Origin: Natrinema amylolyticum
GTDB lineage: Archaea > Halobacteriota > Halobacteria > Halobacteriales > Natrialbaceae
Direction of reading: 5' to 3'
Assembly (NCBI RefSeq): GCF_020515625.1
Contig: NZ_JAIWPJ010000001.1
Span: forward strand, 186,001-250,000
DNA: 64,000 bases
A program made the translations under genes and the position numbers. The notes beneath the pieces were generated by a model. That model saw only the letters and a list, made by a program, of their open reading frames with translations, was not told the origin of the DNA and searched no databases. Position 1 is the stretch's first letter. Every line of letters begins with the position of its first letter. Positions 1 through 64,000 of the stretch are shown here, piece after piece.

Positions 1-354
1 CGACGGAGACGTTGTACGCGAAGACGGGGAGCTGAACGAGGTTCAGCACCTGCGGGAAGCCGAGCCCGAAAAACGAGTTTCCCCGCTCGCTCCCTGCCGT
101 TCGGCGCGGACGACGATGGACATCCAGTTGTCCGACGTCGACTCGGGTTCTGGAAACAGCAGTGGATTGACGAGGAGAAACAGTCCCGTTAGTGCGACCA
201 GTCGCCACCGCCGGGCGAAGCCGGCGGCGATCAACACCGGATACGCGAGCAGCCGAGTCCACTCGCTCTTCGGGTTCGAATGCCGGTCCCAGACCGCGTC
301 GGTAGCATATCTGCCTCTCGGCGGCCCCGCAGCAAAGCGATTCGGCTCCCGCAC
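1..354 (-). pseudogene. DUF6653-like membrane protein, frameshifted and cut by window edge
   Basis: The minus-strand reading shows a WDRHSNPKSEWTR stretch followed by hydrophobic segments (LLAYPVLIAAG; LVALTGLFLLVNPLLFPEP) and WM, the pattern I associate with the haloarchaeal DUF6653 family of small membrane proteins. After the AERQ residues (about position 95) this frame runs into an Arg/Ser-rich tail and a stop at 43. The neighbouring frame from about position 88 to 1 instead reads as plausible membrane protein (NSFFGLGFPQVLN, then LVQLPVFAY). I infer a single-base frameshift between roughly 78 and 100. No ATG lies near the expected N-terminus; a GTG at 354 is the best start. It could be a true pseudogene or a sequencing error. 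Function unknown. Confidence 0.5.
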
Positions 355-406
355 GAATGGCCGACGGCGCTCGAGCGCTCGGGGCGACGGGCCGGACTCG
401 AGGCGA

Positions 407-535
407 TCAGGCCGTCTGATTCTCGAGGTCGGCCGCCGTGTACCGCCGATCACAGTTCAGACACTGGTAACCGCCCTCGATGTGGCCGTAGAGGCGTTCC
501 CCGCAGTGCTGACAGCGGCCGTAAGGGTGAGCCAT
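407..535 (-). CDS. Small zinc-ribbon protein (42 aa)
   Basis: A 42-residue protein with two CxxC knuckles (C8-x2-C11 and C25-x2-C28) spaced like a single rubredoxin-type zinc ribbon. The rest is polar and ends ENQTA. A TATA-like TTTATG on the minus strand at 568-563 lies about 30 nt before the ATG, as expected for a leaderless haloarchaeal mRNA. Small CxxC/CxxC proteins are common in haloarchaea and are mostly of unknown role, probably nucleic-acid or protein binding. It sits just upstream of the broken DUF6653-like gene on the same strand. Confidence 0.7.
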   Translation of the reverse strand: MAHPYGRCQHCGERLYGHIEGGYQCLNCDRRYTAADLENQTA

Positions 536-562
536 CTAGGCTGTATGACGGACTGAAACGGC

Positions 563-568
563 ATAAAT
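563..568 (-). promoter_or_regulatory. TATA-like box for the 42-aa zinc-ribbon gene
   Basis: TTTATG on the minus strand, about 30 nt before the ATG at 535, with the spacing expected of a leaderless haloarchaeal transcript. Confidence 0.4.
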
Positions 569-637
569 TGGGTGCCTACAAACGATAGGGAGCGCATAAC
601 CGACGGAATTACCCGCGCGACGACCCTTCCCTCGGTT

Positions 638-856
638 ATGAACGATCACCCGCGACTCCGTCGTCGAGCCGCCGTCGGGAATCCGATGGGGCGGACCCCG
701 TCCGCGGGTCGCTGGGACCACGCCGCGCTGTGCCGGGCGACCGTCCGCAGCGTTCGGCCGTTCGACGACGGCGCGGTCCGCGAGTCAGACGACCGTTTCG
801 AGACGGATCGCTCGAGCGTCACTGATCCCTGCGAGCGTCACAGTGCCCATGGATGA
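638..856 (+). pseudogene. Decayed N-terminal copy of the adjacent DUF309 gene
   Basis: This frame starts MNDHPR and contains GNPMGRT, then [18 protein letters not shown] and [11 protein letters not shown]. It aligns without large gaps to the N-terminal third of the next gene ([42 protein letters not shown]). The conserved HExHxxFE-type core has been altered to RESDDRFE, and the frame stops near the start of the intact gene. I infer a partial tandem duplication that has lost the C-terminal two thirds and the key histidines. It is unlikely to make a functional DUF309 protein. Confidence 0.6.
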
Positions 857-1343
857 GCATACCCGGGACCACACCGTCGGTCCGCCGACTTCGGGGAACC
901 CGACCGGCTGGTGTCGAGAGCGAGCCGAATCGAACGGGTGGAACCACGGAACGCTTCGTCGAGCCGTGGTTCACGGCGTTGCGCTCTTCAATTCCGGTGC
1001 GTTCCACGAATCGCACGATTGCTTCGAAGCGGAATGGTATAACTACGGGCGCGGAACCACGGAGAGCGCGTTTCTGCACGGAATGGTGCAGGTCGCGGCG
1101 GGAGCCTACAAACACTTCGATTTCGAGAACGACGACGGGATGCGGAGCCTCTTCGAGACGGCGCGACAGTACCTACGGGACGTTCCGGACGACTACTACG
1201 GGATCGACGTCCGCGACGTCCGAACGACGATCACGAACGCACTGAACGATCCGACAGCGGTGCACGGCTGGCAGATCGAACTCGATGGAAACCGACCGGA
1301 AGCCACGGAGATCGATTTCGAGTACGTCCGAGCGCTCGAGTGA
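849..1343 (+). CDS. DUF309 domain-containing protein
   Basis: A 164-residue protein with the DUF309 signature: [21 protein letters not shown], then [16 protein letters not shown]. Family members are all-alpha proteins with conserved His/Glu residues in this first helix pair; their biochemical role is not established. The ATG at 849 was chosen over an in-frame GTG at 843 because the upstream decayed copy also begins M-[ND]-[DE]-H. The ORF ends just before a convergent gene fragment. Identification of the family is fairly secure; function is unknown. Confidence 0.8.
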
Positions 1344-1364
1344 ACGCCGACGGTCAGCGCGCGA

Positions 1365-1646
1365 CTAGACGGTGAAGCCGAAGTTGAAGTCGTCCTGCCA
1401 CTGTGACCGTTCGCCCTGGAATTTCGTCTCCCCGCGGTGGCGGTTGCCGACCCACAGGACGTTCTCGAGCGTCGTGCCGGCGTCGCTCATCACGAGCCCG
1501 TCGAAGAGCGAACTCTCGATGTTGTGAGCCCGACCGCTCTCGCCGAACCGAAGACTCGCGCCGTCCGGCTCTATCTGACTGTTCTGTAAGACGAGTCGAT
1601 CGACGTCAGTGTCCGTTCGACGGCGGGTGCCAACCACTCGGACCAT
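1365..1646 (-). pseudogene. C-terminal fragment of a secreted or beta-helix-like protein
   Basis: From about position 1610 leftwards the minus strand reads as ordinary haloarchaeal protein: RLVLQNSQIEPDGASLRFGE, then HNIESSLFDGLVM and TTLENVLWVGNRHRGE, ending in FNFGFTV and a stop. The recurring short strands with Asn and Asp resemble rungs of a parallel beta-helix, but this is only an impression. Nothing upstream extends it: the first 20 residues of the open frame are Arg-rich and non-coding in character. It is probably the 3' remnant of a larger, deleted gene. Confidence 0.35.
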
Positions 1647-1851
1647 CGACGAGGAGTACGCCGACCGACTTGAGAACTGAGCGGACCGCGTCGTGATACG
1701 TCACGGCTGACAGGTCCGTCCCGATCGGGTCGCCGACGCCGCCCATAGTGGGTGACGTTGGCACGGTCGTAGTCGATTGATCACGACCGCTGACCGTTCG
1801 GTGCTGTGAGAGACCGAATCGCCTTTCACGCCGCGGCCCAACTATCACGTA

Positions 1852-2649
1852 ATGAGAGTCGCACAGCTCGGGTCGGGAACGCCGGAGGTCGCAGTCGTCG
1901 CGGGCGTCCACGGGGACGAACCCTGTGGCGTCCGTGCCGTCGAGCGATTACTCGACGAACGCCCGACCGTCAATCGTCCCGTCAAGCTCATCGTCGCCAA
2001 CGAGGCGGCGCTGGAACGACAGGTTCGCTTTCTCGACGAGGATCTCAATCGCGCGTTCCCTGGCGATCCAGACGCCAAGACGCACGAAGGACGGCTCGCG
2101 GCCGAACTCGTCTCGGAACTCGAGGGCTGTCTGACCTTCTCGATGCACTCCACGCAGAGCCACGCCGACCCCTTCGCGATCGTCAACGGGGTCAGCGAGA
2201 CGGCGAAGGAAATCGTCCCGCAACTGCCCGTGGCAGCGATGGTCGAGACGAGCAACTTCGCGGAGGGACGGCTCTTCTCCGCCGTCGACACCGTCGAAGT
2301 CGAGTGTGGTCTGCAGGGCTCGGAGACGGCTGCCCAAAACGCCGACCGACTGACTCGCGCCTTCCTCACCGCAGTCGGCGCGTTACCCGGCGATACCGTC
2401 CACCGCGAACTCCCCGTCTATCGGCTCACCGACGTCATTCGGAAGGGGCAGGCCGATACCTACGAGGTCTTCGTCGAGAACTTCACGGAAGTCGAGGCGG
2501 GGGCTCCGTTCGCCGCCGCCGACGGCGACGAACAGGTCGCCGACGAACCGTTCTACCCCGTCCTCATGTCCTCGAACGGCTATCGAGACGTCTTCGGCTA
2601 CGCCGCGGAGAAACTCGACGTCCTCGAGACGCCGACTGCAGCGGACTGA
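1852..2649 (+). CDS. Succinylglutamate desuccinylase/aspartoacylase family zinc hydrolase
   Basis: A 265-residue zinc-dependent amidohydrolase of the M14-like AstE/AspA superfamily. The zinc-site motif HGDE supplies H20 and E23, and H99 in FSMHST is the likely third ligand. DLNRAFPG (64-71) is the substrate carboxylate-binding motif and the VEVECG stretch carries the probable catalytic Glu. Family members cleave N-acyl groups from amino acids such as succinylglutamate or N-acetylaspartate, but the substrate cannot be fixed here. Length suits a compact archaeal member. The gene is followed by a glutaredoxin gene with its own promoter-like element, so co-transcription is possible but not required. 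Confidence 0.85.
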   Translation: MRVAQLGSGTPEVAVVAGVHGDEPCGVRAVERLLDERPTVNRPVKLIVANEAALERQVRFLDEDLNRAFPGDPDAKTHEGRLAAELVSELEGCLTFSMHSTQSHADPFAIVNGVSETAKEIVPQLPVAAMVETSNFAEGRLFSAVDTVEVECGLQGSETAAQNADRLTRAFLTAVGALPGDTVHRELPVYRLTDVIRKGQADTYEVFVENFTEVEAGAPFAAADGDEQVADEPFYPVLMSSNGYRDVFGYAAEKLDVLETPTAAD

Positions 2650-2751
2650 CGGTTCGTCCCTGCGGTCTGACTCCCTCTTCCGTTTCCCGCGTGACCCCAG
2701 TTGCGGTCCGCTGTCGACGCACCCGGACTCGGGAGTGTGGATGACACAAGG

Positions 2752-2757
2752 CATATC
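2752..2757 (+). promoter_or_regulatory. TATA-like box for the glutaredoxin gene
   Basis: CATATC lies 30 nt before the ATG at 2782, the spacing seen for leaderless haloarchaeal transcripts. It supports that ATG over the long in-frame upstream extension. Confidence 0.35.
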
Positions 2758-2781
2758 CCCACCACCGCCGTACCAAGGGAT

Positions 2782-3126
2782 ATGGAGTTCCCACCGAACC
2801 AGGGTCTCGACCAGGAGGAAGTCAACGAGCAGGTCACCGAAGCCATCGAAGAGAACGAGGTCGTCCTCTTCATGAAGGGAACCGAGCTCATGCCCCAGTG
2901 TGGCTACTCCCGCAAGGCGCTCGGCCTGATCGACCAGTACCGCGACGACTACGAGACCGTCGACGTCCTCGAGTCGCTCGACGAGTTCCGGGCGGCGCTC
3001 AACGAGGAGAGCGGCTGGGAGACTATCCCACAGACGTTCGTCGACGGCGAGTTCGTCGGCGGCTCCGACATTCTCGAGGAACTCGAGGAACGCGACGAAC
3101 TCGAAGCGAAACTCACCGACGAATAG
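2782..3126 (+). CDS. Monothiol glutaredoxin family protein
   Basis: A 114-residue protein with a thioredoxin fold of the CGFS-type glutaredoxin class. The active site is CGYS at residues 40-43, preceded by VVLFMKGT, and the cis-proline loop is TIPQTF followed by VDGEFVGGSDIL. CGFS-type monothiol glutaredoxins bind and transfer [2Fe-2S] clusters rather than reduce disulfides in general, and haloarchaea carry a Tyr variant. The frame is open 27 codons upstream, but the start was placed at the ATG after a TATA-like box. Role in the cytoplasm is inferred to be iron-sulfur cluster handling. Confidence 0.88.
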   Translation: MEFPPNQGLDQEEVNEQVTEAIEENEVVLFMKGTELMPQCGYSRKALGLIDQYRDDYETVDVLESLDEFRAALNEESGWETIPQTFVDGEFVGGSDILEELEERDELEAKLTDE

Positions 3127-3245
3127 TCGTCGCGACTGCGACATTAATTTATCTTCGTTGATATTTCACGGATTTAATAGCAGGTCATATAAGTCACGCG
3201 CTCGTACTAACGGATCACGACTATCGCCGTACACACCTTCCCACA

Positions 3246-3830
3246 ATGTCAACAGAGGAATCCAGACACGTTTATCGGCTGCATTCGACGCTCGAACTGC
3301 CCCTCGAAGACCTTCGCGACCACATCGATGATGCGACCTTCCCCGAGGGAATCACCGACGTCGAGATCACACGGCGAAACAATACGTTGATCCTCAAAGC
3401 CGTCGCCGAGGATCAGTCAGTTAGCAAGTATACGCCGACGGCACAGCTCAAGGCCAGCGTTACCGAAAACCGGGTCTACGAGGAGGACCCCGACGAGCGC
3501 CGCCAGAAGTCCTTCAGTTGGGACGAGGAAGAGGAAGAAGAGATCGAGTCCGAACTCGTCGAGTTCGCCGCGTTCAAGGGCGACCGCGAGACCGTCCTCC
3601 AGAACTCGCTGTTGCAGTACCAGATGTTCCTCGTCCTCTGTGGAATCGCGGAAGCCGCCGAGAAAGGAACCCTGACGGCGATCTCGGATCGCGGCGGAGA
3701 CCTCGAGGCGACCCGGATCGTCGACGGCGAACCCCGGCCGGCCGACATCGAAGTCGTCGAAGGCCCGCGCGACCACGGCTCGGGTCAGGGCGGCGTCAAC
3801 TGGCGGGACAACAAGTTCATCACTGACTGA
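3246..3830 (+). CDS. Conserved haloarchaeal protein of unknown function (DUF7110-like)
   Basis: A 194-residue acidic soluble protein with no signal peptide or membrane segment. The N-terminal half is an alpha/beta region (VYRLHSTLELP, ITDVEITRRNNTLILKAV); a Glu-rich stretch (EEEEEEIESE) divides it from a helical C-terminal part. The C-terminus NWRDNKFITD looks well conserved. I recall proteins of this kind in many haloarchaea under the name DUF7110, with no known function. The 119-nt upstream spacer is AT-rich (catataag at 3186), so it probably has its own promoter and a short leader. Confidence 0.7.
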   Translation: MSTEESRHVYRLHSTLELPLEDLRDHIDDATFPEGITDVEITRRNNTLILKAVAEDQSVSKYTPTAQLKASVTENRVYEEDPDERRQKSFSWDEEEEEEIESELVEFAAFKGDRETVLQNSLLQYQMFLVLCGIAEAAEKGTLTAISDRGGDLEATRIVDGEPRPADIEVVEGPRDHGSGQGGVNWRDNKFITD

Positions 3831-3965
3831 ACGTCCCGAGAACGAACGGTCGACCGAGAGACGCTTCGACGAGGAGCGGCTGCCCTTCTGAGCCGCTATC
3901 GATTCGAGACAGTCTCCGCCAGGCCGAATGGGGTATTTGCTTCTCGCAGCCGTACGGGTAGTGCC

Positions 3966-5237
3966 GTGAAATCTCTCACCAGTCGACGGCGATTCCTGAC
4001 GGTTGCAGCCGTCGGCGCGACGGCGGGATTCGCCGGGTCCGCATCGCGCTCGGCCGCCACACGCCCCCAGTCGTCCGCTGCTATCGACCGCCTGCCGGAG
4101 ACGGTCGGTCTCGAGACAGTGATCGACGGACTCGAGTCGCCACTGGCCGTCGAATTCGCCGCCGCGGGCGATCGACGATACGTTGCGGAGCGAGACGGTC
4201 GTATTTACGTTCACGAGGCTGACGGGCTCCGCGACGATCCGTTTCTCGACTTGCGCGAGACGGTCGTGACCGATGGCGAACGGGGACTACTGGGCCTGAC
4301 GTTGCATCCCGACTTCGCCGAGAATCGCCGGCTGTTCGTCCACTACAGCGCTCCGCGCCGATCGGGAACGCCGGCAGACTTCGACCACACGGGAGTGATC
4401 GCGACGTTCGAGGCGAGCGACGACGGCGAGCGGGCGAAACGGGACTCCGAACGCGTCGTTCTCGAGATTCCGCAACCGACGAACTACCACAACGGCGGTG
4501 ACATGGCGTTCGGACCGGACGGCTATTTTCACGTCGGCATCGGTGCCGGCGGAGGCGGTGGCGGTGGCGGGCAGGACGTGACTCGAGATTTCTTGGGGAG
4601 TGTCCTGCGTCTCGATGTCGACGAGCGAACGGCCGAACAGGGGTACGCCGTCCCGGACACTAATCCACTGGTCGGTCGAACGGGACTCGACGAGTACTAC
4701 GCGTGGGGCTTTCGGAACCCCTGGCGGTTATCGTTCGACGACGGCGACCTGTTCGTCGCGGACGTCGGCGAGAACGACTACGAGGAAGTTAACCTCGTGG
4801 AGAAGGGCGGGAACTACGGCTGGAACATCAAGGAGGGAACGCACTGCTATACCGAAGCCGATTGTCCCGACGAGACGCCCGAGCGGGTCCGAGGTGGGGA
4901 ACCGCTCCGAGATCCGATCATCGAGTATCCGCGCGAGGCCGCGGAAACGGGTGTGAGCGGCGTTTCAGTCATCGGTGGCTACGTGTACAGGGGTACTGCA
5001 CTGTCGGCGCTGAACGACGCCTATGTCTTCGGCGATTTCCTGGCAGCGGGACGGTTGTTCGCCGCCACCCGCCCCGAGGACGGGAACGGACTGTGGCCAA
5101 CCACCGTCCTCGAGATCGACGACGGGGTACGACTCGAGCGCATCCTCTCGTTCGGTCGTGACGACGACGGAGAGGTGTACGTACTCGGAACGAGCGGCGA
5201 CGGTGGTGGCCTCTACCGCGTGGTCCCCGCTGCGTGA
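3966..5237 (+). CDS. Tat-exported PQQ-dependent sugar dehydrogenase-like beta-propeller
   Basis: A 423-residue secreted protein of the soluble aldose sugar dehydrogenase (GSDH) family. It begins with a twin-arginine signal (SRRRFLTVAAVGATAGFAG) read from a GTG start; no ATG fits the signal. Propeller hallmarks follow in order: GLLGLTLHPDF, YHNGGDMAFGPDGY, GSVLRLDVD, YAWGFRNPWRLSFD, GENDYEEVNLV and GGNYGWNIKEG. Family enzymes oxidise sugars with pyrroloquinoline quinone outside the cell, though many archaeal members have unknown cofactor use. A run of eight glycines (coded at about 4548-4572) is an odd low-complexity insertion at a loop. The substrate is not determinable. Confidence 0.85.
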   Translation: MKSLTSRRRFLTVAAVGATAGFAGSASRSAATRPQSSAAIDRLPETVGLETVIDGLESPLAVEFAAAGDRRYVAERDGRIYVHEADGLRDDPFLDLRETVVTDGERGLLGLTLHPDFAENRRLFVHYSAPRRSGTPADFDHTGVIATFEASDDGERAKRDSERVVLEIPQPTNYHNGGDMAFGPDGYFHVGIGAGGGGGGGGQDVTRDFLGSVLRLDVDERTAEQGYAVPDTNPLVGRTGLDEYYAWGFRNPWRLSFDDGDLFVADVGENDYEEVNLVEKGGNYGWNIKEGTHCYTEADCPDETPERVRGGEPLRDPIIEYPREAAETGVSGVSVIGGYVYRGTALSALNDAYVFGDFLAAGRLFAATRPEDGNGLWPTTVLEIDDGVRLERILSFGRDDDGEVYVLGTSGDGGGLYRVVPAA

Positions 5238-5329
5238 CCACCGCGCCGTCTTCCCGGATGACCGTTCGAGCACATCCGCGGAGACCGCCCGGCGATAGAC
5301 GTTTGTAATCTCGATAGCGAACGTCGACT

Positions 5330-5650
5330 ATGGACCAGCCGGGACCGTACGCGCTCCTCGGCCGCCTCGCCGTGGCAGCCTTCGTGATGATCGCACCGAC
5401 GCTTTGCTTTCTGGGACTGGTCAGGGGACTCGAGCGGTTACGCGACGACGATATCATCAACGAGTGGGCCCAGCGGCGAGGCGGAGAGGGCCCTCACGAC
5501 GATATCGACCACGACGTCCTCGCCGTGCTGGCGGACGAGATGGGCGTCGAGGCCGCCGACTCGTCGACGGTTCGGTGCCCCGCGTGCGGAGCGCCGAATC
5601 GGCCGAGCATGACGTACTGTCACGGCTGTCAGAACCGGTTGTCGTCGTGA
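5330..5650 (+). CDS. Membrane-anchored zinc-ribbon protein
   Basis: A 106-residue protein with one N-terminal membrane helix (about residues 8-32, LLGRLAVAAFVMIAP and onward), a charged middle, and a C-terminal zinc ribbon. The ribbon has two CxxC pairs, CPACGAPN and CHGCQNR, 14-16 residues apart. The topology suggests a cytoplasmic ribbon held at the membrane. Many haloarchaea have such short anchor-plus-ribbon proteins; none has an assigned role that I know. It is convergent with the SDR gene that follows. Confidence 0.75.
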   Translation: MDQPGPYALLGRLAVAAFVMIAPTLCFLGLVRGLERLRDDDIINEWAQRRGGEGPHDDIDHDVLAVLADEMGVEAADSSTVRCPACGAPNRPSMTYCHGCQNRLSS

Positions 5651-5689
5651 GATCTGGCTTCCCAGTCGCTCGGCCGGCGGAGCGTACCG

Positions 5690-6430
5690 TCACTCGAGCC
5701 GGTCTTCCCACTCCGCGGTGGTCATCGACTCGCCGGTGACGCCGTCGGGGCCCTGCGCCGCGAGCAGCGCGGCGGCGTCGTCCATCACGTCGGGTTGCAG
5801 GATCTCCGCGCGCTCGTCCTCGGGGAGGTGGTCCCAGATCTGTGTGTTGACTCGCCCGCCGGGATCGATCGCGTTGACGTTGATTCCTTCATCTTCGACC
5901 TCGAGCGCGACCGCTCGGGTGAACCCCTCGAGGCCCCACTTCGACGTGACGTACGGCGCGGCGTTGGGGACCGCATACCTGCCGAGCCCCGAGGAGACGT
6001 TGAGGACGTTGCCCGAGTCCCGATCGGCCTCTACCATCGCCTCGAGCACCCGCTTCGTGAACAGATAGACGCCTTTGATGTTGATCTCCATGACGCGGTC
6101 CCACTCGTCCTCGTCCGTCTCGAGGAGAGAACCGCGGTCGTCGCCGAAGTGTTCCCCCGGAACGCCGGCGTTGTTGATCAGCGCGTCGGGGGTCCCGAAG
6201 CGATCGATCGTCGACCGGACGACGTCGTCGACGGCGTCGGCGTCGCGAACGTCCGCCGGCGCGACCAGCGTCTCGCCGTCGGCCTCGTCGGCGACGGCCG
6301 CGAGGGCGTCCTCGCTTCGGGCTACGAGGACGACGTTCGCACCGCGTTCCGAGAGGTGCAGCGCCATCGAACGGCCCAGTCCCTTGCTCGCGCCGGTCAC
6401 GATGACGGTCTCGTCGCGTAGATCAGTCAT
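5690..6430 (-). CDS. SDR family NAD(P)-dependent oxidoreductase
   Basis: A 246-residue classical short-chain dehydrogenase. It has the cofactor motif TGASKGLG near the N-terminus, the NNAG structural motif, catalytic Ser in NVSSG, and the YVTSK catalytic Tyr/Lys pair. The start at 6430 (MTDLRDETV) was preferred to a 44-codon in-frame extension with no Rossmann features. The Arg-containing VARSEDAL after strand 2 hints at NADP(H) preference. Substrate is unknown. It lies 97 nt downstream of the glutamate-cysteine ligase gene on the same strand and may be co-transcribed. Confidence 0.88.
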   Translation of the reverse strand: MTDLRDETVIVTGASKGLGRSMALHLSERGANVVLVARSEDALAAVADEADGETLVAPADVRDADAVDDVVRSTIDRFGTPDALINNAGVPGEHFGDDRGSLLETDEDEWDRVMEINIKGVYLFTKRVLEAMVEADRDSGNVLNVSSGLGRYAVPNAAPYVTSKWGLEGFTRAVALEVEDEGINVNAIDPGGRVNTQIWDHLPEDERAEILQPDVMDDAAALLAAQGPDGVTGESMTTAEWEDRLE

Positions 6431-6527
6431 ACGAGCCACCCTTTCGGAGCCATCGAGTAATACGTTCGCTAGCCGGCCGACCGTGCCGATCGAATCGAGG
6501 CTCGGTGACCGGTCGGTCGCGTCCGCC

Positions 6528-7640
6528 TCAATCGCTACTGATCGGTCGAGCCCGCCGGACATCCCGCTCGAGGCGCTCGGCGTGCTCGAGTCGGAGTCGG
6601 CGCGCCTCTGCGGCGGTAACGGTCCCCTGACCGCCGATCTCGTGCGTTATCGGCTCGTAGGCCGCCACGTCGAACCCCATCCGCTCGAGATAGGCCCGGA
6701 CGTCGTCCGACGCCAATCCCTCCCGGATCGCGGCGTTGACGTACTCGATGACGGCGTTGAACTCCGGCAGAACGATCTCGTCGTCGGTCACGCGTCCGGT
6801 TTCGCCCTCGATGCGAACGTCGGCCTCGCAGAGGCGCTCGACGGTCTCGGCGATCCGATCGGCCAGTCCGACGACCTGACTCGGGAGGGCCGTGTCGGGC
6901 GAGCGCCACTCGACGGTCGAAAACGTCTCCCGGAGCTGCACGGGCGTCCAGACGGCGCTCTCGGGATCGAAGTTCGACTGGATCGTCGCCCGGTCGACGC
7001 CCGCGTCGATCGCCGCCGTCACGAAGTCCTCGTATCGCCGCTCGAGTCGACGGGTCCACTCGTCGACGTCGTCGGCGTAGGGCCAGAGCCGGCCCTGATG
7101 GGGGACGCCGTCGTAGGCCATCCAGCGGTACAGCTTCGATCGCGCGCCGACGGCCAAGTTCCGACCCCGAAAGTACGGCGAGGAGTTGACCAGTGCCAGC
7201 GCCGGATCGAGCGCGATGAGGGCGTTCAACTGGTCGATCTCGCGACCCGGTTGCTGTTCGACGTGGATGTGGGTTCCCGCACAGTGGCGAACGTACTCGA
7301 AGTCTTCGCCGATGACCTGCTCCTGGACGCGCGTCCTGTCGCTGGCGCGATCCCTGACCTCGTCGTGATTGACCGGTGTCGCGAGCGGGACGAGTCCCCT
7401 GTTGAGCTCCTCGGCTCGCTCCAGGACGCTCTCGATCCGATCGAAGAGTTCCTCGCGGAGCTCCGCCGTCGTCTCACAGGGCGTCGTTTTGATCTCGAGC
7501 AGTGGTTCGACGAACTCCCGTTCGGCTCCCGGTGACGCCTCGACGAGCGCTCCTGGCTCGACCAGTCGCCCCTCGTCGTCGATGACCCAGTACTCGACTT
7601 CGATGCTCCGCCGTATCGGTTCAGATTCGTGTGTTGACAC
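6528..7640 (-). CDS. gshA: Glutamate-cysteine ligase (GCS2-type carboxylate-amine ligase)
   Basis: A 370-residue member of the GCS2/YbdK carboxylate-amine ligase family, starting at a GTG. Family landmarks are the early IEVEYWVID (metal-binding Glu residues), FVEPLLEIKT, CAGTHIHVEQ (GxHxH metal/ATP site), NSSPYFRGRN and the Trp/Arg-rich STVEWRSPD segment. In haloarchaea this family makes gamma-glutamylcysteine, the main low-molecular-weight thiol that replaces glutathione. That assignment is by family; some YbdK-like enzymes act on other substrates. It lies upstream of the SDR gene. Confidence 0.78.
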   Translation of the reverse strand: MSTHESEPIRRSIEVEYWVIDDEGRLVEPGALVEASPGAEREFVEPLLEIKTTPCETTAELREELFDRIESVLERAEELNRGLVPLATPVNHDEVRDRASDRTRVQEQVIGEDFEYVRHCAGTHIHVEQQPGREIDQLNALIALDPALALVNSSPYFRGRNLAVGARSKLYRWMAYDGVPHQGRLWPYADDVDEWTRRLERRYEDFVTAAIDAGVDRATIQSNFDPESAVWTPVQLRETFSTVEWRSPDTALPSQVVGLADRIAETVERLCEADVRIEGETGRVTDDEIVLPEFNAVIEYVNAAIREGLASDDVRAYLERMGFDVAAYEPITHEIGGQGTVTAAEARRLRLEHAERLERDVRRARPISSD

Positions 7641-8042
7641 GGTTTCCTCGGTCGCGGGGTAGACGCAGGCGGTCCGCTCGTCCGCCGATCGTTATCGCCG
7701 CTCCGTTCTTTGATACTCGTTCACACTCCACTCTCTCGAGATCCGATAAGAGCGTTTCGCGACCGGAAATATTCGCGTCCACCCATTCGGAGCGGGCTCG
7801 AGGGGCCGAACGATGCAGATCGTCGCCGGTATGAGTGCGAAAATTGCCGGAACCTCCGACGCTTCGTCCCGCCGTTATGCGGGCAGGAGTTCCGCTGCCC
7901 GGCGAGGGCGATGCGATACGTGCTATCCGCTGTAGATGCGGTGTGACACCCGAACTGATCCGACGACGCTGGGTCCGTGATGCCGACAGGCCTTTCCGCC
8001 GACCCAAAGGATTTACACCTCCTAATTATATCTAATTACGAG
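7641..8042. other. 402-nt spacer between divergent genes
   Basis: This spacer separates gshA (minus) from the PP-loop gene (plus). I see no intact gene. A short plus-strand frame around 7830-7905 reads YECENCRNLRRF...FRCP, which faintly resembles a degraded zinc ribbon. The right end holds the promoter of the downstream gene. Confidence 0.4.
8012..8017 (+). promoter_or_regulatory. TATA-like box for the PP-loop ATPase gene
   Basis: TTTACA lies 31 nt before the ATG at 8043 within a sharply AT-rich stretch (8011-8040). The spacing suits a leaderless transcript and supports that start over an ATG at 7977. Confidence 0.45.
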
Positions 8043-9014
8043 ATGGCCGAGAACTTTCCCGACTACGTAGACGTCGATTATTCCGACGGCGAAGGCGAAG
8101 ACCCCGCCGACTATCCGCACATCCAGGACAAGATCGAGAAGGCGATCGAGGTCACCCGCGAGGGCTTAGAGGAGTACGAGAACCCGGCGGTCATGTGGAC
8201 CGGCGGCAAGGACTCGACGCTCACTCTCTACTTCATCAAGGAGGTCGCCGACCGCTTCGATCTCGAGGTGCCCCCCGCGGTCTTCATCGACCACTACCAG
8301 CACTTCGACGAGATCCACGACTTCGTCGACCACTGGGCCGACGAGTGGGACCTCGAGGTCATCTACGCGCGCAACGAGGACGTCGGCGAGTACGTCGACG
8401 AACACGGTCTCGAGCCCGGCGACGACATCGACATCTCGGAGCTCTCCGAACACAACCAGCACCACGTCGAGGACATCCTCGAGTACGAGGAAGACGAGTT
8501 CCCGTTCCTGCTGGACACCTACGTCGGCAACCACCTGCTGAAGACGGTCGCCCTCAACGACGCGCTCGAGGAGTACGACATCGACGGCGTCATCTCCGGC
8601 GTCCGCTGGGACGAACAGGAGGCCCGCGCCGACGAGACGTTCTTCTCGCCGCGTCACGACCCCGACATCTACCCGCCCCACGACCGCATCCAGCCCATCC
8701 TGCAGTTCGACGAGGCCGCCGTCTGGGAGGCCTTCTGGAACTTCGTGGTGCCGGACACGGTCGAGAACTTCCCCGAGGAGGGCTACGTCCCCGAGGCCGA
8801 CGACGACCTTCCCGAGGGCGTCGAGCAGTCCGACGTCCCGATCTCGCCGAAGTACTTCGCCGGCTTCCGCTCGCTCGGCAGTGAGATCAGCACCGAAAAG
8901 AACACCGAGGACCCCGCTTGGCTGCAGGACCTCGAGGGAACGACCGAGCGCGCCGGCCGCGCCCAGGACAAGGAGGACCTGATGGAGCGACTGCGCGATC
9001 TGGGTTACATGTAG
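8043..9014 (+). CDS. PAPS reductase/CysD-family PP-loop ATPase without cysteines
   Basis: A 323-residue very acidic protein with the N-type ATP pyrophosphatase loop WTGGKDST (residues 52-59). Further landmarks are ISGVRWDEQEARADE, the PRHDP and HDRIQPIL segments, and GFRSLGSEIST near the C-terminus. These match the sulfate adenylyltransferase CysD / PAPS reductase family layout, but there is no cysteine anywhere in the protein. It therefore cannot carry the catalytic Cys of PAPS/APS reductases. Activation of a sulfate-like or other substrate by adenylylation is more plausible than reduction. No CysN or sulfite reductase gene is nearby, so its pathway is not shown by context. Confidence 0.8.
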   Translation: MAENFPDYVDVDYSDGEGEDPADYPHIQDKIEKAIEVTREGLEEYENPAVMWTGGKDSTLTLYFIKEVADRFDLEVPPAVFIDHYQHFDEIHDFVDHWADEWDLEVIYARNEDVGEYVDEHGLEPGDDIDISELSEHNQHHVEDILEYEEDEFPFLLDTYVGNHLLKTVALNDALEEYDIDGVISGVRWDEQEARADETFFSPRHDPDIYPPHDRIQPILQFDEAAVWEAFWNFVVPDTVENFPEEGYVPEADDDLPEGVEQSDVPISPKYFAGFRSLGSEISTEKNTEDPAWLQDLEGTTERAGRAQDKEDLMERLRDLGYM

Positions 9015-9179
9015 GCCGACCGCCGTCGACTGCCGTCTCGTATACGAACGATCGATTGTTTCGATTGGATCCGCTCGAGGATCAGTAGCGGTGACTCGGT
9101 GCTGACTTTCGTTGCGATGCTATTCTATTCCGTCAGTCCGTGGGGTTCCGATAGCCGATACCGAGCGCTCAGTCCGTTT

Positions 9180-9374
9180 CTACCGGCCCGCCGCGCGGTA
9201 CTCGCCGTGTTTGACGCCGAGTACGAGCATGATCAGCCCGAACGCGATCATCGACGGCGCGACCATCGTCAGCACGGTCCCTGTGCCCATCATCGGTGCG
9301 GCGAGCAACCCGCCGACGCCGAGTGCGATCACGACGAGAAACGCCACTGCCGTCTTCGCGAGGTCGAACTTCAT
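9180..9374 (-). CDS. Small two-helix membrane protein
   Basis: A 64-residue protein with two hydrophobic helices (about residues 7-27 and 35-54) linked by a short MMGTGTV turn and ending in a basic tail (KHGEYRAAGR). Its compact layout resembles small membrane proteins I recall in other haloarchaea (possibly DUF7333). No function is known. It stands alone between the PP-loop gene and a larger membrane protein on the same strand. Confidence 0.65.
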   Translation of the reverse strand: MKFDLAKTAVAFLVVIALGVGGLLAAPMMGTGTVLTMVAPSMIAFGLIMLVLGVKHGEYRAAGR

Positions 9375-9457
9375 ATGCGGTCGTTAGGAGGGGAACTCCT
9401 AATGGTACCGGGAATCGGCAGTCCGTTCACGACCGTTGGTCGGAAAAGAAACGTCGG

Positions 9458-10228
9458 CTATTCCGAGGGTCGAACGAGGTTCGCCAGCGTGACGACGCTC
9501 CCGAGGAACCAGCCCACCGGGAACGAAAGTCCGAACCACATTCCGGCGTAGGCGGCTCCCTCGAGGGTGAAGGCACTGCGGAGGGAGTCGTTCAGGCCGC
9601 CGACGAACAACACGTTGTCGAGCACCCAGACGGCGAGGTCGTAGCTGGGATCGAGGACGTAGGGATGTAGCGACGGCGTCACGAGCGCGGCGACGACGGG
9701 CGGGAGGAACAGCGCCGTCATCGCGAACGGGTACGCGAGGGCGACCGTGGTTCCGCGGCCGCCGAACTTCGAGCACGTCGCCGCGAGGGCGGTCGAGACC
9801 GTCGCGACGCCGCTCGCGGCCGCGACCGCGAGGACCGCGTCGAGGGGGATCTCGACCTGTTCCATGTAGGACATCGCACCCCAGGCGACCGTCAGCAGTC
9901 CCCAGCCGAGCAGTGCGATGCCCGTAACGCCGACGATGCCGAGACGGGTCCGCGTCGAGTCGAGTTTCGCCGCGTAGTAGCGGGTTCCGAGGCCGATGAC
10001 AGTAAGCGGATAGAGGACGAGCAAGCCGATGACGCCGAGGACGCTCCAACTGTGATAGCTGATCTTCTGAGGGAGCGTCTCGGGTTCCCACTTGCCCATG
10101 ACGGAGTGGCCGCGGCCACGCTGCCGGGGGAAGACGATCTCCATCCAGGCCCCGTGTAACCGCCGAACGTCGGCTCTCACCGCACCGACGAGCCCACCAC
10201 CGCCACCGCTTCGCGAGCGGGTAGACAT
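9458..10228 (-). CDS. Multi-pass membrane protein of unknown function
   Basis: A 256-residue protein with a basic, Gly-rich cytoplasmic N-terminus (about 55 residues, GGGGGLVGAVRADVRRLHG) and about six hydrophobic segments. The segment HSWSVLGVIGLLVLYPLTVIG begins the membrane part. I do not recognise the family. The conserved-looking phrase MGKWEPETLPQKISYHSW just before the first helix may be a family marker. Neighbouring genes are unrelated, so context gives no clue. Confidence 0.65.
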   Translation of the reverse strand: MSTRSRSGGGGGLVGAVRADVRRLHGAWMEIVFPRQRGRGHSVMGKWEPETLPQKISYHSWSVLGVIGLLVLYPLTVIGLGTRYYAAKLDSTRTRLGIVGVTGIALLGWGLLTVAWGAMSYMEQVEIPLDAVLAVAAASGVATVSTALAATCSKFGGRGTTVALAYPFAMTALFLPPVVAALVTPSLHPYVLDPSYDLAVWVLDNVLFVGGLNDSLRSAFTLEGAAYAGMWFGLSFPVGWFLGSVVTLANLVRPSE

Positions 10229-10387
10229 ACGCGAGCCAAAAAGCCGATGTACCGTAAACTTTCCTGCTTTTTCTTCGCCGTCGACAGGTCCGTTGATCCC
10301 CGTTCAGGTTCGTCTCTCGCGCCGAATAGAGTCGTCGGCCGGGCTCGAGCCGACGCCGCGGTTCGGTCCGGGAAGCACTCTCGCCGA

Positions 10388-11230
10388 TCAGTTCCAGGGC
10401 GCGAAGCCGGGATCGATTTCGCGACTCGTCTCGTCGATCGCGTCGATCCGGTTGATATCCTCGCGGTCGAGATCCACCGTCAGCGACTCCCAGTTATCGC
10501 TGATGTGCACTTCACCGGTCGCTTTCGGAATCGCGGTGACGCCCTTCTCGCGCGCCCAGGCGAGACTGACCTGTGCCTCGCTGGCGTCGTGTTTCTCCGC
10601 GACCGTCTGAATTTCCGGCTGCTGGAAGACCTGTCCGCGCGCCAGCGGCGAGTAGCCCACGACCTCGATATCGTAGTTCTCACAGGCTTCTCGGATCTCT
10701 TCCTGTGGCAGCAGCGGATGTAACTCGACCTGGTTCGCGAAGATCGGCGCGTCACAGACGTCGACGGCCTCCTCGAGGTGTTCGGGCTGGAAGTTGCTCA
10801 CCCCGACGTTCTCGATCAGGCCCTCGTCGGAGAGCTCCGAGAAGGCCGACAGCGTCTCCTCGGCGTCGTACTCCCCGGACGGCCAGTGGACGTACAGCAG
10901 GTCGACGGAGTCGACACCGAGGCGATCGAGACTGTCTCGAGTCGTCTCGAGGACGTCGTCGTGGGCGAGATTGGAGTACCAGACCTTGGTCGCGAGGAAG
11001 ACGTCCTCGCGATCGACGTCGGCCCGTGCGATGCCCTCGCCGACGGCCGCCTCGTTGTCGTAGGCTTGGGCGGTGTCGATGTGTCGATAGCCCGTCTCGA
11101 GCGCCGTTCGGACGCTCTCGGCGCATTGCTCGGCGTCGTCGTTCTGCCAGGTACCGAGCCCGAGCATCGGCATGCCGTTTGCGGTCGGACACGTTCCGGG
11201 CGCAACAGTTTCGGCGTCTTCCGTTCCCAT
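10388..11230 (-). CDS. Aldo/keto reductase
   Basis: A 280-residue NADPH-dependent aldo/keto reductase with a complete catalytic tetrad: D52, Y57, K82 and H115 in the contexts HIDTAQAYDNE, ATKVW and YVHWP. The (alpha/beta)8 barrel signature continues with GVSNFQPEHLEEA, NQVELHPLLPQ and, near the end, AIPKATGEVHI, which forms the nicotinamide and phosphate contacts. The sequence is most like the AKR5 2,5-diketo-gluconate reductase group. The physiological carbonyl substrate is unknown. The gene stands alone. Confidence 0.9.
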   Translation of the reverse strand: MGTEDAETVAPGTCPTANGMPMLGLGTWQNDDAEQCAESVRTALETGYRHIDTAQAYDNEAAVGEGIARADVDREDVFLATKVWYSNLAHDDVLETTRDSLDRLGVDSVDLLYVHWPSGEYDAEETLSAFSELSDEGLIENVGVSNFQPEHLEEAVDVCDAPIFANQVELHPLLPQEEIREACENYDIEVVGYSPLARGQVFQQPEIQTVAEKHDASEAQVSLAWAREKGVTAIPKATGEVHISDNWESLTVDLDREDINRIDAIDETSREIDPGFAPWN

Positions 11231-11428
11231 GTTCGGGGCAAGGGACAGAACGCGAAAAGGAGTTGCGTTTGCAGTAGCGCATTCCGGAACAACGGCGAGC
11301 GAATCGGTGGCGGGCTCACAGTGACGTCGAGCCGCTCGCGATGAAACTCGTCGGCTGCGAACGCGACGCGGATTCGCGTCGCTCCGAACGAGAGTAAAAC
11401 ATTTCAGGTATTACAAGAAAGAAATGGC

Positions 11429-12400
11429 GTGGACAGAGATACGGGTCGCGTCGTCCTGATCGCCCTCCTGTGCTGTCTCGCCGTCGTGCTCGCGGCGGCG
11501 ACGTTACCGTCGATGGTCGAGAACGGTGGGGGCGGCGGCGGGTTCGGCGGTGCCGACGGCGGCGGCAGCGATACCGACGAACCGGACGACCCCTCCGATG
11601 TCGACGCCAATCCCGAGATGGACAGCGCCCTCAACGTCTCGGGGCTGTGCGTCGCGTTCCTCGACTCGGAGTTGGGGTTCCTCGGACTCGTTTTCGGGGC
11701 GGTCGGCGTCGCCGCGCTGGCGACGCGGTCGTACGATGCCAGACTGACGATCATGCTCTCGATCGCGTTGCTCCCGCTCGTCGTGCTCGTCTTCGCCGTC
11801 CTCACCGGCGGCTGTGGGACACTGGCCATCGAGCCGCCGGCTCCCCCGGCCGATGTGCAGCCCCCTACGTCAGAGAACGAATCCAGCGGCCCGCTCGGCG
11901 GCGACGGCGACGGGCCAGTTTCCGGGCCGACCCTGCCCTCGCTGCTCGTGCTGACTGTCCTGTTGGTGACGATCGTCGGGGCGTTCGCGGCGCTGTTTTA
12001 CGGCGGCGACGGCGAGAGTCGAGACACGGCGGAATCGGCCGCTGAACCGGACGACACCGTTCGACGGGACGCTCTCGGCCGCGCGGCCGGGCAGGCCGCC
12101 GACCGGCTCGAGTCGGGCGACGACTTCGAGAACGACATCTATCGGGCGTGGCGCGAGATGACGGAGCCGCTCGCGGTCGACCGTCCCGACTCGAGCACCC
12201 CTGGAGAGTTCGCGGCCGCGGCGCGGGACGCGGGGCTGGATCCGTCCCACGTCGACGAGTTGCGGACGATGTTCGAGGACGTCCGCTACGGCGACCGCCC
12301 CGTCACGGACGACCGCGAGCGCCGCGCCGTCGAGCTACTGCGGCGGATCGAAGCGGCCTACGGAGACGACCACGACCTCGAGAACGGAGACACACGATGA
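11429..12400 (+). CDS. DUF4129 domain-containing membrane protein
   Basis: A 323-residue membrane protein read from a GTG. It has an N-terminal helix (residues 7-27), a Gly/Asp-rich extracellular loop, two further helices around residues 85-130, a fourth at about 170-192, and a cytoplasmic C-terminal DUF4129 domain (YRAWREMTEPL, TPGEFAAAARDAGLDP, FEDVRYG). DUF4129 proteins regularly accompany DUF58 and MoxR genes. It opens a four-gene operon that ends in DUF7519-like; the next start is 10 nt after its stop. The system is thought to act in protein maturation or cell-surface assembly; the exact role is open. Confidence 0.82.
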   Translation: MDRDTGRVVLIALLCCLAVVLAAATLPSMVENGGGGGGFGGADGGGSDTDEPDDPSDVDANPEMDSALNVSGLCVAFLDSELGFLGLVFGAVGVAALATRSYDARLTIMLSIALLPLVVLVFAVLTGGCGTLAIEPPAPPADVQPPTSENESSGPLGGDGDGPVSGPTLPSLLVLTVLLVTIVGAFAALFYGGDGESRDTAESAAEPDDTVRRDALGRAAGQAADRLESGDDFENDIYRAWREMTEPLAVDRPDSSTPGEFAAAARDAGLDPSHVDELRTMFEDVRYGDRPVTDDRERRAVELLRRIEAAYGDDHDLENGDTR

Positions 12401-12410
12401 ACGACTCCCT

Positions 12411-12959
12411 ATGAACAAGTACGCAATAGTCGGCGTCGGCCTGGTCCTAATCGGCCTGGCGTTCGTGGCAGTCCCGGAACTGACCGCTCCCTTCGGCCTC
12501 GGCGAGTCGATCGTGTCCGTGGTCGGCGTGATCGCGCTCTTGCAGGGGCTTCGAACGGTACAGGCTCGCCGACACACCGACGTTACGCAGACCGAACTCC
12601 CGGCCCCAGAACGGCCACAGGAGCTGCTGACCCCCGGCGAGGAGATCGACGCGGCGATCGAATCGGGACGCGTAGCGTACAGTCGAGAGGGGAAACAACT
12701 CCGTGAGCGGCTCGAGCGGGCCGCCACCGACGCGCTGGTGCTCGAGAGGGGCCTGACCGAGGACGAGGCTCGAGCGGCGCTCGAAAACGGGACCTGGACG
12801 GACGACCCGCTGGCGGCGGCGCAGTTCACGACGACCATCCCCGATTGGGCGCCGTGGCACGTTCGGTTTCGAGAGACGGTACGTCGCGACCGCCCCCGCC
12901 GCGCCGGACGTGCCGCAGCCGAAATCGCCCGAATTGCGGAGGTGACCGACGACGAATGA
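12411..12959 (+). CDS. DUF7269-like membrane protein of the MoxR/DUF58 operon
   Basis: A 182-residue protein with two N-terminal membrane helices (about residues 4-23 and 30-48), then a soluble helical part including a TPGEEIDAAIE segment and an Arg-rich C-terminal region. It lies between DUF4129 and DUF58 and its TGA overlaps the ATG of the DUF58 gene (ATGA at 12956-12959), implying translational coupling. I recall proteins in this position being called DUF7269. No enzymatic motif is visible; it is probably a structural partner in the membrane complex. Confidence 0.75.
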   Translation: MNKYAIVGVGLVLIGLAFVAVPELTAPFGLGESIVSVVGVIALLQGLRTVQARRHTDVTQTELPAPERPQELLTPGEEIDAAIESGRVAYSREGKQLRERLERAATDALVLERGLTEDEARAALENGTWTDDPLAAAQFTTTIPDWAPWHVRFRETVRRDRPRRAGRAAAEIARIAEVTDDE

Positions 12960-14491
12960 CGGGACGTGACGACGACGGACGATCGACTGACGCCCGAAAC
13001 GAGCGATTCGATGGCGGCGAGGCCGCCGCTATCGATACCGATACTCGTTCCGAAACCGGTACCGACGCCGGCACCGGTCGTCCAGACGACGGTCCCGAAT
13101 CCGACACCGACGCCGTTACTAGCCACGACACTGACGCTGGGTCTGGTTCCGACACTGACGTCGATACCGAACCCGGAACCGACGGCGATACCGCGGACGC
13201 CGAGGATTCGGTCGTCGTCGACTCGAGTACCCACGAGACGAACCGCTTGGCCGGCATCGCCGCCGTCGCCTCGCTGTTCGGTGGCGTCGGCGCAATCGTC
13301 ACGTCGCCGGCGCTGTTGCTGGCGTCGGTCGTCGGCATCGCGTACGCGGCCTACGCTCGAGTCGGTCGGCCGCCGACCCCGACGCTCTCGATCGCACGCG
13401 AACTCGAGGACGGCGACCTCGAACCGGGCGAGTCCGTTCGCGTGACGGTGCGCGTCCGCAACGACGGGGACGAGATCCTCCCGGATCTCCGTTTCGTCGA
13501 CGGCGTCCCGGCGGAACTCGTTGTCACCGACGAATCCCCGAGACACGGGACCGCACTCCGGCCGGGCGAGACGGAGACGTTCTCCTACGCGGTGACCGCT
13601 CGACAGGGCGCCCATGCGTTCGAACCGGTGTCCGTCGTCGCGCGAGGGTTCACCGGTGCCGTCGAGCGAGTCCAGCGGATCCGCGTCGACACCGAACTCC
13701 GCTGTCCGCCCGCCGAGACGGAGACCGCCCTCCCGTTGCGGTCGCTGACGCTGCCGCTGACCGGTCGCGTCGAGACCGACGTCGGCGGCGAGGGCCTCGA
13801 GTTCCACGCGACGAGGGAGTACCGCCGCGGCGACCCCCTCTCGCGGATCGACTGGAACCGCCGGGCTCGCGGCGAGGATCTCGCGACGATAACGTTTCGC
13901 GAGGAGCGGTCGGCGACGGTGATGCTCGCCGTGGATACGCGCACGGACGCGTACCGTCGGCCCGACGAAACGGGCCGCAACGCGGTCGATCGCGGCATCG
14001 AGGCGGCCATCGCCGTACTCGACGCGCTGGACGCGGGCGGAAACAGCGTCGGTCTCGCCAGTTTCGGGCCGCACCAGCGGTGGCTGTCGCCGGGGTCGGG
14101 CCCCGACCATCGGGCGAGGGCCCGCCAACTGCTCGCGACCGATCCGGCGTTCGGGCTGTCCCCGCCGGAGTCGTCGAAATCGATGCTGTACGTCCAGCGT
14201 CAGCGGTTCCGATCGCGGATGCCGTCCGATTCGCAGGTGGTCCTCTTCACGCCGCTGTGTGACGACGACGTCGTTCGCATCGCGCAGTTGCTCGAGGCCG
14301 ACGGCCATCTCGTGACGGTCGTCAGTCCCGATCCGACGGGGCGGGAGACGCCCGGCGAACGACTCGCGGCGGTCGAGCGAACGGTCCGCGTCTCGACGCT
14401 CAGAGGGGCGGGCATCAGGGTCGTCGACTGGCCGGCGGACGAATCGCTGGCGGCGACGCTCGAGCGCAGCCGACGGCGGTGGTCGGCGTGA
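12956..14491 (+). CDS. DUF58 domain-containing protein
   Basis: A 511-residue protein. The first 90 residues are a disordered Thr/Asp/Gly linker with degenerate TDTD repeats (coded at about 13030-13200), followed by two hydrophobic helices, a beta-rich domain (VTVRVRNDGDEILPDLRF) and the DUF58 core. The core shows REYRRGDPLSRIDWNRRARG and then a von Willebrand factor A-like stretch with VMLAVDTRTD. DUF58 proteins are partners of MoxR AAA ATPases. The start was set at 12956, overlapping the previous stop, because the longer frame is antisense-like. Its GTGA end overlaps the following gene. Confidence 0.88.
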   Translation: MTGRDDDGRSTDARNERFDGGEAAAIDTDTRSETGTDAGTGRPDDGPESDTDAVTSHDTDAGSGSDTDVDTEPGTDGDTADAEDSVVVDSSTHETNRLAGIAAVASLFGGVGAIVTSPALLLASVVGIAYAAYARVGRPPTPTLSIARELEDGDLEPGESVRVTVRVRNDGDEILPDLRFVDGVPAELVVTDESPRHGTALRPGETETFSYAVTARQGAHAFEPVSVVARGFTGAVERVQRIRVDTELRCPPAETETALPLRSLTLPLTGRVETDVGGEGLEFHATREYRRGDPLSRIDWNRRARGEDLATITFREERSATVMLAVDTRTDAYRRPDETGRNAVDRGIEAAIAVLDALDAGGNSVGLASFGPHQRWLSPGSGPDHRARARQLLATDPAFGLSPPESSKSMLYVQRQRFRSRMPSDSQVVLFTPLCDDDVVRIAQLLEADGHLVTVVSPDPTGRETPGERLAAVERTVRVSTLRGAGIRVVDWPADESLAATLERSRRRWSA

Positions 14492-15003
14492 GCGCCGACG
14501 TCGACGCGGTCGATCCCGACCACCGGCCCGCGATCCTGACCGGTGGGCTCTCGATCGTCGCGTTGTTCCTCGGAGTGATCTCGAGCGCCCTCTACTCCCC
14601 GTTCGTGCTCGCTGGCGGTACCGCCGCGCTGCTGATCGTCGGTGCCGGACTCTGGACGGGCTCGCGTCGGGCGGTCACGGTTGGCTGTGGTGTCGCACTC
14701 GCAGGGCTGCTCGCGGGCGGAATCCAGGGCGTTCCCCCGATACCGATGCTCGCGAGCGTCACCGCGACCGTGCTGGCCTGGGACGCCGGCCATCACGCGA
14801 TCGGGATCGGAGAGCAGCTCGGACGGGAGGCGGCGACGGCCAGAGCGGAACTCCCCCACGTCGGCGCGACGGTCCTCGTCGGGCTGGTCGCCGCCATCGG
14901 GAGCTACGCGGTCTTCATCGCCGGTCCCAGCGGGCAGCCGGTCGCGGCCGTGATCGCCATGCTGTTCGGGGCGTTGCTCCTGCTGGCGGCGTTACAGCGC
15001 TAA
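14488..15003 (+). CDS. DUF7519-like membrane protein, last gene of the MoxR/DUF58 operon
   Basis: A 171-residue, very hydrophobic protein with about five membrane helices and short loops. The GTG start at 14488 overlaps the TGA of the DUF58 gene, as expected in a coupled operon; an in-frame GTG at 14479 is an alternative. Proteins in this position in haloarchaea are, as I recall, named DUF7519. No catalytic motif is visible. The operon ends 67 nt before the convergent MoxR gene. Confidence 0.7.
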   Translation: MSADVDAVDPDHRPAILTGGLSIVALFLGVISSALYSPFVLAGGTAALLIVGAGLWTGSRRAVTVGCGVALAGLLAGGIQGVPPIPMLASVTATVLAWDAGHHAIGIGEQLGREAATARAELPHVGATVLVGLVAAIGSYAVFIAGPSGQPVAAVIAMLFGALLLLAALQR

Positions 15004-15070
15004 TCGGTTCTGCGACGGGAGTGGCGACGCCGGTTACCGGTCGCTCGAGACCCGTCGGAGCGGACGCTCG

Positions 15071-16021
15071 CTACTCGAGCGTCGGGACGGGAACCGAATC
15101 GAGCACCTCGTCGACGATCGCCGTCTTCGAAGCCCCGTCGACCGACGCGTCTGGGGTGAGAACGAGCCGATGGGCCAGCACGGGACCGGCCACGCGTTTG
15201 ACGTCGTCGGGCGTCACGTAGTCGCGGCCGGCGACGACGGCGCGGGCCCGCGTCGCCTCGAGCAGGCGCTGGGTGCCCCGCGGCGAGACCCCGACGTCGA
15301 TCTGGCTTCGAGTGCGCGTCCCGCGGGCGATCGCGGCGATATAGGACACGAGATCGTCGTCGACCCGGACCGATTCGGGGACTTCCCGGAGCGCGCGGAC
15401 GCGGTCGCCGTCCAGCACCGGGTCGATGCTCGGACTCCGTTCGGTGCGGCCGAGTCGCCGCTGTAACAGCTCTCGTTCGCCGTCCTCGTCGGGATAGCCG
15501 ATCGACTGTTTCACCAAGAAGCGATCGACTTGAGCCTCCGGCAGCGGGAAGGTGCCGGCCTGCTCGACGGGGTTCTGCGTCGCGATCACGAAAAACGGCT
15601 GCGGCAACTGATGCGTGTCGCCGTCGACGGTGACCTGGCCTTCCGCCATCGCCTCGAGCAGCGCAGCCTGGGTCTTCGGCGGCGCGCGGTTGATCTCGTC
15701 CGCGAGGACGACGTTCGCGAAGATCGGTCCCTCGGTGAAATCGAAGGTGCCCACCGACTCGTCGAACACGTGAGTTCCGGTCACGTCGGCCGGCAGCAGG
15801 TCCGGCGTGAACTGAATCCGGGAGAACGACAGCCCCAGCGCCGACGCCAGACTGTTCGCGGTCAGCGTCTTTCCGGTTCCGGGCACGTCCTCTAAGAGCA
15901 CGTGACCGCGCGAGAGGACACCGAGCAGGACGGTCTCGAGGAACTCCCGGTCCGCGATGACGGTCTCGCCGACGGCGTCCAAGACGGCGTCACACTCCGC
16001 GCGGGCGTCGGTAATATCCAT
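15071..16021 (-). CDS. MoxR family AAA+ ATPase
   Basis: A 316-residue AAA+ ATPase with Walker A VPGTGKT (residues 46-52), Walker B VVLADEINRAPPKTQ, sensor 1 VIATQNPVE and the MoxR-type RFLVKQSIGYP insertion region. The C-terminal lid carries GVSPRGTQRLLEATRARA. MoxR ATPases act as chaperones with von Willebrand-type partners such as the DUF58 protein encoded convergently at 12956-14491. Unlike the usual arrangement, the ATPase is on the opposite strand with its own promoter, so it can be expressed independently of its partners. Confidence 0.93.
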   Translation of the reverse strand: MDITDARAECDAVLDAVGETVIADREFLETVLLGVLSRGHVLLEDVPGTGKTLTANSLASALGLSFSRIQFTPDLLPADVTGTHVFDESVGTFDFTEGPIFANVVLADEINRAPPKTQAALLEAMAEGQVTVDGDTHQLPQPFFVIATQNPVEQAGTFPLPEAQVDRFLVKQSIGYPDEDGERELLQRRLGRTERSPSIDPVLDGDRVRALREVPESVRVDDDLVSYIAAIARGTRTRSQIDVGVSPRGTQRLLEATRARAVVAGRDYVTPDDVKRVAGPVLAHRLVLTPDASVDGASKTAIVDEVLDSVPVPTLE

Positions 16022-16042
16022 GCCCTACCCATACCGATACTT

Positions 16043-16050
16043 ACATATAA
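16043..16050 (-). promoter_or_regulatory. TATA-like box for the MoxR gene
   Basis: The minus strand reads TTATATGT at 16050-16043, 22-29 nt before the ATG at 16021. It is the strongest AT-rich island in the spacer and suits leaderless transcription. Confidence 0.45.
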
Positions 16051-16242
16051 ACGACGGTGATCGATCGAGACCGCACTGCTATCGGTCAGCCCGACTCGCG
16101 CTCCCGAACGATGGGCCTGAACCGACCGATGCCGCCTCTGTCCCACCGCTCGACGCGGGAACCACGAGCGGCGGCTGAACGCGGTCGACTCGTCGCCGAA
16201 AGAGCGGAGCGAAACCGGACTCGATCGGTCCTGCCGGTCGAC

Positions 16243-16259
16243 TATAGTAGCCACTGAAA
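16243..16259 (+). repeat. Left 17-bp terminal inverted repeat
   Basis: Exact reverse complement of 16310-16326. Read outwards on the plus strand it ends a chance frame with Y-S-S-H-stop, just as the right arm does for the RIC gene. Confidence 0.7.
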
Positions 16260-16309
16260 GTCAGGGCACATCTGATCGTACGACAGCGTTGTGATCAGTA
16301 TGTAAATCG

Positions 16310-16326
16310 TTTCAGTGGCTACTATA
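16310..16326 (-). repeat. Right 17-bp terminal inverted repeat, containing the RIC stop codon
   Basis: Exact reverse complement of 16243-16259. The last five codons of the RIC gene (Y-S-S-H-stop) are read from this arm. Confidence 0.7.
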
Positions 16327-17040
16327 CTCCGCGACGACGGCTTCGAGACGCTCCTGCGCCTCGGGGAACATGACGTTGTTCTCCTTGTGGATGTACAGAT
16401 GCATGTCCTCCTCGAGGAGCTGCAGCCGGTCGAGCATGCTGCGATAGCTCGGACACGCATCCTCGGGGATCGCGTAGTCGTCGGTCAGCGAACGGAGCCG
16501 CTCGAGGTGGGCCGCGGCCGCGTCGTGTTCGTCCTCGAGGTGACCGATCGCCTTGCGGATCCGCGCCTCCTCGTCGGGCGTCAGCGACGGCTCGCCGTCG
16601 AGCCGTTCGAGTTCGGGGAAGACGTTCTCCTCCTCGTCCTCGATGTGGTGGGTGGCCTCGTCGGCGAGGTCGAGAAACGTCGATTCGACCTCGCGGAGTT
16701 CCGGATGGGCGTCGCCGTGGACGCGGACTACCTTTCGAACGGTTCGCTCGAGCGACGGCAACTCGTCGCGGAGGTAGTCGTGGTGGGTTTCGACGATGTC
16801 GTCAACGAGCGCCGATATCGAGTCCCGGTCGCTCGTTTCGCCGGCGTCTCCCGATCGGGCCTCGCGCAGTTTCTCGCGGACCGTCGCAACCTCGAGGTCG
16901 GCGTCGGCACAGGCCCGCGCGAGCGAGGCGTCGCCGCCACAGCAGTAGTCGATCCCGACGGACTCGAACACCGACGCGAATTCGGGATTGTCTCTGACGA
17001 GCGCACCGAGTCGCCGCTCCGGATCGATTTCGACGGTCAT
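16312..17040 (-). CDS. RIC family iron-sulfur cluster repair di-iron protein
   Basis: A 242-residue protein with an N-terminal DUF542/ScdA domain carrying the paired cysteines C33-C34 (YCCGGD) and a C-terminal hemerythrin-like four-helix domain. Likely iron ligands are in THHDYL, THHIEDEEENVFPE, LEDEHDAAAAH and MHLYIHKENNVMFPE. RIC proteins (YtfE, ScdA, DnrN) help restore iron-sulfur clusters after nitrosative or oxidative damage. The start at 17040 was chosen because the upstream extension is Arg-rich and lacks domain sequence. The last four residues, YSSH, and the stop codon come from a MITE-like inverted repeat, so the C-terminus has been rewritten by the insertion. Confidence 0.88.
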   Translation of the reverse strand: MTVEIDPERRLGALVRDNPEFASVFESVGIDYCCGGDASLARACADADLEVATVREKLREARSGDAGETSDRDSISALVDDIVETHHDYLRDELPSLERTVRKVVRVHGDAHPELREVESTFLDLADEATHHIEDEEENVFPELERLDGEPSLTPDEEARIRKAIGHLEDEHDAAAAHLERLRSLTDDYAIPEDACPSYRSMLDRLQLLEEDMHLYIHKENNVMFPEAQERLEAVVAEYSSH

Positions 17041-17288
17041 CGAGTCCGAGTGACGTCGGCGTGAGGTTCGAACGCGGTACCGTTTCGATCGACGCCGCCT
17101 GGCGCCTTCGGTGAAGCGTCGTCGCCGTCCGCCGGGCGTTTCGGTCTGCCGAAGCTCATGCGGTCGGAGAAAGCGACGCCGCGGCGAAGGACCTTCTCCC
17201 GAACCTGATCGGGTCGACCGTCGCGTCCTCGAGACGGCCGTTCGCGCGGGCCTGTGCCGACGCCGACCGCGTGGGCGATCTCCGTCGA

Positions 17289-18713
17289 CTACTCGTAGAG
17301 GTGGGCCCACGGTCGCTCGCGCTCGAGCGCCGCGCTGGCCGTGAGGACGTCGTCGTCCCCGAACCGGGAGCCGACGAGTTGGAGGCCGACGGGATGGCCC
17401 CCGTCTGTCAGTCCGGCGGGCGCCGAGGCGACCGGGTGACTCGTCCAGTTGAACGGCCACGTGAGCGGCCACTCCCACGCGTCGGACTCGAGGTCCTCGC
17501 GCAGCCCGACGTCCGCTCGCGACAGCGTCGGCGTCACGAGGACGTCGTACTCGGCGAGGACGTCCTGCACGGCGTCGAAGACGCCAGTTCGAACGACGCC
17601 CGAGCGGGCGAGGTCTTCGGGCCCGTGCTGTTCGGCGATGTGGAGCATCGCGAGCAGGCTGTCCGACACCTCCTCGGGACGGTCCCGGAGGTCGATCCCG
17701 TGCTCCTCGTCGACGAGCGCCGCGGTCTCGAGGATCGACGTCATGTACGTCGCCATCACCGCCTCCTGCAGCTCGGCCATCGAGTAGCCGTGGCCGATCT
17801 CGATCTCGTCGACGGTCGCGCCGGCGTCCGCGAACGCGCCGACGGCGTCCTCGACGACCGCTCGCACCTCGTCGGTGATCGGAAAGACGTCGAGATCGGG
17901 GCTGTACGCGATCCGGTAGTCGTCGATCGACCGCTCGACGGCCCCGCGGTAGTCGATCTCCACGGGGACGCTCGAGGGATCGGCCGAGTGGGGGCCACTC
18001 GTGATCTCGAGCATGAGCGCGGCGTCCTCAACGGTTCGGGTCATCGGTCCCTTAGTGACGTGCTGGGTCTTTCGGCCGAAGGCGCTCGGCCGACCGTCGT
18101 CGGGCACCAACCCGAAGGTCGGTTTGAAGCCGTAAACCCCGCAGGCGGCCGCCGGAATCCGGAGCGAGCCGCCGGCGTCGCTGCCCGTTGCGAGCGGCGT
18201 CATTCCGGCGGCGAGTGCGGCCGCGGAGCCGCCGGAGGAGCCGCCGGCGTTGAGTGACGTATCGATCGGCGATGCCGTCGGTCCGACGAGTTCGTTGTCC
18301 GTCGTCCCCTTGTGCCCGAATTCGGGCGTATTGGTCTTCCCGATCACGACGGCGCCCGCGTCCTCGAGGCGCTCGACGATCGCCGATGTTTCGTCGGCGA
18401 CGTTGTCCGCGAACAGCGCCGAGCCGTACGTGTGCCGCACCCCTTCCTTGAGCGCGCCGAGGTCCTTCAGTGCCAGCGGGACGCCGTGGAGCGGACCGAT
18501 ATCGTCGCCGTCCCGAAGTGCCCGGTCGGCCTCGGCGGCAGCCTCGCGGGCCGCCTCGTCGCAGACCGTCACGAAGGCGTTGATTTCGTCGTCGTCGCGG
18601 TCGATTCGCTCGAGGTGTGCCTCGAGGGCTTCGGTCGCGGTCGCGTCCCCGGTCCGAATCGCTGCCGCGAGTTCCGTCGCGGACAGCGCCGTGAGTTCCG
18701 TCTCCTCGGACAT
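17289..18713 (-). CDS. Amidase (amidase signature family)
   Basis: A 474-residue amidase-signature hydrolase with the Ser-cisSer-Lys triad visible: K83 (LALKDLG), S159 in the GGSSGGS glycine-serine motif and nucleophile S183 in SDAGGSLR. GFKPTFGLVP follows, as in the family. Such enzymes hydrolyse amides; the sequence lacks clear GatA-specific features and no gatB or gatC is adjacent, so a catabolic amidase is more likely than the tRNA amidotransferase subunit. The start at 18713 (MSEETELTAL) gives the usual family length. Substrate unknown. Confidence 0.88.
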   Translation of the reverse strand: MSEETELTALSATELAAAIRTGDATATEALEAHLERIDRDDDEINAFVTVCDEAAREAAAEADRALRDGDDIGPLHGVPLALKDLGALKEGVRHTYGSALFADNVADETSAIVERLEDAGAVVIGKTNTPEFGHKGTTDNELVGPTASPIDTSLNAGGSSGGSAAALAAGMTPLATGSDAGGSLRIPAAACGVYGFKPTFGLVPDDGRPSAFGRKTQHVTKGPMTRTVEDAALMLEITSGPHSADPSSVPVEIDYRGAVERSIDDYRIAYSPDLDVFPITDEVRAVVEDAVGAFADAGATVDEIEIGHGYSMAELQEAVMATYMTSILETAALVDEEHGIDLRDRPEEVSDSLLAMLHIAEQHGPEDLARSGVVRTGVFDAVQDVLAEYDVLVTPTLSRADVGLREDLESDAWEWPLTWPFNWTSHPVASAPAGLTDGGHPVGLQLVGSRFGDDDVLTASAALERERPWAHLYE

Positions 18714-18971
18714 ACCAGTAGCACCCGGCCGAAGTGTGATATAAGTTGTCGCGGTTCTCACGGCTCGCCGCCGCTTCTCCGAGACGAGGCGGCCGACGAG
18801 CGAGTCCGTCGTTCGGGAGAAGTGGGGATACCGCGGAAATTATTGATCACTGTGACGGATCGGTCACCGTCTCATCGGATAATACGACGCATACGTTCCT
18901 TTGAACGTTCTGTCGGCGGATCACAGAACGCTCGTGCGCAACAAACCCCGGTTCGGTTACGAATGCGGAAT

Positions 18972-18979
18972 ACTTATCC
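18972..18979 (+). promoter_or_regulatory. TATA-like box for the cold-shock gene
   Basis: ACTTATCC lies about 30 nt before the ATG at 19006 in an AT-rich stretch. An 8-bp inverted repeat (CGTTCTGT/ACAGAACG) lies about 45-70 nt further upstream. Confidence 0.4.
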
Positions 18980-19005
18980 GTATATCTCGGTACCATTTGG
19001 TCGTA

Positions 19006-19200
19006 ATGGCAAACGGCACGGTTGACTTCTTCAACGACACTGGCGGCTACGGATTCATCGAGACTGAGGACGCGGACGAGGACGTATTCTTCCACATGGA
19101 AGACGTCGGCGGCGAGGACCTCACGGAAGGGACGGAGATCGAATTCGACATCGAACAGGCCCCCAAGGGCCCGCGCGCGACGAACGTCGTTCGCGAGTAA
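19006..19200 (+). CDS. Cold-shock domain protein
   Basis: A 64-residue single OB-fold protein with both nucleic-acid motifs: RNP1-like GYGFIE (14-19) and RNP2-like DVFFH (26-30). The ending GPRATNVVRE is typical of CspA-type proteins. Cold-shock proteins bind single-stranded RNA and DNA and act as RNA chaperones. The frame is open upstream, but the ATG at 19006 gives the exact family start and follows a TATA-like box at leaderless spacing. It stands alone. Confidence 0.93.
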   Translation: MANGTVDFFNDTGGYGFIETEDADEDVFFHMEDVGGEDLTEGTEIEFDIEQAPKGPRATNVVRE

Positions 19201-19374
19201 CAACGGGTTTGCAACGTCGTCGGAAGGCGACGTAACTGAACTCGCTTCTTCGACCATCGACTCGAGAGCGCCCGCTCCGGACACGCACGCGTCGAGCGAT
19301 CGACGCGATATCACTGCTCGACGCGTTTCCGGTGACGACGCTCGAGAGAACGAGTCGCGATCGGGCGGCGATCG

Positions 19375-20115
19375 CTACTGATACATCCGCAGCGGCTGGG
19401 CCTGCGAACTCTCATCCTGACCGATCTGTTGCATCTGCTGGGCGAACTGCTCTCGCTTCTCTCGGATCTCCGCCGCGCGGTCGAGCAGTTCCTGTACGTC
19501 GACCTCGACGTCGGCGAGCCGACAGATGCCCTCCTCGAGGAGGACGCTCGCGGATTCGGGATCCGGGAACTGCGGGCTCGATTCGACGACGAGACCGACG
19601 CTGTCGTAGTCGCGCTGTGCGGCGCGGTTGATGAGCGCCCCCGTCGGTCCCGTGACGACGCCGTCTTCGGGCGGCGCGTCGATGTCGTGGCTCTCGAGTC
19701 GCTCGCCGGCGTCTCCGGTCCCGATGCCGTAGACGTCGGGTTCGTCCTCGCGCTCGGCGGGCAGCCCGCTGAGGTAGAGCGGAAGCGCGTCCTGCGCGAC
19801 GATCCACTCGGTCAGACACTCGGCGACGGAGCCGACGGCATCAGAAGAGATCGGGACGTCGCTGCGAAGCGCGATAACGTCGTGCTCCTCGCTTGCGTAG
19901 AGCCGGACCGGCGGCTCTGCCGTTCGGTTGCCGCCGCGGTAGACGCCGACGCGAGGCAGCCCATCGCAATCGACGCTGGCGTAGTAGCGCATGTCGAGTT
20001 CCTCGATGAGGTGGTCGGTCGCGATCTTCCCGACGAGTCCGAGACCCGGAAACCCCTCGACGAGGACCGGCTCCTCGAGGTCGATCTCGGGGCCCTGCTG
20101 GCGGATTTGTGCCAT
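19375..20115 (-). CDS. PAC2 family protein
   Basis: A 246-residue protein of the PAC2 (proteasome assembly chaperone 2-like) family. Landmarks are VLVEGFPGLGLVGKIATDHLIEEL near the N-terminus, YRGGNRTAEPPVRLY, and TGPTGALINRA. The C-terminus is a helical, Gln-rich tail (AQQMQQIGQDESSQAQ) that may form a short coiled coil. Archaeal PAC2 proteins are proposed to act in proteasome assembly, though this is inferred from eukaryotic homologues. It is divergent from the NSUN methyltransferase gene, 124 nt apart; the frame extends upstream but lacks the family start. Confidence 0.88.
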   Translation of the reverse strand: MAQIRQQGPEIDLEEPVLVEGFPGLGLVGKIATDHLIEELDMRYYASVDCDGLPRVGVYRGGNRTAEPPVRLYASEEHDVIALRSDVPISSDAVGSVAECLTEWIVAQDALPLYLSGLPAEREDEPDVYGIGTGDAGERLESHDIDAPPEDGVVTGPTGALINRAAQRDYDSVGLVVESSPQFPDPESASVLLEEGICRLADVEVDVQELLDRAAEIREKREQFAQQMQQIGQDESSQAQPLRMYQ

Positions 20116-20239
20116 ACGCGAGACGTCTGTCGGCGCCCCCATAAAATCGAGGGCGGCGGCTACCGGGAGAATCCCCGTCGATCCGGCCGCGCCCGGCGCT
20201 TCGAAACGCACAAACGCGGGGCGTGCGAATCCGCGGCCG

Positions 20240-21148
20240 ATGGAGCCACTCGAGCGGTATCGACCGATCATCGACGACTTCGACGCCTTCCTCGCGGCCT
20301 GCGAGCGGCCGCTCGGCAACGCCGTTCGCGTCAATACGATCAAGGCCACCGTCGAACGGACGCTCGCGGCCCTCGACGAGGCGGGCCTCGACTACGAGCA
20401 GGCCGACTGGAACCCGCGCGTCATCGACCTCGAGACCGATTCGCCGGGATCGACCTGGACCGCCTTTCACGGCTTCACGCACGGCCAAGAGGAGGTCTCG
20501 GCGGTGCCGCCGGTCGTCCTCGACCCCGAACCCGGCGAACGGGTCTGGGACTGCTGTGCCGCCCCCGGCGGGAAGGCGACTCAGATCGCGGCGCTGATGG
20601 ACGACCGCGGAACGGTCGTCGCGAACGACAACAACCTCGGGCGCATCTCGGCGCTGCGGTTCAACGCCGAGCGACTCGGCGCGACCAGCCTCGCGGTCAC
20701 GAACGCCGACGCGCGCAACTACTCGCTCGAGCGCTTCGACTTCGACGAGTTCGACCGTGCTCTCGTCGACGCTCCCTGTTCCTGCGAGGGGACGATCCGG
20801 AAGAACCCCGACGCGCTGGACAACTGGTCCGAGGGCCACATCTCCTCCGTCGCGGGCGTCCAGAAGGGGATCATCCGGCGATCGATCCAGGCCACCCGCG
20901 AGGGCGGGACTGTCGTCTACTCGACCTGCACTTTCGCGCCCGAGGAGAACGAGGCTATTGTCCAGCACGCGCTGGACACCGAGTCCTGTCGCGTCGTCGA
21001 CTTCGATCTCGACCTCGAGCACTCGCCGGGACTGACCGAATGGGACGGCGACGAATTCGACTCCAGCCTCGAGAACGCGGCTCGAATCTATCCCCACCAC
21101 AACGACACCGGCGGCTTCTTCGTCGCGAAACTGGAGGTGACCGCGTAA
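20240..21148 (+). CDS. NOL1/NOP2/Sun family RNA cytosine-C5 methyltransferase
   Basis: A 302-residue SAM-dependent RNA m5C methyltransferase. Motif I is WDCCAAPGGKATQIA, the catalytic motif IV is DAPCSCEGT (Pro-Cys) and motif VI is STCTFAPEEN with the second catalytic Cys; YPHHNDTGGFFVAKLE closes the domain. It lacks the C-terminal PUA-like domain seen in many family members. That domain is encoded by the next gene, whose ATG overlaps this TAA by one base, so the two probably work as a pair. The target may be tRNA or rRNA. Confidence 0.92.
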   Translation: MEPLERYRPIIDDFDAFLAACERPLGNAVRVNTIKATVERTLAALDEAGLDYEQADWNPRVIDLETDSPGSTWTAFHGFTHGQEEVSAVPPVVLDPEPGERVWDCCAAPGGKATQIAALMDDRGTVVANDNNLGRISALRFNAERLGATSLAVTNADARNYSLERFDFDEFDRALVDAPCSCEGTIRKNPDALDNWSEGHISSVAGVQKGIIRRSIQATREGGTVVYSTCTFAPEENEAIVQHALDTESCRVVDFDLDLEHSPGLTEWDGDEFDSSLENAARIYPHHNDTGGFFVAKLEVTA

Positions 21149-21711
21149 TGGCCGACGGAAACGACGGCCAGCGGTTCGATCGGCTCCCCGCGACGCCGGC
21201 GGAGCGAACCGTCGAGGGCCGCGTCAGCCGCGAGGAAGTCGTCGACTACTTCGACGATCGGTTCGGCGTCCCGCCCGAAACGTTCGACGACTACACCTTC
21301 TGGGAGAAGGGGGCCGGCAAGATCTGGATCTACGGCGGCGAGGCACCGACGCCGCTGGAGATCGAAGCGATCGGGATGACCTGTCTCCGCACGCGACAGG
21401 AACACTGGAAGCCGACGACGGACTTCGTTCAGCGCTTTGGCGGTCACGCGACCGAGTGCGTTATCGACCTCGATCGCGAGCGAGCGCGGCGGTTCGCGGC
21501 CGGCGAGGATCAGGAACTCGAGCGATGGGACGGCGACTGGGGGTATCTGATCGCCGCCCACGAGGTCGGGGTCGGGCCGGAGGGCCGACCAGTACGAGAC
21601 GGCGAAGCCGTCGAGCGAGGCGAGTCCGAAGCGATCGGCGTCGGCCTCTACGTCCACGGCGAACTCCGCTCGATGGTGCCGAAGGGACGACAGCGGGACC
21701 TCGAGTCGTAG
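21148..21711 (+). CDS. PUA-like RNA-binding partner of the NSUN methyltransferase (DUF7122-like)
   Basis: A 187-residue protein resembling the C-terminal RNA-binding region of NOL1/NOP2/RsmF-type methyltransferases. It shows KPTTDFVQRFGGHA, then VIDLDRERARRFAAGE, GYLIAAHEVGVG, and AIGVGLYVHGELRSMVPKGRQR. The closing GVGLY...PKGR pattern is characteristic of that domain. Its ATG overlaps the stop of the methyltransferase gene, so translation is coupled and the two proteins are probably a split enzyme. I recall the name DUF7122 for haloarchaeal members. Confidence 0.8.
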   Translation: MADGNDGQRFDRLPATPAERTVEGRVSREEVVDYFDDRFGVPPETFDDYTFWEKGAGKIWIYGGEAPTPLEIEAIGMTCLRTRQEHWKPTTDFVQRFGGHATECVIDLDRERARRFAAGEDQELERWDGDWGYLIAAHEVGVGPEGRPVRDGEAVERGESEAIGVGLYVHGELRSMVPKGRQRDLES

Positions 21712-21820
21712 CGATACCCGGTCGTCGGTCTACCGGGTCAGTTCGAGACGCTCGAGAGCGCTGCCATTCCGACACCGTTCGGTACGGGTGAAGCTGGTAT
21801 CGAGTAACAGCGACTCTCGA

Positions 21821-22642
21821 TCACGGTTCGAACGGAAGGTTTCCGAGGAACTCGTCGCTCTGGTAATCGAGGTGATCCAGCCGCGGACCGAGCAGTTCGC
21901 GGATGAGGACGACCAAGGGATTGGTCTTCCCGTCACCGATCATCGCGATCTCCCTTTTGGTCCCGTCGGCGTCTTCGTCCCATAGACCGACGGCGACCGT
22001 CTCCCGATCGGCGACGACGAGTCGACTCACCTTGGGGTAGCTCGACTGCTCGTACAACCAGTCCAGTTGCGGGTCCCATATCGTCGCTTCCGGAAGGTGA
22101 TCCCGAAAGAACTCCCGAGCCGCTCGGTTTTTGGTTCCGGCGTGGAACGCGACGCCGCGCTCGATGGCGCGCTCTGCGTGCGGGAGACACGCCTCGTCGA
22201 GTAACTCGTCGGAGGCGTAGATCAGAAACAGTTCGTCCGTGGCTCTGTCGGCCAGTTTCCGGCAGTAGTCGTATACGTCCTCGTGCCCCTCGAGTCGCCC
22301 GACGGCGCTTTCATCCGTTCCGCGTCCCGTTCCGAACCGTGAGAACAGTTCGTCGAAGAGGTCGACGTCCATCCATTCGGCGTCGGCTACCGAGGTGGTC
22401 CCCTCGGTGACGACGTTTTCGTCGCGGTCGTACTCGATCAGTCCCGCTTCGTCGAGTCGGGGGAGGACCTTGTGATGAAGCGAGATGACCGTTCGCTCGA
22501 GTTCCGCCCCGTCCTCCGAACCGAGCCGTTCGGCGATTTCGGTCACGGAGAGTCCGTGAGACGCGTCATCGAGCACGGTTACGACTGCACGATTAGTGGC
22601 GTCCGTCAGTAGTCGAATGAGTTCCTCGTCCCGCGAATCCAT
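21821..22642 (-). CDS. HTH transcriptional regulator (DUF7344-like HTH with TrmB-like sensor)
   Basis: A 273-residue probable transcription regulator. Residues 1-85 form a winged helix (LIRLLTDATNRAVVTVLDDA, LSVTEIAERLG, ISLHHKVLPRLDEAGLIEYD), the pattern of DUF7344-type HTH domains. The rest looks like the effector domain of TrmB-like regulators or a related phospholipase-D-like fold (ELFLIYASDELLDEACLPHA, VSRLVVADRETVAVGLWDE). It is convergent with the PUA-like gene. Targets are unknown; no divergent partner gene lies at its promoter. Confidence 0.78.
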   Translation of the reverse strand: MDSRDEELIRLLTDATNRAVVTVLDDASHGLSVTEIAERLGSEDGAELERTVISLHHKVLPRLDEAGLIEYDRDENVVTEGTTSVADAEWMDVDLFDELFSRFGTGRGTDESAVGRLEGHEDVYDYCRKLADRATDELFLIYASDELLDEACLPHAERAIERGVAFHAGTKNRAAREFFRDHLPEATIWDPQLDWLYEQSSYPKVSRLVVADRETVAVGLWDEDADGTKREIAMIGDGKTNPLVVLIRELLGPRLDHLDYQSDEFLGNLPFEP

Positions 22643-22796
22643 TATCCGTGAATATCACCGAGAGGTAATAAGGAGACGGCCTCAGTTCGTATACACGGTT
22701 CTCGAATTGTAATGCATCAATTTTCGTTGGGGCTCTCGTCTTTCACCCACGGATATCAGTCGGACGACCCGATCGGATCCGCATCGGCTGCTCCGG

Positions 22797-24152
22797 TCAC
22801 CATTCGGTGAGCGCGCCGGTCCCGTGGAACCACACCAGAATCACGAGGAACGCGCCGACGCCCGTCAGCGCGAACGCCCCACCGACGTAGAACACCGACG
22901 CCATACCGATCTCGTACATGAGCCAGCCGCCGAGCAGGGGCGCGACGACGCTCCCCGGCCGCCAGACGAGTTCGCGAATGCCGAAACTCGAGGCGACGCC
23001 GCCGTCTTCGGTCCCCTCGTCGGCGAACAGCGCCATGCTCGCTGGTTCGCGGAAACTGTCGGCGATTCCGAGCAGCCCGGAGAGCACGACGAGCGGGACG
23101 AACCCCGGCGAGACGCCGCCCAAGGGAGAGAGCCGACCGGGGACCGTCTCGAGCGGGATCCAGGCGGGGAACGCCGTCCCCGCGACGGCCGCCGGAACCG
23201 CGACGACGAGTTCAGACGGCGACCCGAGTGCGGTACCGACCGCCGGCGCGAACGGAATGCACAACGCGATCAGCCCGTACGCCGCCCCGCCGGCGAAGAC
23301 GAACAGCGCGCGGCCGTAGCCGTCCGAGAGCCGACCCGTGAACGGCTGACAGCACATGTTGGTGAACTTCTCGGCGACGACGGTCAGCGAGACCGCGAGG
23401 CCGCCGTATGCCAGTCCACCCTGTGCCGCCGAAACGCCCGCGAAGATCGGGACCCACGTTCGAACGAGCGTGACCGAAAACGCGTACTGGAACCGAAAGC
23501 TCGAGAGGGTGAGGAGACGCCGGTTGAGCGCGAGGTCGGCGAACGGAAACCCACTGACGCGGGTCTCGTCGGCCTCGAGGTACCGAATCGTGCCGAGCCA
23601 CGCGACGAGTATGATACAGACGATGACGGTGAAGATCGGCCCGAACCCGACCGCCTCGTAGAGCGTGCCCGCACTGAGGCTGCCGACGATCGACGCGGCG
23701 AAGTTCGCCGCGTTCGCCTTGCCGATGTAGTTCGCCCGAGCGCCGACGTCGGCGAGCTGGCCGACGAGCGATAGCGTCATCAGACCGGAGCCGGTGACGA
23801 CGACCCCCTGTAGCGCTCGGATGGCGATAAAGGAGGCGCTCGAGTCGACGATCGGAAACAGCGCGTAGACACCGACGCCGGCCCCGAGGACGGCGAGTAA
23901 GACGAGTCGCTTGTCGAAGCGATCGCCGGCCCACGCCAGCGGGATGACGGCGACGGTCTGGGCGAAGGTAAAGCCAGTCGTGTAGAGCCCGACGACGAGG
24001 CCGGCGCTGACCGTCAACCCGAGGACCGTCGTTCCGGTCGGCTCGAGCGTCGTGATGTAGTACGGCAACAGCGTGATGAGCGTGATGAACCCGAACCCTT
24101 CCGCGAACCGAGCGAGATAGAGCGACCAGAACTGGAGACGGTCCTCGTTCAC
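22797..24152 (-). CDS. MFS transporter
   Basis: A 451-residue major facilitator with 12 predicted membrane helices in two six-helix halves. The N-terminal half has WAGDRFDKR, the loop 2-3 motif, and the C-terminal half has GRLSDGYGRALFVFAG, the matching motif of the second half. Substrate cannot be read from sequence; the layout suits a drug or metabolite exporter. It lies 123 nt downstream of the DHH-protein gene on the same strand and may be read from that promoter or its own. Confidence 0.88.
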   Translation of the reverse strand: MNEDRLQFWSLYLARFAEGFGFITLITLLPYYITTLEPTGTTVLGLTVSAGLVVGLYTTGFTFAQTVAVIPLAWAGDRFDKRLVLLAVLGAGVGVYALFPIVDSSASFIAIRALQGVVVTGSGLMTLSLVGQLADVGARANYIGKANAANFAASIVGSLSAGTLYEAVGFGPIFTVIVCIILVAWLGTIRYLEADETRVSGFPFADLALNRRLLTLSSFRFQYAFSVTLVRTWVPIFAGVSAAQGGLAYGGLAVSLTVVAEKFTNMCCQPFTGRLSDGYGRALFVFAGGAAYGLIALCIPFAPAVGTALGSPSELVVAVPAAVAGTAFPAWIPLETVPGRLSPLGGVSPGFVPLVVLSGLLGIADSFREPASMALFADEGTEDGGVASSFGIRELVWRPGSVVAPLLGGWLMYEIGMASVFYVGGAFALTGVGAFLVILVWFHGTGALTEW

Positions 24153-24275
24153 GGCGCTCCTTTCTGCGGTACCGGAAAACCGGTTTCGAAACGAATGTTG
24201 CCGATGGCCGGCGCTGTCACTGAGGATGCGATGACCGGCGCTATGGGATCGACGGACGACGGAGGAAGACGAGTC

Positions 24276-26525
24276 TTACGCGAGCGTCTCGCCGAGCGCC
24301 TCGAGTGCGGCCTCGCGGACCGCGTCGCGTTCGCCGGGCAGGAACTCGACGTGACCGTCCTTGCCGCCGACGACGCTGACGCCGCCGTTCGGAACCGCCT
24401 CGGCGATGTGATCGCCGAGGTCGCGGACGTTCACGGGTTCGGTCGCGCGGACGTGGAGTTCGTCGTCGCCGACGCCGAGCGTGACGTAGGGCGGGTCAGA
24501 TCGGTCGCGTTCGCTGCGGTGGAGCGCGTCCAGCAGCAGGATCGTCGTCGGGAAGTTGTACCGATGCGTGAAGGCGTCCGTATCGAGCACGGAGACGGTG
24601 ACGCCGTCGACGCCCTGCACCGTGAGGTTTTCGCGCGCCGTCTCGAGTTCGGTCTCGAGCTTGTCGCGGAACTGTTCGGAGACGTGGGCCGCGAGATCGC
24701 CGTCTCGAGGCCGCGCCGACTCGTCGTCGTCACCGAACAGCAGGTCGATAACGAGTTCGCGCTTGTCCTTGTAGGACTGGTAGTAGGCCTCGAGCGCGAC
24801 GGCTTCGCGGCGCTCGGAGACGCCGGTCTCGTCGTAGCCGGCCTCGGTCGCGAGCTCGAGGTAGTCCTCGGGCGTGTCCTCCCAGTAGCTGACCGCGGGG
24901 AGGTGTTCGAGGTCGTCGCGAACGTCGTCGTTGACGTGGGCGGCGACGTTGGTCGCCAGCGCAGTCGAGGTGACGTCGGCGACATCAGCGCCGGCGAGCG
25001 ACGGGGCGACGGCGACGTCGACGGCGTCGGCGACTTCCTCGTCGGCACGGCTGTCGTCGATGACGAGCGAATCGGCATCGTACAGCGAGAGGAACTCGTA
25101 GCCGTCGGTGGACTCGATCGTCGAGCCGGCGTCGACGAGGACGACGAGCGGGAGTTGCTCGCCGTGACGGTCGCGGGCCTCGAGCATCGAGGTGACGTCG
25201 CTGGTGGCGGCGTCCATGTCGTAGACGCGGCCGTCGAGCGGGCGGCGCTCGAAGTAGTGGTACTCCGCGTCCTCGCGGGTGTGCTTCTCGCGGATCAGCG
25301 GGAGCACGGCGCGTTCGATGGCGGCACCGGCGACGTAGCCGTCGGCGGTCGCGCCGTGTCGGACGACGACCGGTCGCGCTTCCATGACGGCGCGGCGGAT
25401 AGCGGTCGCCGCGTCGGCGATGTTGTCCTCGACGGCCGCCACCGCGTCGTGATCGGCCAGCAGCGAGACGTCGGCCGGGCGGGCCTCGCGTTCGATCGCG
25501 CTCTCGAGGCGATCGACGACGGTCTCGCGCGCCTCGCCCTCGAGGATATCGAGGGATTCGGTCTCGACCTGCAGGTCGCCGTGGTGGTGTTCGACTTCGC
25601 CCTCCAGGGCGACGACGTCGTCGAGTTCGACGTCGGGGTAGGCGCGAACGCCGGCCTCCTCGAACGCCGCACACTCGACGGTCCCGGTCTCGTCGCGCAG
25701 TTCGAAGACGGTCGGGCCGCTGGTCTGGCGAACGCCGGTGATCTCGCCCTCGAGGCGGACGACGCTGCCGACCTGATTCTCGATTGCTTCGATGGTCGTT
25801 CGCTTGAGCGCGGGTTCGGACTCGGCGTCCGGTTCGGCGTCGGCCGCGTCGTCGGTGGCCGGCGTCGAGGCGGCCGCGGACTCGGTCGCAACGGAGCCGC
25901 TACTCGTGGCGGTGCCGGCGGTCTCCGCGACCGCGGGCTGCTCGTCGACGGAGTCCGTCTCCGTTTTGGACGCCGGTTCGGACTCGGTCTCCTCGGCGGC
26001 AGCCTGCAGTTCGCCGGCCTTCGCCGCTCGGTCGTCGGTGAGCTCCTCGCTCTCGTCGCTCGTCGCGGTCGAGGGCTCGTCGGGCGTGGCGGTTTCGTTC
26101 GTCGTTTCGGCGGACGACTCGTCGGCGTCGGCGTCGTCTTCGAACTCCTCGGGCTGGAACTCGTCGTCGCCCGTCTCGATCAGTTTGCCGCGGAACTCGC
26201 GTTCGCGCTGGCGGATCGACCAGCCGAGGTCGACGTTGCCGTTGTCTCGAACGTCGAGCACCTGGACGAAGACGTCGTCCCCTGGCTCCCAGTCGAGACT
26301 TTCGAGTCGTTGGTCGAGTTCGCTTCGATGCAACAGGCCGGTGACGTGGTCTCCGATGTCGACGAAGACACCGAAGTCGGCGTAGCCGTCGACGGTTCCC
26401 CGGTAGTAGCGACCGGGTGTGAGCTGCGAGGCAGACGTGCCGCGAAATTCGAAAACAGCATCCTCCTCGTGGCTCTCACAGATCTCGCCGTCAACGGGTG
26501 TGCCGCAGATGATACAGTTACCCAT
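24276..26525 (-). CDS. Zinc-finger/S1/OB/DHH RecJ-like protein with degenerate DHH motif
   Basis: A 749-residue protein with, in order, a zinc finger (C4, C7, C16, H19), an S1 domain (about 37-105), an acidic Ser/Thr/Glu linker (about 130-240), an OB-fold (about 250-330; VVRLEGEITGVRQTSG) and a DHH/DHHA1 region (about 370-749). In the DHH region D395 is kept in HGATADG, but the signature motif expected after VI reads DDS (490-492) instead of DHH, and the DHHA1 end lacks the usual GGGH. RecJ-type nucleases need these residues for metal binding, so this may be a non-catalytic, Cdc45-like or RNA-binding relative. The next gene downstream is an MFS transporter. Confidence 0.82.
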   Translation of the reverse strand: MGNCIICGTPVDGEICESHEEDAVFEFRGTSASQLTPGRYYRGTVDGYADFGVFVDIGDHVTGLLHRSELDQRLESLDWEPGDDVFVQVLDVRDNGNVDLGWSIRQREREFRGKLIETGDDEFQPEEFEDDADADESSAETTNETATPDEPSTATSDESEELTDDRAAKAGELQAAAEETESEPASKTETDSVDEQPAVAETAGTATSSGSVATESAAASTPATDDAADAEPDAESEPALKRTTIEAIENQVGSVVRLEGEITGVRQTSGPTVFELRDETGTVECAAFEEAGVRAYPDVELDDVVALEGEVEHHHGDLQVETESLDILEGEARETVVDRLESAIEREARPADVSLLADHDAVAAVEDNIADAATAIRRAVMEARPVVVRHGATADGYVAGAAIERAVLPLIREKHTREDAEYHYFERRPLDGRVYDMDAATSDVTSMLEARDRHGEQLPLVVLVDAGSTIESTDGYEFLSLYDADSLVIDDSRADEEVADAVDVAVAPSLAGADVADVTSTALATNVAAHVNDDVRDDLEHLPAVSYWEDTPEDYLELATEAGYDETGVSERREAVALEAYYQSYKDKRELVIDLLFGDDDESARPRDGDLAAHVSEQFRDKLETELETARENLTVQGVDGVTVSVLDTDAFTHRYNFPTTILLLDALHRSERDRSDPPYVTLGVGDDELHVRATEPVNVRDLGDHIAEAVPNGGVSVVGGKDGHVEFLPGERDAVREAALEALGETLA

Positions 26526-26615
26526 CTACTCGGACCAAGCGGTTTCGCCCTAAAACGGTTGTCGAAATGCGTTCGCGATGCGAGTCACGGTTACAACTGC
26601 GATACAGCCCCGCCG

Positions 26616-26879
26616 TCAGTCGAAAACGGGCGAATCGTCCTCGAGCGCCTCGATATCGTCGACGAGCTTCCGGACGTCCTCCGGAAACAGCGAAACCTGC
26701 ACTTCGTTGTCGTCCTCGTCCTCGAAGACGAGTTTGATGCGCTTGTCGCCGAACTCCCTGGCCTCGGCAGAGTCCACGTCGAACAGTTTGACCGTCGCTT
26801 CCTTGTTGTTCGGTCCGACGTTCTTGATTGCACCGTCGTTCAACTCTACCATGAACTCCTCGAGCGTGAGTGCGAGCAT
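26616..26879 (-). CDS. Small acidic conserved protein
   Basis: An 87-residue acidic protein with a predicted alpha/beta pattern (FMVELNDGAIKNVGPNNK, TVKLFDVDSAEAREFG, IKLVFEDEDDNEVQVSLFP) and a helical C-terminus. It shows no membrane segment and no cysteine. I do not recognise the family, but the codon use and composition are those of a real haloarchaeal gene. The ATG at 26879 follows a TTTTTTA tract at leaderless spacing. It lies 90 nt upstream of the DHH-protein gene on the same strand. Confidence 0.7.
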   Translation of the reverse strand: MLALTLEEFMVELNDGAIKNVGPNNKEATVKLFDVDSAEAREFGDKRIKLVFEDEDDNEVQVSLFPEDVRKLVDDIEALEDDSPVFD

Positions 26880-26900
26880 AGTCGCCGTACGGCCCCCGGG

Positions 26901-26907
26901 TAAAAAA
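26901..26907 (-). promoter_or_regulatory. TATA-like tract for the small acidic gene
   Basis: TTTTTTA on the minus strand, 22-28 nt before the ATG at 26879. Confidence 0.35.
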
Positions 26908-27250
26908 CGCCACGGCATCGCCGCCCAGTGCGGTGACGCCCCGCGGAACGCCGCGGGACTCCGCAGTGGTGGGGTGCCGGATGGGTGGTAGTGAACCCGC
27001 TGGCGATCGCGACGGAACGGACGATCGCGCTGAACCGGCGACCGACCGGGATGCGACCCCAGACCGCATGCGTGGTGTGTCAGTTCGCTTGCGGCTTCCT
27101 ATCCTTGCGAGACCGAACGTATAAGTATTGGTGATAGTACACGTTCTCCGCCGGCCGTAAAGCGGTCGTTGCGGGCCGGGCGGGACGAGCGGGAGTCCGC
27201 GAGCGGCGGAGAGGCATCCGCTGCTACCGACCCCGTCGGGCCTCGCCCAC

Positions 27251-27256
27251 TTTTAT
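27251..27256 (+). promoter_or_regulatory. TATA-like box for the UPF0173-type hydrolase
   Basis: TTTTAT lies 30-35 nt before the ATG at 27286 and decides against an in-frame TTG start at 27169. Confidence 0.4.
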
Positions 27257-27285
27257 TGTGTCTTCGCACGAATCGAGCAGTCGCT

Positions 27286-28014
27286 ATGGAACTCACTTGG
27301 CACGGCCACTCGACGTGGTACGTCACCGTTGGGGAGACCGACCTACTGATCGATCCGTTCTTCGACAATCCGAAGACCGACCTCGAGCCGGCCGATATCG
27401 AGACGCCGGACTACGTCCTGTTGACGCACGGCCACGCGGACCACATCGCGCACGCGGGCGAGTTTTCGGACGCGACGCTGGTCGCGACGCCGGAGATCGT
27501 CTCCTACTGCGAAGACGAGTTCGGCTACGACGACGCCGTCGGGGGGATGGGGATGAACCTCGGCGGAACCGTCGAGTGCGGCGACGCCTACGTCACGATG
27601 ACCCGCGCCGACCACACGAACGGGATCATGACCGAAAACGACGCGAGCGGCGGGATGCCCGCCGGCTTCGTCGTCTCGGACACTAAACCGACGCAGGTCA
27701 GCGACGAGGAGTCGACGACGTTCTACAATGCGGGCGACACGTCCCTCATGACCGAGATGCGCGAGGTCATCGGGCCGTATCTCGAGCCCGACGCCGCCGC
27801 GGTGCCGATCGGCGACCACTTCACGATGGGGCCGATGCAGGCCGCCATCGCCGTCGACTGGCTCGACGTCGACCACGCTTTCCCCCAACACTACGACACC
27901 TTCCCGCCGATCGAGCAGGATCCCGAGGACTTCGCCAGCGAGGTTCGCGGAACCGGCAGCGACGCCGAGGTCCACACGCTCGAGGCCGACGAGCCGTTCG
28001 AACTCGAGTCCTGA
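27286..28014 (+). CDS. UPF0173-type metal-dependent hydrolase (metallo-beta-lactamase fold)
   Basis: A 242-residue metallo-beta-lactamase-fold protein of the UPF0173 kind. It begins [11 protein letters not shown], then [10 protein letters not shown], the metal motif THGHADHI, the later TRADHTNG, and ends with [17 protein letters not shown]. These match the compact YtkL-like hydrolases, whose natural substrate is unknown. The start follows a TATA-like box; the upstream open frame has no domain sequence. A G-rich tract follows the stop, between it and the convergent YdjM-type gene. Confidence 0.88.
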
Positions 28015-28109
28015 ACGCCTGAACGGACGGAAGGGGGGAGGGGGGGGAACGTCGACGACCGAATCGATCACCGGCTCTCTTTTCTCGCCGTCGCGGACGA
28101 CGCGGGCGC

Positions 28110-28697
28110 TCAGTCGTCGTCGCTCGCGCGATACTGAGACCCGTTGCCACCGATTCGGTAGCGGGTCTCGAGCGGATAGCGCTCGCGGCGGGCGAGTAGC
28201 AGGTGGAGCCCCGCGCCGGCGGCGAGCAGCCCGAAGTTCCAGAACGGCGACCCGTAGTAGATCACGTCGATGATCACCGGCTCCGAGTAGAGGGGCCAGA
28301 ACGGCGAGAGCGGCGGCGCGATATCGGGGGCGGAGAGGAGATCGGCGAAGAGATGGCTGATGCCGCCGACGGTCAGTCCCGCCGTCGCGAAGACGAAGAC
28401 GGTCTCGTTCGTGATTTCGGTGCTCCGGATCCTTCGATTGGCGTTGAACCAGTCGGTGAGGTATCGGGCGGCGACGGTTCCGGCGAGAACGCTCATCAGG
28501 ACGACGAACAGGACGGTGTGGGTCACCCCGTGGTGGGTGATCGGGAGCACGTGCCGAAGTGCCAGGTCCGTATCGGGGAGCATCGCCGTCGCTACCGCGA
28601 AGGCCGTGAACCCGAGCGCACCGCGTCGGCCCCATACCATCCACGCCGGTGCGGCGAACAACAGCGCCATTCCGAGATGACCGGTAACGTCGACCAT
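28110..28697 (-). CDS. YdjM/DUF457-like membrane-bound metal-dependent hydrolase
   Basis: A 195-residue membrane protein with the conserved His/Asp pattern of the YdjM (DUF457) group: GHLGMALL at the start, MLPDTDL, HHGVTHTVLF, and GGISHLFADLLS. Four to five hydrophobic helices carry these residues. Family members are annotated as metal-dependent hydrolases, but the substrate is unknown; several act in envelope or stress contexts. It follows a small helical gene on the same strand by 12 nt, so the two are probably co-transcribed. Confidence 0.82.
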   Translation of the reverse strand: MVDVTGHLGMALLFAAPAWMVWGRRGALGFTAFAVATAMLPDTDLALRHVLPITHHGVTHTVLFVVLMSVLAGTVAARYLTDWFNANRRIRSTEITNETVFVFATAGLTVGGISHLFADLLSAPDIAPPLSPFWPLYSEPVIIDVIYYGSPFWNFGLLAAGAGLHLLLARRERYPLETRYRIGGNGSQYRASDDD

Positions 28698-28709
28698 CGA
28701 GCACTCGAG

Positions 28710-28904
28710 CTATCGCAGCCGTCGAACGAGTCGGAGGAACAACGAAACGGCCGTTCCGATACCGGGGATTCGGGACGAAAGCGCGGCCGCGGCGAGGAGG
28801 AGGAGACCGCTCTTTCGACGCCCGCGTCGGAACGCCATCACGGCGTCGATCACCGTCGAAATGATGCTGAGCTTCTTCGCCGAGTTCCTGTTGAGAGTTG
28901 CCAT
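28710..28904 (-). CDS. Small basic membrane-associated protein
   Basis: A 64-residue basic protein with one or two amphipathic to hydrophobic segments (KLSIISTVIDAVMAF; GLLLLAAAALSSRIPG) and a basic C-terminus (FLRLVRRLR). It lies 12 nt upstream of the YdjM-like gene on the same strand. I do not recognise the family. The ATG at 28904 was preferred to an upstream extension rich in Arg and Pro, which looks non-coding. Confidence 0.6.
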   Translation of the reverse strand: MATLNRNSAKKLSIISTVIDAVMAFRRGRRKSGLLLLAAAALSSRIPGIGTAVSLFLRLVRRLR

Positions 28905-29066
28905 AGTCCGTTCACGACCGTTGCGTCGCGACCGACAAATCGGCCCTCGCTGCAGACGCAGGGTGTCGACGCAATCGTCGCGTGCTACGGCCGTATTCGG
29001 CCGTGAGCGCGGCCTCGAGAGCGGTTCCCGAGCCGGAGACGCACGAACGGCGATCGGCACCAAACG

Positions 29067-29072
29067 TTTACA
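29067..29072 (+). promoter_or_regulatory. TATA-like box for the OsmC gene
   Basis: TTTACA lies 33 nt before the ATG at 29100 and only 15 nt before an in-frame GTG at 29082. This spacing favours the ATG start. Confidence 0.4.
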
Positions 29073-29099
29073 GCACCGCTCGTGGACGACTCGACTGCG

Positions 29100-29495
29100 A
29101 TGGCGAAACAGGTCACCACGGTTTCCGACGAGGGGTACAGTGCATCGAACGAGATTCGGGACTTCGAGACGACGATCGACGCCAACGGGGAGGAGGCCCC
29201 CGACACGCTCGAGACTCTACTCGCCGCCTACGGCTCCTGTTACGTACCGGCGCTGCGCGTCGGCGGTCAGCAGCGCGGGGCCGACGACCTCGGGCGGATC
29301 GAGATCGAGACGAGCGGCGAACTCAACGACGACGACAAACTCGAGTCGGTCCAGTTCGACATCCGCGTCGAGGCGGACGTGGACGACGACACCGGCGACG
29401 AGATCATCGAGCGCGCCTTCGAACTCTGCAAGGTCCACGACGCGCTGAAGGACAGCCTGCACGCGGACACGAGTTTCGAGGGCGACGCGTTCTGA
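29100..29495 (+). CDS. OsmC family protein
   Basis: A 131-residue protein of the OsmC/Ohr superfamily. It has the family core TLLAAYGSCYVPALRVGGQQ, with one of the reactive cysteines (in GSCY), and a later FELCKVHDALK, with the second. Paired cysteines of this kind reduce organic hydroperoxides in many family members. The spacing and acidic composition suit a haloarchaeal member. The gene stands alone, just upstream of a lipoprotein hydrolase gene. Confidence 0.88.
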   Translation: MAKQVTTVSDEGYSASNEIRDFETTIDANGEEAPDTLETLLAAYGSCYVPALRVGGQQRGADDLGRIEIETSGELNDDDKLESVQFDIRVEADVDDDTGDEIIERAFELCKVHDALKDSLHADTSFEGDAF

Positions 29496-29698
29496 GATCG
29501 GCGACGCCGGAGCCACAGTCCGCGGCGCTCGCGATGGATTCGGGTGCTTCCGTGCGTTTTTCGATTATCCGACACGCCCGATCGAGTATCCGCCAGTGAC
29601 GATCACCGGTTCGATCGCAACGTGTTAGAAATATCCACTTTCGGGCGCTCATGCAGCCAAAACGAACATACCCGCAGAGCGCATCGGACCGGAATACG

Positions 29699-30784
29699 AT
29701 GCGACGAGCCGCGCTGGTCGTCGCGGTCGCCGGCCTGCTCGTCCTCGCGGGCTGTAGCAGCGGGATCGACGATATCGGCGGTCCCGACGGCACCGACGGG
29801 AGTTCTCCGAGCGACGTCAGCGGCGATCTCGAGATCCACCACATCGACGTCGGGCAGGCGGATTCGACGCTCATCGTCACGCCGTCGAACGAGACGATCC
29901 TGATCGACACGGGCGACTACCGCGACGACGGGGCGACCGTCATCGACTATCTCCGGGCCCACGACATCGAGCGCGTCGACCACCTCGTGGCGACTCACGG
30001 CCACGCCGACCACATCGGCGGCCATCCCGAGGTCATCGAATATCTCGAGGAGGAGGGCGACGGGGTCGGTGCGGCCTACGACTCCGGCGTGCCGCACACG
30101 ACCGCGACCTACGATAGCTATCTCGACGCGATCGAGGAGTACGACGTGCGACTCTTCGAGGTCGCGGCCGGCGATACGCTGCCCCTCGAGGACGAGTCGC
30201 TCGCGGCCACCGTTCTGAACCCGCCCGAGAACGGGGGCGACGACGTCGACGCCAACGGCGTCGTGCTCGCGCTCGCGTTCGGCGACTTCTCGTACCTGAC
30301 GACCGGCGATATCGAGGCCGGCACCGAACGCCGATTGGCCGAGGAGTACGGCGACGAACTCGGGGCCGACGCCTATCAGGCGGGCCACCACGGCTCGTCG
30401 ACCTCCTCGAGCGGGCCGTTCCTCGATGCGGTCGACCCGAACACTGCGATCGTCTCGAGCGCTCTCGACTCCCGGTACGGTCACCCCCACGACGAGGTCC
30501 TGCAGGCCTTCGCCGACCGCGGGATCGAGACCTACTGGACCGGCGTCCACGGCGATATCGTGCTGACGACCGACGGAACCGAGAGCGCGATCGAGACGGA
30601 ACGCGACGGCCCGACCGACCCGGACGCGCTGCTCGAGCGGAAGCGAGAGGCGCAGTCGGCGCTCGAGCGACCGCCGCTCGAGGAGGGGGAGCGCTCGCCG
30701 ACTGCCGTCGATCGTCCGTCGATCGACGGCGGCGAACCACCGGGCGACGGCGGCCGACCGGCGATCGCCGGTGCGGACGTGTGA
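29699..30784 (+). CDS. Lipoprotein metallo-beta-lactamase-fold hydrolase (ComEC-C-like)
   Basis: A 361-residue exported lipoprotein: a hydrophobic signal (RRAALVVAVAGLLV) ends in the lipobox LAGC. The mature part is a metallo-beta-lactamase domain like the C-terminal domain of ComEC: LEIHHIDVGQADSTLI, LIDTGDYRDDG, the motif [11 protein letters not shown], and YQAGHHGSSTSSS near the end. ComEC-type domains are nucleases in DNA uptake, but stand-alone lipoproteins of this kind have unknown substrates. The C-terminal 75 residues are a Pro/Glu/Arg-rich tail. The ATG at 29699 was chosen because it opens the signal peptide. Confidence 0.85.
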   Translation: MRRAALVVAVAGLLVLAGCSSGIDDIGGPDGTDGSSPSDVSGDLEIHHIDVGQADSTLIVTPSNETILIDTGDYRDDGATVIDYLRAHDIERVDHLVATHGHADHIGGHPEVIEYLEEEGDGVGAAYDSGVPHTTATYDSYLDAIEEYDVRLFEVAAGDTLPLEDESLAATVLNPPENGGDDVDANGVVLALAFGDFSYLTTGDIEAGTERRLAEEYGDELGADAYQAGHHGSSTSSSGPFLDAVDPNTAIVSSALDSRYGHPHDEVLQAFADRGIETYWTGVHGDIVLTTDGTESAIETERDGPTDPDALLERKREAQSALERPPLEEGERSPTAVDRPSIDGGEPPGDGGRPAIAGADV

Positions 30785-30834
30785 GTCGAGTTGTGGCGAT
30801 TGCGACCGATCTGCGCCACACGCCGTCCGGGTGA

Positions 30835-30841
30835 CTTTTAG
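30835..30841 (+). promoter_or_regulatory. TATA-like box for the DUF790 gene
   Basis: CTTTTAG lies 25-31 nt before the ATG at 30866. Confidence 0.35.
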
Positions 30842-30865
30842 CGACGCCGCGCCGACGGGAACTAG

Positions 30866-32401
30866 ATGCTGACGAAGGACCTGCTCCGCGTCTCGCGGGC
30901 CGGTGGCGGCTACCATCCCCAGTTCGCAGACCGGAGCCACCGCCCGCTCGCGGCCCGCGTCATCGGCACGTATCAGGGTCACGTCGGCGAACCACGCGCC
31001 GCCCTCGAGACCGCGCTCACCGACCTCGAGCACGACGCCGAGGACTTCAAACTCGCGCGCGGCCTCTCGGCGCTGCTCGAGCGCGAGGCGACGTTCGAGA
31101 CCGACGCGGCGGTCGAACCCGAACGCGCCCGGCGGGCCGCGTTCGAGGCCGCCGAGGCGGTCGGCGTCGTCACCGAGGACGAGCGAGCGATGGCGCTCAT
31201 CCGCGCGAGCGAATCGCTCGACGTCTCGGCCGACGACCTCGAGACCGCCCTCTACGCCGATCTCGAGGAGCGCCAGATCCTGTCGGCGGTCGAACCCCGC
31301 TGGGATCCCGACGGGCTGGTCGCCCAGTACAACCTCTCGCTGGCACAGACGGCCCTGTTCGACGCGACCGAGCTGCGAGTCCGCTCGAGCGATCCGAAAG
31401 CGCTGATCTCGGCGATCAAGCGTCTGCGATTGATGTACGAGATCAGACGGCTCGATAGCGAGGCGACGGACGGGGGGTCAGAAATTTCGGACCGCGAGGT
31501 CGTCGTCACCGGCCCGACCCACCTCTTTCGCGCGACGCGGCGGTACGGGACCCGCTTCGCTCGACTCCTCCGAACGGTCGCGAAGAGCGAGCGGTGGTCG
31601 CTCGCGGCGACGATCGACGACCGCGGGACCGAACGGACGCTCTCGCTCTCCCACGAGGATCCGATCCGCGTTCCCGACGCCGAACCGGTGGCCGACGTCT
31701 CGTTCGACAGCGGCGTCGAAGCCGACTTCGCCGCCCGGTTCTCGACTCTCGACCTCGAGTGGGATCTCGTCCGCGAGCCGGAACCGCTCGCGACAGGAAC
31801 GCGGGTAATGATTCCGGACTTCGCCTTCGAGTACGAGCACGGCGATTTCCGCCTCTTCTTCGAGATTATGGGGTTTTGGACGCCAGAATACGTCGAGAAG
31901 AAACTCTCGCAGCTGTCTGACCTCGAGGACGTAGACATGCTCGTCGCCGTCGACGAATCGCTGGGCGTGGGCGAGGAAATCGCCGCTCGCGACCACCGGG
32001 CGATTCCCTACTCGGGGACGGTCCGAGTCAAAGACGTCGCCGACGTCCTCCGGGAGTACGAACGGCAGTTGGTCGCCGAGAGCGCGGCCGCGCTTCCCGA
32101 CGCGCTCCGGCCGGACGAGGCCGTTATCACGCTGGAGACGCTGGCGGCGCGCCACGGCGTGAGCGCGGACGCGCTCGCGGACAAGACTTTCCCCGAGCAC
32201 GACCGGGTCGGGCGGACGCTGATTCGGCCCGCCGTGCTCGACGCGCTCGCCGACGAAATCGAATCCGGCATGGACCTCGCTGACGCCGAAGCGATCCTCG
32301 AGGACCACGAAATCTCCGACTCGAGTGCAGTCCTCTCGCGGCTCGACTATCGCGTTGAATGGGACGGACTGGCCGGCGGGACGATCACCGAACGAGAGTG
32401 A
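30866..32401 (+). CDS. DUF790 family nuclease (Bax1-like)
   Basis: A 511-residue protein of the DUF790/Bax1 family. The N-terminal part begins MLTKDLLRVSRAGGGYHPQF; a central region holds FKLARGLSALLE; the PD-(D/E)xK-like core has IPDFAFEYE (D318) and LFFEIMGFWTPEYV (E333) followed by a Lys-Lys pair; the C-terminal 120 residues are helical. Bax1 is the structure-specific nuclease that partners XPB helicase in archaeal nucleotide excision repair. In many archaea the genes are adjacent, but no XPB helicase gene is in this window. Role in DNA repair is inferred from the family. Confidence 0.85.
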   Translation: MLTKDLLRVSRAGGGYHPQFADRSHRPLAARVIGTYQGHVGEPRAALETALTDLEHDAEDFKLARGLSALLEREATFETDAAVEPERARRAAFEAAEAVGVVTEDERAMALIRASESLDVSADDLETALYADLEERQILSAVEPRWDPDGLVAQYNLSLAQTALFDATELRVRSSDPKALISAIKRLRLMYEIRRLDSEATDGGSEISDREVVVTGPTHLFRATRRYGTRFARLLRTVAKSERWSLAATIDDRGTERTLSLSHEDPIRVPDAEPVADVSFDSGVEADFAARFSTLDLEWDLVREPEPLATGTRVMIPDFAFEYEHGDFRLFFEIMGFWTPEYVEKKLSQLSDLEDVDMLVAVDESLGVGEEIAARDHRAIPYSGTVRVKDVADVLREYERQLVAESAAALPDALRPDEAVITLETLAARHGVSADALADKTFPEHDRVGRTLIRPAVLDALADEIESGMDLADAEAILEDHEISDSSAVLSRLDYRVEWDGLAGGTITERE

Positions 32402-32509
32402 CCGCTACTCGGTGGTAGCGTCGACCGACCGCCGGCGAGTCCTCCCCCGCTGCGCGAGCCGAACCTGCGCTGCTTCGGACGCGGTATCCAACGTGCTTTG
32501 CAGGCAGGC

Positions 32510-32521
32510 TTATACGTATAA
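32510..32521 (+). promoter_or_regulatory. Palindromic TATA box for the response regulator gene
   Basis: TTATACGTATAA is a perfect 12-bp palindrome, 19-30 nt before the GTG start at 32540. As a palindrome it could direct transcription either way or be bound by a dimeric regulator. Confidence 0.5.
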
Positions 32522-32539
32522 CGTTCCAGTAATCATACA

Positions 32540-32992
32540 GTGTCTCCCACCCCCTCCAGCGATCCCGTCTCTCTCTTGCTCGTCGAGGACAACCCCGGCG
32601 ACGTTCGACTCATCGAGGAGGCCTTCAAATCGGCGGGGTTCGAAACGACGTTTCACACGGTCACCGACGGTGACGCCGCGCTCGAGTTCCTGCAAAACCG
32701 AGCCGCGACCGAGTCCGGCCCCGACATCGACCTCGTCTTACTGGACCTGAACCTGCCCAGAACGAGCGGGTTCGAAGTCCTCGAGACGATCAAGAACGAT
32801 CCGGAACTGACGTCGTTGCCGGTGCTCGTGCTCACCAGTTCAGAGGCGACCGAAGACATCGTCAGGAGCTACGAACTGTGTGCCAACGCGTACCTCACGA
32901 AGCCGACCGACCCCGGCGAGTTCGCCGACATCGGTCGCGCGGTCGAAGCGTTCTGGTTCGACGAGGCGACGCTGCCGCCGGTCCCCTCGTAA
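32540..32992 (+). CDS. Response regulator (single receiver domain)
   Basis: A 150-residue stand-alone receiver domain read from a GTG. The acidic pair lies in LLLVEDNPGD (E16, D17), the phospho-acceptor is D69 in VLLDLNLP, the switch Thr/Ser is in VLVLTSSEA, and the conserved Lys is in AYLTKPTD. The form is that of the Rcp1-like receivers that take phosphate from PAS-type histidine kinases. No kinase gene is adjacent, so its partner lies elsewhere. There is no output domain; signalling must be through protein contact. Confidence 0.92.
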   Translation: MSPTPSSDPVSLLLVEDNPGDVRLIEEAFKSAGFETTFHTVTDGDAALEFLQNRAATESGPDIDLVLLDLNLPRTSGFEVLETIKNDPELTSLPVLVLTSSEATEDIVRSYELCANAYLTKPTDPGEFADIGRAVEAFWFDEATLPPVPS

Positions 32993-33061
32993 GGTCTCTC
33001 TCCGGCACCCGGTAGGTGCGTACAACGCGGGGAACTCCGCTTTCCGTTTCACGTCTGTCCC

Positions 33062-34240
33062 TCATCCTCGGCGATCGCGCTCGAGCGTCCGCAACCGTTC
33101 GATCCGCGCCTCGGTCGGCGGGTGCGTCGGGGGTCGCCACGCGAGCGCTCGATGAACGCTCGTTTTTACCGGGGCGACGATCCGCTCGCGGAGCCACGTT
33201 TTCGCGCGCTCGCCGACCCGATCCAGGTATCCCGCTCCGTCGTCCGGCCCCTCCTCCTCCACTGTCTCCGCCGAGAACTGGTTGACGAACCATCGGTCGA
33301 ACCAGTTCTCCTCGTCATCATCGTCTCGCTCGAACGACAACGCCCGTGACACGATCCCGAGCGTCGCACTCGCCTGGAGTCGAGCATCCCGCGTCGGGCG
33401 CTCGCTCTCGAGCGTCTCGAGTGCGCTCGCCAACGCGGCCGGGTCGCCAGTGAGTTCGCTCGCGCCGCGGTCGGCGGCGTACTCGCGCGTCTTCGCGAAC
33501 AGCCCGAGCGCGATCGCGTTCACGCCGAGCAATCCCCGAGCGACGGCACTCACAACGAGGTATACCACCATGAGCGCGAGAATCGGGACTGCGAGGACGG
33601 CGAGACCGATGCCGGTGAACAGGGCCACTACCGCCATCCCCCAGAGCGTGCTCCGGAGCTTCCGCTCGCGCTCGAGCAACCGATCGCCGATCGCGACGGT
33701 CGCGGCGACGGCGGTAACGACCGGGAGGTCACGGTTCGCGACGTGGGCGACCTCGTGGGCGAGGGCCGCCTCGAGTTCGTCGTCGTCGAGTCGCTCGAGC
33801 AGGCCTGTGGTGACGACGATCGTCGGCGATCGGAGGGACCCGACGGTCAAGCAGCCCGGTTCGTCTCGATCGGCGACGGCCACCGATGGGATCGGGACGG
33901 CCGCCTGCGCCGCGAGACGTCGGACCCGCCCATCGACGTTTCGCCGACGCTCACTGTCGAGTTCGTCCGGGTCGAGTCCGGCGATAACGGTTCGCGAGCC
34001 GTATCGCGCTTGCAGGGCGACGAGACCGACCGCGCCGAGGAGGACCGCTCCGATAGTGAGCGGGAGACCGAACTCGGTCGACGTCGACCACCCGCTCGCA
34101 GCCGAAACGCGGCGGACGCTCCAGGCGAACACCGAGAGGACGAGCCCGTTGACGATCACCACCAGCGCGAGTGCGCCAGCGATTCGAATCCGGAGCCGTC
34201 TGTCCGGCGAGAGCGGCATGTCAATCCGTTCACTACGCAT
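33062..34240 (-). CDS. M48 family membrane metalloprotease (HtpX-like)
   Basis: A 392-residue protease. Two N-terminal membrane helices (about residues 14-35 and 48-68) precede the zinc motif AHEVAHVANRD; a second hydrophobic pair follows, then FAKTREYAADRGASELTGDP, which supplies the third zinc ligand Glu. HtpX-type proteases remove damaged membrane proteins. The C-terminal 100 residues are charged. The start at 34240 was chosen (MRSERIDMPL); the ATG at 34219 is also possible, while the further extension is antisense-like. Confidence 0.88.
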   Translation of the reverse strand: MRSERIDMPLSPDRRLRIRIAGALALVVIVNGLVLSVFAWSVRRVSAASGWSTSTEFGLPLTIGAVLLGAVGLVALQARYGSRTVIAGLDPDELDSERRRNVDGRVRRLAAQAAVPIPSVAVADRDEPGCLTVGSLRSPTIVVTTGLLERLDDDELEAALAHEVAHVANRDLPVVTAVAATVAIGDRLLERERKLRSTLWGMAVVALFTGIGLAVLAVPILALMVVYLVVSAVARGLLGVNAIALGLFAKTREYAADRGASELTGDPAALASALETLESERPTRDARLQASATLGIVSRALSFERDDDDEENWFDRWFVNQFSAETVEEEGPDDGAGYLDRVGERAKTWLRERIVAPVKTSVHRALAWRPPTHPPTEARIERLRTLERDRRG

Positions 34241-34434
34241 TTCTAACAAATTTTCGGACGACACCGGCCTGCGGTCACGGAGTGGTCGATTCGGCTCCGA
34301 GACCCGTCTAGGGAATTCCGTCCACCGCGCGGGTCGGTCCCGTCGTTCGGTAGCCGACCGACCGAGGCGGACGATCGCAGTCGTCGACACCTTGGACCGA
34401 TAACGTATTTCCGACCCCGGCGCGAAGCGATCGT

Positions 34435-34947
34435 ATGGATGCGATCGAGGGGAGCGGTCGCGAACGCACCGGGGAGACGCCGAGGAACCGCCTTCGCGAG
34501 AACGCGTCCGGCATCGCGTCGCTACTCGTAACGGCCATCTGGCTCGGTGCGATGTTCACCGACCAGGGGTGGTGGCTCGCGGCGTTGCTCGTTGGCTACG
34601 TCGCCGTCGTGCCGTTAGTCGCGATCCTGTTCGACGAAGACCCGGACGCGGGCGACCGGGAGTGGGACGACTCGAGCGCGGACGAGACGGAGCGGGAATC
34701 CGAACCGACGAGCGACGCCGCCACCGACACCGACGCGCGCGATGCGCTCGAGACGCTGCGCGAACGCTACGCCGCGGGCGAGTTGACCGACGCACAGTTC
34801 GAACGCAAGCTCAAGCGACTGCTGGACACGGAGACGCTCGAGGACGCACGGGCGCGGACTCGAGAGCGAAATCGGACGGACCGGACCGCCGACCGAGAAC
34901 GGGACCGGGACCGGAACCGGGATCGAGAGCCCGAGTTCGAGCGCTGA
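34435..34947 (+). CDS. SHOCT domain membrane protein
   Basis: A 170-residue protein with two N-terminal membrane helices (about residues 27-41 and 46-65, ASLLVTAIWLGAMF and WWLAALLVGYVAVVPLVAI), an acidic linker, and a SHOCT-type short helical domain (ALETLRERYAAGELTDAQFERKLKRLLD). The C-terminal 35 residues are strongly repetitive Arg/Asp/Asn (RDRDRNRDRE). SHOCT domains are small modules near membrane segments, of unknown function, perhaps oligomerisation. It is convergent with mrpG, 3 nt apart. Confidence 0.8.
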   Translation: MDAIEGSGRERTGETPRNRLRENASGIASLLVTAIWLGAMFTDQGWWLAALLVGYVAVVPLVAILFDEDPDAGDREWDDSSADETERESEPTSDAATDTDARDALETLRERYAAGELTDAQFERKLKRLLDTETLEDARARTRERNRTDRTADRERDRDRNRDREPEFER

Positions 34948-34950
34948 GTC

Positions 34951-35343
34951 CTAGTCGTCGGTTGGCTCGGCCTCGTCGGAGCGCTCGCTGCGTTCGAGTC
35001 GCTCCGGTCGCTCGGGCCGCTCGATCGCCGACGGGTCGGGCCAGGTGACGCTGCCGAGGAAGGGGATGCCGATCCGCTCGGCGGCGCGGGCGATCATGTG
35101 CGCGCCCGTGGGAACCGTCAGGAAGAGGAAGACGATCCCGATGAGCGCGGTCAGCCCCTCCGAGCCGGGACCGAACTCGACGAAGCCGGCCAGGAAGATC
35201 GCGGCGGTGCCGAGCGTCGTGGGCTTGCTCGTGGCGTGCATCCGGTTGTAGACGTTGGGCAGCCGCAACAGGCCGATCGTGCCGACGAGTAGGAAGAAGA
35301 CGCCGACGACGATCAGCGCGATGATGACGGCGGTGTGAATCAT
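34951..35343 (-). CDS. mrpG: Mrp Na+/H+ antiporter subunit G
   Basis: A 130-residue protein with three membrane helices and the MrpG core GTIGLLRLPNVYNRMHATSK followed by TLGTAAIFLAGF. The C-terminal 35 residues are an Arg/Glu/Pro-rich extension (ERPERPERLERSERS). MrpG is a small subunit of the seven-subunit Na+/H+ antiporter complex. It is the last gene of the operon; its start overlaps the stop of mrpF by 4 nt. Confidence 0.92.
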   Translation of the reverse strand: MIHTAVIIALIVVGVFFLLVGTIGLLRLPNVYNRMHATSKPTTLGTAAIFLAGFVEFGPGSEGLTALIGIVFLFLTVPTGAHMIARAAERIGIPFLGSVTWPDPSAIERPERPERLERSERSDEAEPTDD

Positions 35344-35630
35344 TCGATCACCTCGCCTTCGGTGACGAACTTGGCGACGGCGACGGTCGCGATGAAGCCG
35401 ATGATCGCGAGCACGAGGCTCACGGTGATGAACAGTCCCCGTCCGGTCAGGAGGGCGAACAGGACCGCGATCGCCACGACGTTCGTCGCGATGGCGTCTA
35501 AGGCGACCACGCGGTCCGGGTTCGTCGGTCCGCGGATCACGCGGTAGCCACAGAGAACACAGAGTCCGCTAACGAGGACCAACGCGACTCTGATCGCCGT
35601 CTCGAGGACGGCCGGGGTTGACTCAGTCAT
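35340..35630 (-). CDS. mrpF: Mrp Na+/H+ antiporter subunit F
   Basis: A 96-residue protein with three membrane helices and the family motif YRVIRGPTNPDRVVALDAI, followed by LLTGRGLFITVSLVLAIIGF. The ATG at 35630 was preferred to a GTG 9 nt upstream; either overlaps the mrpE stop. Overlaps on both sides show tight translational coupling in the operon. Confidence 0.9.
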   Translation of the reverse strand: MTESTPAVLETAIRVALVLVSGLCVLCGYRVIRGPTNPDRVVALDAIATNVVAIAVLFALLTGRGLFITVSLVLAIIGFIATVAVAKFVTEGEVIE

Positions 35631-36228
35631 CGCCGACACCTCCCGATTGGCGATCCGGCCCCCTGTCTCTTTCCCCGCCTGAGACGACGATTTCCGGCGG
35701 CGGATCCGACGGCGATGCCTCCTCGTCGAATAGCTCGAGGGCGTAGTCCTCCCAGTTTCGAATCGGTTCGGCGATCGCCTCGGGGTCGCGGCCGTTGACG
35801 CCGTGGACGTACAGTGCGTTGGTTTCCTCGTCGTAGTCCAGCGTCACCGTGCCGGGCGTGATCGTGATGCTGTTGGCGATGATCGTGATCGCGACGTCGG
35901 ACTCGACCCGCAGCGGCACCAGGATCACTTCGGGCTCGATCGGCATCCCGGGCGAGAGCACCCGGTAGGCGACGTCGACGTTCGCCCGCAGGAGTTCCCA
36001 GGTGAACGCACCGAGATAGAGTCCGGCGTAGGGGAGCGCCCGAATCCCGCGTCCGAGATCAACGTGTTTGCCGTACAGCCGCCGGAAGACGTACGCCACC
36101 GGTAGGCCGACGACCAGTCCCGCGAGGAAGCCGCGGACGAGCGAGAGGGGGGTGAGCGGCTGTCCAACGACGAACACCCACAGGACCGCGAAGACGACGC
36201 CGACGACCGGCCAGGTCCGCACTCGCAT
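35623..36228 (-). CDS. mrpE: Mrp Na+/H+ antiporter subunit E
   Basis: A 201-residue protein with two to three N-terminal membrane helices and a soluble alpha/beta part containing VESDVAITIIANSITITPGTV, the MrpE hallmark, then LDYDEETNALYVHGVNG. The C-terminal 30 residues are an acidic, Pro/Gly-rich tail. The start overlaps the mrpD stop by one base. MrpE is needed for assembly or activity of the antiporter in bacteria; the same is inferred here. Confidence 0.9.
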   Translation of the reverse strand: MRVRTWPVVGVVFAVLWVFVVGQPLTPLSLVRGFLAGLVVGLPVAYVFRRLYGKHVDLGRGIRALPYAGLYLGAFTWELLRANVDVAYRVLSPGMPIEPEVILVPLRVESDVAITIIANSITITPGTVTLDYDEETNALYVHGVNGRDPEAIAEPIRNWEDYALELFDEEASPSDPPPEIVVSGGERDRGPDRQSGGVGDD

Positions 36229-37877
36229 CAGTGGTCACCCCCGTTCGAGCCGCCCAGTTCGCTCGCCGACTGTGGATCGACGGCGTCGACGTAGCCCTCG
36301 GTATCGAGCGCGGCCTCGGCGGCGGTCTCCGCGAACTGGTAGACGGGCTCGAAGCCGATACCGACCGCGATAATCGCGACCGCGAGGGCGACGAGGATCG
36401 CGACTTGGACGGAATCGACGGTCGCCGCTTCGACGGCGTCCGTCCGCGCCCCCCAGAAGCTCTGATTCCACAGCCGGGTCGCGTAGGCGATCGTCAACAG
36501 CGACCCGACGAGCAGGAGGACGAGGACGGATCCCGCCTCCGCTCGAGCGGCGGCGTCGAAGACGAGGAACTTGCCGAAGAAGCCCGACAGCGGCGGAATG
36601 CCGACGAGCGCGAGCGAGCCGACGAACACGGCGATCGCCAGTGGCGGCGACCGCCTGGCCAGTCCGCCGAGGTCGGCGAAGCGGCTCGTTCCCGTCGCGG
36701 ACCTGACCGTTCCGACGGCGAGAAAGAGCAGTCCCTTCGCCAGCGTGTGGTTGAGCGCGTACACCAGCGCGGCGATGATCGCGAACTTGCGCAGCCCCGG
36801 GCCGGCTGCCGTCGCCGCGATCGCGACCGGGATAGCGATGAACCCGACCTGGCCGATGCTCGAGTAGGCGAAGACGCCCTCCATGGAGTCGCGGCCGACG
36901 GCCCCGATACCGCCCAAGAGGATGCTGCCGGCCGCCATGACGAACAGCGCCGCGCCGACGAACGGCAGCGGCGAGTCGCCCGCGATCGCGACGTCCAGGA
37001 ACGGAAGCGGCAGATCGACGGCGATCTCCGCACCGGCGAAGATCGTAAAGGAGAGTCGGATGATGGCGTAGATTCCGACCTTTTTCGTCGCACCGGCGAG
37101 CAGGGCCGTGATCTGTGGTGGTGCGGCCCGGTAGGCGGTCGGGATCCAGAACTGGAAGGGGACGAGGCCGGCCTTGATCGCGAACACCGACAGCAACAGG
37201 CCCAGCAGGCCGACGACGGGGACGGGTTCGAGCCCGTAGGCCGCCGGGTCGGCGAGTCGCTGGGCCAGATCGGCCATGTTGAGCGTGCCGGTCGTCGCGT
37301 AGATACCGCCGACGCCGAGCAGGAAGACGGCGCTGGCCAGCAGATTGAGCGTGACGTACCAGAATGCGGCGCGGGTGTGCTGGGGGCCGCCGCTGTAGGC
37401 GACGAAGACGTAGCTGGCCATCAGCATCACCTCGAACCAGACGAAGAGGTTGAACAGATCGCCGGTGAGGAAAGCGCCGGTGACGCCCAGCGCGAGGAAG
37501 TGAAAGAGCGGGAAGTAGTAGCTGCGGCCCTCGCCGCCGGGGAGGTGTCTGGTCGAGAAGACGAGCGACGCGATCCCGAGGATCGCGACCATGGTGAGCA
37601 TGAACGCCGACAGACCGTCGGCGACGAGCGTGATGCCGAAGGGGGCCGGCCAGTCGCCGACCTGATACGTTGCGATCCCCGGCGCGTCCGGCGCGAGGAC
37701 GATATACCAGTCGATCGCCGCGACCGCGATCGCGTAGCCCGCGCCGCCGGCGAGGCTGACGGCCGCTCGAGCCCGCGGTCGTTGGCCGAGCAGCAGCGTG
37801 CCGACGGCCGCGACGAGGACGACCAGCATCGGTGCGATCACGAGCGCCGATTCCGTGCCGACGGGCGTCGCCGTCAT
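36228..37877 (-). CDS. mrpD: Mrp Na+/H+ antiporter subunit D
   Basis: A 549-residue protein with about 14 membrane helices, related to complex I subunits NuoL/M/N. Landmarks are LTGDLFNLFVWFEVMLMASY (with the key Glu of helix 5), AGLVPFQFWIPTAYRAAPPQ (Lys and Pro-rich proton-path segment) and LNHTLAKGLLFLAVG. It forms one of the two large proton/ion channels of the Mrp complex. It starts 97 nt after mrpC; a 34-codon frame in the gap overlaps its ATG. Confidence 0.93.
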   Translation of the reverse strand: MTATPVGTESALVIAPMLVVLVAAVGTLLLGQRPRARAAVSLAGGAGYAIAVAAIDWYIVLAPDAPGIATYQVGDWPAPFGITLVADGLSAFMLTMVAILGIASLVFSTRHLPGGEGRSYYFPLFHFLALGVTGAFLTGDLFNLFVWFEVMLMASYVFVAYSGGPQHTRAAFWYVTLNLLASAVFLLGVGGIYATTGTLNMADLAQRLADPAAYGLEPVPVVGLLGLLLSVFAIKAGLVPFQFWIPTAYRAAPPQITALLAGATKKVGIYAIIRLSFTIFAGAEIAVDLPLPFLDVAIAGDSPLPFVGAALFVMAAGSILLGGIGAVGRDSMEGVFAYSSIGQVGFIAIPVAIAATAAGPGLRKFAIIAALVYALNHTLAKGLLFLAVGTVRSATGTSRFADLGGLARRSPPLAIAVFVGSLALVGIPPLSGFFGKFLVFDAAARAEAGSVLVLLLVGSLLTIAYATRLWNQSFWGARTDAVEAATVDSVQVAILVALAVAIIAVGIGFEPVYQFAETAAEAALDTEGYVDAVDPQSASELGGSNGGDH

Positions 37878-37978
37878 CGGCGGTCACCCGTTGCCGTCAG
37901 TGTTCGTGGTTGGGTAGTCATCAGCACCGTCGTCACCGTTGTCATCGGCGTCATCATCGTCGCTGTCGCCGTCGTCAT
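37874..37978 (-). other. 34-codon bridging frame in the mrpC-mrpD gap
   Basis: A minus-strand frame starts with an ATG overlapping the mrpC TGA (at 37978-37975) and ends with a TGA overlapping the mrpD ATG (37877-37874). It is rich in Thr and Met (MTTATATMMTPMTTVTT and so on) and does not look like an ordinary protein. A second frame in the same gap reads as an acidic tail, DDGDSDDDDADDNGDDGADD, ending at a stop at 37886-37884. Which, if either, is translated is not known; see findings. Confidence 0.35.
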
Positions 37979-38328
37979 TCGCGATCACCGAGTTCCGTGA
38001 CGTCGAGCGTGTCGTGTTCCTCGTAGACCCGATACGACAGCACGAGCGCGAACGCGGTCATCCCGAACCCGATCACGATCGCGGTCAACACGAGCGCCTG
38101 TACCAGCGGGTCGGCCGTCTGCGGGACGTGATCGCCGTGGCCGGCGAGGATCGGCACCGAGTCCGCGGTCGCCGGCGCGATCCCGCCCATCGCCAGCAGG
38201 TAGACGTTCGCGGCCTGACTGATGATCGCCAGCCCCCAGACGACTCGGATCAGGTCCCGCCGTAAGAGGAGGAAGGTCCCGAGGGCGAACAGCGCGCCGA
38301 CCGTGGCCGCGAGCGCGACCCCGGTCAT
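37975..38328 (-). CDS. mrpC: Mrp Na+/H+ antiporter subunit C
   Basis: A 117-residue protein with three membrane helices, homologous to NuoK. Landmarks are LLLRRDLIRVVWGLAIISQAAN, LLAMGG, and DPLVQALVLTAIVIGFGMTA, the MrpC core. The start at 38328 overlaps the mrpB stop by 4 nt. The protein ends LDVTELGDRE. Just after its stop codon, one base out of frame, lies a long acidic reading (DDGDSDDDD...), which suggests an acidic C-terminal tail was cut off by a frameshift. Confidence 0.92.
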   Translation of the reverse strand: MTGVALAATVGALFALGTFLLLRRDLIRVVWGLAIISQAANVYLLAMGGIAPATADSVPILAGHGDHVPQTADPLVQALVLTAIVIGFGMTAFALVLSYRVYEEHDTLDVTELGDRE

Positions 38329-38789
38329 TCGGCTCCCACCACCGAGAGGATCGTGAGAAGGCCACCGACGACCACGCAATAGACCCCGAAGTCGAACGCC
38401 AGCGCGCTCGCGACCTCGAGGTGATCGTAGATCGGGATCCCCTCCAGAATCACGAACGTCTGCGTGAGGAACGGCTCGCCGAACAGCAGCGGTGCGAGCC
38501 CGCTGGCGACGGCGATCGCGAAGCCGTACGCGAAGAGGCGGCGATACGCCAGCACGACGCGATCCCGCGAGCGTTCCTTGCCGGGGTCGACGTCGCGTCC
38601 GAGGACTCCTCGCTCTAAGAAGTCCAGCCCGAAGGCCATGTAGACGATCGCGAAGGCCGTCACCGTGAGAACGCCGCCGATGAACCCGCCGCCGGGGAGG
38701 TTGTGTCCCTCGAAGAACAGCGAGATCGCGACGACCAGAACGATCGGGACGATCACTCGAGCGGTCGTACGCATGATGACCGTCGTCAT
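38325..38789 (-). CDS. mrpB: Mrp Na+/H+ antiporter subunit B
   Basis: A 154-residue protein with four membrane helices and the MrpB hallmark FEGHNLPGGGFIGGVLTVTA. The remainder includes YRRLFAYGFAIAVASGL and DFGVYCVVVGGLLTILS, as in the family. It overlaps mrpA and mrpC by 4 nt each. In fused forms this region joins the C-terminus of MrpA; here it is a separate gene. Confidence 0.92.
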   Translation of the reverse strand: MTTVIMRTTARVIVPIVLVVAISLFFEGHNLPGGGFIGGVLTVTAFAIVYMAFGLDFLERGVLGRDVDPGKERSRDRVVLAYRRLFAYGFAIAVASGLAPLLFGEPFLTQTFVILEGIPIYDHLEVASALAFDFGVYCVVVGGLLTILSVVGAE

Positions 38790-41254
38790 TCGTCGTCACC
38801 CCCGGCGGATCCGCCGCCGTCGCGACGGGTTCCGGCCGGTCCGTTGTCCGTCAGCTCGCCGCCGGGTAGTTCGTCGTCGGCCGGCGTATCAGTGAGTGCG
38901 TCGCCCTCGTCGCGACCTCGCATGACGATCAGTGTCAGAATCGAGATCGCGGCGAGCGCGACCACGGCGAGTTCGCCGAGTGTGTCGAAGCCCCGGAAGT
39001 CGACGAGGGTCACGTTGACGATGTTCGTTCCGCCGCCCTGGGGAACGGCCTGCTCGGCGTAGGCGCGGGCGATCTCGCTCGAGCCGTCGGGGCGCGCGCC
39101 GGTCGTGACCAGCACCGTCACGAACGCGGTCGCGCCGACGGCGACGGAGAGGACGGCGTCGCGGGCGATCTTCCCGACCTCGATCTCGTAGTGTTCGGGG
39201 ATCTCCTCGATCACGAGCAGGAAGATCACGAGCACGAGCGTCTCGACAACGAGCTGGGTCAGGGCGAGGTCGGGCGCGCTCGCGAGGATGTAGAAGATGG
39301 CGACCATGAACCCGAGGATCGAGAGTGTGAGGACGCCGGCGATGTGTGACTCGGAGGTGACGACGGCGACGCCGCCGATCACCGCGACGAGCAAGACGAG
39401 CGCGATGGCCATCGAGACCTCGAGGCCGAGTTCGGTCGGTGCGATGGCACCGGCCGCGACGAACCCGGTGAGAGCGAGCGCACAGGTCGCCGCGAGGGTC
39501 CACGTCGCGTAGGTCCGGAGCATGCCGTTGTGAACCGTTTCGGCGAACGCCCGTCCCTCGTCACTGAGACCGTCGACGACGGTATCGTACCACCAGTTCG
39601 CCCCGATCGGCGGCACCGCCCGTGGAACCGACCGAATCCCGTCGTGGAGCCGGCCGTAGGCCGGATACGCGACGAGTCCGACGCCGATCGTGACGGCGCT
39701 CATCCCCAGCGCGGGCGAGTACGACGTCGGGATGCCGGTGTGCATCTCGTGGGGGTCGACCGCCGTCGCCTCGAGGCCGGACTGGACGATGGCGTCGACG
39801 GCGAGTTGGGGGTCGACGCTGACAACCGCGGCGAGCAGCGCCAGCACGGTCGGCGGGATGAGGAGCGTGACGGGCGGACGGTGGACGTGGCCGAGCGCGT
39901 CGGGCCGGTCGCCGAAGAACAGCGAGAGGAATCGCAGCGAGTAGAGGACGGTGAAGATGCTTCCGAAGACGGCGACGGCGGGGTAGAGCCATCCTAGCAG
40001 ACCGATATCGTGGTGGTGGCTCGCCTCGACGGCGGCCTCGAAGAGCAGTTCCTTCGAGTAGAAGCCGTTGAACGGCGGGATACCAGCCATGCTGAGCGCG
40101 ACGACGGTCGTGATCGCCGCGGTCACCGGCAGATCGTGACGGAGCCCGCCGAGTTCGTCGATCTCTCGAGTGCCCGCTTCGTGGGCGACGATGCCGGCGA
40201 CGAGGAACAGCGCGGCCTTGAACAGCGCGTGATTGAGCAGGTGGAAGACGCCGGTCTCAGCGCCGTAGACCGACGTGAAGCCGAACCCGGCGATCATCAG
40301 CCCGAGGTGACTCGCCGTCGAGTAGGCGAGCAGTTCCTTGATGTCCGTCGACGCGACGGCCATGATCGCACAGACGGTCATCGTCGTCAGGCCGAGCGTC
40401 GCGAAGAGAAACAGCCACTCGGCGCTCACGAGCATGGGGCGGACGCGCCCGATAAAGTAGACGCCGACCTTGACCATCGTCGCGGAGTGGAGGAAGGCCG
40501 AAACGGGCGTCGGGGCCGCCATCGCGTTCGGGAGCCAGAAGTGGAGCGGGACCTGCGCGGACTTGGTTCCCGCGCCGATCGCGAGCAGCCCCAGGACCGG
40601 CAGGAACAGCCCTCGCTCTCGCAGGGCGGATTGCATCGTCTCGGGACTCTCGAGCATCGCGGCGAGATTGAACGCGGCTCCGGGACCGAGGATATCGCTC
40701 GCGACCAGCGAGAGCAAGAGGAGGCCGACGAGCAGGAAGAGGCCGCCGCCGACAGTGATGAACATGGCCATCCGGGCGGCGTACTGTGAGGAGTCGTCGG
40801 CGGTGTAGTAGCCGATCAGGACGAACGACGCAAGACTGGTGAGTTCCCAGAAGAGGAAGATCGCGACCAGGTCGGCGGCGAGCGCGACGCCGACGATCGA
40901 TCCCATGAAGGCGAGCAGGGCGGCGTAGTACCTGACCAGCCCCGACTCACCGTGCATGTACGCGGGCGAGTAGGTGAAGATGAGCGCACCGATTCCACAC
41001 GCCAGCATCGCGAACAGCAGCGCCCAGCCGTCCACGTAGAACCGGAGCGCGATGTCGAGAGCGGGGACCCACTCGATCCCGACGGCCCCCTCTTCCCCGT
41101 ACTGGGTCGCGAGGAGGCCGAACGAGGTGAGCGCCACGACGGTCCCGACGAATCCGGTTCCCTCTCCGAGGACGCGAAAGACTACCGGCGTGAGTGCTGC
41201 GACGACGAACGGTAACGCGACCGCGGCGATGACCATCGCCAGGTCGGGTGACAT
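38786..41254 (-). CDS. mrpA: Mrp Na+/H+ antiporter subunit A
   Basis: An 822-residue protein of about 20 membrane helices. The NuoL-like part has YAALLAFMGSIVGVALAADL, LFWELTSLASFVLIGYY (key Glu), SAQVPLHFWLPNAMAAPTPV and LNHALFKAALFLVAG. The C-terminal 200 residues add the DUF4040/MbhE-like segment (LTLSILGFMVAIFYILASAPDLALTQ). Together with B-G it forms a complete Mrp complex that expels Na+ in exchange for protons, a central function for a cell in saturated salt. A TATA-like TTTAAG lies about 31 nt before its ATG. Confidence 0.94.
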   Translation of the reverse strand: MSPDLAMVIAAVALPFVVAALTPVVFRVLGEGTGFVGTVVALTSFGLLATQYGEEGAVGIEWVPALDIALRFYVDGWALLFAMLACGIGALIFTYSPAYMHGESGLVRYYAALLAFMGSIVGVALAADLVAIFLFWELTSLASFVLIGYYTADDSSQYAARMAMFITVGGGLFLLVGLLLLSLVASDILGPGAAFNLAAMLESPETMQSALRERGLFLPVLGLLAIGAGTKSAQVPLHFWLPNAMAAPTPVSAFLHSATMVKVGVYFIGRVRPMLVSAEWLFLFATLGLTTMTVCAIMAVASTDIKELLAYSTASHLGLMIAGFGFTSVYGAETGVFHLLNHALFKAALFLVAGIVAHEAGTREIDELGGLRHDLPVTAAITTVVALSMAGIPPFNGFYSKELLFEAAVEASHHHDIGLLGWLYPAVAVFGSIFTVLYSLRFLSLFFGDRPDALGHVHRPPVTLLIPPTVLALLAAVVSVDPQLAVDAIVQSGLEATAVDPHEMHTGIPTSYSPALGMSAVTIGVGLVAYPAYGRLHDGIRSVPRAVPPIGANWWYDTVVDGLSDEGRAFAETVHNGMLRTYATWTLAATCALALTGFVAAGAIAPTELGLEVSMAIALVLLVAVIGGVAVVTSESHIAGVLTLSILGFMVAIFYILASAPDLALTQLVVETLVLVIFLLVIEEIPEHYEIEVGKIARDAVLSVAVGATAFVTVLVTTGARPDGSSEIARAYAEQAVPQGGGTNIVNVTLVDFRGFDTLGELAVVALAAISILTLIVMRGRDEGDALTDTPADDELPGGELTDNGPAGTRRDGGGSAGGDDE

Positions 41255-41284
41255 TCGGTACGCCGACGGTAGGGCGAGACCGCC

Positions 41285-41290
41285 CTTAAA
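41285..41290 (-). promoter_or_regulatory. TATA-like box for the mrp operon
   Basis: TTTAAG on the minus strand, 31-36 nt before the mrpA ATG at 41254. It would drive the whole mrpA-G operon. Confidence 0.45.
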
Positions 41291-41387
41291 CGATTACCTT
41301 TCGGAAGCCGCGACTGTGTACGGAATCGACGGCGCGATCGTCCTCCGGGATCGGTGGGTCTCTGTCCCGGTCCGAGAGTCCGACACG

Positions 41388-41393
41388 CTTATT
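41388..41393 (+). promoter_or_regulatory. TATA-like box for elp3
   Basis: CTTATT lies 26-31 nt before the GTG start at 41419 in the 164-nt divergent spacer shared with mrpA. Confidence 0.4.
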
Positions 41394-41418
41394 CGCGAAC
41401 GGCGACGAAACACGTGTA

Positions 41419-43080
41419 GTGAGTACCGAGACGCCAGAACCGACCGAAACCGAAGCGTTCGAGCGGGTCTGTGAGACGCTCGTCGAACGGATCCTCGCCG
41501 GCGACGTCGAGCGCGACGAGGTCGAGAAGGCCAAGCTCGAGGCCTGTTCGGAACACTCGGCGCCCAAGGTGCCGAAGAACTCCGAGCTGCTGGATTACGC
41601 GCCCGAGGAGCACCGGGAGGACTTAGAGACCGTGCTCCAGCGCAAGCCGGTCCGGACGGCCTCCGGCGTCTCGCCGGTCGCGATCATGACGTCGCCCGAG
41701 CGGTGTCCCCACGGCAAGTGTCTCTACTGTCCCGGCGGCCCCGACTCCGAGTTCTCGTCGTCACAGAGCTATACGGGCGAGGAGCCCGCGGCCGCCCGCG
41801 GGGTCCAGAACGACTACGATCCCTACGGACAGGTGACGCTCCGGCTTGAGCAACTGCGCCAGATCGGCCACCCCGTCGACAAGGTCGAGCTCATCCTGAT
41901 GGGCGGGACGATGACCGCCCGCAGCCACGACTATCAGGAGTGGTTCGTCAAGCGCGCGCTCGAGGCGATGAACGACTACGACGTCGACAAGGAGCCCGAA
42001 CCGGCTCAGGGCGTCAGCTTCGCCGAGGATCCCGAGGAGTACGAGTTCGAGTACCTCGAGGACGTCATCGCGGAGAACGAGACCGCGGACATCCGCAACA
42101 TCGGGACGACCTTCGAGACGAAGCCGGACTGGTGTGACCCGGAGCAGATCGATCGGATGCTCGACCTCGGCGGGACGAAAGTCGAGGTCGGCGTCCAGAC
42201 GACCTACGAGCGGGTCAACCGCGATATGCACCGCGGCCACGGCGTTCAGGAGTCGATCGACGCTAACCAGCGATTGCGGGACTCGGCGTTCAAGGTCGGC
42301 TTCCACATGATGCCGGGCCAGCCCGGCATGTCGAAGGAGATGTGTCTCGAGGACTTCCGGCGGCTCTTCGAACAGGAACAGTGGAAGCCCGACTACCTGA
42401 AGATCTACCCGACGCTCGTGGTGCGGGGCACCGCGACCTACGACTGGTGGCACAAAGACGAGTACGAGCCGCTGTCGAACGATGAGGCCGCGGATCTAGT
42501 CGCGGAGATCAAGGACATGATCCCCCGATACACGCGGCTCCAGCGCGTCCAGCGGGACATCCCGGCGGACTTCATCGACGCCGGCGTCTGGAAGTCGAAC
42601 CTCCGACAGCTCGCCCGCAAGCGCATGGACGAGCACGGCTGGACGTGTGACTGCATCCGCTGTCGCGAGGCCGGGATGCACGACGAGGAACCCGACGATG
42701 TCGAACTCGACGTGATGACCTACGAGGCCTGCGGCGGCACGGAGCACTTCATTTCCTTCGAGGACTTCGAGAAGGACCTGCTGGTCGGCTTCTGCCGACT
42801 CCGGTTCCCGAACGATCCCGTTCGGCCGGAGCTCGAGAACACGGCGCTGATCCGAGAGCTCCACGTCTACGGATCGGAGGTGTCGATGGGTGACGAGGGC
42901 GAGACCGACCAGCACCAGCATCAGGGCTACGGCCGCAGACTGATGAACCGCGCCGAGGAACTCGCGGCCGACGCCGGCTACGACAAACTGAGCGTGATCT
43001 CCGGTATCGGCGCGCGGGAGTACTACCGGAACAAACTCGGCTATCATCAGGACGGCCCCTACGTCAGCAAGCGCCTGTGA
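41419..43080 (+). CDS. elp3: Elp3-type tRNA U34 carboxymethyltransferase (radical SAM and GNAT)
   Basis: A 553-residue protein read from a GTG. Its radical SAM domain carries the C96-x4-C101-x2-C104 cluster motif (CPHGKCLYC), followed by GGTMTARSHDYQEWFVKRAL and VEVGVQTTYERVNRDMHRGH. The C-terminal GNAT acetyltransferase domain has GYGRRLMNRAEELA and GIGAREYYRNKLGY. Archaeal Elp3 alone makes the 5-carboxymethyl-type modification at tRNA wobble uridine from acetyl-CoA and SAM. The gene is divergent from the mrp operon and stands alone. Confidence 0.95.
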   Translation: MSTETPEPTETEAFERVCETLVERILAGDVERDEVEKAKLEACSEHSAPKVPKNSELLDYAPEEHREDLETVLQRKPVRTASGVSPVAIMTSPERCPHGKCLYCPGGPDSEFSSSQSYTGEEPAAARGVQNDYDPYGQVTLRLEQLRQIGHPVDKVELILMGGTMTARSHDYQEWFVKRALEAMNDYDVDKEPEPAQGVSFAEDPEEYEFEYLEDVIAENETADIRNIGTTFETKPDWCDPEQIDRMLDLGGTKVEVGVQTTYERVNRDMHRGHGVQESIDANQRLRDSAFKVGFHMMPGQPGMSKEMCLEDFRRLFEQEQWKPDYLKIYPTLVVRGTATYDWWHKDEYEPLSNDEAADLVAEIKDMIPRYTRLQRVQRDIPADFIDAGVWKSNLRQLARKRMDEHGWTCDCIRCREAGMHDEEPDDVELDVMTYEACGGTEHFISFEDFEKDLLVGFCRLRFPNDPVRPELENTALIRELHVYGSEVSMGDEGETDQHQHQGYGRRLMNRAEELAADAGYDKLSVISGIGAREYYRNKLGYHQDGPYVSKRL

Positions 43081-43232
43081 ATCGCCACGAGTTGCGTTCT
43101 CTGTAGCAACCGCGGCCCCTCGGACATCGATCCGATGAGACGGGCGGTGGACGATCTGTCGCTTCCTGATACTCCGTGTCCGGTTTGTCGTCAGGGTATT
43201 TGCAGTATTATGTCCCTATTAGATTGAAAAAA

Positions 43233-43239
43233 TTTATAC
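43233..43239 (+). promoter_or_regulatory. TATA-like box of the candidate non-coding RNA
   Basis: TTTATAC within AAAAAATTTATACTG. The predicted start point, about 27 nt on, is close to 43262, right where the first stem-loop begins. Confidence 0.4.
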
Positions 43240-43261
43240 TGTTAGTCGCGGTAGTATCTCG

Positions 43262-43430
43262 CGCCGATCACCGTCGGCACGCTGTCGACTCCCCCACTCC
43301 GACAGCACCACACTGCACTGTCCCGTTTGAGCGCGCCGCGACGGCCGTTCGATCCCTTGGAACGGCCGTCGCGGTGCGCTCGTCGTCCGGATCCCTTTTG
43401 CGCTCTCGGTTTCGCCGCAAAGCGGCGGCT
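43262..43430 (+). ncRNA. Candidate structured non-coding RNA
   Basis: Downstream of the TATA box at 43233 four hairpins follow in series: GCCGA/TCGGC (43263-43278), GCTGTCG/CGACAGC (43281-43306), a long stem with 15 perfect pairs (43336-43350 with 43360-43374, 9-nt loop; about 20 pairs to 43331-43379 with one G-T), and CGCCGC-AAA-GCGGCG (43413-43427). There is no open frame of protein character. It does not show signature sequences of RNase P or signal-recognition RNA that I recognise. A TTTT run at 43396-43399 may end a shorter form. Alternatively this is the interior of a decayed mobile element bracketed by the 10-bp inverted pair. Confidence 0.3.
43331..43379. repeat. Long inverted repeat (about 20-bp stem)
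   Basis: CCGCGACGGCCGTTC and its exact reverse complement flank a 9-nt loop; adjacent bases extend the pairing to about 20 bp with one G-T. Confidence 0.7.
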
Positions 43431-43505
43431 CAGATCGAACGGCAGTTGAACGTGTGGCAGCGCTGTCCGTGGCTGAACCGGACACAATCTCGCGAGGCGC
43501 TCTCC

Positions 43506-43859
43506 TCAGTGAGTCGCGGTCCGACGCAGGTATCCCGCGCGGACCTCATAAGCGAGGAACGCGAGGAAGAAGCCGACACCGAGATTCCAGATGAGGCGCC
43601 GTTCCGGTTCGGTCCCGTTGAATCCGAACAGCGCGCACAGGCCGGCGCTGATCAGCAGGGCCGCTCGGATCCGTGTCGACGACGGCAGCTCGTCGTCACC
43701 GGTGGCCGCGAGGGAGAGCTGCGGTCCGAGAACCGGGATCACGATCAGTACGACGACCGCGTAGATCGGCCCCTCGAGTCCGAGGGCCGCACCGAGCAGA
43801 AACGCGGCGAGACAGAGAGCGAACGCGGCGGCGATGACGCTTTTTTCCCGGGAGACCAT
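43506..43859 (-). CDS. Small multi-pass membrane protein
   Basis: A 117-residue protein with about four hydrophobic helices (VIAAAFALCLAAFLLGAALG; YAVVVLIVIPVLGPQ; AALLISAGLCALFGF; LGVGFFLAFLAYEV). The polar loop carries TGDDELPSSTR. I do not recognise the family and see no catalytic motif. The sequence before the ATG is AT-rich (actattatactatg). Neighbours are the candidate RNA region and a ZIP transporter gene on the same strand; no functional link is evident. Confidence 0.6.
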   Translation of the reverse strand: MVSREKSVIAAAFALCLAAFLLGAALGLEGPIYAVVVLIVIPVLGPQLSLAATGDDELPSSTRIRAALLISAGLCALFGFNGTEPERRLIWNLGVGFFLAFLAYEVRAGYLRRTATH

Positions 43860-43935
43860 GGCATAGTATAATAGTATTCACCAATCTTTCTTTCGTGTTC
43901 TCGAGCGCTGTACGAGATTTCGCCTGCCGTCCGAC

Positions 43936-44766
43936 TCAGACCGCGAGGACGGTATCGACGACGAGCATGATCGCGAACCCGACGACGAACGCCGCCGTCG
44001 CAGTGTCGGCGTAGCCGTGGCCGTGACTCGAGGGGATAAGTTCCCGGAAGACGACGGCGATCATCGCGCCGGCGGCGAAGCCGGCGGCGACGGGGAAGAG
44101 TCCGGAGACGACCGCGACGAGCGAGAAGCCAATGGCCGCGGCGATCGGTTCCGGAACGCCGCCCGAGAGGGTGGTATAGAGGAGCGTCTTGGGTGCGGAG
44201 ACGCCCGCCCGAACGGCGGGGACCGCCATCGCGAACCCGTCGGGAACGTTCTGGACGGCGATCGCCGTCGCGATGGCGAGTCCGAGCGCTGTTTCGCCGC
44301 TGGCGAACGCGATGCCGACGGCCAGCCCCTCGGGGACGTTGTGGATGGTGACGGTGCCGCCGACGAGAGCGGCCCGTCGGAGGTCGTCGCCACCGTCGCG
44401 GATCGGTTCGGTGACGGCTCTCTCCTCGACCGACGGTAAGTCACCGGCGGGATCGAGTTCTCTCGTCCCTTCGACGCGTTCCCCGCGGAACAGGAGATGG
44501 AGGTGGGGGAAGACGGCGTTGACGGCGAGGAGGAAGCCGCCGCCCCCGAGGATACCGGCGACGACCTCGAGCGGCGACCCCATCTCGAGGCCGGGCAGGA
44601 CGAGCGCGAAGACGGCAGCGCCGACCATGATTCCCGCCGCGAGTCCGAGCGAGCCGTCGTAGACGCGGTGGCTGATCCGGTCGGTGAGCAAGAGCGGAAG
44701 CGCGCCGATCCCCGTCGTACAGCCCGCGATCGTGGCGACGAGGATGACTTCGCCGAAGGGTGACAT
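43936..44766 (-). CDS. ZIP family divalent metal transporter (GufA-like)
   Basis: A 276-residue ZIP transporter with eight membrane helices. The metal path motifs are HNVPEGLAVG in helix 4 and QNVPDGFAMA in helix 5, the latter with Asp where Glu is more common; this Gln-type helix 5 suits the GufA subgroup. A loop after helix 3 is rich in His and charge (FPHLHLLFRGE). The substrate is probably zinc or another divalent metal, in either direction. It lies 66 nt downstream of an unknown gene on the same strand. Confidence 0.85.
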   Translation of the reverse strand: MSPFGEVILVATIAGCTTGIGALPLLLTDRISHRVYDGSLGLAAGIMVGAAVFALVLPGLEMGSPLEVVAGILGGGGFLLAVNAVFPHLHLLFRGERVEGTRELDPAGDLPSVEERAVTEPIRDGGDDLRRAALVGGTVTIHNVPEGLAVGIAFASGETALGLAIATAIAVQNVPDGFAMAVPAVRAGVSAPKTLLYTTLSGGVPEPIAAAIGFSLVAVVSGLFPVAAGFAAGAMIAVVFRELIPSSHGHGYADTATAAFVVGFAIMLVVDTVLAV

Positions 44767-44832
44767 ATCGTTCCCTTCGCCGCCGCTTCGAAAACGCTTG
44801 CGATCGGGGGAGACGCTGCCGGGCGCGAACGC

Positions 44833-45477
44833 TCAGTCGATGGAAACTTCGAGCTCGAGCAGGCCGAGATGGGCGGGTGCGCCGCCGCCGTTCGTCCGGA
44901 ACTCCTCGGGCGTAGAGTTGACGACGTTGTAGAAATCGGACTGACTGGTGGGGACGAGCGTACTGCCGTCGTCGCGCTTGAGGAACGCCGGGGTGTCCGT
45001 GCCCTCGATGAGTTCGAGCTGTTCCTGCCAGTCCTCGTCGGCGTAGATGAAGGTGCCGAAGGAGAACCGGCCCGCGGCGAGGGCGTCGTGTTTCGACATG
45101 AACAGCCCGGCCTCTTCGGCGTTGTACTCCTCGTCGCTCACCCAGGCGATCGCCGCGATCCCCTCGGACTCGAGCAGGTAGAAGTCCCAGGAGAGCGTCG
45201 CGTCGAACACCGCCCAGACGCTGCGGGGGCCGACGGTGTGGAGTTCGACGCTGAACGCGGGCCGCAGTCGATCTCCTTCCGGTTCCGGGACGAAGGTGGC
45301 GTCGTAGCCCGGCGATCTGATGCCGCGGTCGTGGTAGACGACCCCGTCCATGTCGACATCCGCATCGATCCGGTCGACGATCCCGCTGACCGTCGCACCG
45401 CCTTGCTGCTCGAGGTGCTCGAGGAAGTCCGGGAACTGGGAGACGTTTTCCCACGGTTGGTCGTCGCCCGCGCTCAT
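44833..45477 (-). CDS. Conserved protein of unknown function
   Basis: A 214-residue acidic soluble protein. Landmarks are FPDFLEHLEQQGGATVSGIVDRI at the N-terminus, VVYHDRGIRSPGYDATFVPEP, VWAVFDATLSWDFYLLE, and a C-terminal GAPAHLGLLELEVSID. I see no membrane segment, cysteine or nucleotide-binding motif. I do not recognise the family. It is upstream of the ZIP gene on the same strand and could be co-transcribed with it, but no functional link is visible. Confidence 0.65.
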   Translation of the reverse strand: MSAGDDQPWENVSQFPDFLEHLEQQGGATVSGIVDRIDADVDMDGVVYHDRGIRSPGYDATFVPEPEGDRLRPAFSVELHTVGPRSVWAVFDATLSWDFYLLESEGIAAIAWVSDEEYNAEEAGLFMSKHDALAAGRFSFGTFIYADEDWQEQLELIEGTDTPAFLKRDDGSTLVPTSQSDFYNVVNSTPEEFRTNGGGAPAHLGLLELEVSID

Positions 45478-45813
45478 ACGGCTCGCCCTCCCCGGGGGCC
45501 GCGCGATCGGTCTCGATGTCCGTCACGCGATACCGACTCGGCCGATTTGCAGGTGGCGTCACCGATAGCGTCGTTCATGGCTCCTACTGGGTGCCGGCGC
45601 GGATTAGGCTTTCCGACCTCCGACAGCGCCTGCTTTGCGAGTCAGCACCGATGGAGTCGGGCCATCTACTGACTCTCGAATTCTCCGGACCGATCTGACG
45701 ACAGCCATAGATAGTCGGAAGGCACGATCCTCCCTCGCGACGCGATCGAACCGGAATCAGGGCGCTGGCGTCGGAGCGACACGTCTTTTTGACCGGACCG
45801 GCCACTTTCGGGT
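45478..45813. other. 336-nt divergent spacer
   Basis: Between the unknown gene (minus) and rqcH (plus). I see no gene or RNA signature. A CTTTTT tract at 45785-45790, 24-29 nt before the rqcH ATG, may be its promoter box. Confidence 0.4.
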
Positions 45814-47982
45814 ATGGATCCAAAGCGGGAGCTGACAAGCGTCGACCTCGCCGCCCTCGTCGGGGAATTCGGTGCCTACGAGGGGGCAAAGGTCGACAAA
45901 GCGTACCTCTACGGCGACGACCTCGTCCGGCTCAAGATGCGGGACTTCGATCGGGGCCGCATGGAACTGATCCTCGAGGTCGGCGAGGTCAAGCGGGCGC
46001 ACACGGTCGCCCCCGAACGGGTTCCCGACGCCCCCGGCCGACCGCCGCAGTTCGCGATGATGCTCCGCAATCGGCTCTCCGGGGCCGACTTCGCCGGTGT
46101 CGAGCAGTACGAGTTCGACCGCATCCTCGAGTTCGTTTTCGAGCGCGACGACGGGACGACCCGGATTATCGTCGAACTGTTCGGCCAGGGCAACGTTGCG
46201 GTCACCGACGGCGAGTACGAGGTGATCGACTGCCTCGAGACCGTCCGCCTGAAGTCCCGGACCGTCGTCCCGGGCTCGCGCTACGAGTTCCCCGACACCC
46301 GGACGAACCCGCTGACCGTCTCGCGGGAGGCGTTCGACCACGAGATGGACGACTCCGATACGGACGTGGTTCGGACGCTCGCGACCCAACTGAACTTCGG
46401 CGGGCTCTACGCCGAGGAGGTGTGTACCCGCGCCGGCGTCGAGAAGGGGATGGACATCGACGACGCCGACGAGGACGTCTACGATCGGCTCTACGAGACG
46501 ATCGAGCGCCTCGCGCTCGACATCCGGAACGGTAACTTCGATCCGCGGCTCTATCTCGAGACCGAGGACGAGGACGGCGACGATGCGGACGGTGACGAGG
46601 CGAACGGCGGGAGCGACGACCGCGTCGTCGACGTCACGCCGTTCCCGCTCGAGGAGCACGACGACCTCGATGGCGAACCCTACGACTCGTTCCTCTCCGC
46701 GCTGGACGACTACTTCTTCCGGCTGGAACTCGCGGAGGAAGAAGAGCCCGATCCGACCGATCAGCGGCCCGACTTCGAGTCGGAGATCGCCAAACACGAG
46801 CGCATTATCGAGCAACAGCAGGGGGCGATCGAGGGGTTCGAGGAGGAGGCCGACGCGCTGCGAGAGCAGGCCGAACTGCTCTACGCGGAGTACGGACTGG
46901 TCGACGATATCCTCTCGACGATTCAGGGGGCCCGCGAACGCGATCGCTCGTGGGAGGACATCAGAGAGCGATTCGAGGAGGGGGCCGAGCAGGGCATCGA
47001 CGCCGCCGAGGCGGTCGTCGAGGTCGACGGCAGCGACGGGACGGTCACGGTCGAAATCGACGACGAACGGATCGATCTCGACGCCCAGCAGGGCGTCGAG
47101 CAGAACGCCGACCGGCTCTACACCGAGGCCAAGCGCGTCGAGGAGAAGAAAGAGGGCGCACTCGCGGCCATCGAGAACACCCGCGAAGACTTAGCGGACG
47201 CCGAGCGCCGCCGCGACGAGTGGGAGGCCGACGAGAGCGGCGGTGGGGACGGAGACGAGGACGACGAGGACGAGTCGGACCTCCCGCGCGACTGGCTCTC
47301 GGAACCGTCCATTCCGATCCGCGAGAACGAGCCCTGGTTCGACCGCTTCCGCTGGTTCCACACCAGCGACGGCTACCTCGTGATCGGCGGCCGCAACGCC
47401 GACCAGAACGAGGAGCTGGTAAAAAAATACCTCGAGCCCGGGGACAAGGTCCTCCACACGCAGGCCCACGGCGGTCCCGTCACCGTGTTGAAGGCGACCG
47501 ACCCCAGCGAGGCCTCCTCGAGCGATATCGAACTGCCCGAATCGAGCGTCGAGGAGGCCGCTCAGTTTGCCGTCTCCTACTCGTCGGTCTGGAAGGACGG
47601 CCGCTACGCGGGCGACGTCTACGCCGTCGACTCCGATCAGGTCTCGAAGACCCCCGAGAGCGGCGAGTACCTGGAGAAGGGCGGGTTCGCGATTCGGGGC
47701 GACCGGACCTACTACCGAGACACGGCGGTCGGCGCGGCGGTCGGAATTCAGTGCGAGCCGTACACGCGAGTCATCGGCGGCCCGCCGTCGGCCATCGAAG
47801 ACACGGCGGTGACGACGATCGAACTCGAGCCCGGGCGGTACGCCCAGGCCGACGCGGCCAAGCGGCTCTACCGCCGGTTCCGCGAGCGGTTCGAGGACGA
47901 GACGTTCGTCCGGAAGATCGCGAGCCCCGACCGGATTCAGCACTTCATGCCGCCGGGCGGGAGCCGAATCAAAGACGAGTAA
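45814..47982 (+). CDS. rqcH: Ribosome quality control protein RqcH (NFACT family)
   Basis: A 722-residue NEMF/RqcH protein. The NFACT-N domain starts MDPKRELTSVDLAALV and contains the conserved Asp-Arg pair (D102-R103 in EFDRILEF); a helix-hairpin-helix/coiled-coil middle (about 310-480) follows, with acidic inserts; the NFACT-R domain has PWFDRFRWFHTSDGYLVIGGRNA. RqcH binds stalled 50S subunits and adds C-terminal alanine tails to incomplete chains in bacteria; archaeal members keep the fold and probably the function. It stands alone. Confidence 0.92.
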   Translation: MDPKRELTSVDLAALVGEFGAYEGAKVDKAYLYGDDLVRLKMRDFDRGRMELILEVGEVKRAHTVAPERVPDAPGRPPQFAMMLRNRLSGADFAGVEQYEFDRILEFVFERDDGTTRIIVELFGQGNVAVTDGEYEVIDCLETVRLKSRTVVPGSRYEFPDTRTNPLTVSREAFDHEMDDSDTDVVRTLATQLNFGGLYAEEVCTRAGVEKGMDIDDADEDVYDRLYETIERLALDIRNGNFDPRLYLETEDEDGDDADGDEANGGSDDRVVDVTPFPLEEHDDLDGEPYDSFLSALDDYFFRLELAEEEEPDPTDQRPDFESEIAKHERIIEQQQGAIEGFEEEADALREQAELLYAEYGLVDDILSTIQGARERDRSWEDIRERFEEGAEQGIDAAEAVVEVDGSDGTVTVEIDDERIDLDAQQGVEQNADRLYTEAKRVEEKKEGALAAIENTREDLADAERRRDEWEADESGGGDGDEDDEDESDLPRDWLSEPSIPIRENEPWFDRFRWFHTSDGYLVIGGRNADQNEELVKKYLEPGDKVLHTQAHGGPVTVLKATDPSEASSSDIELPESSVEEAAQFAVSYSSVWKDGRYAGDVYAVDSDQVSKTPESGEYLEKGGFAIRGDRTYYRDTAVGAAVGIQCEPYTRVIGGPPSAIEDTAVTTIELEPGRYAQADAAKRLYRRFRERFEDETFVRKIASPDRIQHFMPPGGSRIKDE

Positions 47983-48098
47983 ACCGCGGCCCAGCAGCGG
48001 ACGAGTGAACCGCGATTCGGTGACGACTGTCGCGGACCGGTGAGATCCGTTCGAACCGTCGTTTTCCGTCCGCTCGTCGGTCCGGCCGCGACCCCGAT

Positions 48099-48389
48099 AT
48101 GTACGGCTCAACGTTCTTCGGTGTCTCCGGACTAGCGCGGTCGATGATGCTCCCACTCGAGACGCTCGCGCCCGCCGTCCTCGGCGGACTCGACGGACCG
48201 GTCATCATCGGCTGGGGTATCGTCGCCGCGCTGGTGATCACCGTCGGGTTCGTCGTCTTTCTGGCGCTCGGGCCCGGGACGCAGCCGTATCAGGCGGAGA
48301 ACGCCGAACCGACGCCGACGGACGATAGCGGTATCCGCGACGCCGCGGAGGATCGATCCGATTCCCGGAGCGAGTCCGGCTCCGACTGA
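48099..48389 (+). CDS. Single-pass small membrane protein
   Basis: A 96-residue protein with one membrane helix (about residues 37-57, VIIGWGIVAALVITVGFVVFLAL) and an acidic cytoplasmic tail ending SRSESGSD. An internal ATG at 48144 (MMLPLETLAP) is an equally plausible start, and gives 81 residues. I do not recognise the family. It follows rqcH by 116 nt on the same strand. Confidence 0.55.
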   Translation: MYGSTFFGVSGLARSMMLPLETLAPAVLGGLDGPVIIGWGIVAALVITVGFVVFLALGPGTQPYQAENAEPTPTDDSGIRDAAEDRSDSRSESGSD

Positions 48390-48501
48390 CGGGGACCGCA
48401 GGTCGGTCGCGGTCGGTCGATCACGACCGCCGGGCTCGAGCCGCGAGCGGGCTGCACCTGCCGGGCTCACAACTACACGGCGGATCGTGGACGCGACGAC
48501 C

Positions 48502-48795
48502 ATGGTGGACATCGATACCGACACCGATACCGAACCCGAACTCGGCACCGCGACCATCGTCTACGAAACGCCCGGCGAAACCGACGAACGAGCCACGGTC
48601 GACAACGATCGGATCGCCTACTTTCAGGATCACTGGCTGTTCGCGTACGGGACCGACGAGGACGGCAACGACGTCGTCCGCCGGGTCCCCAAGGAGCGCG
48701 TCCACTACGTCGAGCGCTCCGTCGAGGAGATCGAGGCGACCTTCGAGTCGGGCCTCGAGAAAGCGAAGGGGAAACTCGAGGAACTCAGGGACTGA
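48502..48795 (+). CDS. Small acidic conserved protein
   Basis: A 97-residue protein with a Thr/Asp-rich start (DIDTDTDTEPELG), a beta-rich middle (IVYETPGETDERATVDNDRIAYF, HWLFAYGTDEDGND) and a helical C-terminus (SVEEIEATFESGLEKAKGKLEELR). It reads as a small folded haloarchaeal protein. The ATG at 48502 was chosen over an in-frame GTG at 48487. No function is known; it is convergent with the next gene. Confidence 0.65.
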   Translation: MVDIDTDTDTEPELGTATIVYETPGETDERATVDNDRIAYFQDHWLFAYGTDEDGNDVVRRVPKERVHYVERSVEEIEATFESGLEKAKGKLEELRD

Positions 48796-48847
48796 TCGTC
48801 GTCCGCGACTGCCTTCTATCGCCCGAACTGTGGGCCTCGACCGCGTA

Positions 48848-49390
48848 CTACTCCCCTTTCTCCGTTTGCGCGGCGTTATCGATGGTGTCGCCGAATCGGT
48901 CTCGGAGCGGTTCGCCCGGGTCGGTGAACGGCTCGGTACTGCCGTCCTCGAGCGCGTCGAGACAGTCCTCGACGGTGTACGTGCGGTCGCCGTCCGAGCA
49001 GGGTGCGACGCACCGGAGATCATCGTCCTCGTAGACGGCGACGCAGATCGTCGGTACCTGAATTTCGGCGACGGGGCGGTGACCGAGCATCGATTCGGTC
49101 TCGTGCCGTTCGAACGCCGGGCGGAGCGTGTACCCCTCGCGGTCGGCCCAGGACTCGAACGCGTCGACGGTGAGCGACACCGACGGCCCGGCATCACTGA
49201 GTCTCTCGAGTGCGGGTCGCACCGACGTCCACGTCTCGACGCGCACGTCGGCCGCGATCGCTCGCTTCTCGAGACGCCGCGCTCGCGCAACGATCTCTCT
49301 GAGCGGTTCCACGACGGCCGCGGACGCGTTGTTTCGGAGAAACACCTCGATCCGAACCGTCTCGGTGGAAGCTGTGTTTGCGTCGATCAT
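48848..49390 (-). CDS. Conserved haloarchaeal protein of unknown function
   Basis: A 180-residue soluble protein. The N-terminal half is alpha/beta (VRIEVFLRNNASAAVVEPLREIVARARRLE, ADVRVETW) and the C-terminal half holds the segment EIQVPTICVAVYEDDDLRCVAPC with two to three cysteines, then TYTVEDCLDALED. I associate this layout with haloarchaeal proteins of unknown role, some near HTH regulators, but cannot name it. It is followed on its 5' side by a spacer with a TATA-like box at 49445-49439 that could serve it with a short leader. Confidence 0.65.
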   Translation of the reverse strand: MIDANTASTETVRIEVFLRNNASAAVVEPLREIVARARRLEKRAIAADVRVETWTSVRPALERLSDAGPSVSLTVDAFESWADREGYTLRPAFERHETESMLGHRPVAEIQVPTICVAVYEDDDLRCVAPCSDGDRTYTVEDCLDALEDGSTEPFTDPGEPLRDRFGDTIDNAAQTEKGE

Positions 49391-49438
49391 TATCGCTGTC
49401 CGGTGGGGGCCACACTCATCGGAGCCATCGGTCAGGAG

Positions 49439-49445
49439 TATAAAG
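49439..49445 (+). promoter_or_regulatory. TATA-like box, possibly bidirectional
   Basis: TATAAAG on the plus strand, CTTTATA on the minus strand. Plus-strand initiation near 49468 would give a short RNA that ends at the T-run at 49556. Minus-strand initiation near 49413 would give a leader of about 23 nt for the gene at 49390. Confidence 0.4.
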
Positions 49446-49518
49446 CTAACAACGTCCGGTCGACGTCGACTGTCGGGTGCCGCGTCAGATCCGTCACCGT
49501 ATTGCGATCGAGTGTCTC

Positions 49519-49556
49519 GGTGACCCGAACCGGGTCGTGGTTGTCACCCGTTTTTT
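49519..49556 (+). terminator. Terminator-like hairpin with six-T run
   Basis: GGTGAC (49519-49524) pairs with GTCACC (49543-49548), or CGGGT (49531-49535) with ACCCG (49546-49550), just before TTTTTT (49551-49556). U-rich tracts end archaeal transcripts. GGTGAC can also pair with an upstream GTCACC (49493-49498), and CGGGTC with GACCCG (49522-49527), so the terminator stem has competing partners. Confidence 0.45.
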
Positions 49557-49740
49557 CTGTACGGTCGAACGTGCGTCGTCCCGACATGTCGATTGAGCGC
49601 CCTGACGGCGGACTGACCGTGGCCGGCGTCGGAGCGCGGTCTTCGTTTCCGACGAACCGATGGCTCGCTATGCTCGCCGTCTCCGGGAGACTGGGTATCG
49701 TCGTCGAAGCGTCCGTGAGAATCGAGTCCGCCGCGCGATG

Positions 49741-50358
49741 TCACCGCCGTTTCGCGGCCGAGTCGTCCATGTGCATCTCGTGAATCGAGATCCGGCTGTC
49801 GGCGGCGTCGTCGAACTCGGTCGTCGGGGTGGTCGGCCGTTCCGACTCGAGACGCTCACCGTCGCGGTCGGCGTCGCGGGTCGCTTGGCGCTCGGCCGCG
49901 TCGTAGGACGACCCCATCGCGATCAGGAACCCGACCATCGCGGTGACGAGCGCGACGACGCCGATCGCGACGGCACCGATCGACGCTACCACGCCCGAGA
50001 GGACCTGTCCGGAGACCAGCAGCGAGGCCGCCGTCACGGCCGCGATCAACGTGAGTAGTCGCGCGAGCCGACCGGTATCCAGCCCGCGGTAGCTCTTCTC
50101 ACCGGTCGTATCGAACAAGACCCCCAAGATCCCCTCGTAGGAATCGTCGGTCCGGGCGTTGCCGAGGGAGTGGGTCGACTGTGCGACCCACACGCCGGCG
50201 GTGAAGTTGAGGAACGCGACGAACGAGACGAGACCGATCTGTCCGTCGACGAACAGTCCCGTCGCGATCGCACCCGCAAACGTCACCGCCATGATGGCGT
50301 GGGTGACGAGCGATCGGGTACCGAAGTCTTCGAGCCGGGAGAGATATCCGAGGTTCAT
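49741..50358 (-). CDS. Multi-pass membrane protein of unknown function
   Basis: A 205-residue protein with four hydrophobic helices (THAIMAVTFAGAIATGLFV; LVSFVAFLNFTAGVWVA; LLTLIAAVTAASLLVSG; GAVAIGVVALVTAMVGFLIAMG), a polar loop between the two pairs, and an acidic C-terminal tail (about 55 residues) ending IHEMHMDDSAAKRR. I do not recognise the family. The ATG at 50358 (MNLGYLSRL) was chosen because the upstream extension is not membrane-protein-like. It is divergent from pelota. Confidence 0.65.
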   Translation of the reverse strand: MNLGYLSRLEDFGTRSLVTHAIMAVTFAGAIATGLFVDGQIGLVSFVAFLNFTAGVWVAQSTHSLGNARTDDSYEGILGVLFDTTGEKSYRGLDTGRLARLLTLIAAVTAASLLVSGQVLSGVVASIGAVAIGVVALVTAMVGFLIAMGSSYDAAERQATRDADRDGERLESERPTTPTTEFDDAADSRISIHEMHMDDSAAKRR

Positions 50359-50552
50359 ACCTGATAGCGGAGCGCACCGGGGATAGCCTCGGTCCCTAAC
50401 TATGTTTATTGTGGACAAGTAACACGAATTTTACCTTTCGCCGACGTGTTTCGTCCGTCTCCTCGTCGCGCGTCACCAGAGCAGTCATCGCGTCGCTGAA
50501 CGGGCGCGCACCGATCGCAGTCCACTTACCGCCACCCCGCGAACGAACGCGC

Positions 50553-51620
50553 ATGCAGATCAAAGACCGGGAGCAGGTCGAGGGCGGCCGCGAGCGGGTC
50601 ACGGTCGTCCCCGAGAGCGTCGACGACCTCTGGCACCTGCAGTACGTCCTCGAGCCCGGCGACCGCGTCGCGGGCGATACGACTCGGCGAATCCAGCGCA
50701 ACGACGACCAGATGCGGGACACGGGCGGCGAACGCGAGCACATGTGGGTCGCCATCGCCGTCGACGATGTCGAGTTCCACAAGTTCGCCAACCGGCTGCG
50801 GGTCGGCGGCGAGATCGTCGCCTCGTCCCGCGAGGACCAGTTGAACTTCCACCACACGCTCAACGTCGAGCCGCGCGACGAGATTTCGATCGAGAAGCGG
50901 TTCAAGCCCGATCAGGAGGCCCGCCTCGAGGAGGCCGAGGAGGCCACCGAGAACCCGGACGTCGCGATCGCGACCGTCGAGGAGGGACAGGCCCACGTCC
51001 ACACGGTCGCCCAGTACGGCACCGAGGAGCGGGCGACGATCACTGGCACGACCGGCAAGGGCGAGTACGCCCGCGGCCGCTCGGAGCTGTTCGAAGAGCT
51101 CGCGACGGTCCTCAAACGCCTCGAGGTCGACGCGATCATCCTCGCCGGCCCGGGCTTTACGAAGCAAGACGCGTACAAGCACTTAGAGGAGAACGAGCCC
51201 GAGGTCGCCGAGTTGATCACGATGGTCGACACGGCGGCCGTCGGCGACCGCGGCGTCCACGAGGTGCTCAAGCGGGGCGCGGTCGCGGACGTCCAGGAGG
51301 AGACCCGCATCGAGAGCGAGGCCGAGTACATCGACGAGCTCACGCGGCGTATCGCCGACGGTGCCAAGGCGGCGTACGGCCCCGAACAGGTGAAAAAGGC
51401 AGCCGAGTTCGGCGCGATCGAACGCCTGCTCGTGCTCGACGATCGACTACAGAAGGAGCGCGGTCCCGACGGCGAGTGGGCGATCAGCGTCGACGAGATC
51501 GTCCGCACGACCGAGCAGAAAGGCGGCGACGTGACTGTTTTCTCGAGCGAGTTCCCGCCAGGTCAGCAGCTCTCGAACCTCGGCGGCATCGCGGCGCTGT
51601 TGCGATATCGCCTCGAGTGA
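50553..51620 (+). CDS. pelA: mRNA surveillance protein Pelota
   Basis: A 355-residue Pelota/Dom34 protein. The N-terminal Sm-like domain starts [21 protein letters not shown] and has [14 protein letters not shown]; the middle domain has [16 protein letters not shown] and [16 protein letters not shown]; the C-terminal domain has [13 protein letters not shown] and [23 protein letters not shown]. Pelota recognises stalled ribosomes and, with an ABCE1-type ATPase, splits them. The ATG at 50553 matches the family start. RqcH, which acts after splitting, is encoded 2.6 kb away. Confidence 0.94.
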
Positions 51621-51650
51621 GCGCGACGCGCTGCCGGTGGCCAGCGGCGC

Positions 51651-52406
51651 TCACTCGACGCGCATCTCGTCGCTGGCCTCGATCAGTTGGATGAGCACGG
51701 AGGCGAACAGCGAGCCCGAACTCCAGATCGCCGTCTCGCCGTCCTCGCCGCCGAGGACGCTCAACAGGATGCTATCGTCGTCGGCGATGACGATCCGCCC
51801 GGACCGCTCGTCGTCCGTCCGGTGGGCCGGCGGGCGCTCGACGGTGACGCCCTCGACGTCGGCGAACCGTTCCTGGACGGCCTCGGTTCGACTGACGACG
51901 ACGACCGTGACGCCGGCCGCGACGCGCTCCGCGAGCGTCCGTTCGATCGGCGTCGTGACGAGTTCCGGAAGGCGGGTCCCGAAGACGATCCGGTCCTCGG
52001 CCTGCGAGAGAATATCGACCGTCCGATCGGCGACGCGGTCCCGGCCGCGAACCGTCCAGATGTCCTCTTGGGTTTCCTCGCCGTCCGGTTCCTTTCTGAC
52101 GGTTTCGACGTACTCGAACGCCCGATCCTGCTCGCGCTCGAACTGTTCTCGGAGCGTCTCTCGAGCCTCCTCGACGCTGACCGGCCGGTACCGGATCGGG
52201 TTCGACTGCTGGACCTCGAGCAGGCCGCGGTCCTCCAAGCTTTCCGCGACGCTGTAGACCTGCGAGCGCGGCACGTCCGCGATGTCGGCGACGTCCCTGG
52301 CCGTGCCTGCGCTCAGCCGATGGAGCGCGATGAATACCTTGGCCTCGTAGCTGGTGAGGCCGAGCTGTTCGAAGGCGTCGACAGCCTCGGTTTCGTCGCC
52401 GCTCAT
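51651..52406 (-). CDS. TrmB family transcriptional regulator
   Basis: A 251-residue TrmB-like regulator. The N-terminal winged helix has LGLTSYEAKVFIALHRL, DVADIADVPRSQVYSVAESLEDRGL and VQQSNPIRYRPV. The C-terminal effector domain has RVADRTVDILSQAEDRIVFGT and ending DDSILLSVLGGEDGETAIWSSGS. Its ATG overlaps the stop of the upstream HAE3 exporter gene by 4 nt, so the exporter and this regulator are one operon, and autoregulation of the exporter is likely. Confidence 0.88.
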   Translation of the reverse strand: MSGDETEAVDAFEQLGLTSYEAKVFIALHRLSAGTARDVADIADVPRSQVYSVAESLEDRGLLEVQQSNPIRYRPVSVEEARETLREQFEREQDRAFEYVETVRKEPDGEETQEDIWTVRGRDRVADRTVDILSQAEDRIVFGTRLPELVTTPIERTLAERVAAGVTVVVVSRTEAVQERFADVEGVTVERPPAHRTDDERSGRIVIADDDSILLSVLGGEDGETAIWSSGSLFASVLIQLIEASDEMRVE

Positions 52407-55396
52407 TCGTCGTCACCCCGGTCGGGCTCGACCCCGCCGTCGCTGGCAGTGGGCGTCACCGTCCGCGCACCCGACGCGTCGAAGGAGACATCCGGTCCGA
52501 AGTACCGCGTCCAGAGGACCAGCAGCGTCGGGAGCACGACGACGCTGGCGAGGAACGCGTAGGTGATCGTCAGCCCGGTGATGATCCCGAACTGCCGCAG
52601 CGCGGGGAGGATCGCGAAGGCGAGCGTCCCGAAGCCGCCGACGGTCGTCGCGGCGCTGCCGAGCAGCGCCCCGCCGGTTCCGGTGACGGTCGTCCGCAGC
52701 GCCGACCAGACGTTGCCCTGGCGCTCGAGCTCGAGCGTGTAGCGGGCACTGACGTGGATGCTGTAGGCGACCCCGAGCCCGACGGTGAGGCTCGTGATCA
52801 TCCCCGTCAGGACGTTGAAGGGCATGCCGATGAGGTACATCGTCCCCAGAATCCAGCTGACAGAGAACGCGACCGGCAGGAGGGTCACGGCACCCAGCGA
52901 GGCGCTGTTACCCGTCAGCCGGTAGGCGACGGTGAGGAACAGGAATACCGCCACGAGCGTGATAATCAGGCTCTCGAGGACGGTATCGAGCAGGTCCTGT
53001 TCGACGATGTAGCTGACGATGGGATCGCCGGTCGCGATGGCGCTCCAGCGGTCGTCGCTGCCGTCCTCGATCCCGCCGGCGACATCGCGCATTTCGCTGG
53101 TCGTCTCGGCGGACGTGGCGTCCCCTTGGACGGCGATGACCATCCGGGTCGACTGGTACTCACCGCTGTCAGTCCGGTGGACGACTTGACTCGCACTCTC
53201 CGCGTCGATCTCGAAGAGTTGGTCGTACAGTGCCGAGACGTTCTCGTCGGGAACGCCGTCGTCGTCGGTATCTGCAGCAGTGAACGACTCGTTGAAGGAC
53301 TCGTTCTGTCCCGCGACCCGCTCCATCGTCGAGAGCGGGTCCTGTATGTCGGCCTCGCCGGTCGCGAGCGTGTACGCGACGCCGCTGTCGGCGGCGCTCT
53401 CCCGGGCGTCGTCGATTTCGTCGAGTACTGCGGGATCAGTGACGTTCCCCTCGACGAGTATCTGCGCCTGCCGGTCCTGGCGCTGGAAGTGCTCGTTGAC
53501 GTACTCGAGGTCGTCTTTCGCGTGGTACTCGCCGGGAGCCATCCCGCCGGGAAGCTTCTGAGTCCACTCCGGGGGGCTGTCCGCGAGGAAGTCTTCCTCC
53601 TGGAAACTGGTGTCGACCTGCGTCGCGCCGTACGCGCCGCCGACGGTGAGCAGGGCGACGAGGAGGATGATGACCAGCGGAATCCGACGGGCGGCGGCCG
53701 AACCGACCGTCAGGATTTCGCTGAAGGGGCCACCCCCGGTTCCGAACGCGCGCTTTCGCCGATCGATCCCCCGAGCCTCGAGTAACTCGTCGATCTCGAC
53801 CTTGGCGGCGGGGATCAGCGCGCCGAAGACGATCAGCGCGGCGACGATCCCGACGGAGCTGACGATGCCGAACTCCCGAATGGGGGCGATCGGGCTGACG
53901 AGGTTCGAGAGGAAGCCGATGACGGTCGTGGCCGTCACCCAGACGAGGGCGGCTCCGACGCCGGCCAGTGCGGTCGTCATCGAGCCGCGGACGGTTCCGC
54001 TGGTACCGTCGGTCTCGCGCTGTTCGCGATGTCGCATGAAGACGTGAATCGCGTAGTCGATCGAGAGCCCGATCAGGAGGACCGGTACCGCGACGAACAT
54101 CTGGTTGAACGCGATGCCCGCCCAGCCCATGAAGCCGAACGTCCAGACGAGGACGGCGACGATGCCGACGACTCCGAGGACGATGTCAAGCGGGTCGCGG
54201 TACGCGACCAACAGTGCGGCGACGACGAACAGCAGGGCCAGCGGGCCGACGATGGCGAGGCTGTCGCCCATCGAGCGGTCGATCTCGTCGGTAATCAGCC
54301 CGCCGCCGAAGACGAGGTAGTCCTGCGTCTGCGTCTCCGCCAACTCGCGGATGTCGAGCTGGCTGTCGATGATCCGCTCGCTGACTGCGCCACCGCCCAT
54401 CCCCTCGGCACTATCGCCGTCGGTCGCCTGAGTCACCGAGGTCATCCGGGCTTCGGCCGTGGTACTGCCCGGATCGTACGACGTCGGCATCAACGCGATC
54501 GCGAAGTTATCGTCGGAGTCGTTCGACGAAAGCGTCTCCTCGAGGGTTCGCTCGTACTCCTCGTCGCTCAGATCCTCGAGGGCCGCGATCTGCTCGTCGA
54601 GGGGCGGCTGCTCCTCGCTCTGCAACGCCGCGTACTCCGCTTCGAGGACGCCGGCCGTTCCGTTCCGATAGACGCCCTCGAGTCGCTCGGTGAGTCGCTG
54701 GTACTCGGGATCCTCGGTCGGATTCTCGGTCGCCGAGCGGATCTCGAAGCGCTGCGATTCGATTTCTCGAGCCTGCCGGACGGCCGACTCGTACTGGGCC
54801 GTCTGATTCGCGGTGAGTCCGTCGGTCGCGTTCTCGACGACGGCATCGAACTGCGCCTCGAGCTCGGCCGACCGAGCCCGATACTCGGACTGATTGATCG
54901 ACCCGTTCTCGGACGACGCGTTCAACTGTTCGTACTGGCGCTGGAGCCCGACCGTCTCGTTGAGACCCGACTCGAGTCGCGCGCTCGTCTCGTTCAGTTC
55001 GGCCGCCTCCTCGCTTCTGATCGCGGAGATCGCGACGAGGTTCTCGACGCCGGTGATCGACTGATTCTCGGCGAGCGTCGAATTGACCGACTCGTTCGCC
55101 CGCAGTTCCTGCTGGAACTCGAGCGACGAGAGCAACGACTCTCTCGTGAGCACGTTATCGCCGCGTGCGATCACCTGGACGCGGGTCGTGTTTTCCTCCT
55201 GCTCGCTCGTGAAGTTCTCGTCGATGCGCTCGAGGGCTTTCGCCTCCTCGGATTCGCCCTCGAACTGGGAGAGCGAGGAGTCGTCGTCGACCATCGGCAT
55301 TCCGGCTCCGACGAGTGCCGTCGAGAGCACGAGAACGACGAGTACGATACGTGTATGCGACGTGATGGCGTCCGCGAGCCGGTCGGGAACGCTCAT
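52403..55396 (-). CDS. HAE3/MMPL family RND exporter
   Basis: A 997-residue exporter with 12 membrane helices in two six-helix halves, each after a large external loop, and SSD-like segments (VPVLLIGLSIDYAIHVFMRHREQ; LTVGLGVAYSIHVSARYTLELE) holding the Asp and His/Arg of the second and fourth helix pairs. The first external loop is a long helical coiled-coil domain with many Gln/Glu/Asn residues. The family moves hydrophobic or amphiphilic compounds; the substrate is unknown. The ATG at 55396 was preferred to an upstream start. It is followed immediately by its TrmB-type regulator. Confidence 0.88.
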   Translation of the reverse strand: MSVPDRLADAITSHTRIVLVVLVLSTALVGAGMPMVDDDSSLSQFEGESEEAKALERIDENFTSEQEENTTRVQVIARGDNVLTRESLLSSLEFQQELRANESVNSTLAENQSITGVENLVAISAIRSEEAAELNETSARLESGLNETVGLQRQYEQLNASSENGSINQSEYRARSAELEAQFDAVVENATDGLTANQTAQYESAVRQAREIESQRFEIRSATENPTEDPEYQRLTERLEGVYRNGTAGVLEAEYAALQSEEQPPLDEQIAALEDLSDEEYERTLEETLSSNDSDDNFAIALMPTSYDPGSTTAEARMTSVTQATDGDSAEGMGGGAVSERIIDSQLDIRELAETQTQDYLVFGGGLITDEIDRSMGDSLAIVGPLALLFVVAALLVAYRDPLDIVLGVVGIVAVLVWTFGFMGWAGIAFNQMFVAVPVLLIGLSIDYAIHVFMRHREQRETDGTSGTVRGSMTTALAGVGAALVWVTATTVIGFLSNLVSPIAPIREFGIVSSVGIVAALIVFGALIPAAKVEIDELLEARGIDRRKRAFGTGGGPFSEILTVGSAAARRIPLVIILLVALLTVGGAYGATQVDTSFQEEDFLADSPPEWTQKLPGGMAPGEYHAKDDLEYVNEHFQRQDRQAQILVEGNVTDPAVLDEIDDARESAADSGVAYTLATGEADIQDPLSTMERVAGQNESFNESFTAADTDDDGVPDENVSALYDQLFEIDAESASQVVHRTDSGEYQSTRMVIAVQGDATSAETTSEMRDVAGGIEDGSDDRWSAIATGDPIVSYIVEQDLLDTVLESLIITLVAVFLFLTVAYRLTGNSASLGAVTLLPVAFSVSWILGTMYLIGMPFNVLTGMITSLTVGLGVAYSIHVSARYTLELERQGNVWSALRTTVTGTGGALLGSAATTVGGFGTLAFAILPALRQFGIITGLTITYAFLASVVVLPTLLVLWTRYFGPDVSFDASGARTVTPTASDGGVEPDRGDDE

Positions 55397-55616
55397 TCGG
55401 TCACCTCGTCGGTCGTCCGCCACGAATCAGAGGGACACATTCTGTTGTTATGATCCTACAAACGCGATCGCATATACCTGTTTGGAACGCCTCTCAGTGA
55501 GGCATAAAATCCAATGAGAGTGCGTCACGAAGCCAATATAGCCACCGCTGTGGTTGATCGATATCGGTCGGACGGCGACGACTCGAGCGCGGATTCCACC
55601 GCCACTCGTCGCGGTA

Positions 55617-56351
55617 CTATTCGATGGAGACCGTCTTGAGGTCCTCGGCGAACCGAACGTCGCCGTCGTAGTGAGCGCCGATCGACTCGAGCATCTCGTC
55701 GTGGCGGCCCTCGGTGTGGGGGTAGAGGTGAGTCAGGTAGACGCGTCCGATTTCGCGACCGGCGAGCGCCCGGCCGAGCGTGTCCGGCGTCGGATGATTC
55801 GAGACGTCGACGTCGTCGGGGAACGAGCAGTCGTGGGCCAGAATCGCCGAGCCCTCCGCGAAGTTCGCCAGTCCGGAAAACGCCTCGCTGTCACCGCTGA
55901 AGGTGAAGAGATCGCCGAATCGGTAGGCCAGACAGGGGAGCGAGTGACGCGTCTCGTAGGCCGAGACGTCGAAGCCGGCGACGGAGAACTCGCCGGCGAC
56001 CACCTCCCTGACCTGTAACTCGATCTTGTCCTGCATGTACTCGTGGACCGAGAGCAGGTCGTCGATCAGCGCCTTCGTCCCCTGCGGGCCGACGATCTCG
56101 AGGTGGTCCTCGCCGGCGAGCCAGCGGGCTTTCATCAGCGGCAGCAGGTCGGCGACGTGATCGAGGTGGTGGTGGGTCAGGAGGACGGTCGAGACGTTCT
56201 CGTAGCCGACGCCGGACTGCTGGAGCCGCTGGAGCGCGCCGGCACCGCAGTCCAGCAGCAGCGTCCGGCCGTCGTCCTGCACGAGGATCCCCGCCTGAAA
56301 GCGTTCGCCGGTGGGCATCGCGCTGCCCGTGCCGAGAAAGGTAACGCGCAT
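55617..56351 (-). CDS. Ribonuclease Z-like metallo-beta-lactamase hydrolase
   Basis: A 244-residue hydrolase of the metallo-beta-lactamase fold, like RNase Z but shorter. It begins MRVTFLGTGSAMPTGERFQAG, with DCGAGALQRL, the metal motif THHHLDHVADL, the aspartate in FTFSGDSEAF, LAHDCSF, and the final metal His in YLTHLYP. It lacks the flexible arm that tRNase Z uses to hold tRNA, so it may act on a small molecule. The ATG at 56351 matches the family start. It is divergent from the amidohydrolase gene. Confidence 0.88.
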   Translation of the reverse strand: MRVTFLGTGSAMPTGERFQAGILVQDDGRTLLLDCGAGALQRLQQSGVGYENVSTVLLTHHHLDHVADLLPLMKARWLAGEDHLEIVGPQGTKALIDDLLSVHEYMQDKIELQVREVVAGEFSVAGFDVSAYETRHSLPCLAYRFGDLFTFSGDSEAFSGLANFAEGSAILAHDCSFPDDVDVSNHPTPDTLGRALAGREIGRVYLTHLYPHTEGRHDEMLESIGAHYDGDVRFAEDLKTVSIE

Positions 56352-56451
56352 ACGCGGCTTTGGAACGGCCGTCCCGATAACAGTTGTTATGGATCCGATC
56401 CGTCTGTCAGCAGTGCGCTCCGGTCGCTTCCCGTGCGATCGCCCTCGTAAC

Positions 56452-56458
56452 TTTATAT
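56452..56458 (+). promoter_or_regulatory. TATA box upstream of the leader ORF
   Basis: TTTATAT in ACTTTATATGG. Its distance to the ATG at 56481 is 23-29 nt, ideal for leaderless transcription from that ATG, and too far (about 61-67 nt) for the main GTG. Confidence 0.5.
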
Positions 56459-56480
56459 GGCTGGTTTCCCAAGTCGGAGC

Positions 56481-56522
56481 ATGCGATTTTCTCACACACT
56501 ACTGTCGGGTGAGCCCACGTGA
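56481..56522 (+). CDS. Possible 13-residue leader ORF overlapping the amidohydrolase start
   Basis: ATG at 56481 opens a 13-codon frame (MRFSHTLLSGEPT) whose TGA at 56520-56522 overlaps the GTG start (56519-56521) of the amidohydrolase gene. The TATA box is placed so that a leaderless transcript would begin at this ATG. If translated, ribosomes would terminate and restart on the main gene. There is no direct evidence of translation. Confidence 0.35.
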   Translation: MRFSHTLLSGEPT

Positions 56523-58270
56523 CAGGGTCGACCGACGACCTGCAATCCGTCTCGCTCGGAACCACAGGAGCCGATCTCGTCGTCGCGAACGGACGCGTAC
56601 TGTTACCCGAACCCGGCGACCTGTACGACCGCGATGTCGTGGTCGCGGACGGCCGGATCGCAGCCGTCACCACCGACGCGAGCGACGTTACAGGGCCGGA
56701 TACCGCGGTCGTCGACGCCGAGGGAAAGGTCGTCACACCCGGTTTCGTCAACGCACACGTCCACGTCGACTCGTTTCAGCCCTTCGAGCGGGCGTACCAC
56801 CGGGTGCTCGCGACCGGAACCACGGCCGTCGTCACCGAGACCTGCGAGTTCGGGAGCTGTTTCGGCGCGGCCGGCGTCCGACAGCTCCTCGAGGCGACGA
56901 GCGAGCTGCCGATTCGGGTCTTCGGTACCGTGCCGCCACAGGCGTTCTTTGACGCGTTCTCCGTCGGCTACGACGGGTTCGACGACGCCGATCGCGAGGA
57001 ACTGGCCGACCTGCTGGCGGACGACCATATCGTCGGCGTCGGCGAGATCCCCTGGGTACAGGTCGTCGGGCGGTCCTCCCCGGTCGAGTCGCTCGCGACG
57101 CGGGCTCGAGAACGCGGCGCGACGGTGAGCGGCCACGGGGCGGGCTGTTCCGGCCGCCGACTGGCCGCCTTCGCCGCGACGATCACCGACGACCACGAGA
57201 TGGTCTCGAGCGATGAGGTCGCCGACCGCCTCGAGAACGGGATCCACGCGATCGGCCGCTACGGCACGTTCCGCGACGATATCGACGCGCTCGCCGACGC
57301 GTACGACCGGTTCGGAGCGGCCGAACTCTCCCTGTCGACGGACTGGATCTGGCCGACGGACATCGTCGACGAGGGGTACATGGACGCCGTCGTCCGGCGA
57401 GCGATCGAGGCGGGCATCGAGCCGGTCGACGCCGTCCGAATGGCCACGCTCAACCCGGCCCGTCACTTCGATCTGCCCGGCGTGGGGTCGCTGTCGCCCG
57501 GATCGCGCGCCGATATCGTCGTTCTCGACGACCTCGAGACCGTCGACGTCGAGACGGTGATCAGCGGCGGTGACGTCGTCGTCGACGGCGGGACACCGGT
57601 CGTCGAGCCCCGATCACGCGCGTATCCCGACTGGTTCCGCGACTCCCTGTCGCTGACGGTGGACGAGGCGGCGCTCCGAACGCCGACGACCGAGGGCGCT
57701 GACGGGACCGTGCGGGCGATCCACTGTGAGGGCGGGACGGTGACCAGCGAGACGACCGTCGACCCGGCGACCGCGGACGGTCAGTTCGTCGCGACGCCGG
57801 ACCGCGACGCGCTCAAGGTCGCGCTCTTCGATCGCTCACCGGGCGATACCGGCGACGGGTTCACCGGATTTCTCTCGGGGTTCGGACTCGAGACGGGCGC
57901 GGTCGCCACGTCTCACACGTGGCAGACGCCCGGCGTGATCGCCGTCGGTGCCGACGAGGACGCGATGAGACGAGCGATCGACGACGTGGTCGACATGGGC
58001 GGCGGCTGGGTCGTCCGCGACGGGGAGACGACGCGGACCGCCTTCCCGACGCCGATCGGTGCCCGGTGTGCGGACGTCGATATCTCCGAGAGCGCCGAAC
58101 GGCTGGCCGACGTGACCGCGACGCTCCGCGACCTGGGCTCGGATCTCGAGGAGCCGGCCCTCATCCTGCAGGCGCTGGCGTTCACGGGCGTTCCGTCGCT
58201 CAGACTGTCCTTTTCCGGATACGAGGACGTGTTCGCGCGGGAAACCGTCGGCCTCGATCCGACGGACTAG
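56519..58270 (+). CDS. Adenine deaminase-family amidohydrolase
   Basis: A 583-residue metal-dependent amidohydrolase read from a GTG. The early strand LVVANGRVLLPEPGDLYDRDVVVADGRI and metal motif VNAHVHVDS (H80, H82) are followed by VGEIPWVQVV, the helix-rich GATVSGHGAGCSGRRL, the second metal region LSTDWIWPTDI and ATLNPARHFDLPGVG. The C-terminal 240 residues are the extra domain of the adenine deaminase (Ade) subfamily, ending with AFTGVPSLRLSFSGYED. Adenine to hypoxanthine is the family's known reaction, but related enzymes differ, so the substrate is not certain. Confidence 0.82.
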   Translation: MTGSTDDLQSVSLGTTGADLVVANGRVLLPEPGDLYDRDVVVADGRIAAVTTDASDVTGPDTAVVDAEGKVVTPGFVNAHVHVDSFQPFERAYHRVLATGTTAVVTETCEFGSCFGAAGVRQLLEATSELPIRVFGTVPPQAFFDAFSVGYDGFDDADREELADLLADDHIVGVGEIPWVQVVGRSSPVESLATRARERGATVSGHGAGCSGRRLAAFAATITDDHEMVSSDEVADRLENGIHAIGRYGTFRDDIDALADAYDRFGAAELSLSTDWIWPTDIVDEGYMDAVVRRAIEAGIEPVDAVRMATLNPARHFDLPGVGSLSPGSRADIVVLDDLETVDVETVISGGDVVVDGGTPVVEPRSRAYPDWFRDSLSLTVDEAALRTPTTEGADGTVRAIHCEGGTVTSETTVDPATADGQFVATPDRDALKVALFDRSPGDTGDGFTGFLSGFGLETGAVATSHTWQTPGVIAVGADEDAMRRAIDDVVDMGGGWVVRDGETTRTAFPTPIGARCADVDISESAERLADVTATLRDLGSDLEEPALILQALAFTGVPSLRLSFSGYEDVFARETVGLDPTD

Positions 58271-58357
58271 AGGAGGCGTTCGGCTCCCGCAGCACGCTCC
58301 CCGCGCCGGTCTGCCGCGGGGCGAATAGCTAACTCGCCGGCGGCCGACCCGGCCCGT

Positions 58358-59419
58358 ATGCGCGCTGCAGTACTCGAGGCCTACGGCGAACCGCTCTCGA
58401 TCGAGACGGTCGATCCGCCGCCGCTCGAGCCCCACGGCGTCGCGGTCGACGTCGAGGCCTGTGGCATCTGCCGGAGCGACTGGCACGCCTGGCAGGGCCA
58501 CGGCGAGTGGGCGGACGATCGGGTGCCGCTCGGTCAGATCCTCGGCCACGAGCCGGCGGGCCGGATCGTCGAGGTCGGTGATCGCGTCGAGACGCTCGCG
58601 GTCGGTGATCGGGTCGTGATCCCGTTCAATCTCGGCGAGGGATCGTGCTACCAGTGCCGGAACGGGCACGGGAACGTGTGCGAGGACGGCTACGCGCTGG
58701 GGTTCGAACCGACCGTGCCCGGCGCGTTCGCCGAACGGGTCCACGTGCCTCACGCCGAGTTCAACGTCACGGCGCTCCCCGAGGGCGTCTCGGCGACCGA
58801 GGCAGCCGCGCTCGGCTGCCGATACGTCACCGCCTACCACGCGCTTGCCCACCGGGCCGACGTCGGGGGCGGTGACTGGGTCGCCGTCCACGGCTGCGGC
58901 GGACTCGGGTTGGCGGCCGTCCAGCTCGCGATCGCGCTCGGGGCCAGGGTGGTCGCGGTCGACGTCCGCGAGGAGCCGCTCTCGATGGCGACCGATCTCG
59001 GGGCCGACGCGACGATCGACGCGTCCGATACGGCGTCCGTTCCCGACGAAATCGAGGCCGTTACCGACAGAGGCGCACACGTCTCCGTCGACGCGCTCGG
59101 CCGCGCGGAGACCTGCCGGAACAGCCTCGACTGTCTCCGCGTCCGAGGCACCCACGTCCAGATCGGGCTGACGACCGACGCCGAGCGCGGCGAGGTGGCG
59201 CTCCCGATCGACGAGCTCACCCGATGGGACGTGACCGTCGTCGGCTCGCGCGGGATGCCGCCCTCGCGGTACGACGAACTCCTGCGGCTGCTCGAGGCCG
59301 GCCGCCTCGAGCCCGAGCGCCTGGTGACGCGTCGGGTGGCCCTCGACGACGTCTCGGATCGACTCGCCGCGATGACCGAGTACGGGACGAGCGGCATCGA
59401 GGTCGTGACCGAGTTCTGA
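58358..59419 (+). CDS. Zinc-dependent alcohol dehydrogenase
   Basis: A 353-residue medium-chain dehydrogenase. The catalytic zinc site shows C38 (CGICRSDWH, with D41 and H43 nearby) and H64-E65 (GHEPAG). The structural zinc lobe has only three of four cysteines (C97, C100, C108); the first is Glu94. The Rossmann segment is VHGCGGLGLAAVQLAIALGARVVAVD, with the acidic end that indicates NAD(H) preference. Substrate is unknown. It lies 87 nt after the amidohydrolase on the same strand and may be co-transcribed. Confidence 0.88.
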   Translation: MRAAVLEAYGEPLSIETVDPPPLEPHGVAVDVEACGICRSDWHAWQGHGEWADDRVPLGQILGHEPAGRIVEVGDRVETLAVGDRVVIPFNLGEGSCYQCRNGHGNVCEDGYALGFEPTVPGAFAERVHVPHAEFNVTALPEGVSATEAAALGCRYVTAYHALAHRADVGGGDWVAVHGCGGLGLAAVQLAIALGARVVAVDVREEPLSMATDLGADATIDASDTASVPDEIEAVTDRGAHVSVDALGRAETCRNSLDCLRVRGTHVQIGLTTDAERGEVALPIDELTRWDVTVVGSRGMPPSRYDELLRLLEAGRLEPERLVTRRVALDDVSDRLAAMTEYGTSGIEVVTEF

Positions 59420-59592
59420 GCGCCGAACGCCCGTAGGAGGCCCGTATCCGCCTCGGTTCAGCGATGGGGAGCGACGCAGCGTGGAGCGCCTACCGGGGCA
59501 GCGATCGCGCCGAACTCGCCCCGTGGGAGCCCGGCGACCGATCGGCGGATTTATCGCCGTCTCGCGCCGAGCGACGGATACGAATCGCATCC

Positions 59593-60402
59593 ATGACTGT
59601 CGTTCTCGCCGGCGTCGGCGCTGACAGCACGAACGTCGGCGCGCTGGCACCCCTCTACGACGACGGCCGCTTCGAGTACGTGCCGATCCCGGAGAAAACG
59701 CGGGAGACGGCCGAGTCCGAAACGCTCGGTTCGTGGGAGCTGCGCGCTGGCGACGGCACTGCGGCTGACCTGACCACTCGTCTCACACCCCAACCGGTCC
59801 ACGACGGGACCGAGACCGTCACCGGCGAGGCGCTCGAGTCCTGGCCCCTCCACCGCGATCCGAACTTCGAGGCGCTGACGTACGGCGAACACCGGACCAG
59901 CGGCTACGTCTCGCGGTTGCGCGCGCTCGAGCCGGGCGACGTCGTCGGGTTCTACGCGGGCCTGCGACGGCCCGACGGGGACCGCGCGCACCGCTACCTG
60001 ATCGGGTACTTCACCGTCGACGAGGTGGCCGTCGTCGGCCCCGAGACGCCGCCGGCCGAGCGCGAGGCGATACTCGAGGCCCACTCGGCGAACGCCCACG
60101 CGAAACGCGCCCGGGACGGCGAGCTCTATCTCGAGAAGCCGGTCGTCATCGTCGACGGCCGTGAGCCCGGCGGTCTCTTCGAGCGCGATCCGATCCGGCT
60201 CAGCGACTACTACGTCAAGGAGGGGAACGAACGGGCGCAGTACTACCTTCGCGAGGAAATCGCGTCCGAGTGGGACGTTCGGGCCGGCGGCGCGAACATG
60301 ATGTACAAGCCGGCCTACCGGTGTGGACTCTCGGGCGCTGCGTTCCGGGATCTGGTCGGTCTCCCCGGCGATCGCCCGGCCCCGCGGGACGGTCGCGTCT
60401 GA
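59593..60402 (+). CDS. Nmad3-like protein (nucleotide modification associated domain 3)
   Basis: A 269-residue protein that begins MTVVLAGVGADSTN, then LYDDGRFEYVPIPE, and later PNFEALTYGEHRTSGYVSRLRAL, GDVVGFYAGLRRP and HRYLIGYFTVDEVAVV. This matches the Nmad3 family, described computationally near enzymes that modify DNA or nucleotides. The exact function of Nmad3 is unknown. No modification genes are adjacent here. The ATG was placed at 59593; an AT-rich ATTTATC lies about 40 nt upstream. Downstream is an HTH gene, convergent with this one. Confidence 0.75.
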   Translation: MTVVLAGVGADSTNVGALAPLYDDGRFEYVPIPEKTRETAESETLGSWELRAGDGTAADLTTRLTPQPVHDGTETVTGEALESWPLHRDPNFEALTYGEHRTSGYVSRLRALEPGDVVGFYAGLRRPDGDRAHRYLIGYFTVDEVAVVGPETPPAEREAILEAHSANAHAKRARDGELYLEKPVVIVDGREPGGLFERDPIRLSDYYVKEGNERAQYYLREEIASEWDVRAGGANMMYKPAYRCGLSGAAFRDLVGLPGDRPAPRDGRV

Positions 60403-60414
60403 AGACTCGAGCCG

Positions 60415-60759
60415 TTATTCGACCGGATCGATATCGGCGTCTTCGAGCCGTGAGACGAACGGTTCGACCTCGTCGAAATTCGGTCCGATCGTCACGTCGT
60501 TCGCCGACCGATCGTAGTCGACGACGCCGTCCGCCGCCAGCCGCGGGAGGTGGTCGTGCACGAGTGTGACGTGGGCCTGTCGACGGGACTCGTGATGGCG
60601 GTCGCCGCCGTCGTTCGACGATGCGAGGTGAGCAGTCAGTTCCCGAACGGTCGCCTGCTCGACGTCAGAGAGGTACCACAGGAGAGACCGCTGCGTCGTA
60701 TCCGAGAGGATGGTGAAGACGGTATCCATCTCGAGGATTCCGGACTGGGATTGTGCCAT
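60415..60759 (-). CDS. DUF7344-type HTH regulator
   Basis: A 114-residue protein with a winged-helix domain: VFTILSDTTQRSLLWYLSDVE, TVRELTAHLASS, then AHVTLVHDHLPRLAADGVVDYD, and a short helical tail (VEPFVSRLEDADIDPVE). The LVHDHLPRLxxxGVVDYD stretch is typical of DUF7344-like haloarchaeal regulators. The ATG at 60759 was chosen; a Met at residue 11 is an alternative. It is divergent from the histidine kinase gene at 60956, so the 196-nt spacer may be its operator region. Confidence 0.8.
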   Translation of the reverse strand: MAQSQSGILEMDTVFTILSDTTQRSLLWYLSDVEQATVRELTAHLASSNDGGDRHHESRRQAHVTLVHDHLPRLAADGVVDYDRSANDVTIGPNFDEVEPFVSRLEDADIDPVE

Positions 60760-60955
60760 ACGCGACGCTCGCTCCCGACCGGAACAGCAGTTCTCCCTCC
60801 ATACGTAGGCCTTCGCTGTAGCCGCGGTTTCGACGGTCGACCCGTGATACGGTCCGGACTCAGCCCTGCGAAGCGAATTACCGCCGGCTATCGTGTGGAT
60901 ACACGGCCCGAAGCTTGAAACGTTCCGGATTCGACCCTCAGACCGGTGACCGAAC

Positions 60956-61852
60956 GTGCTTGACAGATCGGTGATCGCTCGATCACCGGCTGCCATCGCC
61001 GCGAGCTATGCAGCGATCGGTACGCTCTGGATTCTCGGTTCCGACGCTCTCGTCTATCTCGTCGTCCGACGCCTGGGTGTCGCGATCTCGGTCCAGATGG
61101 TCAAGGGCTGGGTGTTCGTCGTCGGTTCGTCGATCGTCCTCTACGGTCTGGTGTCGTACGGCCAGCGCGACCTCGAGCGGACCAACGAGCAACTCGATCG
61201 CGCGCTCCAGCAGACGAGCATCCTCCAGCGGATCATCCGGCACAATCTCCGCAACACCTGCAACATCATCCGCGGCAACGCGGAACTGCTCGCCGCCGAT
61301 CTCGCCGTCGACAGCGAGGGAGCAGACCGAGTCGAGACCATTACGACTCAGACGGATCGGCTCATCGAACTGAGCGAGAAGACTCACCTCCTCCGGGACG
61401 CACTCGTCGCCGATTCGACGACGATGAAGCAGGTCACCCTCTCGAAACTCCTCGAGTTACGGGTCGAGAAGGCTCGAATCCGGTATCCCGACGCGGCGAT
61501 TCGAACCGAGATTCCGGCCGAGATCTGCCGCGAGACCGATCCGCGACTCGAGACGGCGATCGACGAACTCCTCGAGAACGCGGTCGAGCACAACGACGCG
61601 GCCGAGCCGGCCGTGGAGGTAGCCATGCGATCGGGCGACGACGGGCGCGTGATAATCGGCATTAGCGATACGGGTCCCGGGATGCCGGACATCGAGCGAA
61701 CCGTCTTCGAGGAGGGGGTCGAGACGCCGCTGGCGCACTCGGAGGGCGTCGGCCTCTGGGTCACGCAGATGATTCTGACGCAACTCGGCGGGACGCTCGC
61801 GATCGGGGACAACGTGCCCCAAGGAACGACGGTCGAGTTGGTAATTCCATAG
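60956..61852 (+). CDS. Membrane sensor histidine kinase
   Basis: A 298-residue kinase read from a GTG. Two membrane helices (about residues 13-35 and 50-68) are followed by a short coiled-coil (RDLERTNEQLDRALQQTS), the dimerisation box IIRHNLRNTCNIIRGN with phospho-acceptor H96, and the ATPase domain with the N box DELLENAVEHN, G1 ISDTGPGMPDIE and G2 GVGLWVTQMIL. No sensor domain is recognisable outside the membrane, so sensing may be within or near the membrane. No response regulator is adjacent; the nearest single receiver is at 32540. It is divergent from an HTH gene. Confidence 0.9.
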   Translation: MLDRSVIARSPAAIAASYAAIGTLWILGSDALVYLVVRRLGVAISVQMVKGWVFVVGSSIVLYGLVSYGQRDLERTNEQLDRALQQTSILQRIIRHNLRNTCNIIRGNAELLAADLAVDSEGADRVETITTQTDRLIELSEKTHLLRDALVADSTTMKQVTLSKLLELRVEKARIRYPDAAIRTEIPAEICRETDPRLETAIDELLENAVEHNDAAEPAVEVAMRSGDDGRVIIGISDTGPGMPDIERTVFEEGVETPLAHSEGVGLWVTQMILTQLGGTLAIGDNVPQGTTVELVIP

Positions 61853-61948
61853 TCGGTCAGGAGGGCGACCGGGGAGCGCTCGTCGCGAAGCGGGACCCAG
61901 TTCCGCATCGATCGGTTTGATGTACCAACACGTCAAACGGGACAGCCA

Positions 61949-62494
61949 GTGAGGGCTTCCGACGAACCGACGCCGCGACACGACCACGTCGAGCGTCACG
62001 CGACGCCCGGGCCGCGAAACTCGCTGGCCCACTGGACCGCCGCTCGCAACCCGCTTCGGGTCGCGATCAACTACGTCGTCGTCTGGCTCGTCCGGATCTC
62101 GCCCAGCCTCAGACTCAAGCGCTGGCTCCTCCGCCGGATCGGCGTCACGGTCGGCGAGGGCGTTTCCTGGGGGCTCGAGGCCACGCCGGACGTCTTCTGG
62201 CCGGATCTGATCACCGTCGAGGCGGACGCAATCGTCGGCTACGACGCGACGCTTCTCTGTCACGAGTTCTTACAGGACGAGTACCGGACGGGCGAGGTCG
62301 TCGTCGGCGAGCAGGCGATGATCGGGGCCGGTGCGATTGTCCTCCCGGGCGTCGAGATCGGCGAGGGGGCCAGCGTCGCGGCGAACTCCCTCGTGACGCG
62401 CGATGTCCCGCCCGGAACGACGGTCGCGGGCGTCCCGGCCCGGCGGATGAGCGAGGAGAGCGACGACGAGGAGGGAATCTCGCCGGCGACGTAA
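61949..62494 (+). CDS. Acyltransferase, left-handed beta-helix family
   Basis: A 181-residue transferase of the hexapeptide-repeat type read from a GTG. The N-terminal part holds LRLKRWLLRRIGVTVGEGVSWG; the beta-helix has imperfect hexapeptides (ITVEADAIVGYDATLLCHEF, VVVGEQAMIGAGAIVLPGVEIGEGASVAANSLV) ending VPPGTTVAGVPARRM. The His in LLCHEF is the probable general base. Such enzymes acetylate sugars or similar acceptors. The start is followed by a polar N-terminus; an internal start is possible. Confidence 0.85.
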   Translation: MRASDEPTPRHDHVERHATPGPRNSLAHWTAARNPLRVAINYVVVWLVRISPSLRLKRWLLRRIGVTVGEGVSWGLEATPDVFWPDLITVEADAIVGYDATLLCHEFLQDEYRTGEVVVGEQAMIGAGAIVLPGVEIGEGASVAANSLVTRDVPPGTTVAGVPARRMSEESDDEEGISPAT

Positions 62495-62604
62495 CGGATT
62501 CCCGTCGGTGACGTGACGGACTCCGTCTCGGTCGACTGGCCGCGGTCTCCTCAGTACACCTCCCGTCCACCTTCGTTCAACCGATGTAATTATAGAAAGC
62601 AGAA

Positions 62605-62613
62605 TTATTATAT
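62605..62613 (+). promoter_or_regulatory. TATA-like box for the DUF4013 gene
   Basis: TTATTATAT lies 23-31 nt before the ATG at 62636, in a marked AT-rich stretch (62585-62615). It settles the start over an upstream GTG at 62513. Confidence 0.5.
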
Positions 62614-62635
62614 CACCGTGAACGAATCCCCGTCC

Positions 62636-63709
62636 ATGTCGTACTGTCACGACTGTGACGAGGAATTCGAACCGGGGACGATCCTCTGTCCGGAGTGCGG
62701 ATCGAAACTGGCTGGGGGAAGCGACGGCACGGAATCGTCGTCCGGGTGGTCGAGCGACGGTTCTGCGGCTGACGACGCCGAGTGGTCGAGTGACGATTCC
62801 ACGGCTGACGATACCGGGTGGTCGAACGACGGATCCGCGAGTACCGACGCGGCGTCCGGCTGGTCGAGCGACGACTCGAGCGGGGGAGAAGCCGGCTGGT
62901 CGAGCGGCGACTCCGCGGGGAGCAGCGGGGCAACGACAATTCAGCAGAATCCGATTCCAACGGCGTCGGAATCGGGGAGCAGCGACCCGTCGGAGCCGCG
63001 ATACCACGATACGGATATCTTCGAGTTCTCGTTTGCGTTCCCGCTCGGGAAGGGCGGCAAGCCGTTACTGATCGACTCCGCCCTCGTCCTCTTCTCGTTT
63101 CTCCTCGTGACGCTGCCCTTCACCTACGGCTACTCCTACCGAGTCGGCCGCGCGGCGGCGCGGGGCGACGGCGAGGTCCCGTCGTTCGACGACTGGGGCG
63201 GGCTGGGAAGGGACGGACTGCTCCTCATCGGCGTCTACCTCGGCGTCGTGATCGGGCTCGGTGCGGTGACGGCCGCGTTCGTCGGCGCGATCGCTGCGGT
63301 CGGGGAGTCCTCGTCGCTCGTGTTGCCACTCATCGGAATCGCGACGCTGATCCTCTTGGCAGGCGTCTACGTCGCCGGCGCGATCGTCCCGGTACTGATC
63401 GGAACCGGTAGCGTCAGAGAAACGTTTTCGAACGGCCGCATCCTCGAGTTCGCGTTCTCGATCCACTATCTCAAGGGAGTGGTGCTCCTGTTGGTGTTCT
63501 CGACCGTGCTGTCGATCGCGGTCTGGATCGTCGCGGTGGTCCTCGTAATCACCGTCGTCGGTATCTTCCTGTTGATCCCGCTGTACTTCGTACTCTCGGC
63601 GTACATCGCGAACCTCACGTTCGCCATGTGGGGATATATCTACAACGACGCGGCGTCGGCCGGCGACGTCGAACCCGTTGAGCCCGACGCACCGCTGGGC
63701 CTGCAATAG
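62636..63709 (+). CDS. DUF4013 membrane protein with zinc ribbon and Trp-Ser repeats
   Basis: A 357-residue protein. Residues 1-25 are a zinc ribbon with C4-x2-C7 and C18-x2-C21. Residues 37-95 are a Ser/Asp/Gly linker with five W-S-[SN] units (Trp at 38, 50, 62, 76 and 88). The C-terminal two thirds is DUF4013, with about six membrane helices, including GEVPSFDDWGGLGRDGLLLI, and the helical run VLISTVLSIAVWIVAVVLVIT-like near the end. DUF4013 proteins are membrane proteins of unknown function. It stands alone. Confidence 0.85.
   Translation: MSYCHDCDEEFEPGTILCPECGSKLAGGSDGTESSSGWSSDGSAADDAEWSSDDSTADDTGWSNDGSASTDAASGWSSDDSSGGEAGWSSGDSAGSSGATTIQQNPIPTASESGSSDPSEPRYHDTDIFEFSFAFPLGKGGKPLLIDSALVLFSFLLVTLPFTYGYSYRVGRAAARGDGEVPSFDDWGGLGRDGLLLIGVYLGVVIGLGAVTAAFVGAIAAVGESSSLVLPLIGIATLILLAGVYVAGAIVPVLIGTGSVRETFSNGRILEFAFSIHYLKGVVLLLVFSTVLSIAVWIVAVVLVITVVGIFLLIPLYFVLSAYIANLTFAMWGYIYNDAASAGDVEPVEPDAPLGLQ
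62744..62914 (+). repeat. Imperfect 36-bp tandem repeat coding five W-S-S units
   Basis: Repeat starts (Trp codons) at residues 38, 50, 62, 76 and 88 give spacings of 12, 12, 14 and 12 codons. Each unit holds W-S-[SN]-[DG]-[DG]-S and a Gly/Asp/Ala tail. The DNA copies (tggtcgagcgacg and similar) differ by several bases. Confidence 0.6.
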
Positions 63710-63851
63710 CGGCCCGGCCCCGCCCTGCTCGAGTAGCGACGAACGCACGACCGGCCCATTTTAAGACGTGACCGACCGCGAGACAGCGGTTCCGATCGCA
63801 CTGATCGGGACCACGATACGCTGACAAACGCGGTTCAGAAGAGAAAGAGAC

Positions 63852-64000
63852 CTACAGCGACGACCAGGACTTCCGCGCTTCGTTCCAGGAAGTGATGTCG
63901 GCGATCCAGCGGGCGGCGATCATCTTCTTCAGGTTCTGTGCCGGGCGGCCGCCGAAGGTATCGACGGGCAGGGAAATCCCGAAGGCCGGCTTGACGTCGT
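63852..64000 (-). CDS. 3' end of an unidentified gene
   Basis: A minus-strand coding frame enters from the right edge and ends at TAG (63854-63852). The last 48 residues include GISLPVDTFGGRPAQNL, then KKMIAARWIADITSWNEARK, closing SWSSL. The phrase is well-behaved protein, not a shadow. I cannot name the family from this tail. It is convergent with the DUF4013 gene. Confidence 0.6.
   Translation of the reverse strand, partial: DVKPAFGISLPVDTFGGRPAQNLKKMIAARWIADITSWNEARKSWSSL

Follow-up and report, generated by a model that had tools for sequence, protein, structure and literature searches.

A probable IS630-type MITE at the stop codon of a haloarchaeal iron-sulfur repair gene, and the recurrent insertion of its family into stop codons

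Among haloarchaea, MITEs have already been described from Halobacterium and Haloquadratum (PMC10969869, PMC3119063), and enterobacteria are known to have repeat elements that take the place of a stop codon (PMC2759123). The element described here, located at the end of a RIC gene of Natrinema amylolyticum, most closely resembles MITEs of the IS630 family (Tc1/mariner group), with which it shares the TA duplication, a preference for CTAG, the terminal TATAGTA..., inverted repeats, a length of 80 bp, many dispersed copies and the lack of a transposase. The location of the target TA within CTAG is a known preference of IS630 (Tenzen and Ohtsubo, 1991, as cited in PMC2170065). Unlike the IS630-family MITEs, the RIC element is a near-perfect palindrome throughout, and the search for an autonomous partner whose ends are identical gave none. 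SMR-A and SMR-B of Haloquadratum walsbyi (PMC3119063), with which our element is compared by description only, are similar in size (80–110 bp), in their prominent inverted repeats, in being present in tens of copies and in having no known transposase. However, they reportedly insert into other mobile elements and create no target duplication, whereas the family described here duplicates TA and inserts at gene ends and between genes. A parallel in the consequence of insertion is offered by the enterobacterial RU-1 elements at gene ends, where an amidase gene has lost its normal stop to a MITE-like repeat that provides the new C-terminus, although RU-1 belongs to a different family with different hosts and adds a longer peptide (PMC2759123). 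IS870 likewise uses a CTAG target for making a stop codon, but there the target completes the open reading frame of the element itself, whereas our element displaces the stop of the host gene (Fournier et al., 1993, as cited in PMC6471742). A literature text search for the repeat sequence returned nothing relevant. We regard the element as representing an apparently new family of a known kind, with recurrent insertion into stop codons as its notable property.

The feature at positions 16243–16326 of the window, by which we mean the whole 64,000-nucleotide stretch of DNA that was analysed, is confirmed as real. An initial annotation had reported perfect 17-bp inverted arms and an inner CTGATC/GATCAG pair, and both are present in the sequence: the perfectly complementary arms occupy 16243–16259 and 16310–16326, and between them lie CTGATC (16272–16277) and GATCAG (16293–16298). 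A search of the entire window, with two mismatches allowed, found this arm pair and one imperfect site only, and either strand folds far better than its shuffles (z about −6 to −7, with none of 200 shuffles as good). The annotation had described an 84-bp element with 17-bp repeats; the arms are as it described them, but the outermost TA on each side is target duplication, and the element proper is therefore 80 bp long with 15-bp repeats (Table 1).

Table 1. Features of the RIC locus, in window coordinates.
Feature	Position	Strand	Remarks
RIC / YtfE / ScdA-type di-iron Fe-S cluster repair protein	16312..17040	-	242 aa including the 4-residue tail; TIGR03652, ScdA_N + Hemerythrin
RIC codons TAT AGT AGC CAC TGA (Y-S-S-H-stop)	16312..16326	-	target TA + element arm; predicted translation
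G of the former RIC stop codon TAG, now beyond the element	16242	-	from empty-site comparison
MITE proper	16245..16324	.	80 bp; no transposase coding capacity; bounds from empty sites L062/L064 and 100 aligned copies
TA target-site duplication, left copy	16243..16244	.	single TA in L062/L064 empty sites
TA target-site duplication, right copy	16325..16326	.	T-A of the former RIC stop codon TAG, minus strand
Terminal inverted repeat TAGTAGCCACTGAAA	16245..16259	+	15 bp, perfect in the RIC copy
Terminal inverted repeat TAGTAGCCACTGAAA, read on the minus strand	16310..16324	-	15 bp, perfect in the RIC copy
Inner imperfect palindrome CTGATC...GATCAG	16272..16298	.	two GATC sites
Neighbour ORF	15071..16021	-	316 aa; AAA/MoxR-like by inspection of the translation alone; syntenic in empty-site relative L062
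Amidase gene	17289..18761	-	own stop (CTC TAC GAG TAG) uninterrupted

The RIC protein matches TIGR03652 in a profile search (E=1e-62, residues 11–227 of 242) and also ScdA_N and Hemerythrin, and its predicted reading frame ends Y-S-S-H-TGA inside the element arm, as had been noted initially. What the gene looked like before the insertion can be read from two relatives in which the site is empty. In genome G022 (locus L062) the empty site is GTCGCGGAGTAG|TCGACCGG, and a second empty site is found in Haloterrigena salina JCM 13891 (L064), next to a full-length RIC that is 81% identical. Both element-free relatives read GTC GCG GAG TAG|TCGACCG and their RIC ends VVAE-TAG, which places the native stop precisely where the element went in; the minus strand of the window reads GCG GAG TA[80 bp]TA G TCGACC, the one TA of the empty sites now being two. 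By this comparison the element has split the native stop TAG into TA[element]TA-G and has lengthened RIC by the four residues Y-S-S-H, past the end of the RIC profile match. The RIC of L062, a close relative, lacks about 100 N-terminal residues and is likely a decaying gene, but as the RIC of L064 is full length, the ancestral TAG stop does not depend on a decayed gene. Upstream of what is left of RIC in L062, at a distance of about 630 bp, there is a further copy of the same MITE.

The initial annotation had called the feature a mobile, MITE-like element and suggested searching haloarchaeal genomes for its end, and many dispersed copies were indeed found. The 15-bp end occurs 36 times (with at most one mismatch) in the window's own genome versus 0 times for a reversed control, and a DNA search of the same genome returned 26 matches, corresponding to 21 places of element length, a single half copy and some re-matches on the opposite strand, which arise because the element is palindromic. 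All 29 of the genus genomes searched contain matches, as do 57 plasmid records, 54 of them with a full-length copy, and the matches listed are all haloarchaeal; a phage collection searched with the element gave no real match. The family thus consists of short elements in multiple dispersed copies with shared ends, terminal inverted repeats and no transposase gene, and with the empty sites in two relatives and the TA target duplications it has these properties of a MITE. Its anatomy is uniform in a sample of 100 distinct, non-redundant, aligned copies from several genomes: 93 are 80 bp long, 89 have TA on both sides, and 66 have the target C-TA-G, with C in 85% and G in 84% of the flanking positions. 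The target at the RIC locus, GTAG (i.e. G-TA-G), is off this consensus. Judged from the best-scoring listed places, which are not an unbiased census, the copies in the window's own genome are old (median identity 83%) and those in genome G009 recent (98.8%; 18 sampled copies). In genome G025, head-to-tail copies almost without spacer are seen at C48:137695-137865, C49:27970-28144 and C5:50920-51091.

The position of the RIC copy is not exceptional within the family. Gene ends were predicted with a simple gene caller that took its codon usage from the window, and CTAG sites in the same flanks served as background. By this measure 21 of the 100 copies lie at the 3′-end of a gene with the TA in codon positions 1–2 of the terminal frame, as opposed to 3 in the other frames, and none of the 72 background CTAG sites falls in a stop codon. 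A second, independent classifier gave 18 of 100 copies versus 2 of 83 background sites; the excess was examined by Fisher and binomial tests. When the flanks are rejoined, the codon is mostly TAG, once TAA, and in a few cases TAC or TAT, and these last cases may be truncations. The predicted tails at the stop-codon copies are YSSH, YSSN or YSSY and stand on unrelated proteins. Of 20 such proteins examined, 14 match Pfam families (E≤0.001), and in these the domains stop short of the tail; they include diphthamide synthase, enoyl-CoA hydratase, 5-formyltetrahydrofolate cyclo-ligase, an M28 peptidase and an amidase. The amidase, found in genome G011 (L151, Amidase E=7e-86), is a homologue of the amidase gene of the window and has the same element in its stop codon; it is thus another stop-codon insertion, with its uninterrupted counterpart in the window. 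As the background is small and drawn from the same flanks, and as insertions within genes are selected against, the excess shows the survivors and not necessarily a preference of the transposase. Recurrent landing in stop codons is apparently tolerated, and we infer that survival bias is the cause of the excess.

The reading of the initial annotation, that the RIC frame would run on without the element and that the insertion therefore truncated a longer protein, agrees with the location of the present stop within the element. We reject it, as in both insertion-free RICs the TAG stop coincides with the insertion point, and the RICs of more distant haloarchaea (L065, L066) are some residues shorter at their C-terminal end rather than longer. 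The insertion did set the C-terminus in the sense that the present stop and tail come from the arm, but it did so by interrupting a native stop and adding four residues. Alternatively, the element could be a conserved REP/BIME-like hairpin that terminates transcription or stabilises mRNA and that functional selection, not transposition, has put at gene ends. The hairpin is very stable, copies are in excess at stop codons, and the inner stem is kept with paired changes: in a comparison of 41 distinct copies the inner helix is retained in 92% of cells, and paired changes are seen at 6 of 18 pairs, with 9 pairs changed on both sides versus 3.0 expected. These paired changes may reflect a need for the hairpin, but palindromes also acquire them by template switching or gene conversion, and transposition itself requires matching outer arms. 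A single copy conserved at the same place in distant species had been named at the outset as the sign of such a hairpin, whereas the element is multicopy, and its site in the relatives is cleanly empty with the TA duplicated upon insertion. Moreover, a U-rich tail is absent, Rfam gives no match, and either of the two arms faces the gene, both orientations being seen. Copies between divergent genes (18) are as frequent as those between convergent genes (17), which makes a general terminator role unlikely. The convergent or downstream bias and the lack of mobility by duplication that characterise REP/BIME sequences and terminators are not what we observe, and we consider this explanation very improbable.

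The remaining alternative concerns the enzyme that moved the element. On the basis of the TA duplication, the CTAG preference and the end sequences, the family is probably an IS630 (Tc1/mariner)-type MITE. Of the 29 genus genomes, 18 contain IS630 elements with a DDE_3 transposase (E about 1e-39). These elements measure about 1,059 bp with the flanking TAs included, have a split ORF with DDE_3, and begin with TATAGTARNCRTTAGAA, where the MITE has TATAGTAGCCACTGAAA. They share the C-TA-G target (C/G outside the TA in 18 of 24), but unlike the MITE they encode a transposase, and none of the 23 copies examined was called in a stop codon. The ends resemble each other closely over about the outer 11 bases and partly beyond: when IS630 ends were compared with MITE arms, none of 20,000 shuffles was as good in two of four comparisons, and 1 and 3 were in the others, while the best subterminal agreement, which pairs the left end of the MITE (GTCATTGCAC) with the right end of IS630 (RTAATTGCTC), was reached by 105 of 20,000 shuffles. 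The full-length parent transposon that the initial annotation had proposed to look for was not recovered. The near-exact end matches listed for the high-copy genomes G015 and G009 include no autonomous element with identical ends, and a pattern search of 391 class genomes found none that combines identical ends with IS630-like subterminal or interior sequence. Neither the IS630 loci checked in genus members and other genomes that carry the MITE nor the plasmid IS630 relatives (38–69% identity) have identical ends. A 761-bp end pair in G015 proved to be one MITE and an unrelated single end around a gene that by inspection is flavin/pyridoxamine-oxidase-like, and the unpaired-looking ends fetched from G009 are decayed 80-bp copies, except for two without a recognisable partner. 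The window's own genome and several MITE-rich ones (G015, G025, G010) have no DDE_3/IS630 match, and MITE copy number does not follow IS630 number across the genus genomes. It is for the lack of such matches that we can only infer an IS630 transposase as the mobiliser. Together with the missing parent and the recent burst of near-identical copies in G009 (L127–L144), which has one DDE_3/IS630 match only (E=4e-10), these absences could be taken to mean that a different transposase, likewise duplicating TA, moved the MITE. We consider this unlikely, as both the target and the end sequence agree with those of IS630 elements of the same genus, and the absence can be explained by loss of the transposase after a burst or by its supply from a plasmid outside the assembly. 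On another record (L101, NZ_CP101459.1, about 2001–2100), an IS630-like end starts inside a MITE copy with the variant arm TAGTAGTCGTTGAAA, and here an IS630 element has apparently inserted into the MITE.

We thus favor, with considerable confidence, the explanation that the RIC element is a copy of a haloarchaeal IS630-type MITE, moved in trans into the TA of the stop codon of RIC. An IS630-family transposase, no longer recognisable in the window's own genome, would have inserted the MITE at this TA (GAG-TA|G) and duplicated it. The native TAG is thereby cut off from the frame, and translation would enter the arm and read TAT AGT AGC CAC TGA, which gives the Y-S-S-H tail; the effect on RIC is presumably near-neutral. 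Such insertions probably recur because the preferred target CTAG holds a stop codon in one frame and because the arm supplies its own in-frame stop after four codons, such that an insertion into a stop codon would do little harm and survive. This would be a simple route for a mobile element to reset protein C-termini without breaking genes, in which the choice of target and the sequence of the arm together make stop codons a low-cost landing site. We point out that YSSH/YSSN tails could serve as a searchable signature of past insertions and warrant caution in the annotation of haloarchaeal proteins.

In the stop-codon frame, the arms of the MITE and of the genus IS630 elements both reach a stop at codon five (YSxx*), TGA in the former and TAG in the latter. 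One could speculate that stop codons are a safe harbour for these elements, where the CTAG target and the fifth-codon stop limit the cost to four residues, and that the stop in the arm is maybe kept by selection, so that haloarchaeal proteins of unrelated kinds come to share a Y-S-S-H/N tail. We regard this as doubtful; that the IS630 arms share the fifth-codon stop is an intriguing coincidence, compatible with selection for insertions that do no harm but no proof of it. Plasmid pHME505 of Haloferax mediterranei carries a related palindromic element of 80 bp (L102, about 2001–2088), which has the same subterminal GTCATTGCAC but a different arm, TAGTAGCGTTTGCAA, without an early in-frame stop. 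The GATC sites of the inner palindrome (16274–16277 and 16293–16296 in the RIC copy) are nearly invariant over the copies. An orphan methylase that is widespread in haloarchaea has GATC as its motif (PMC6471742), so transposition of the MITE could be regulated by methylation at these sites.
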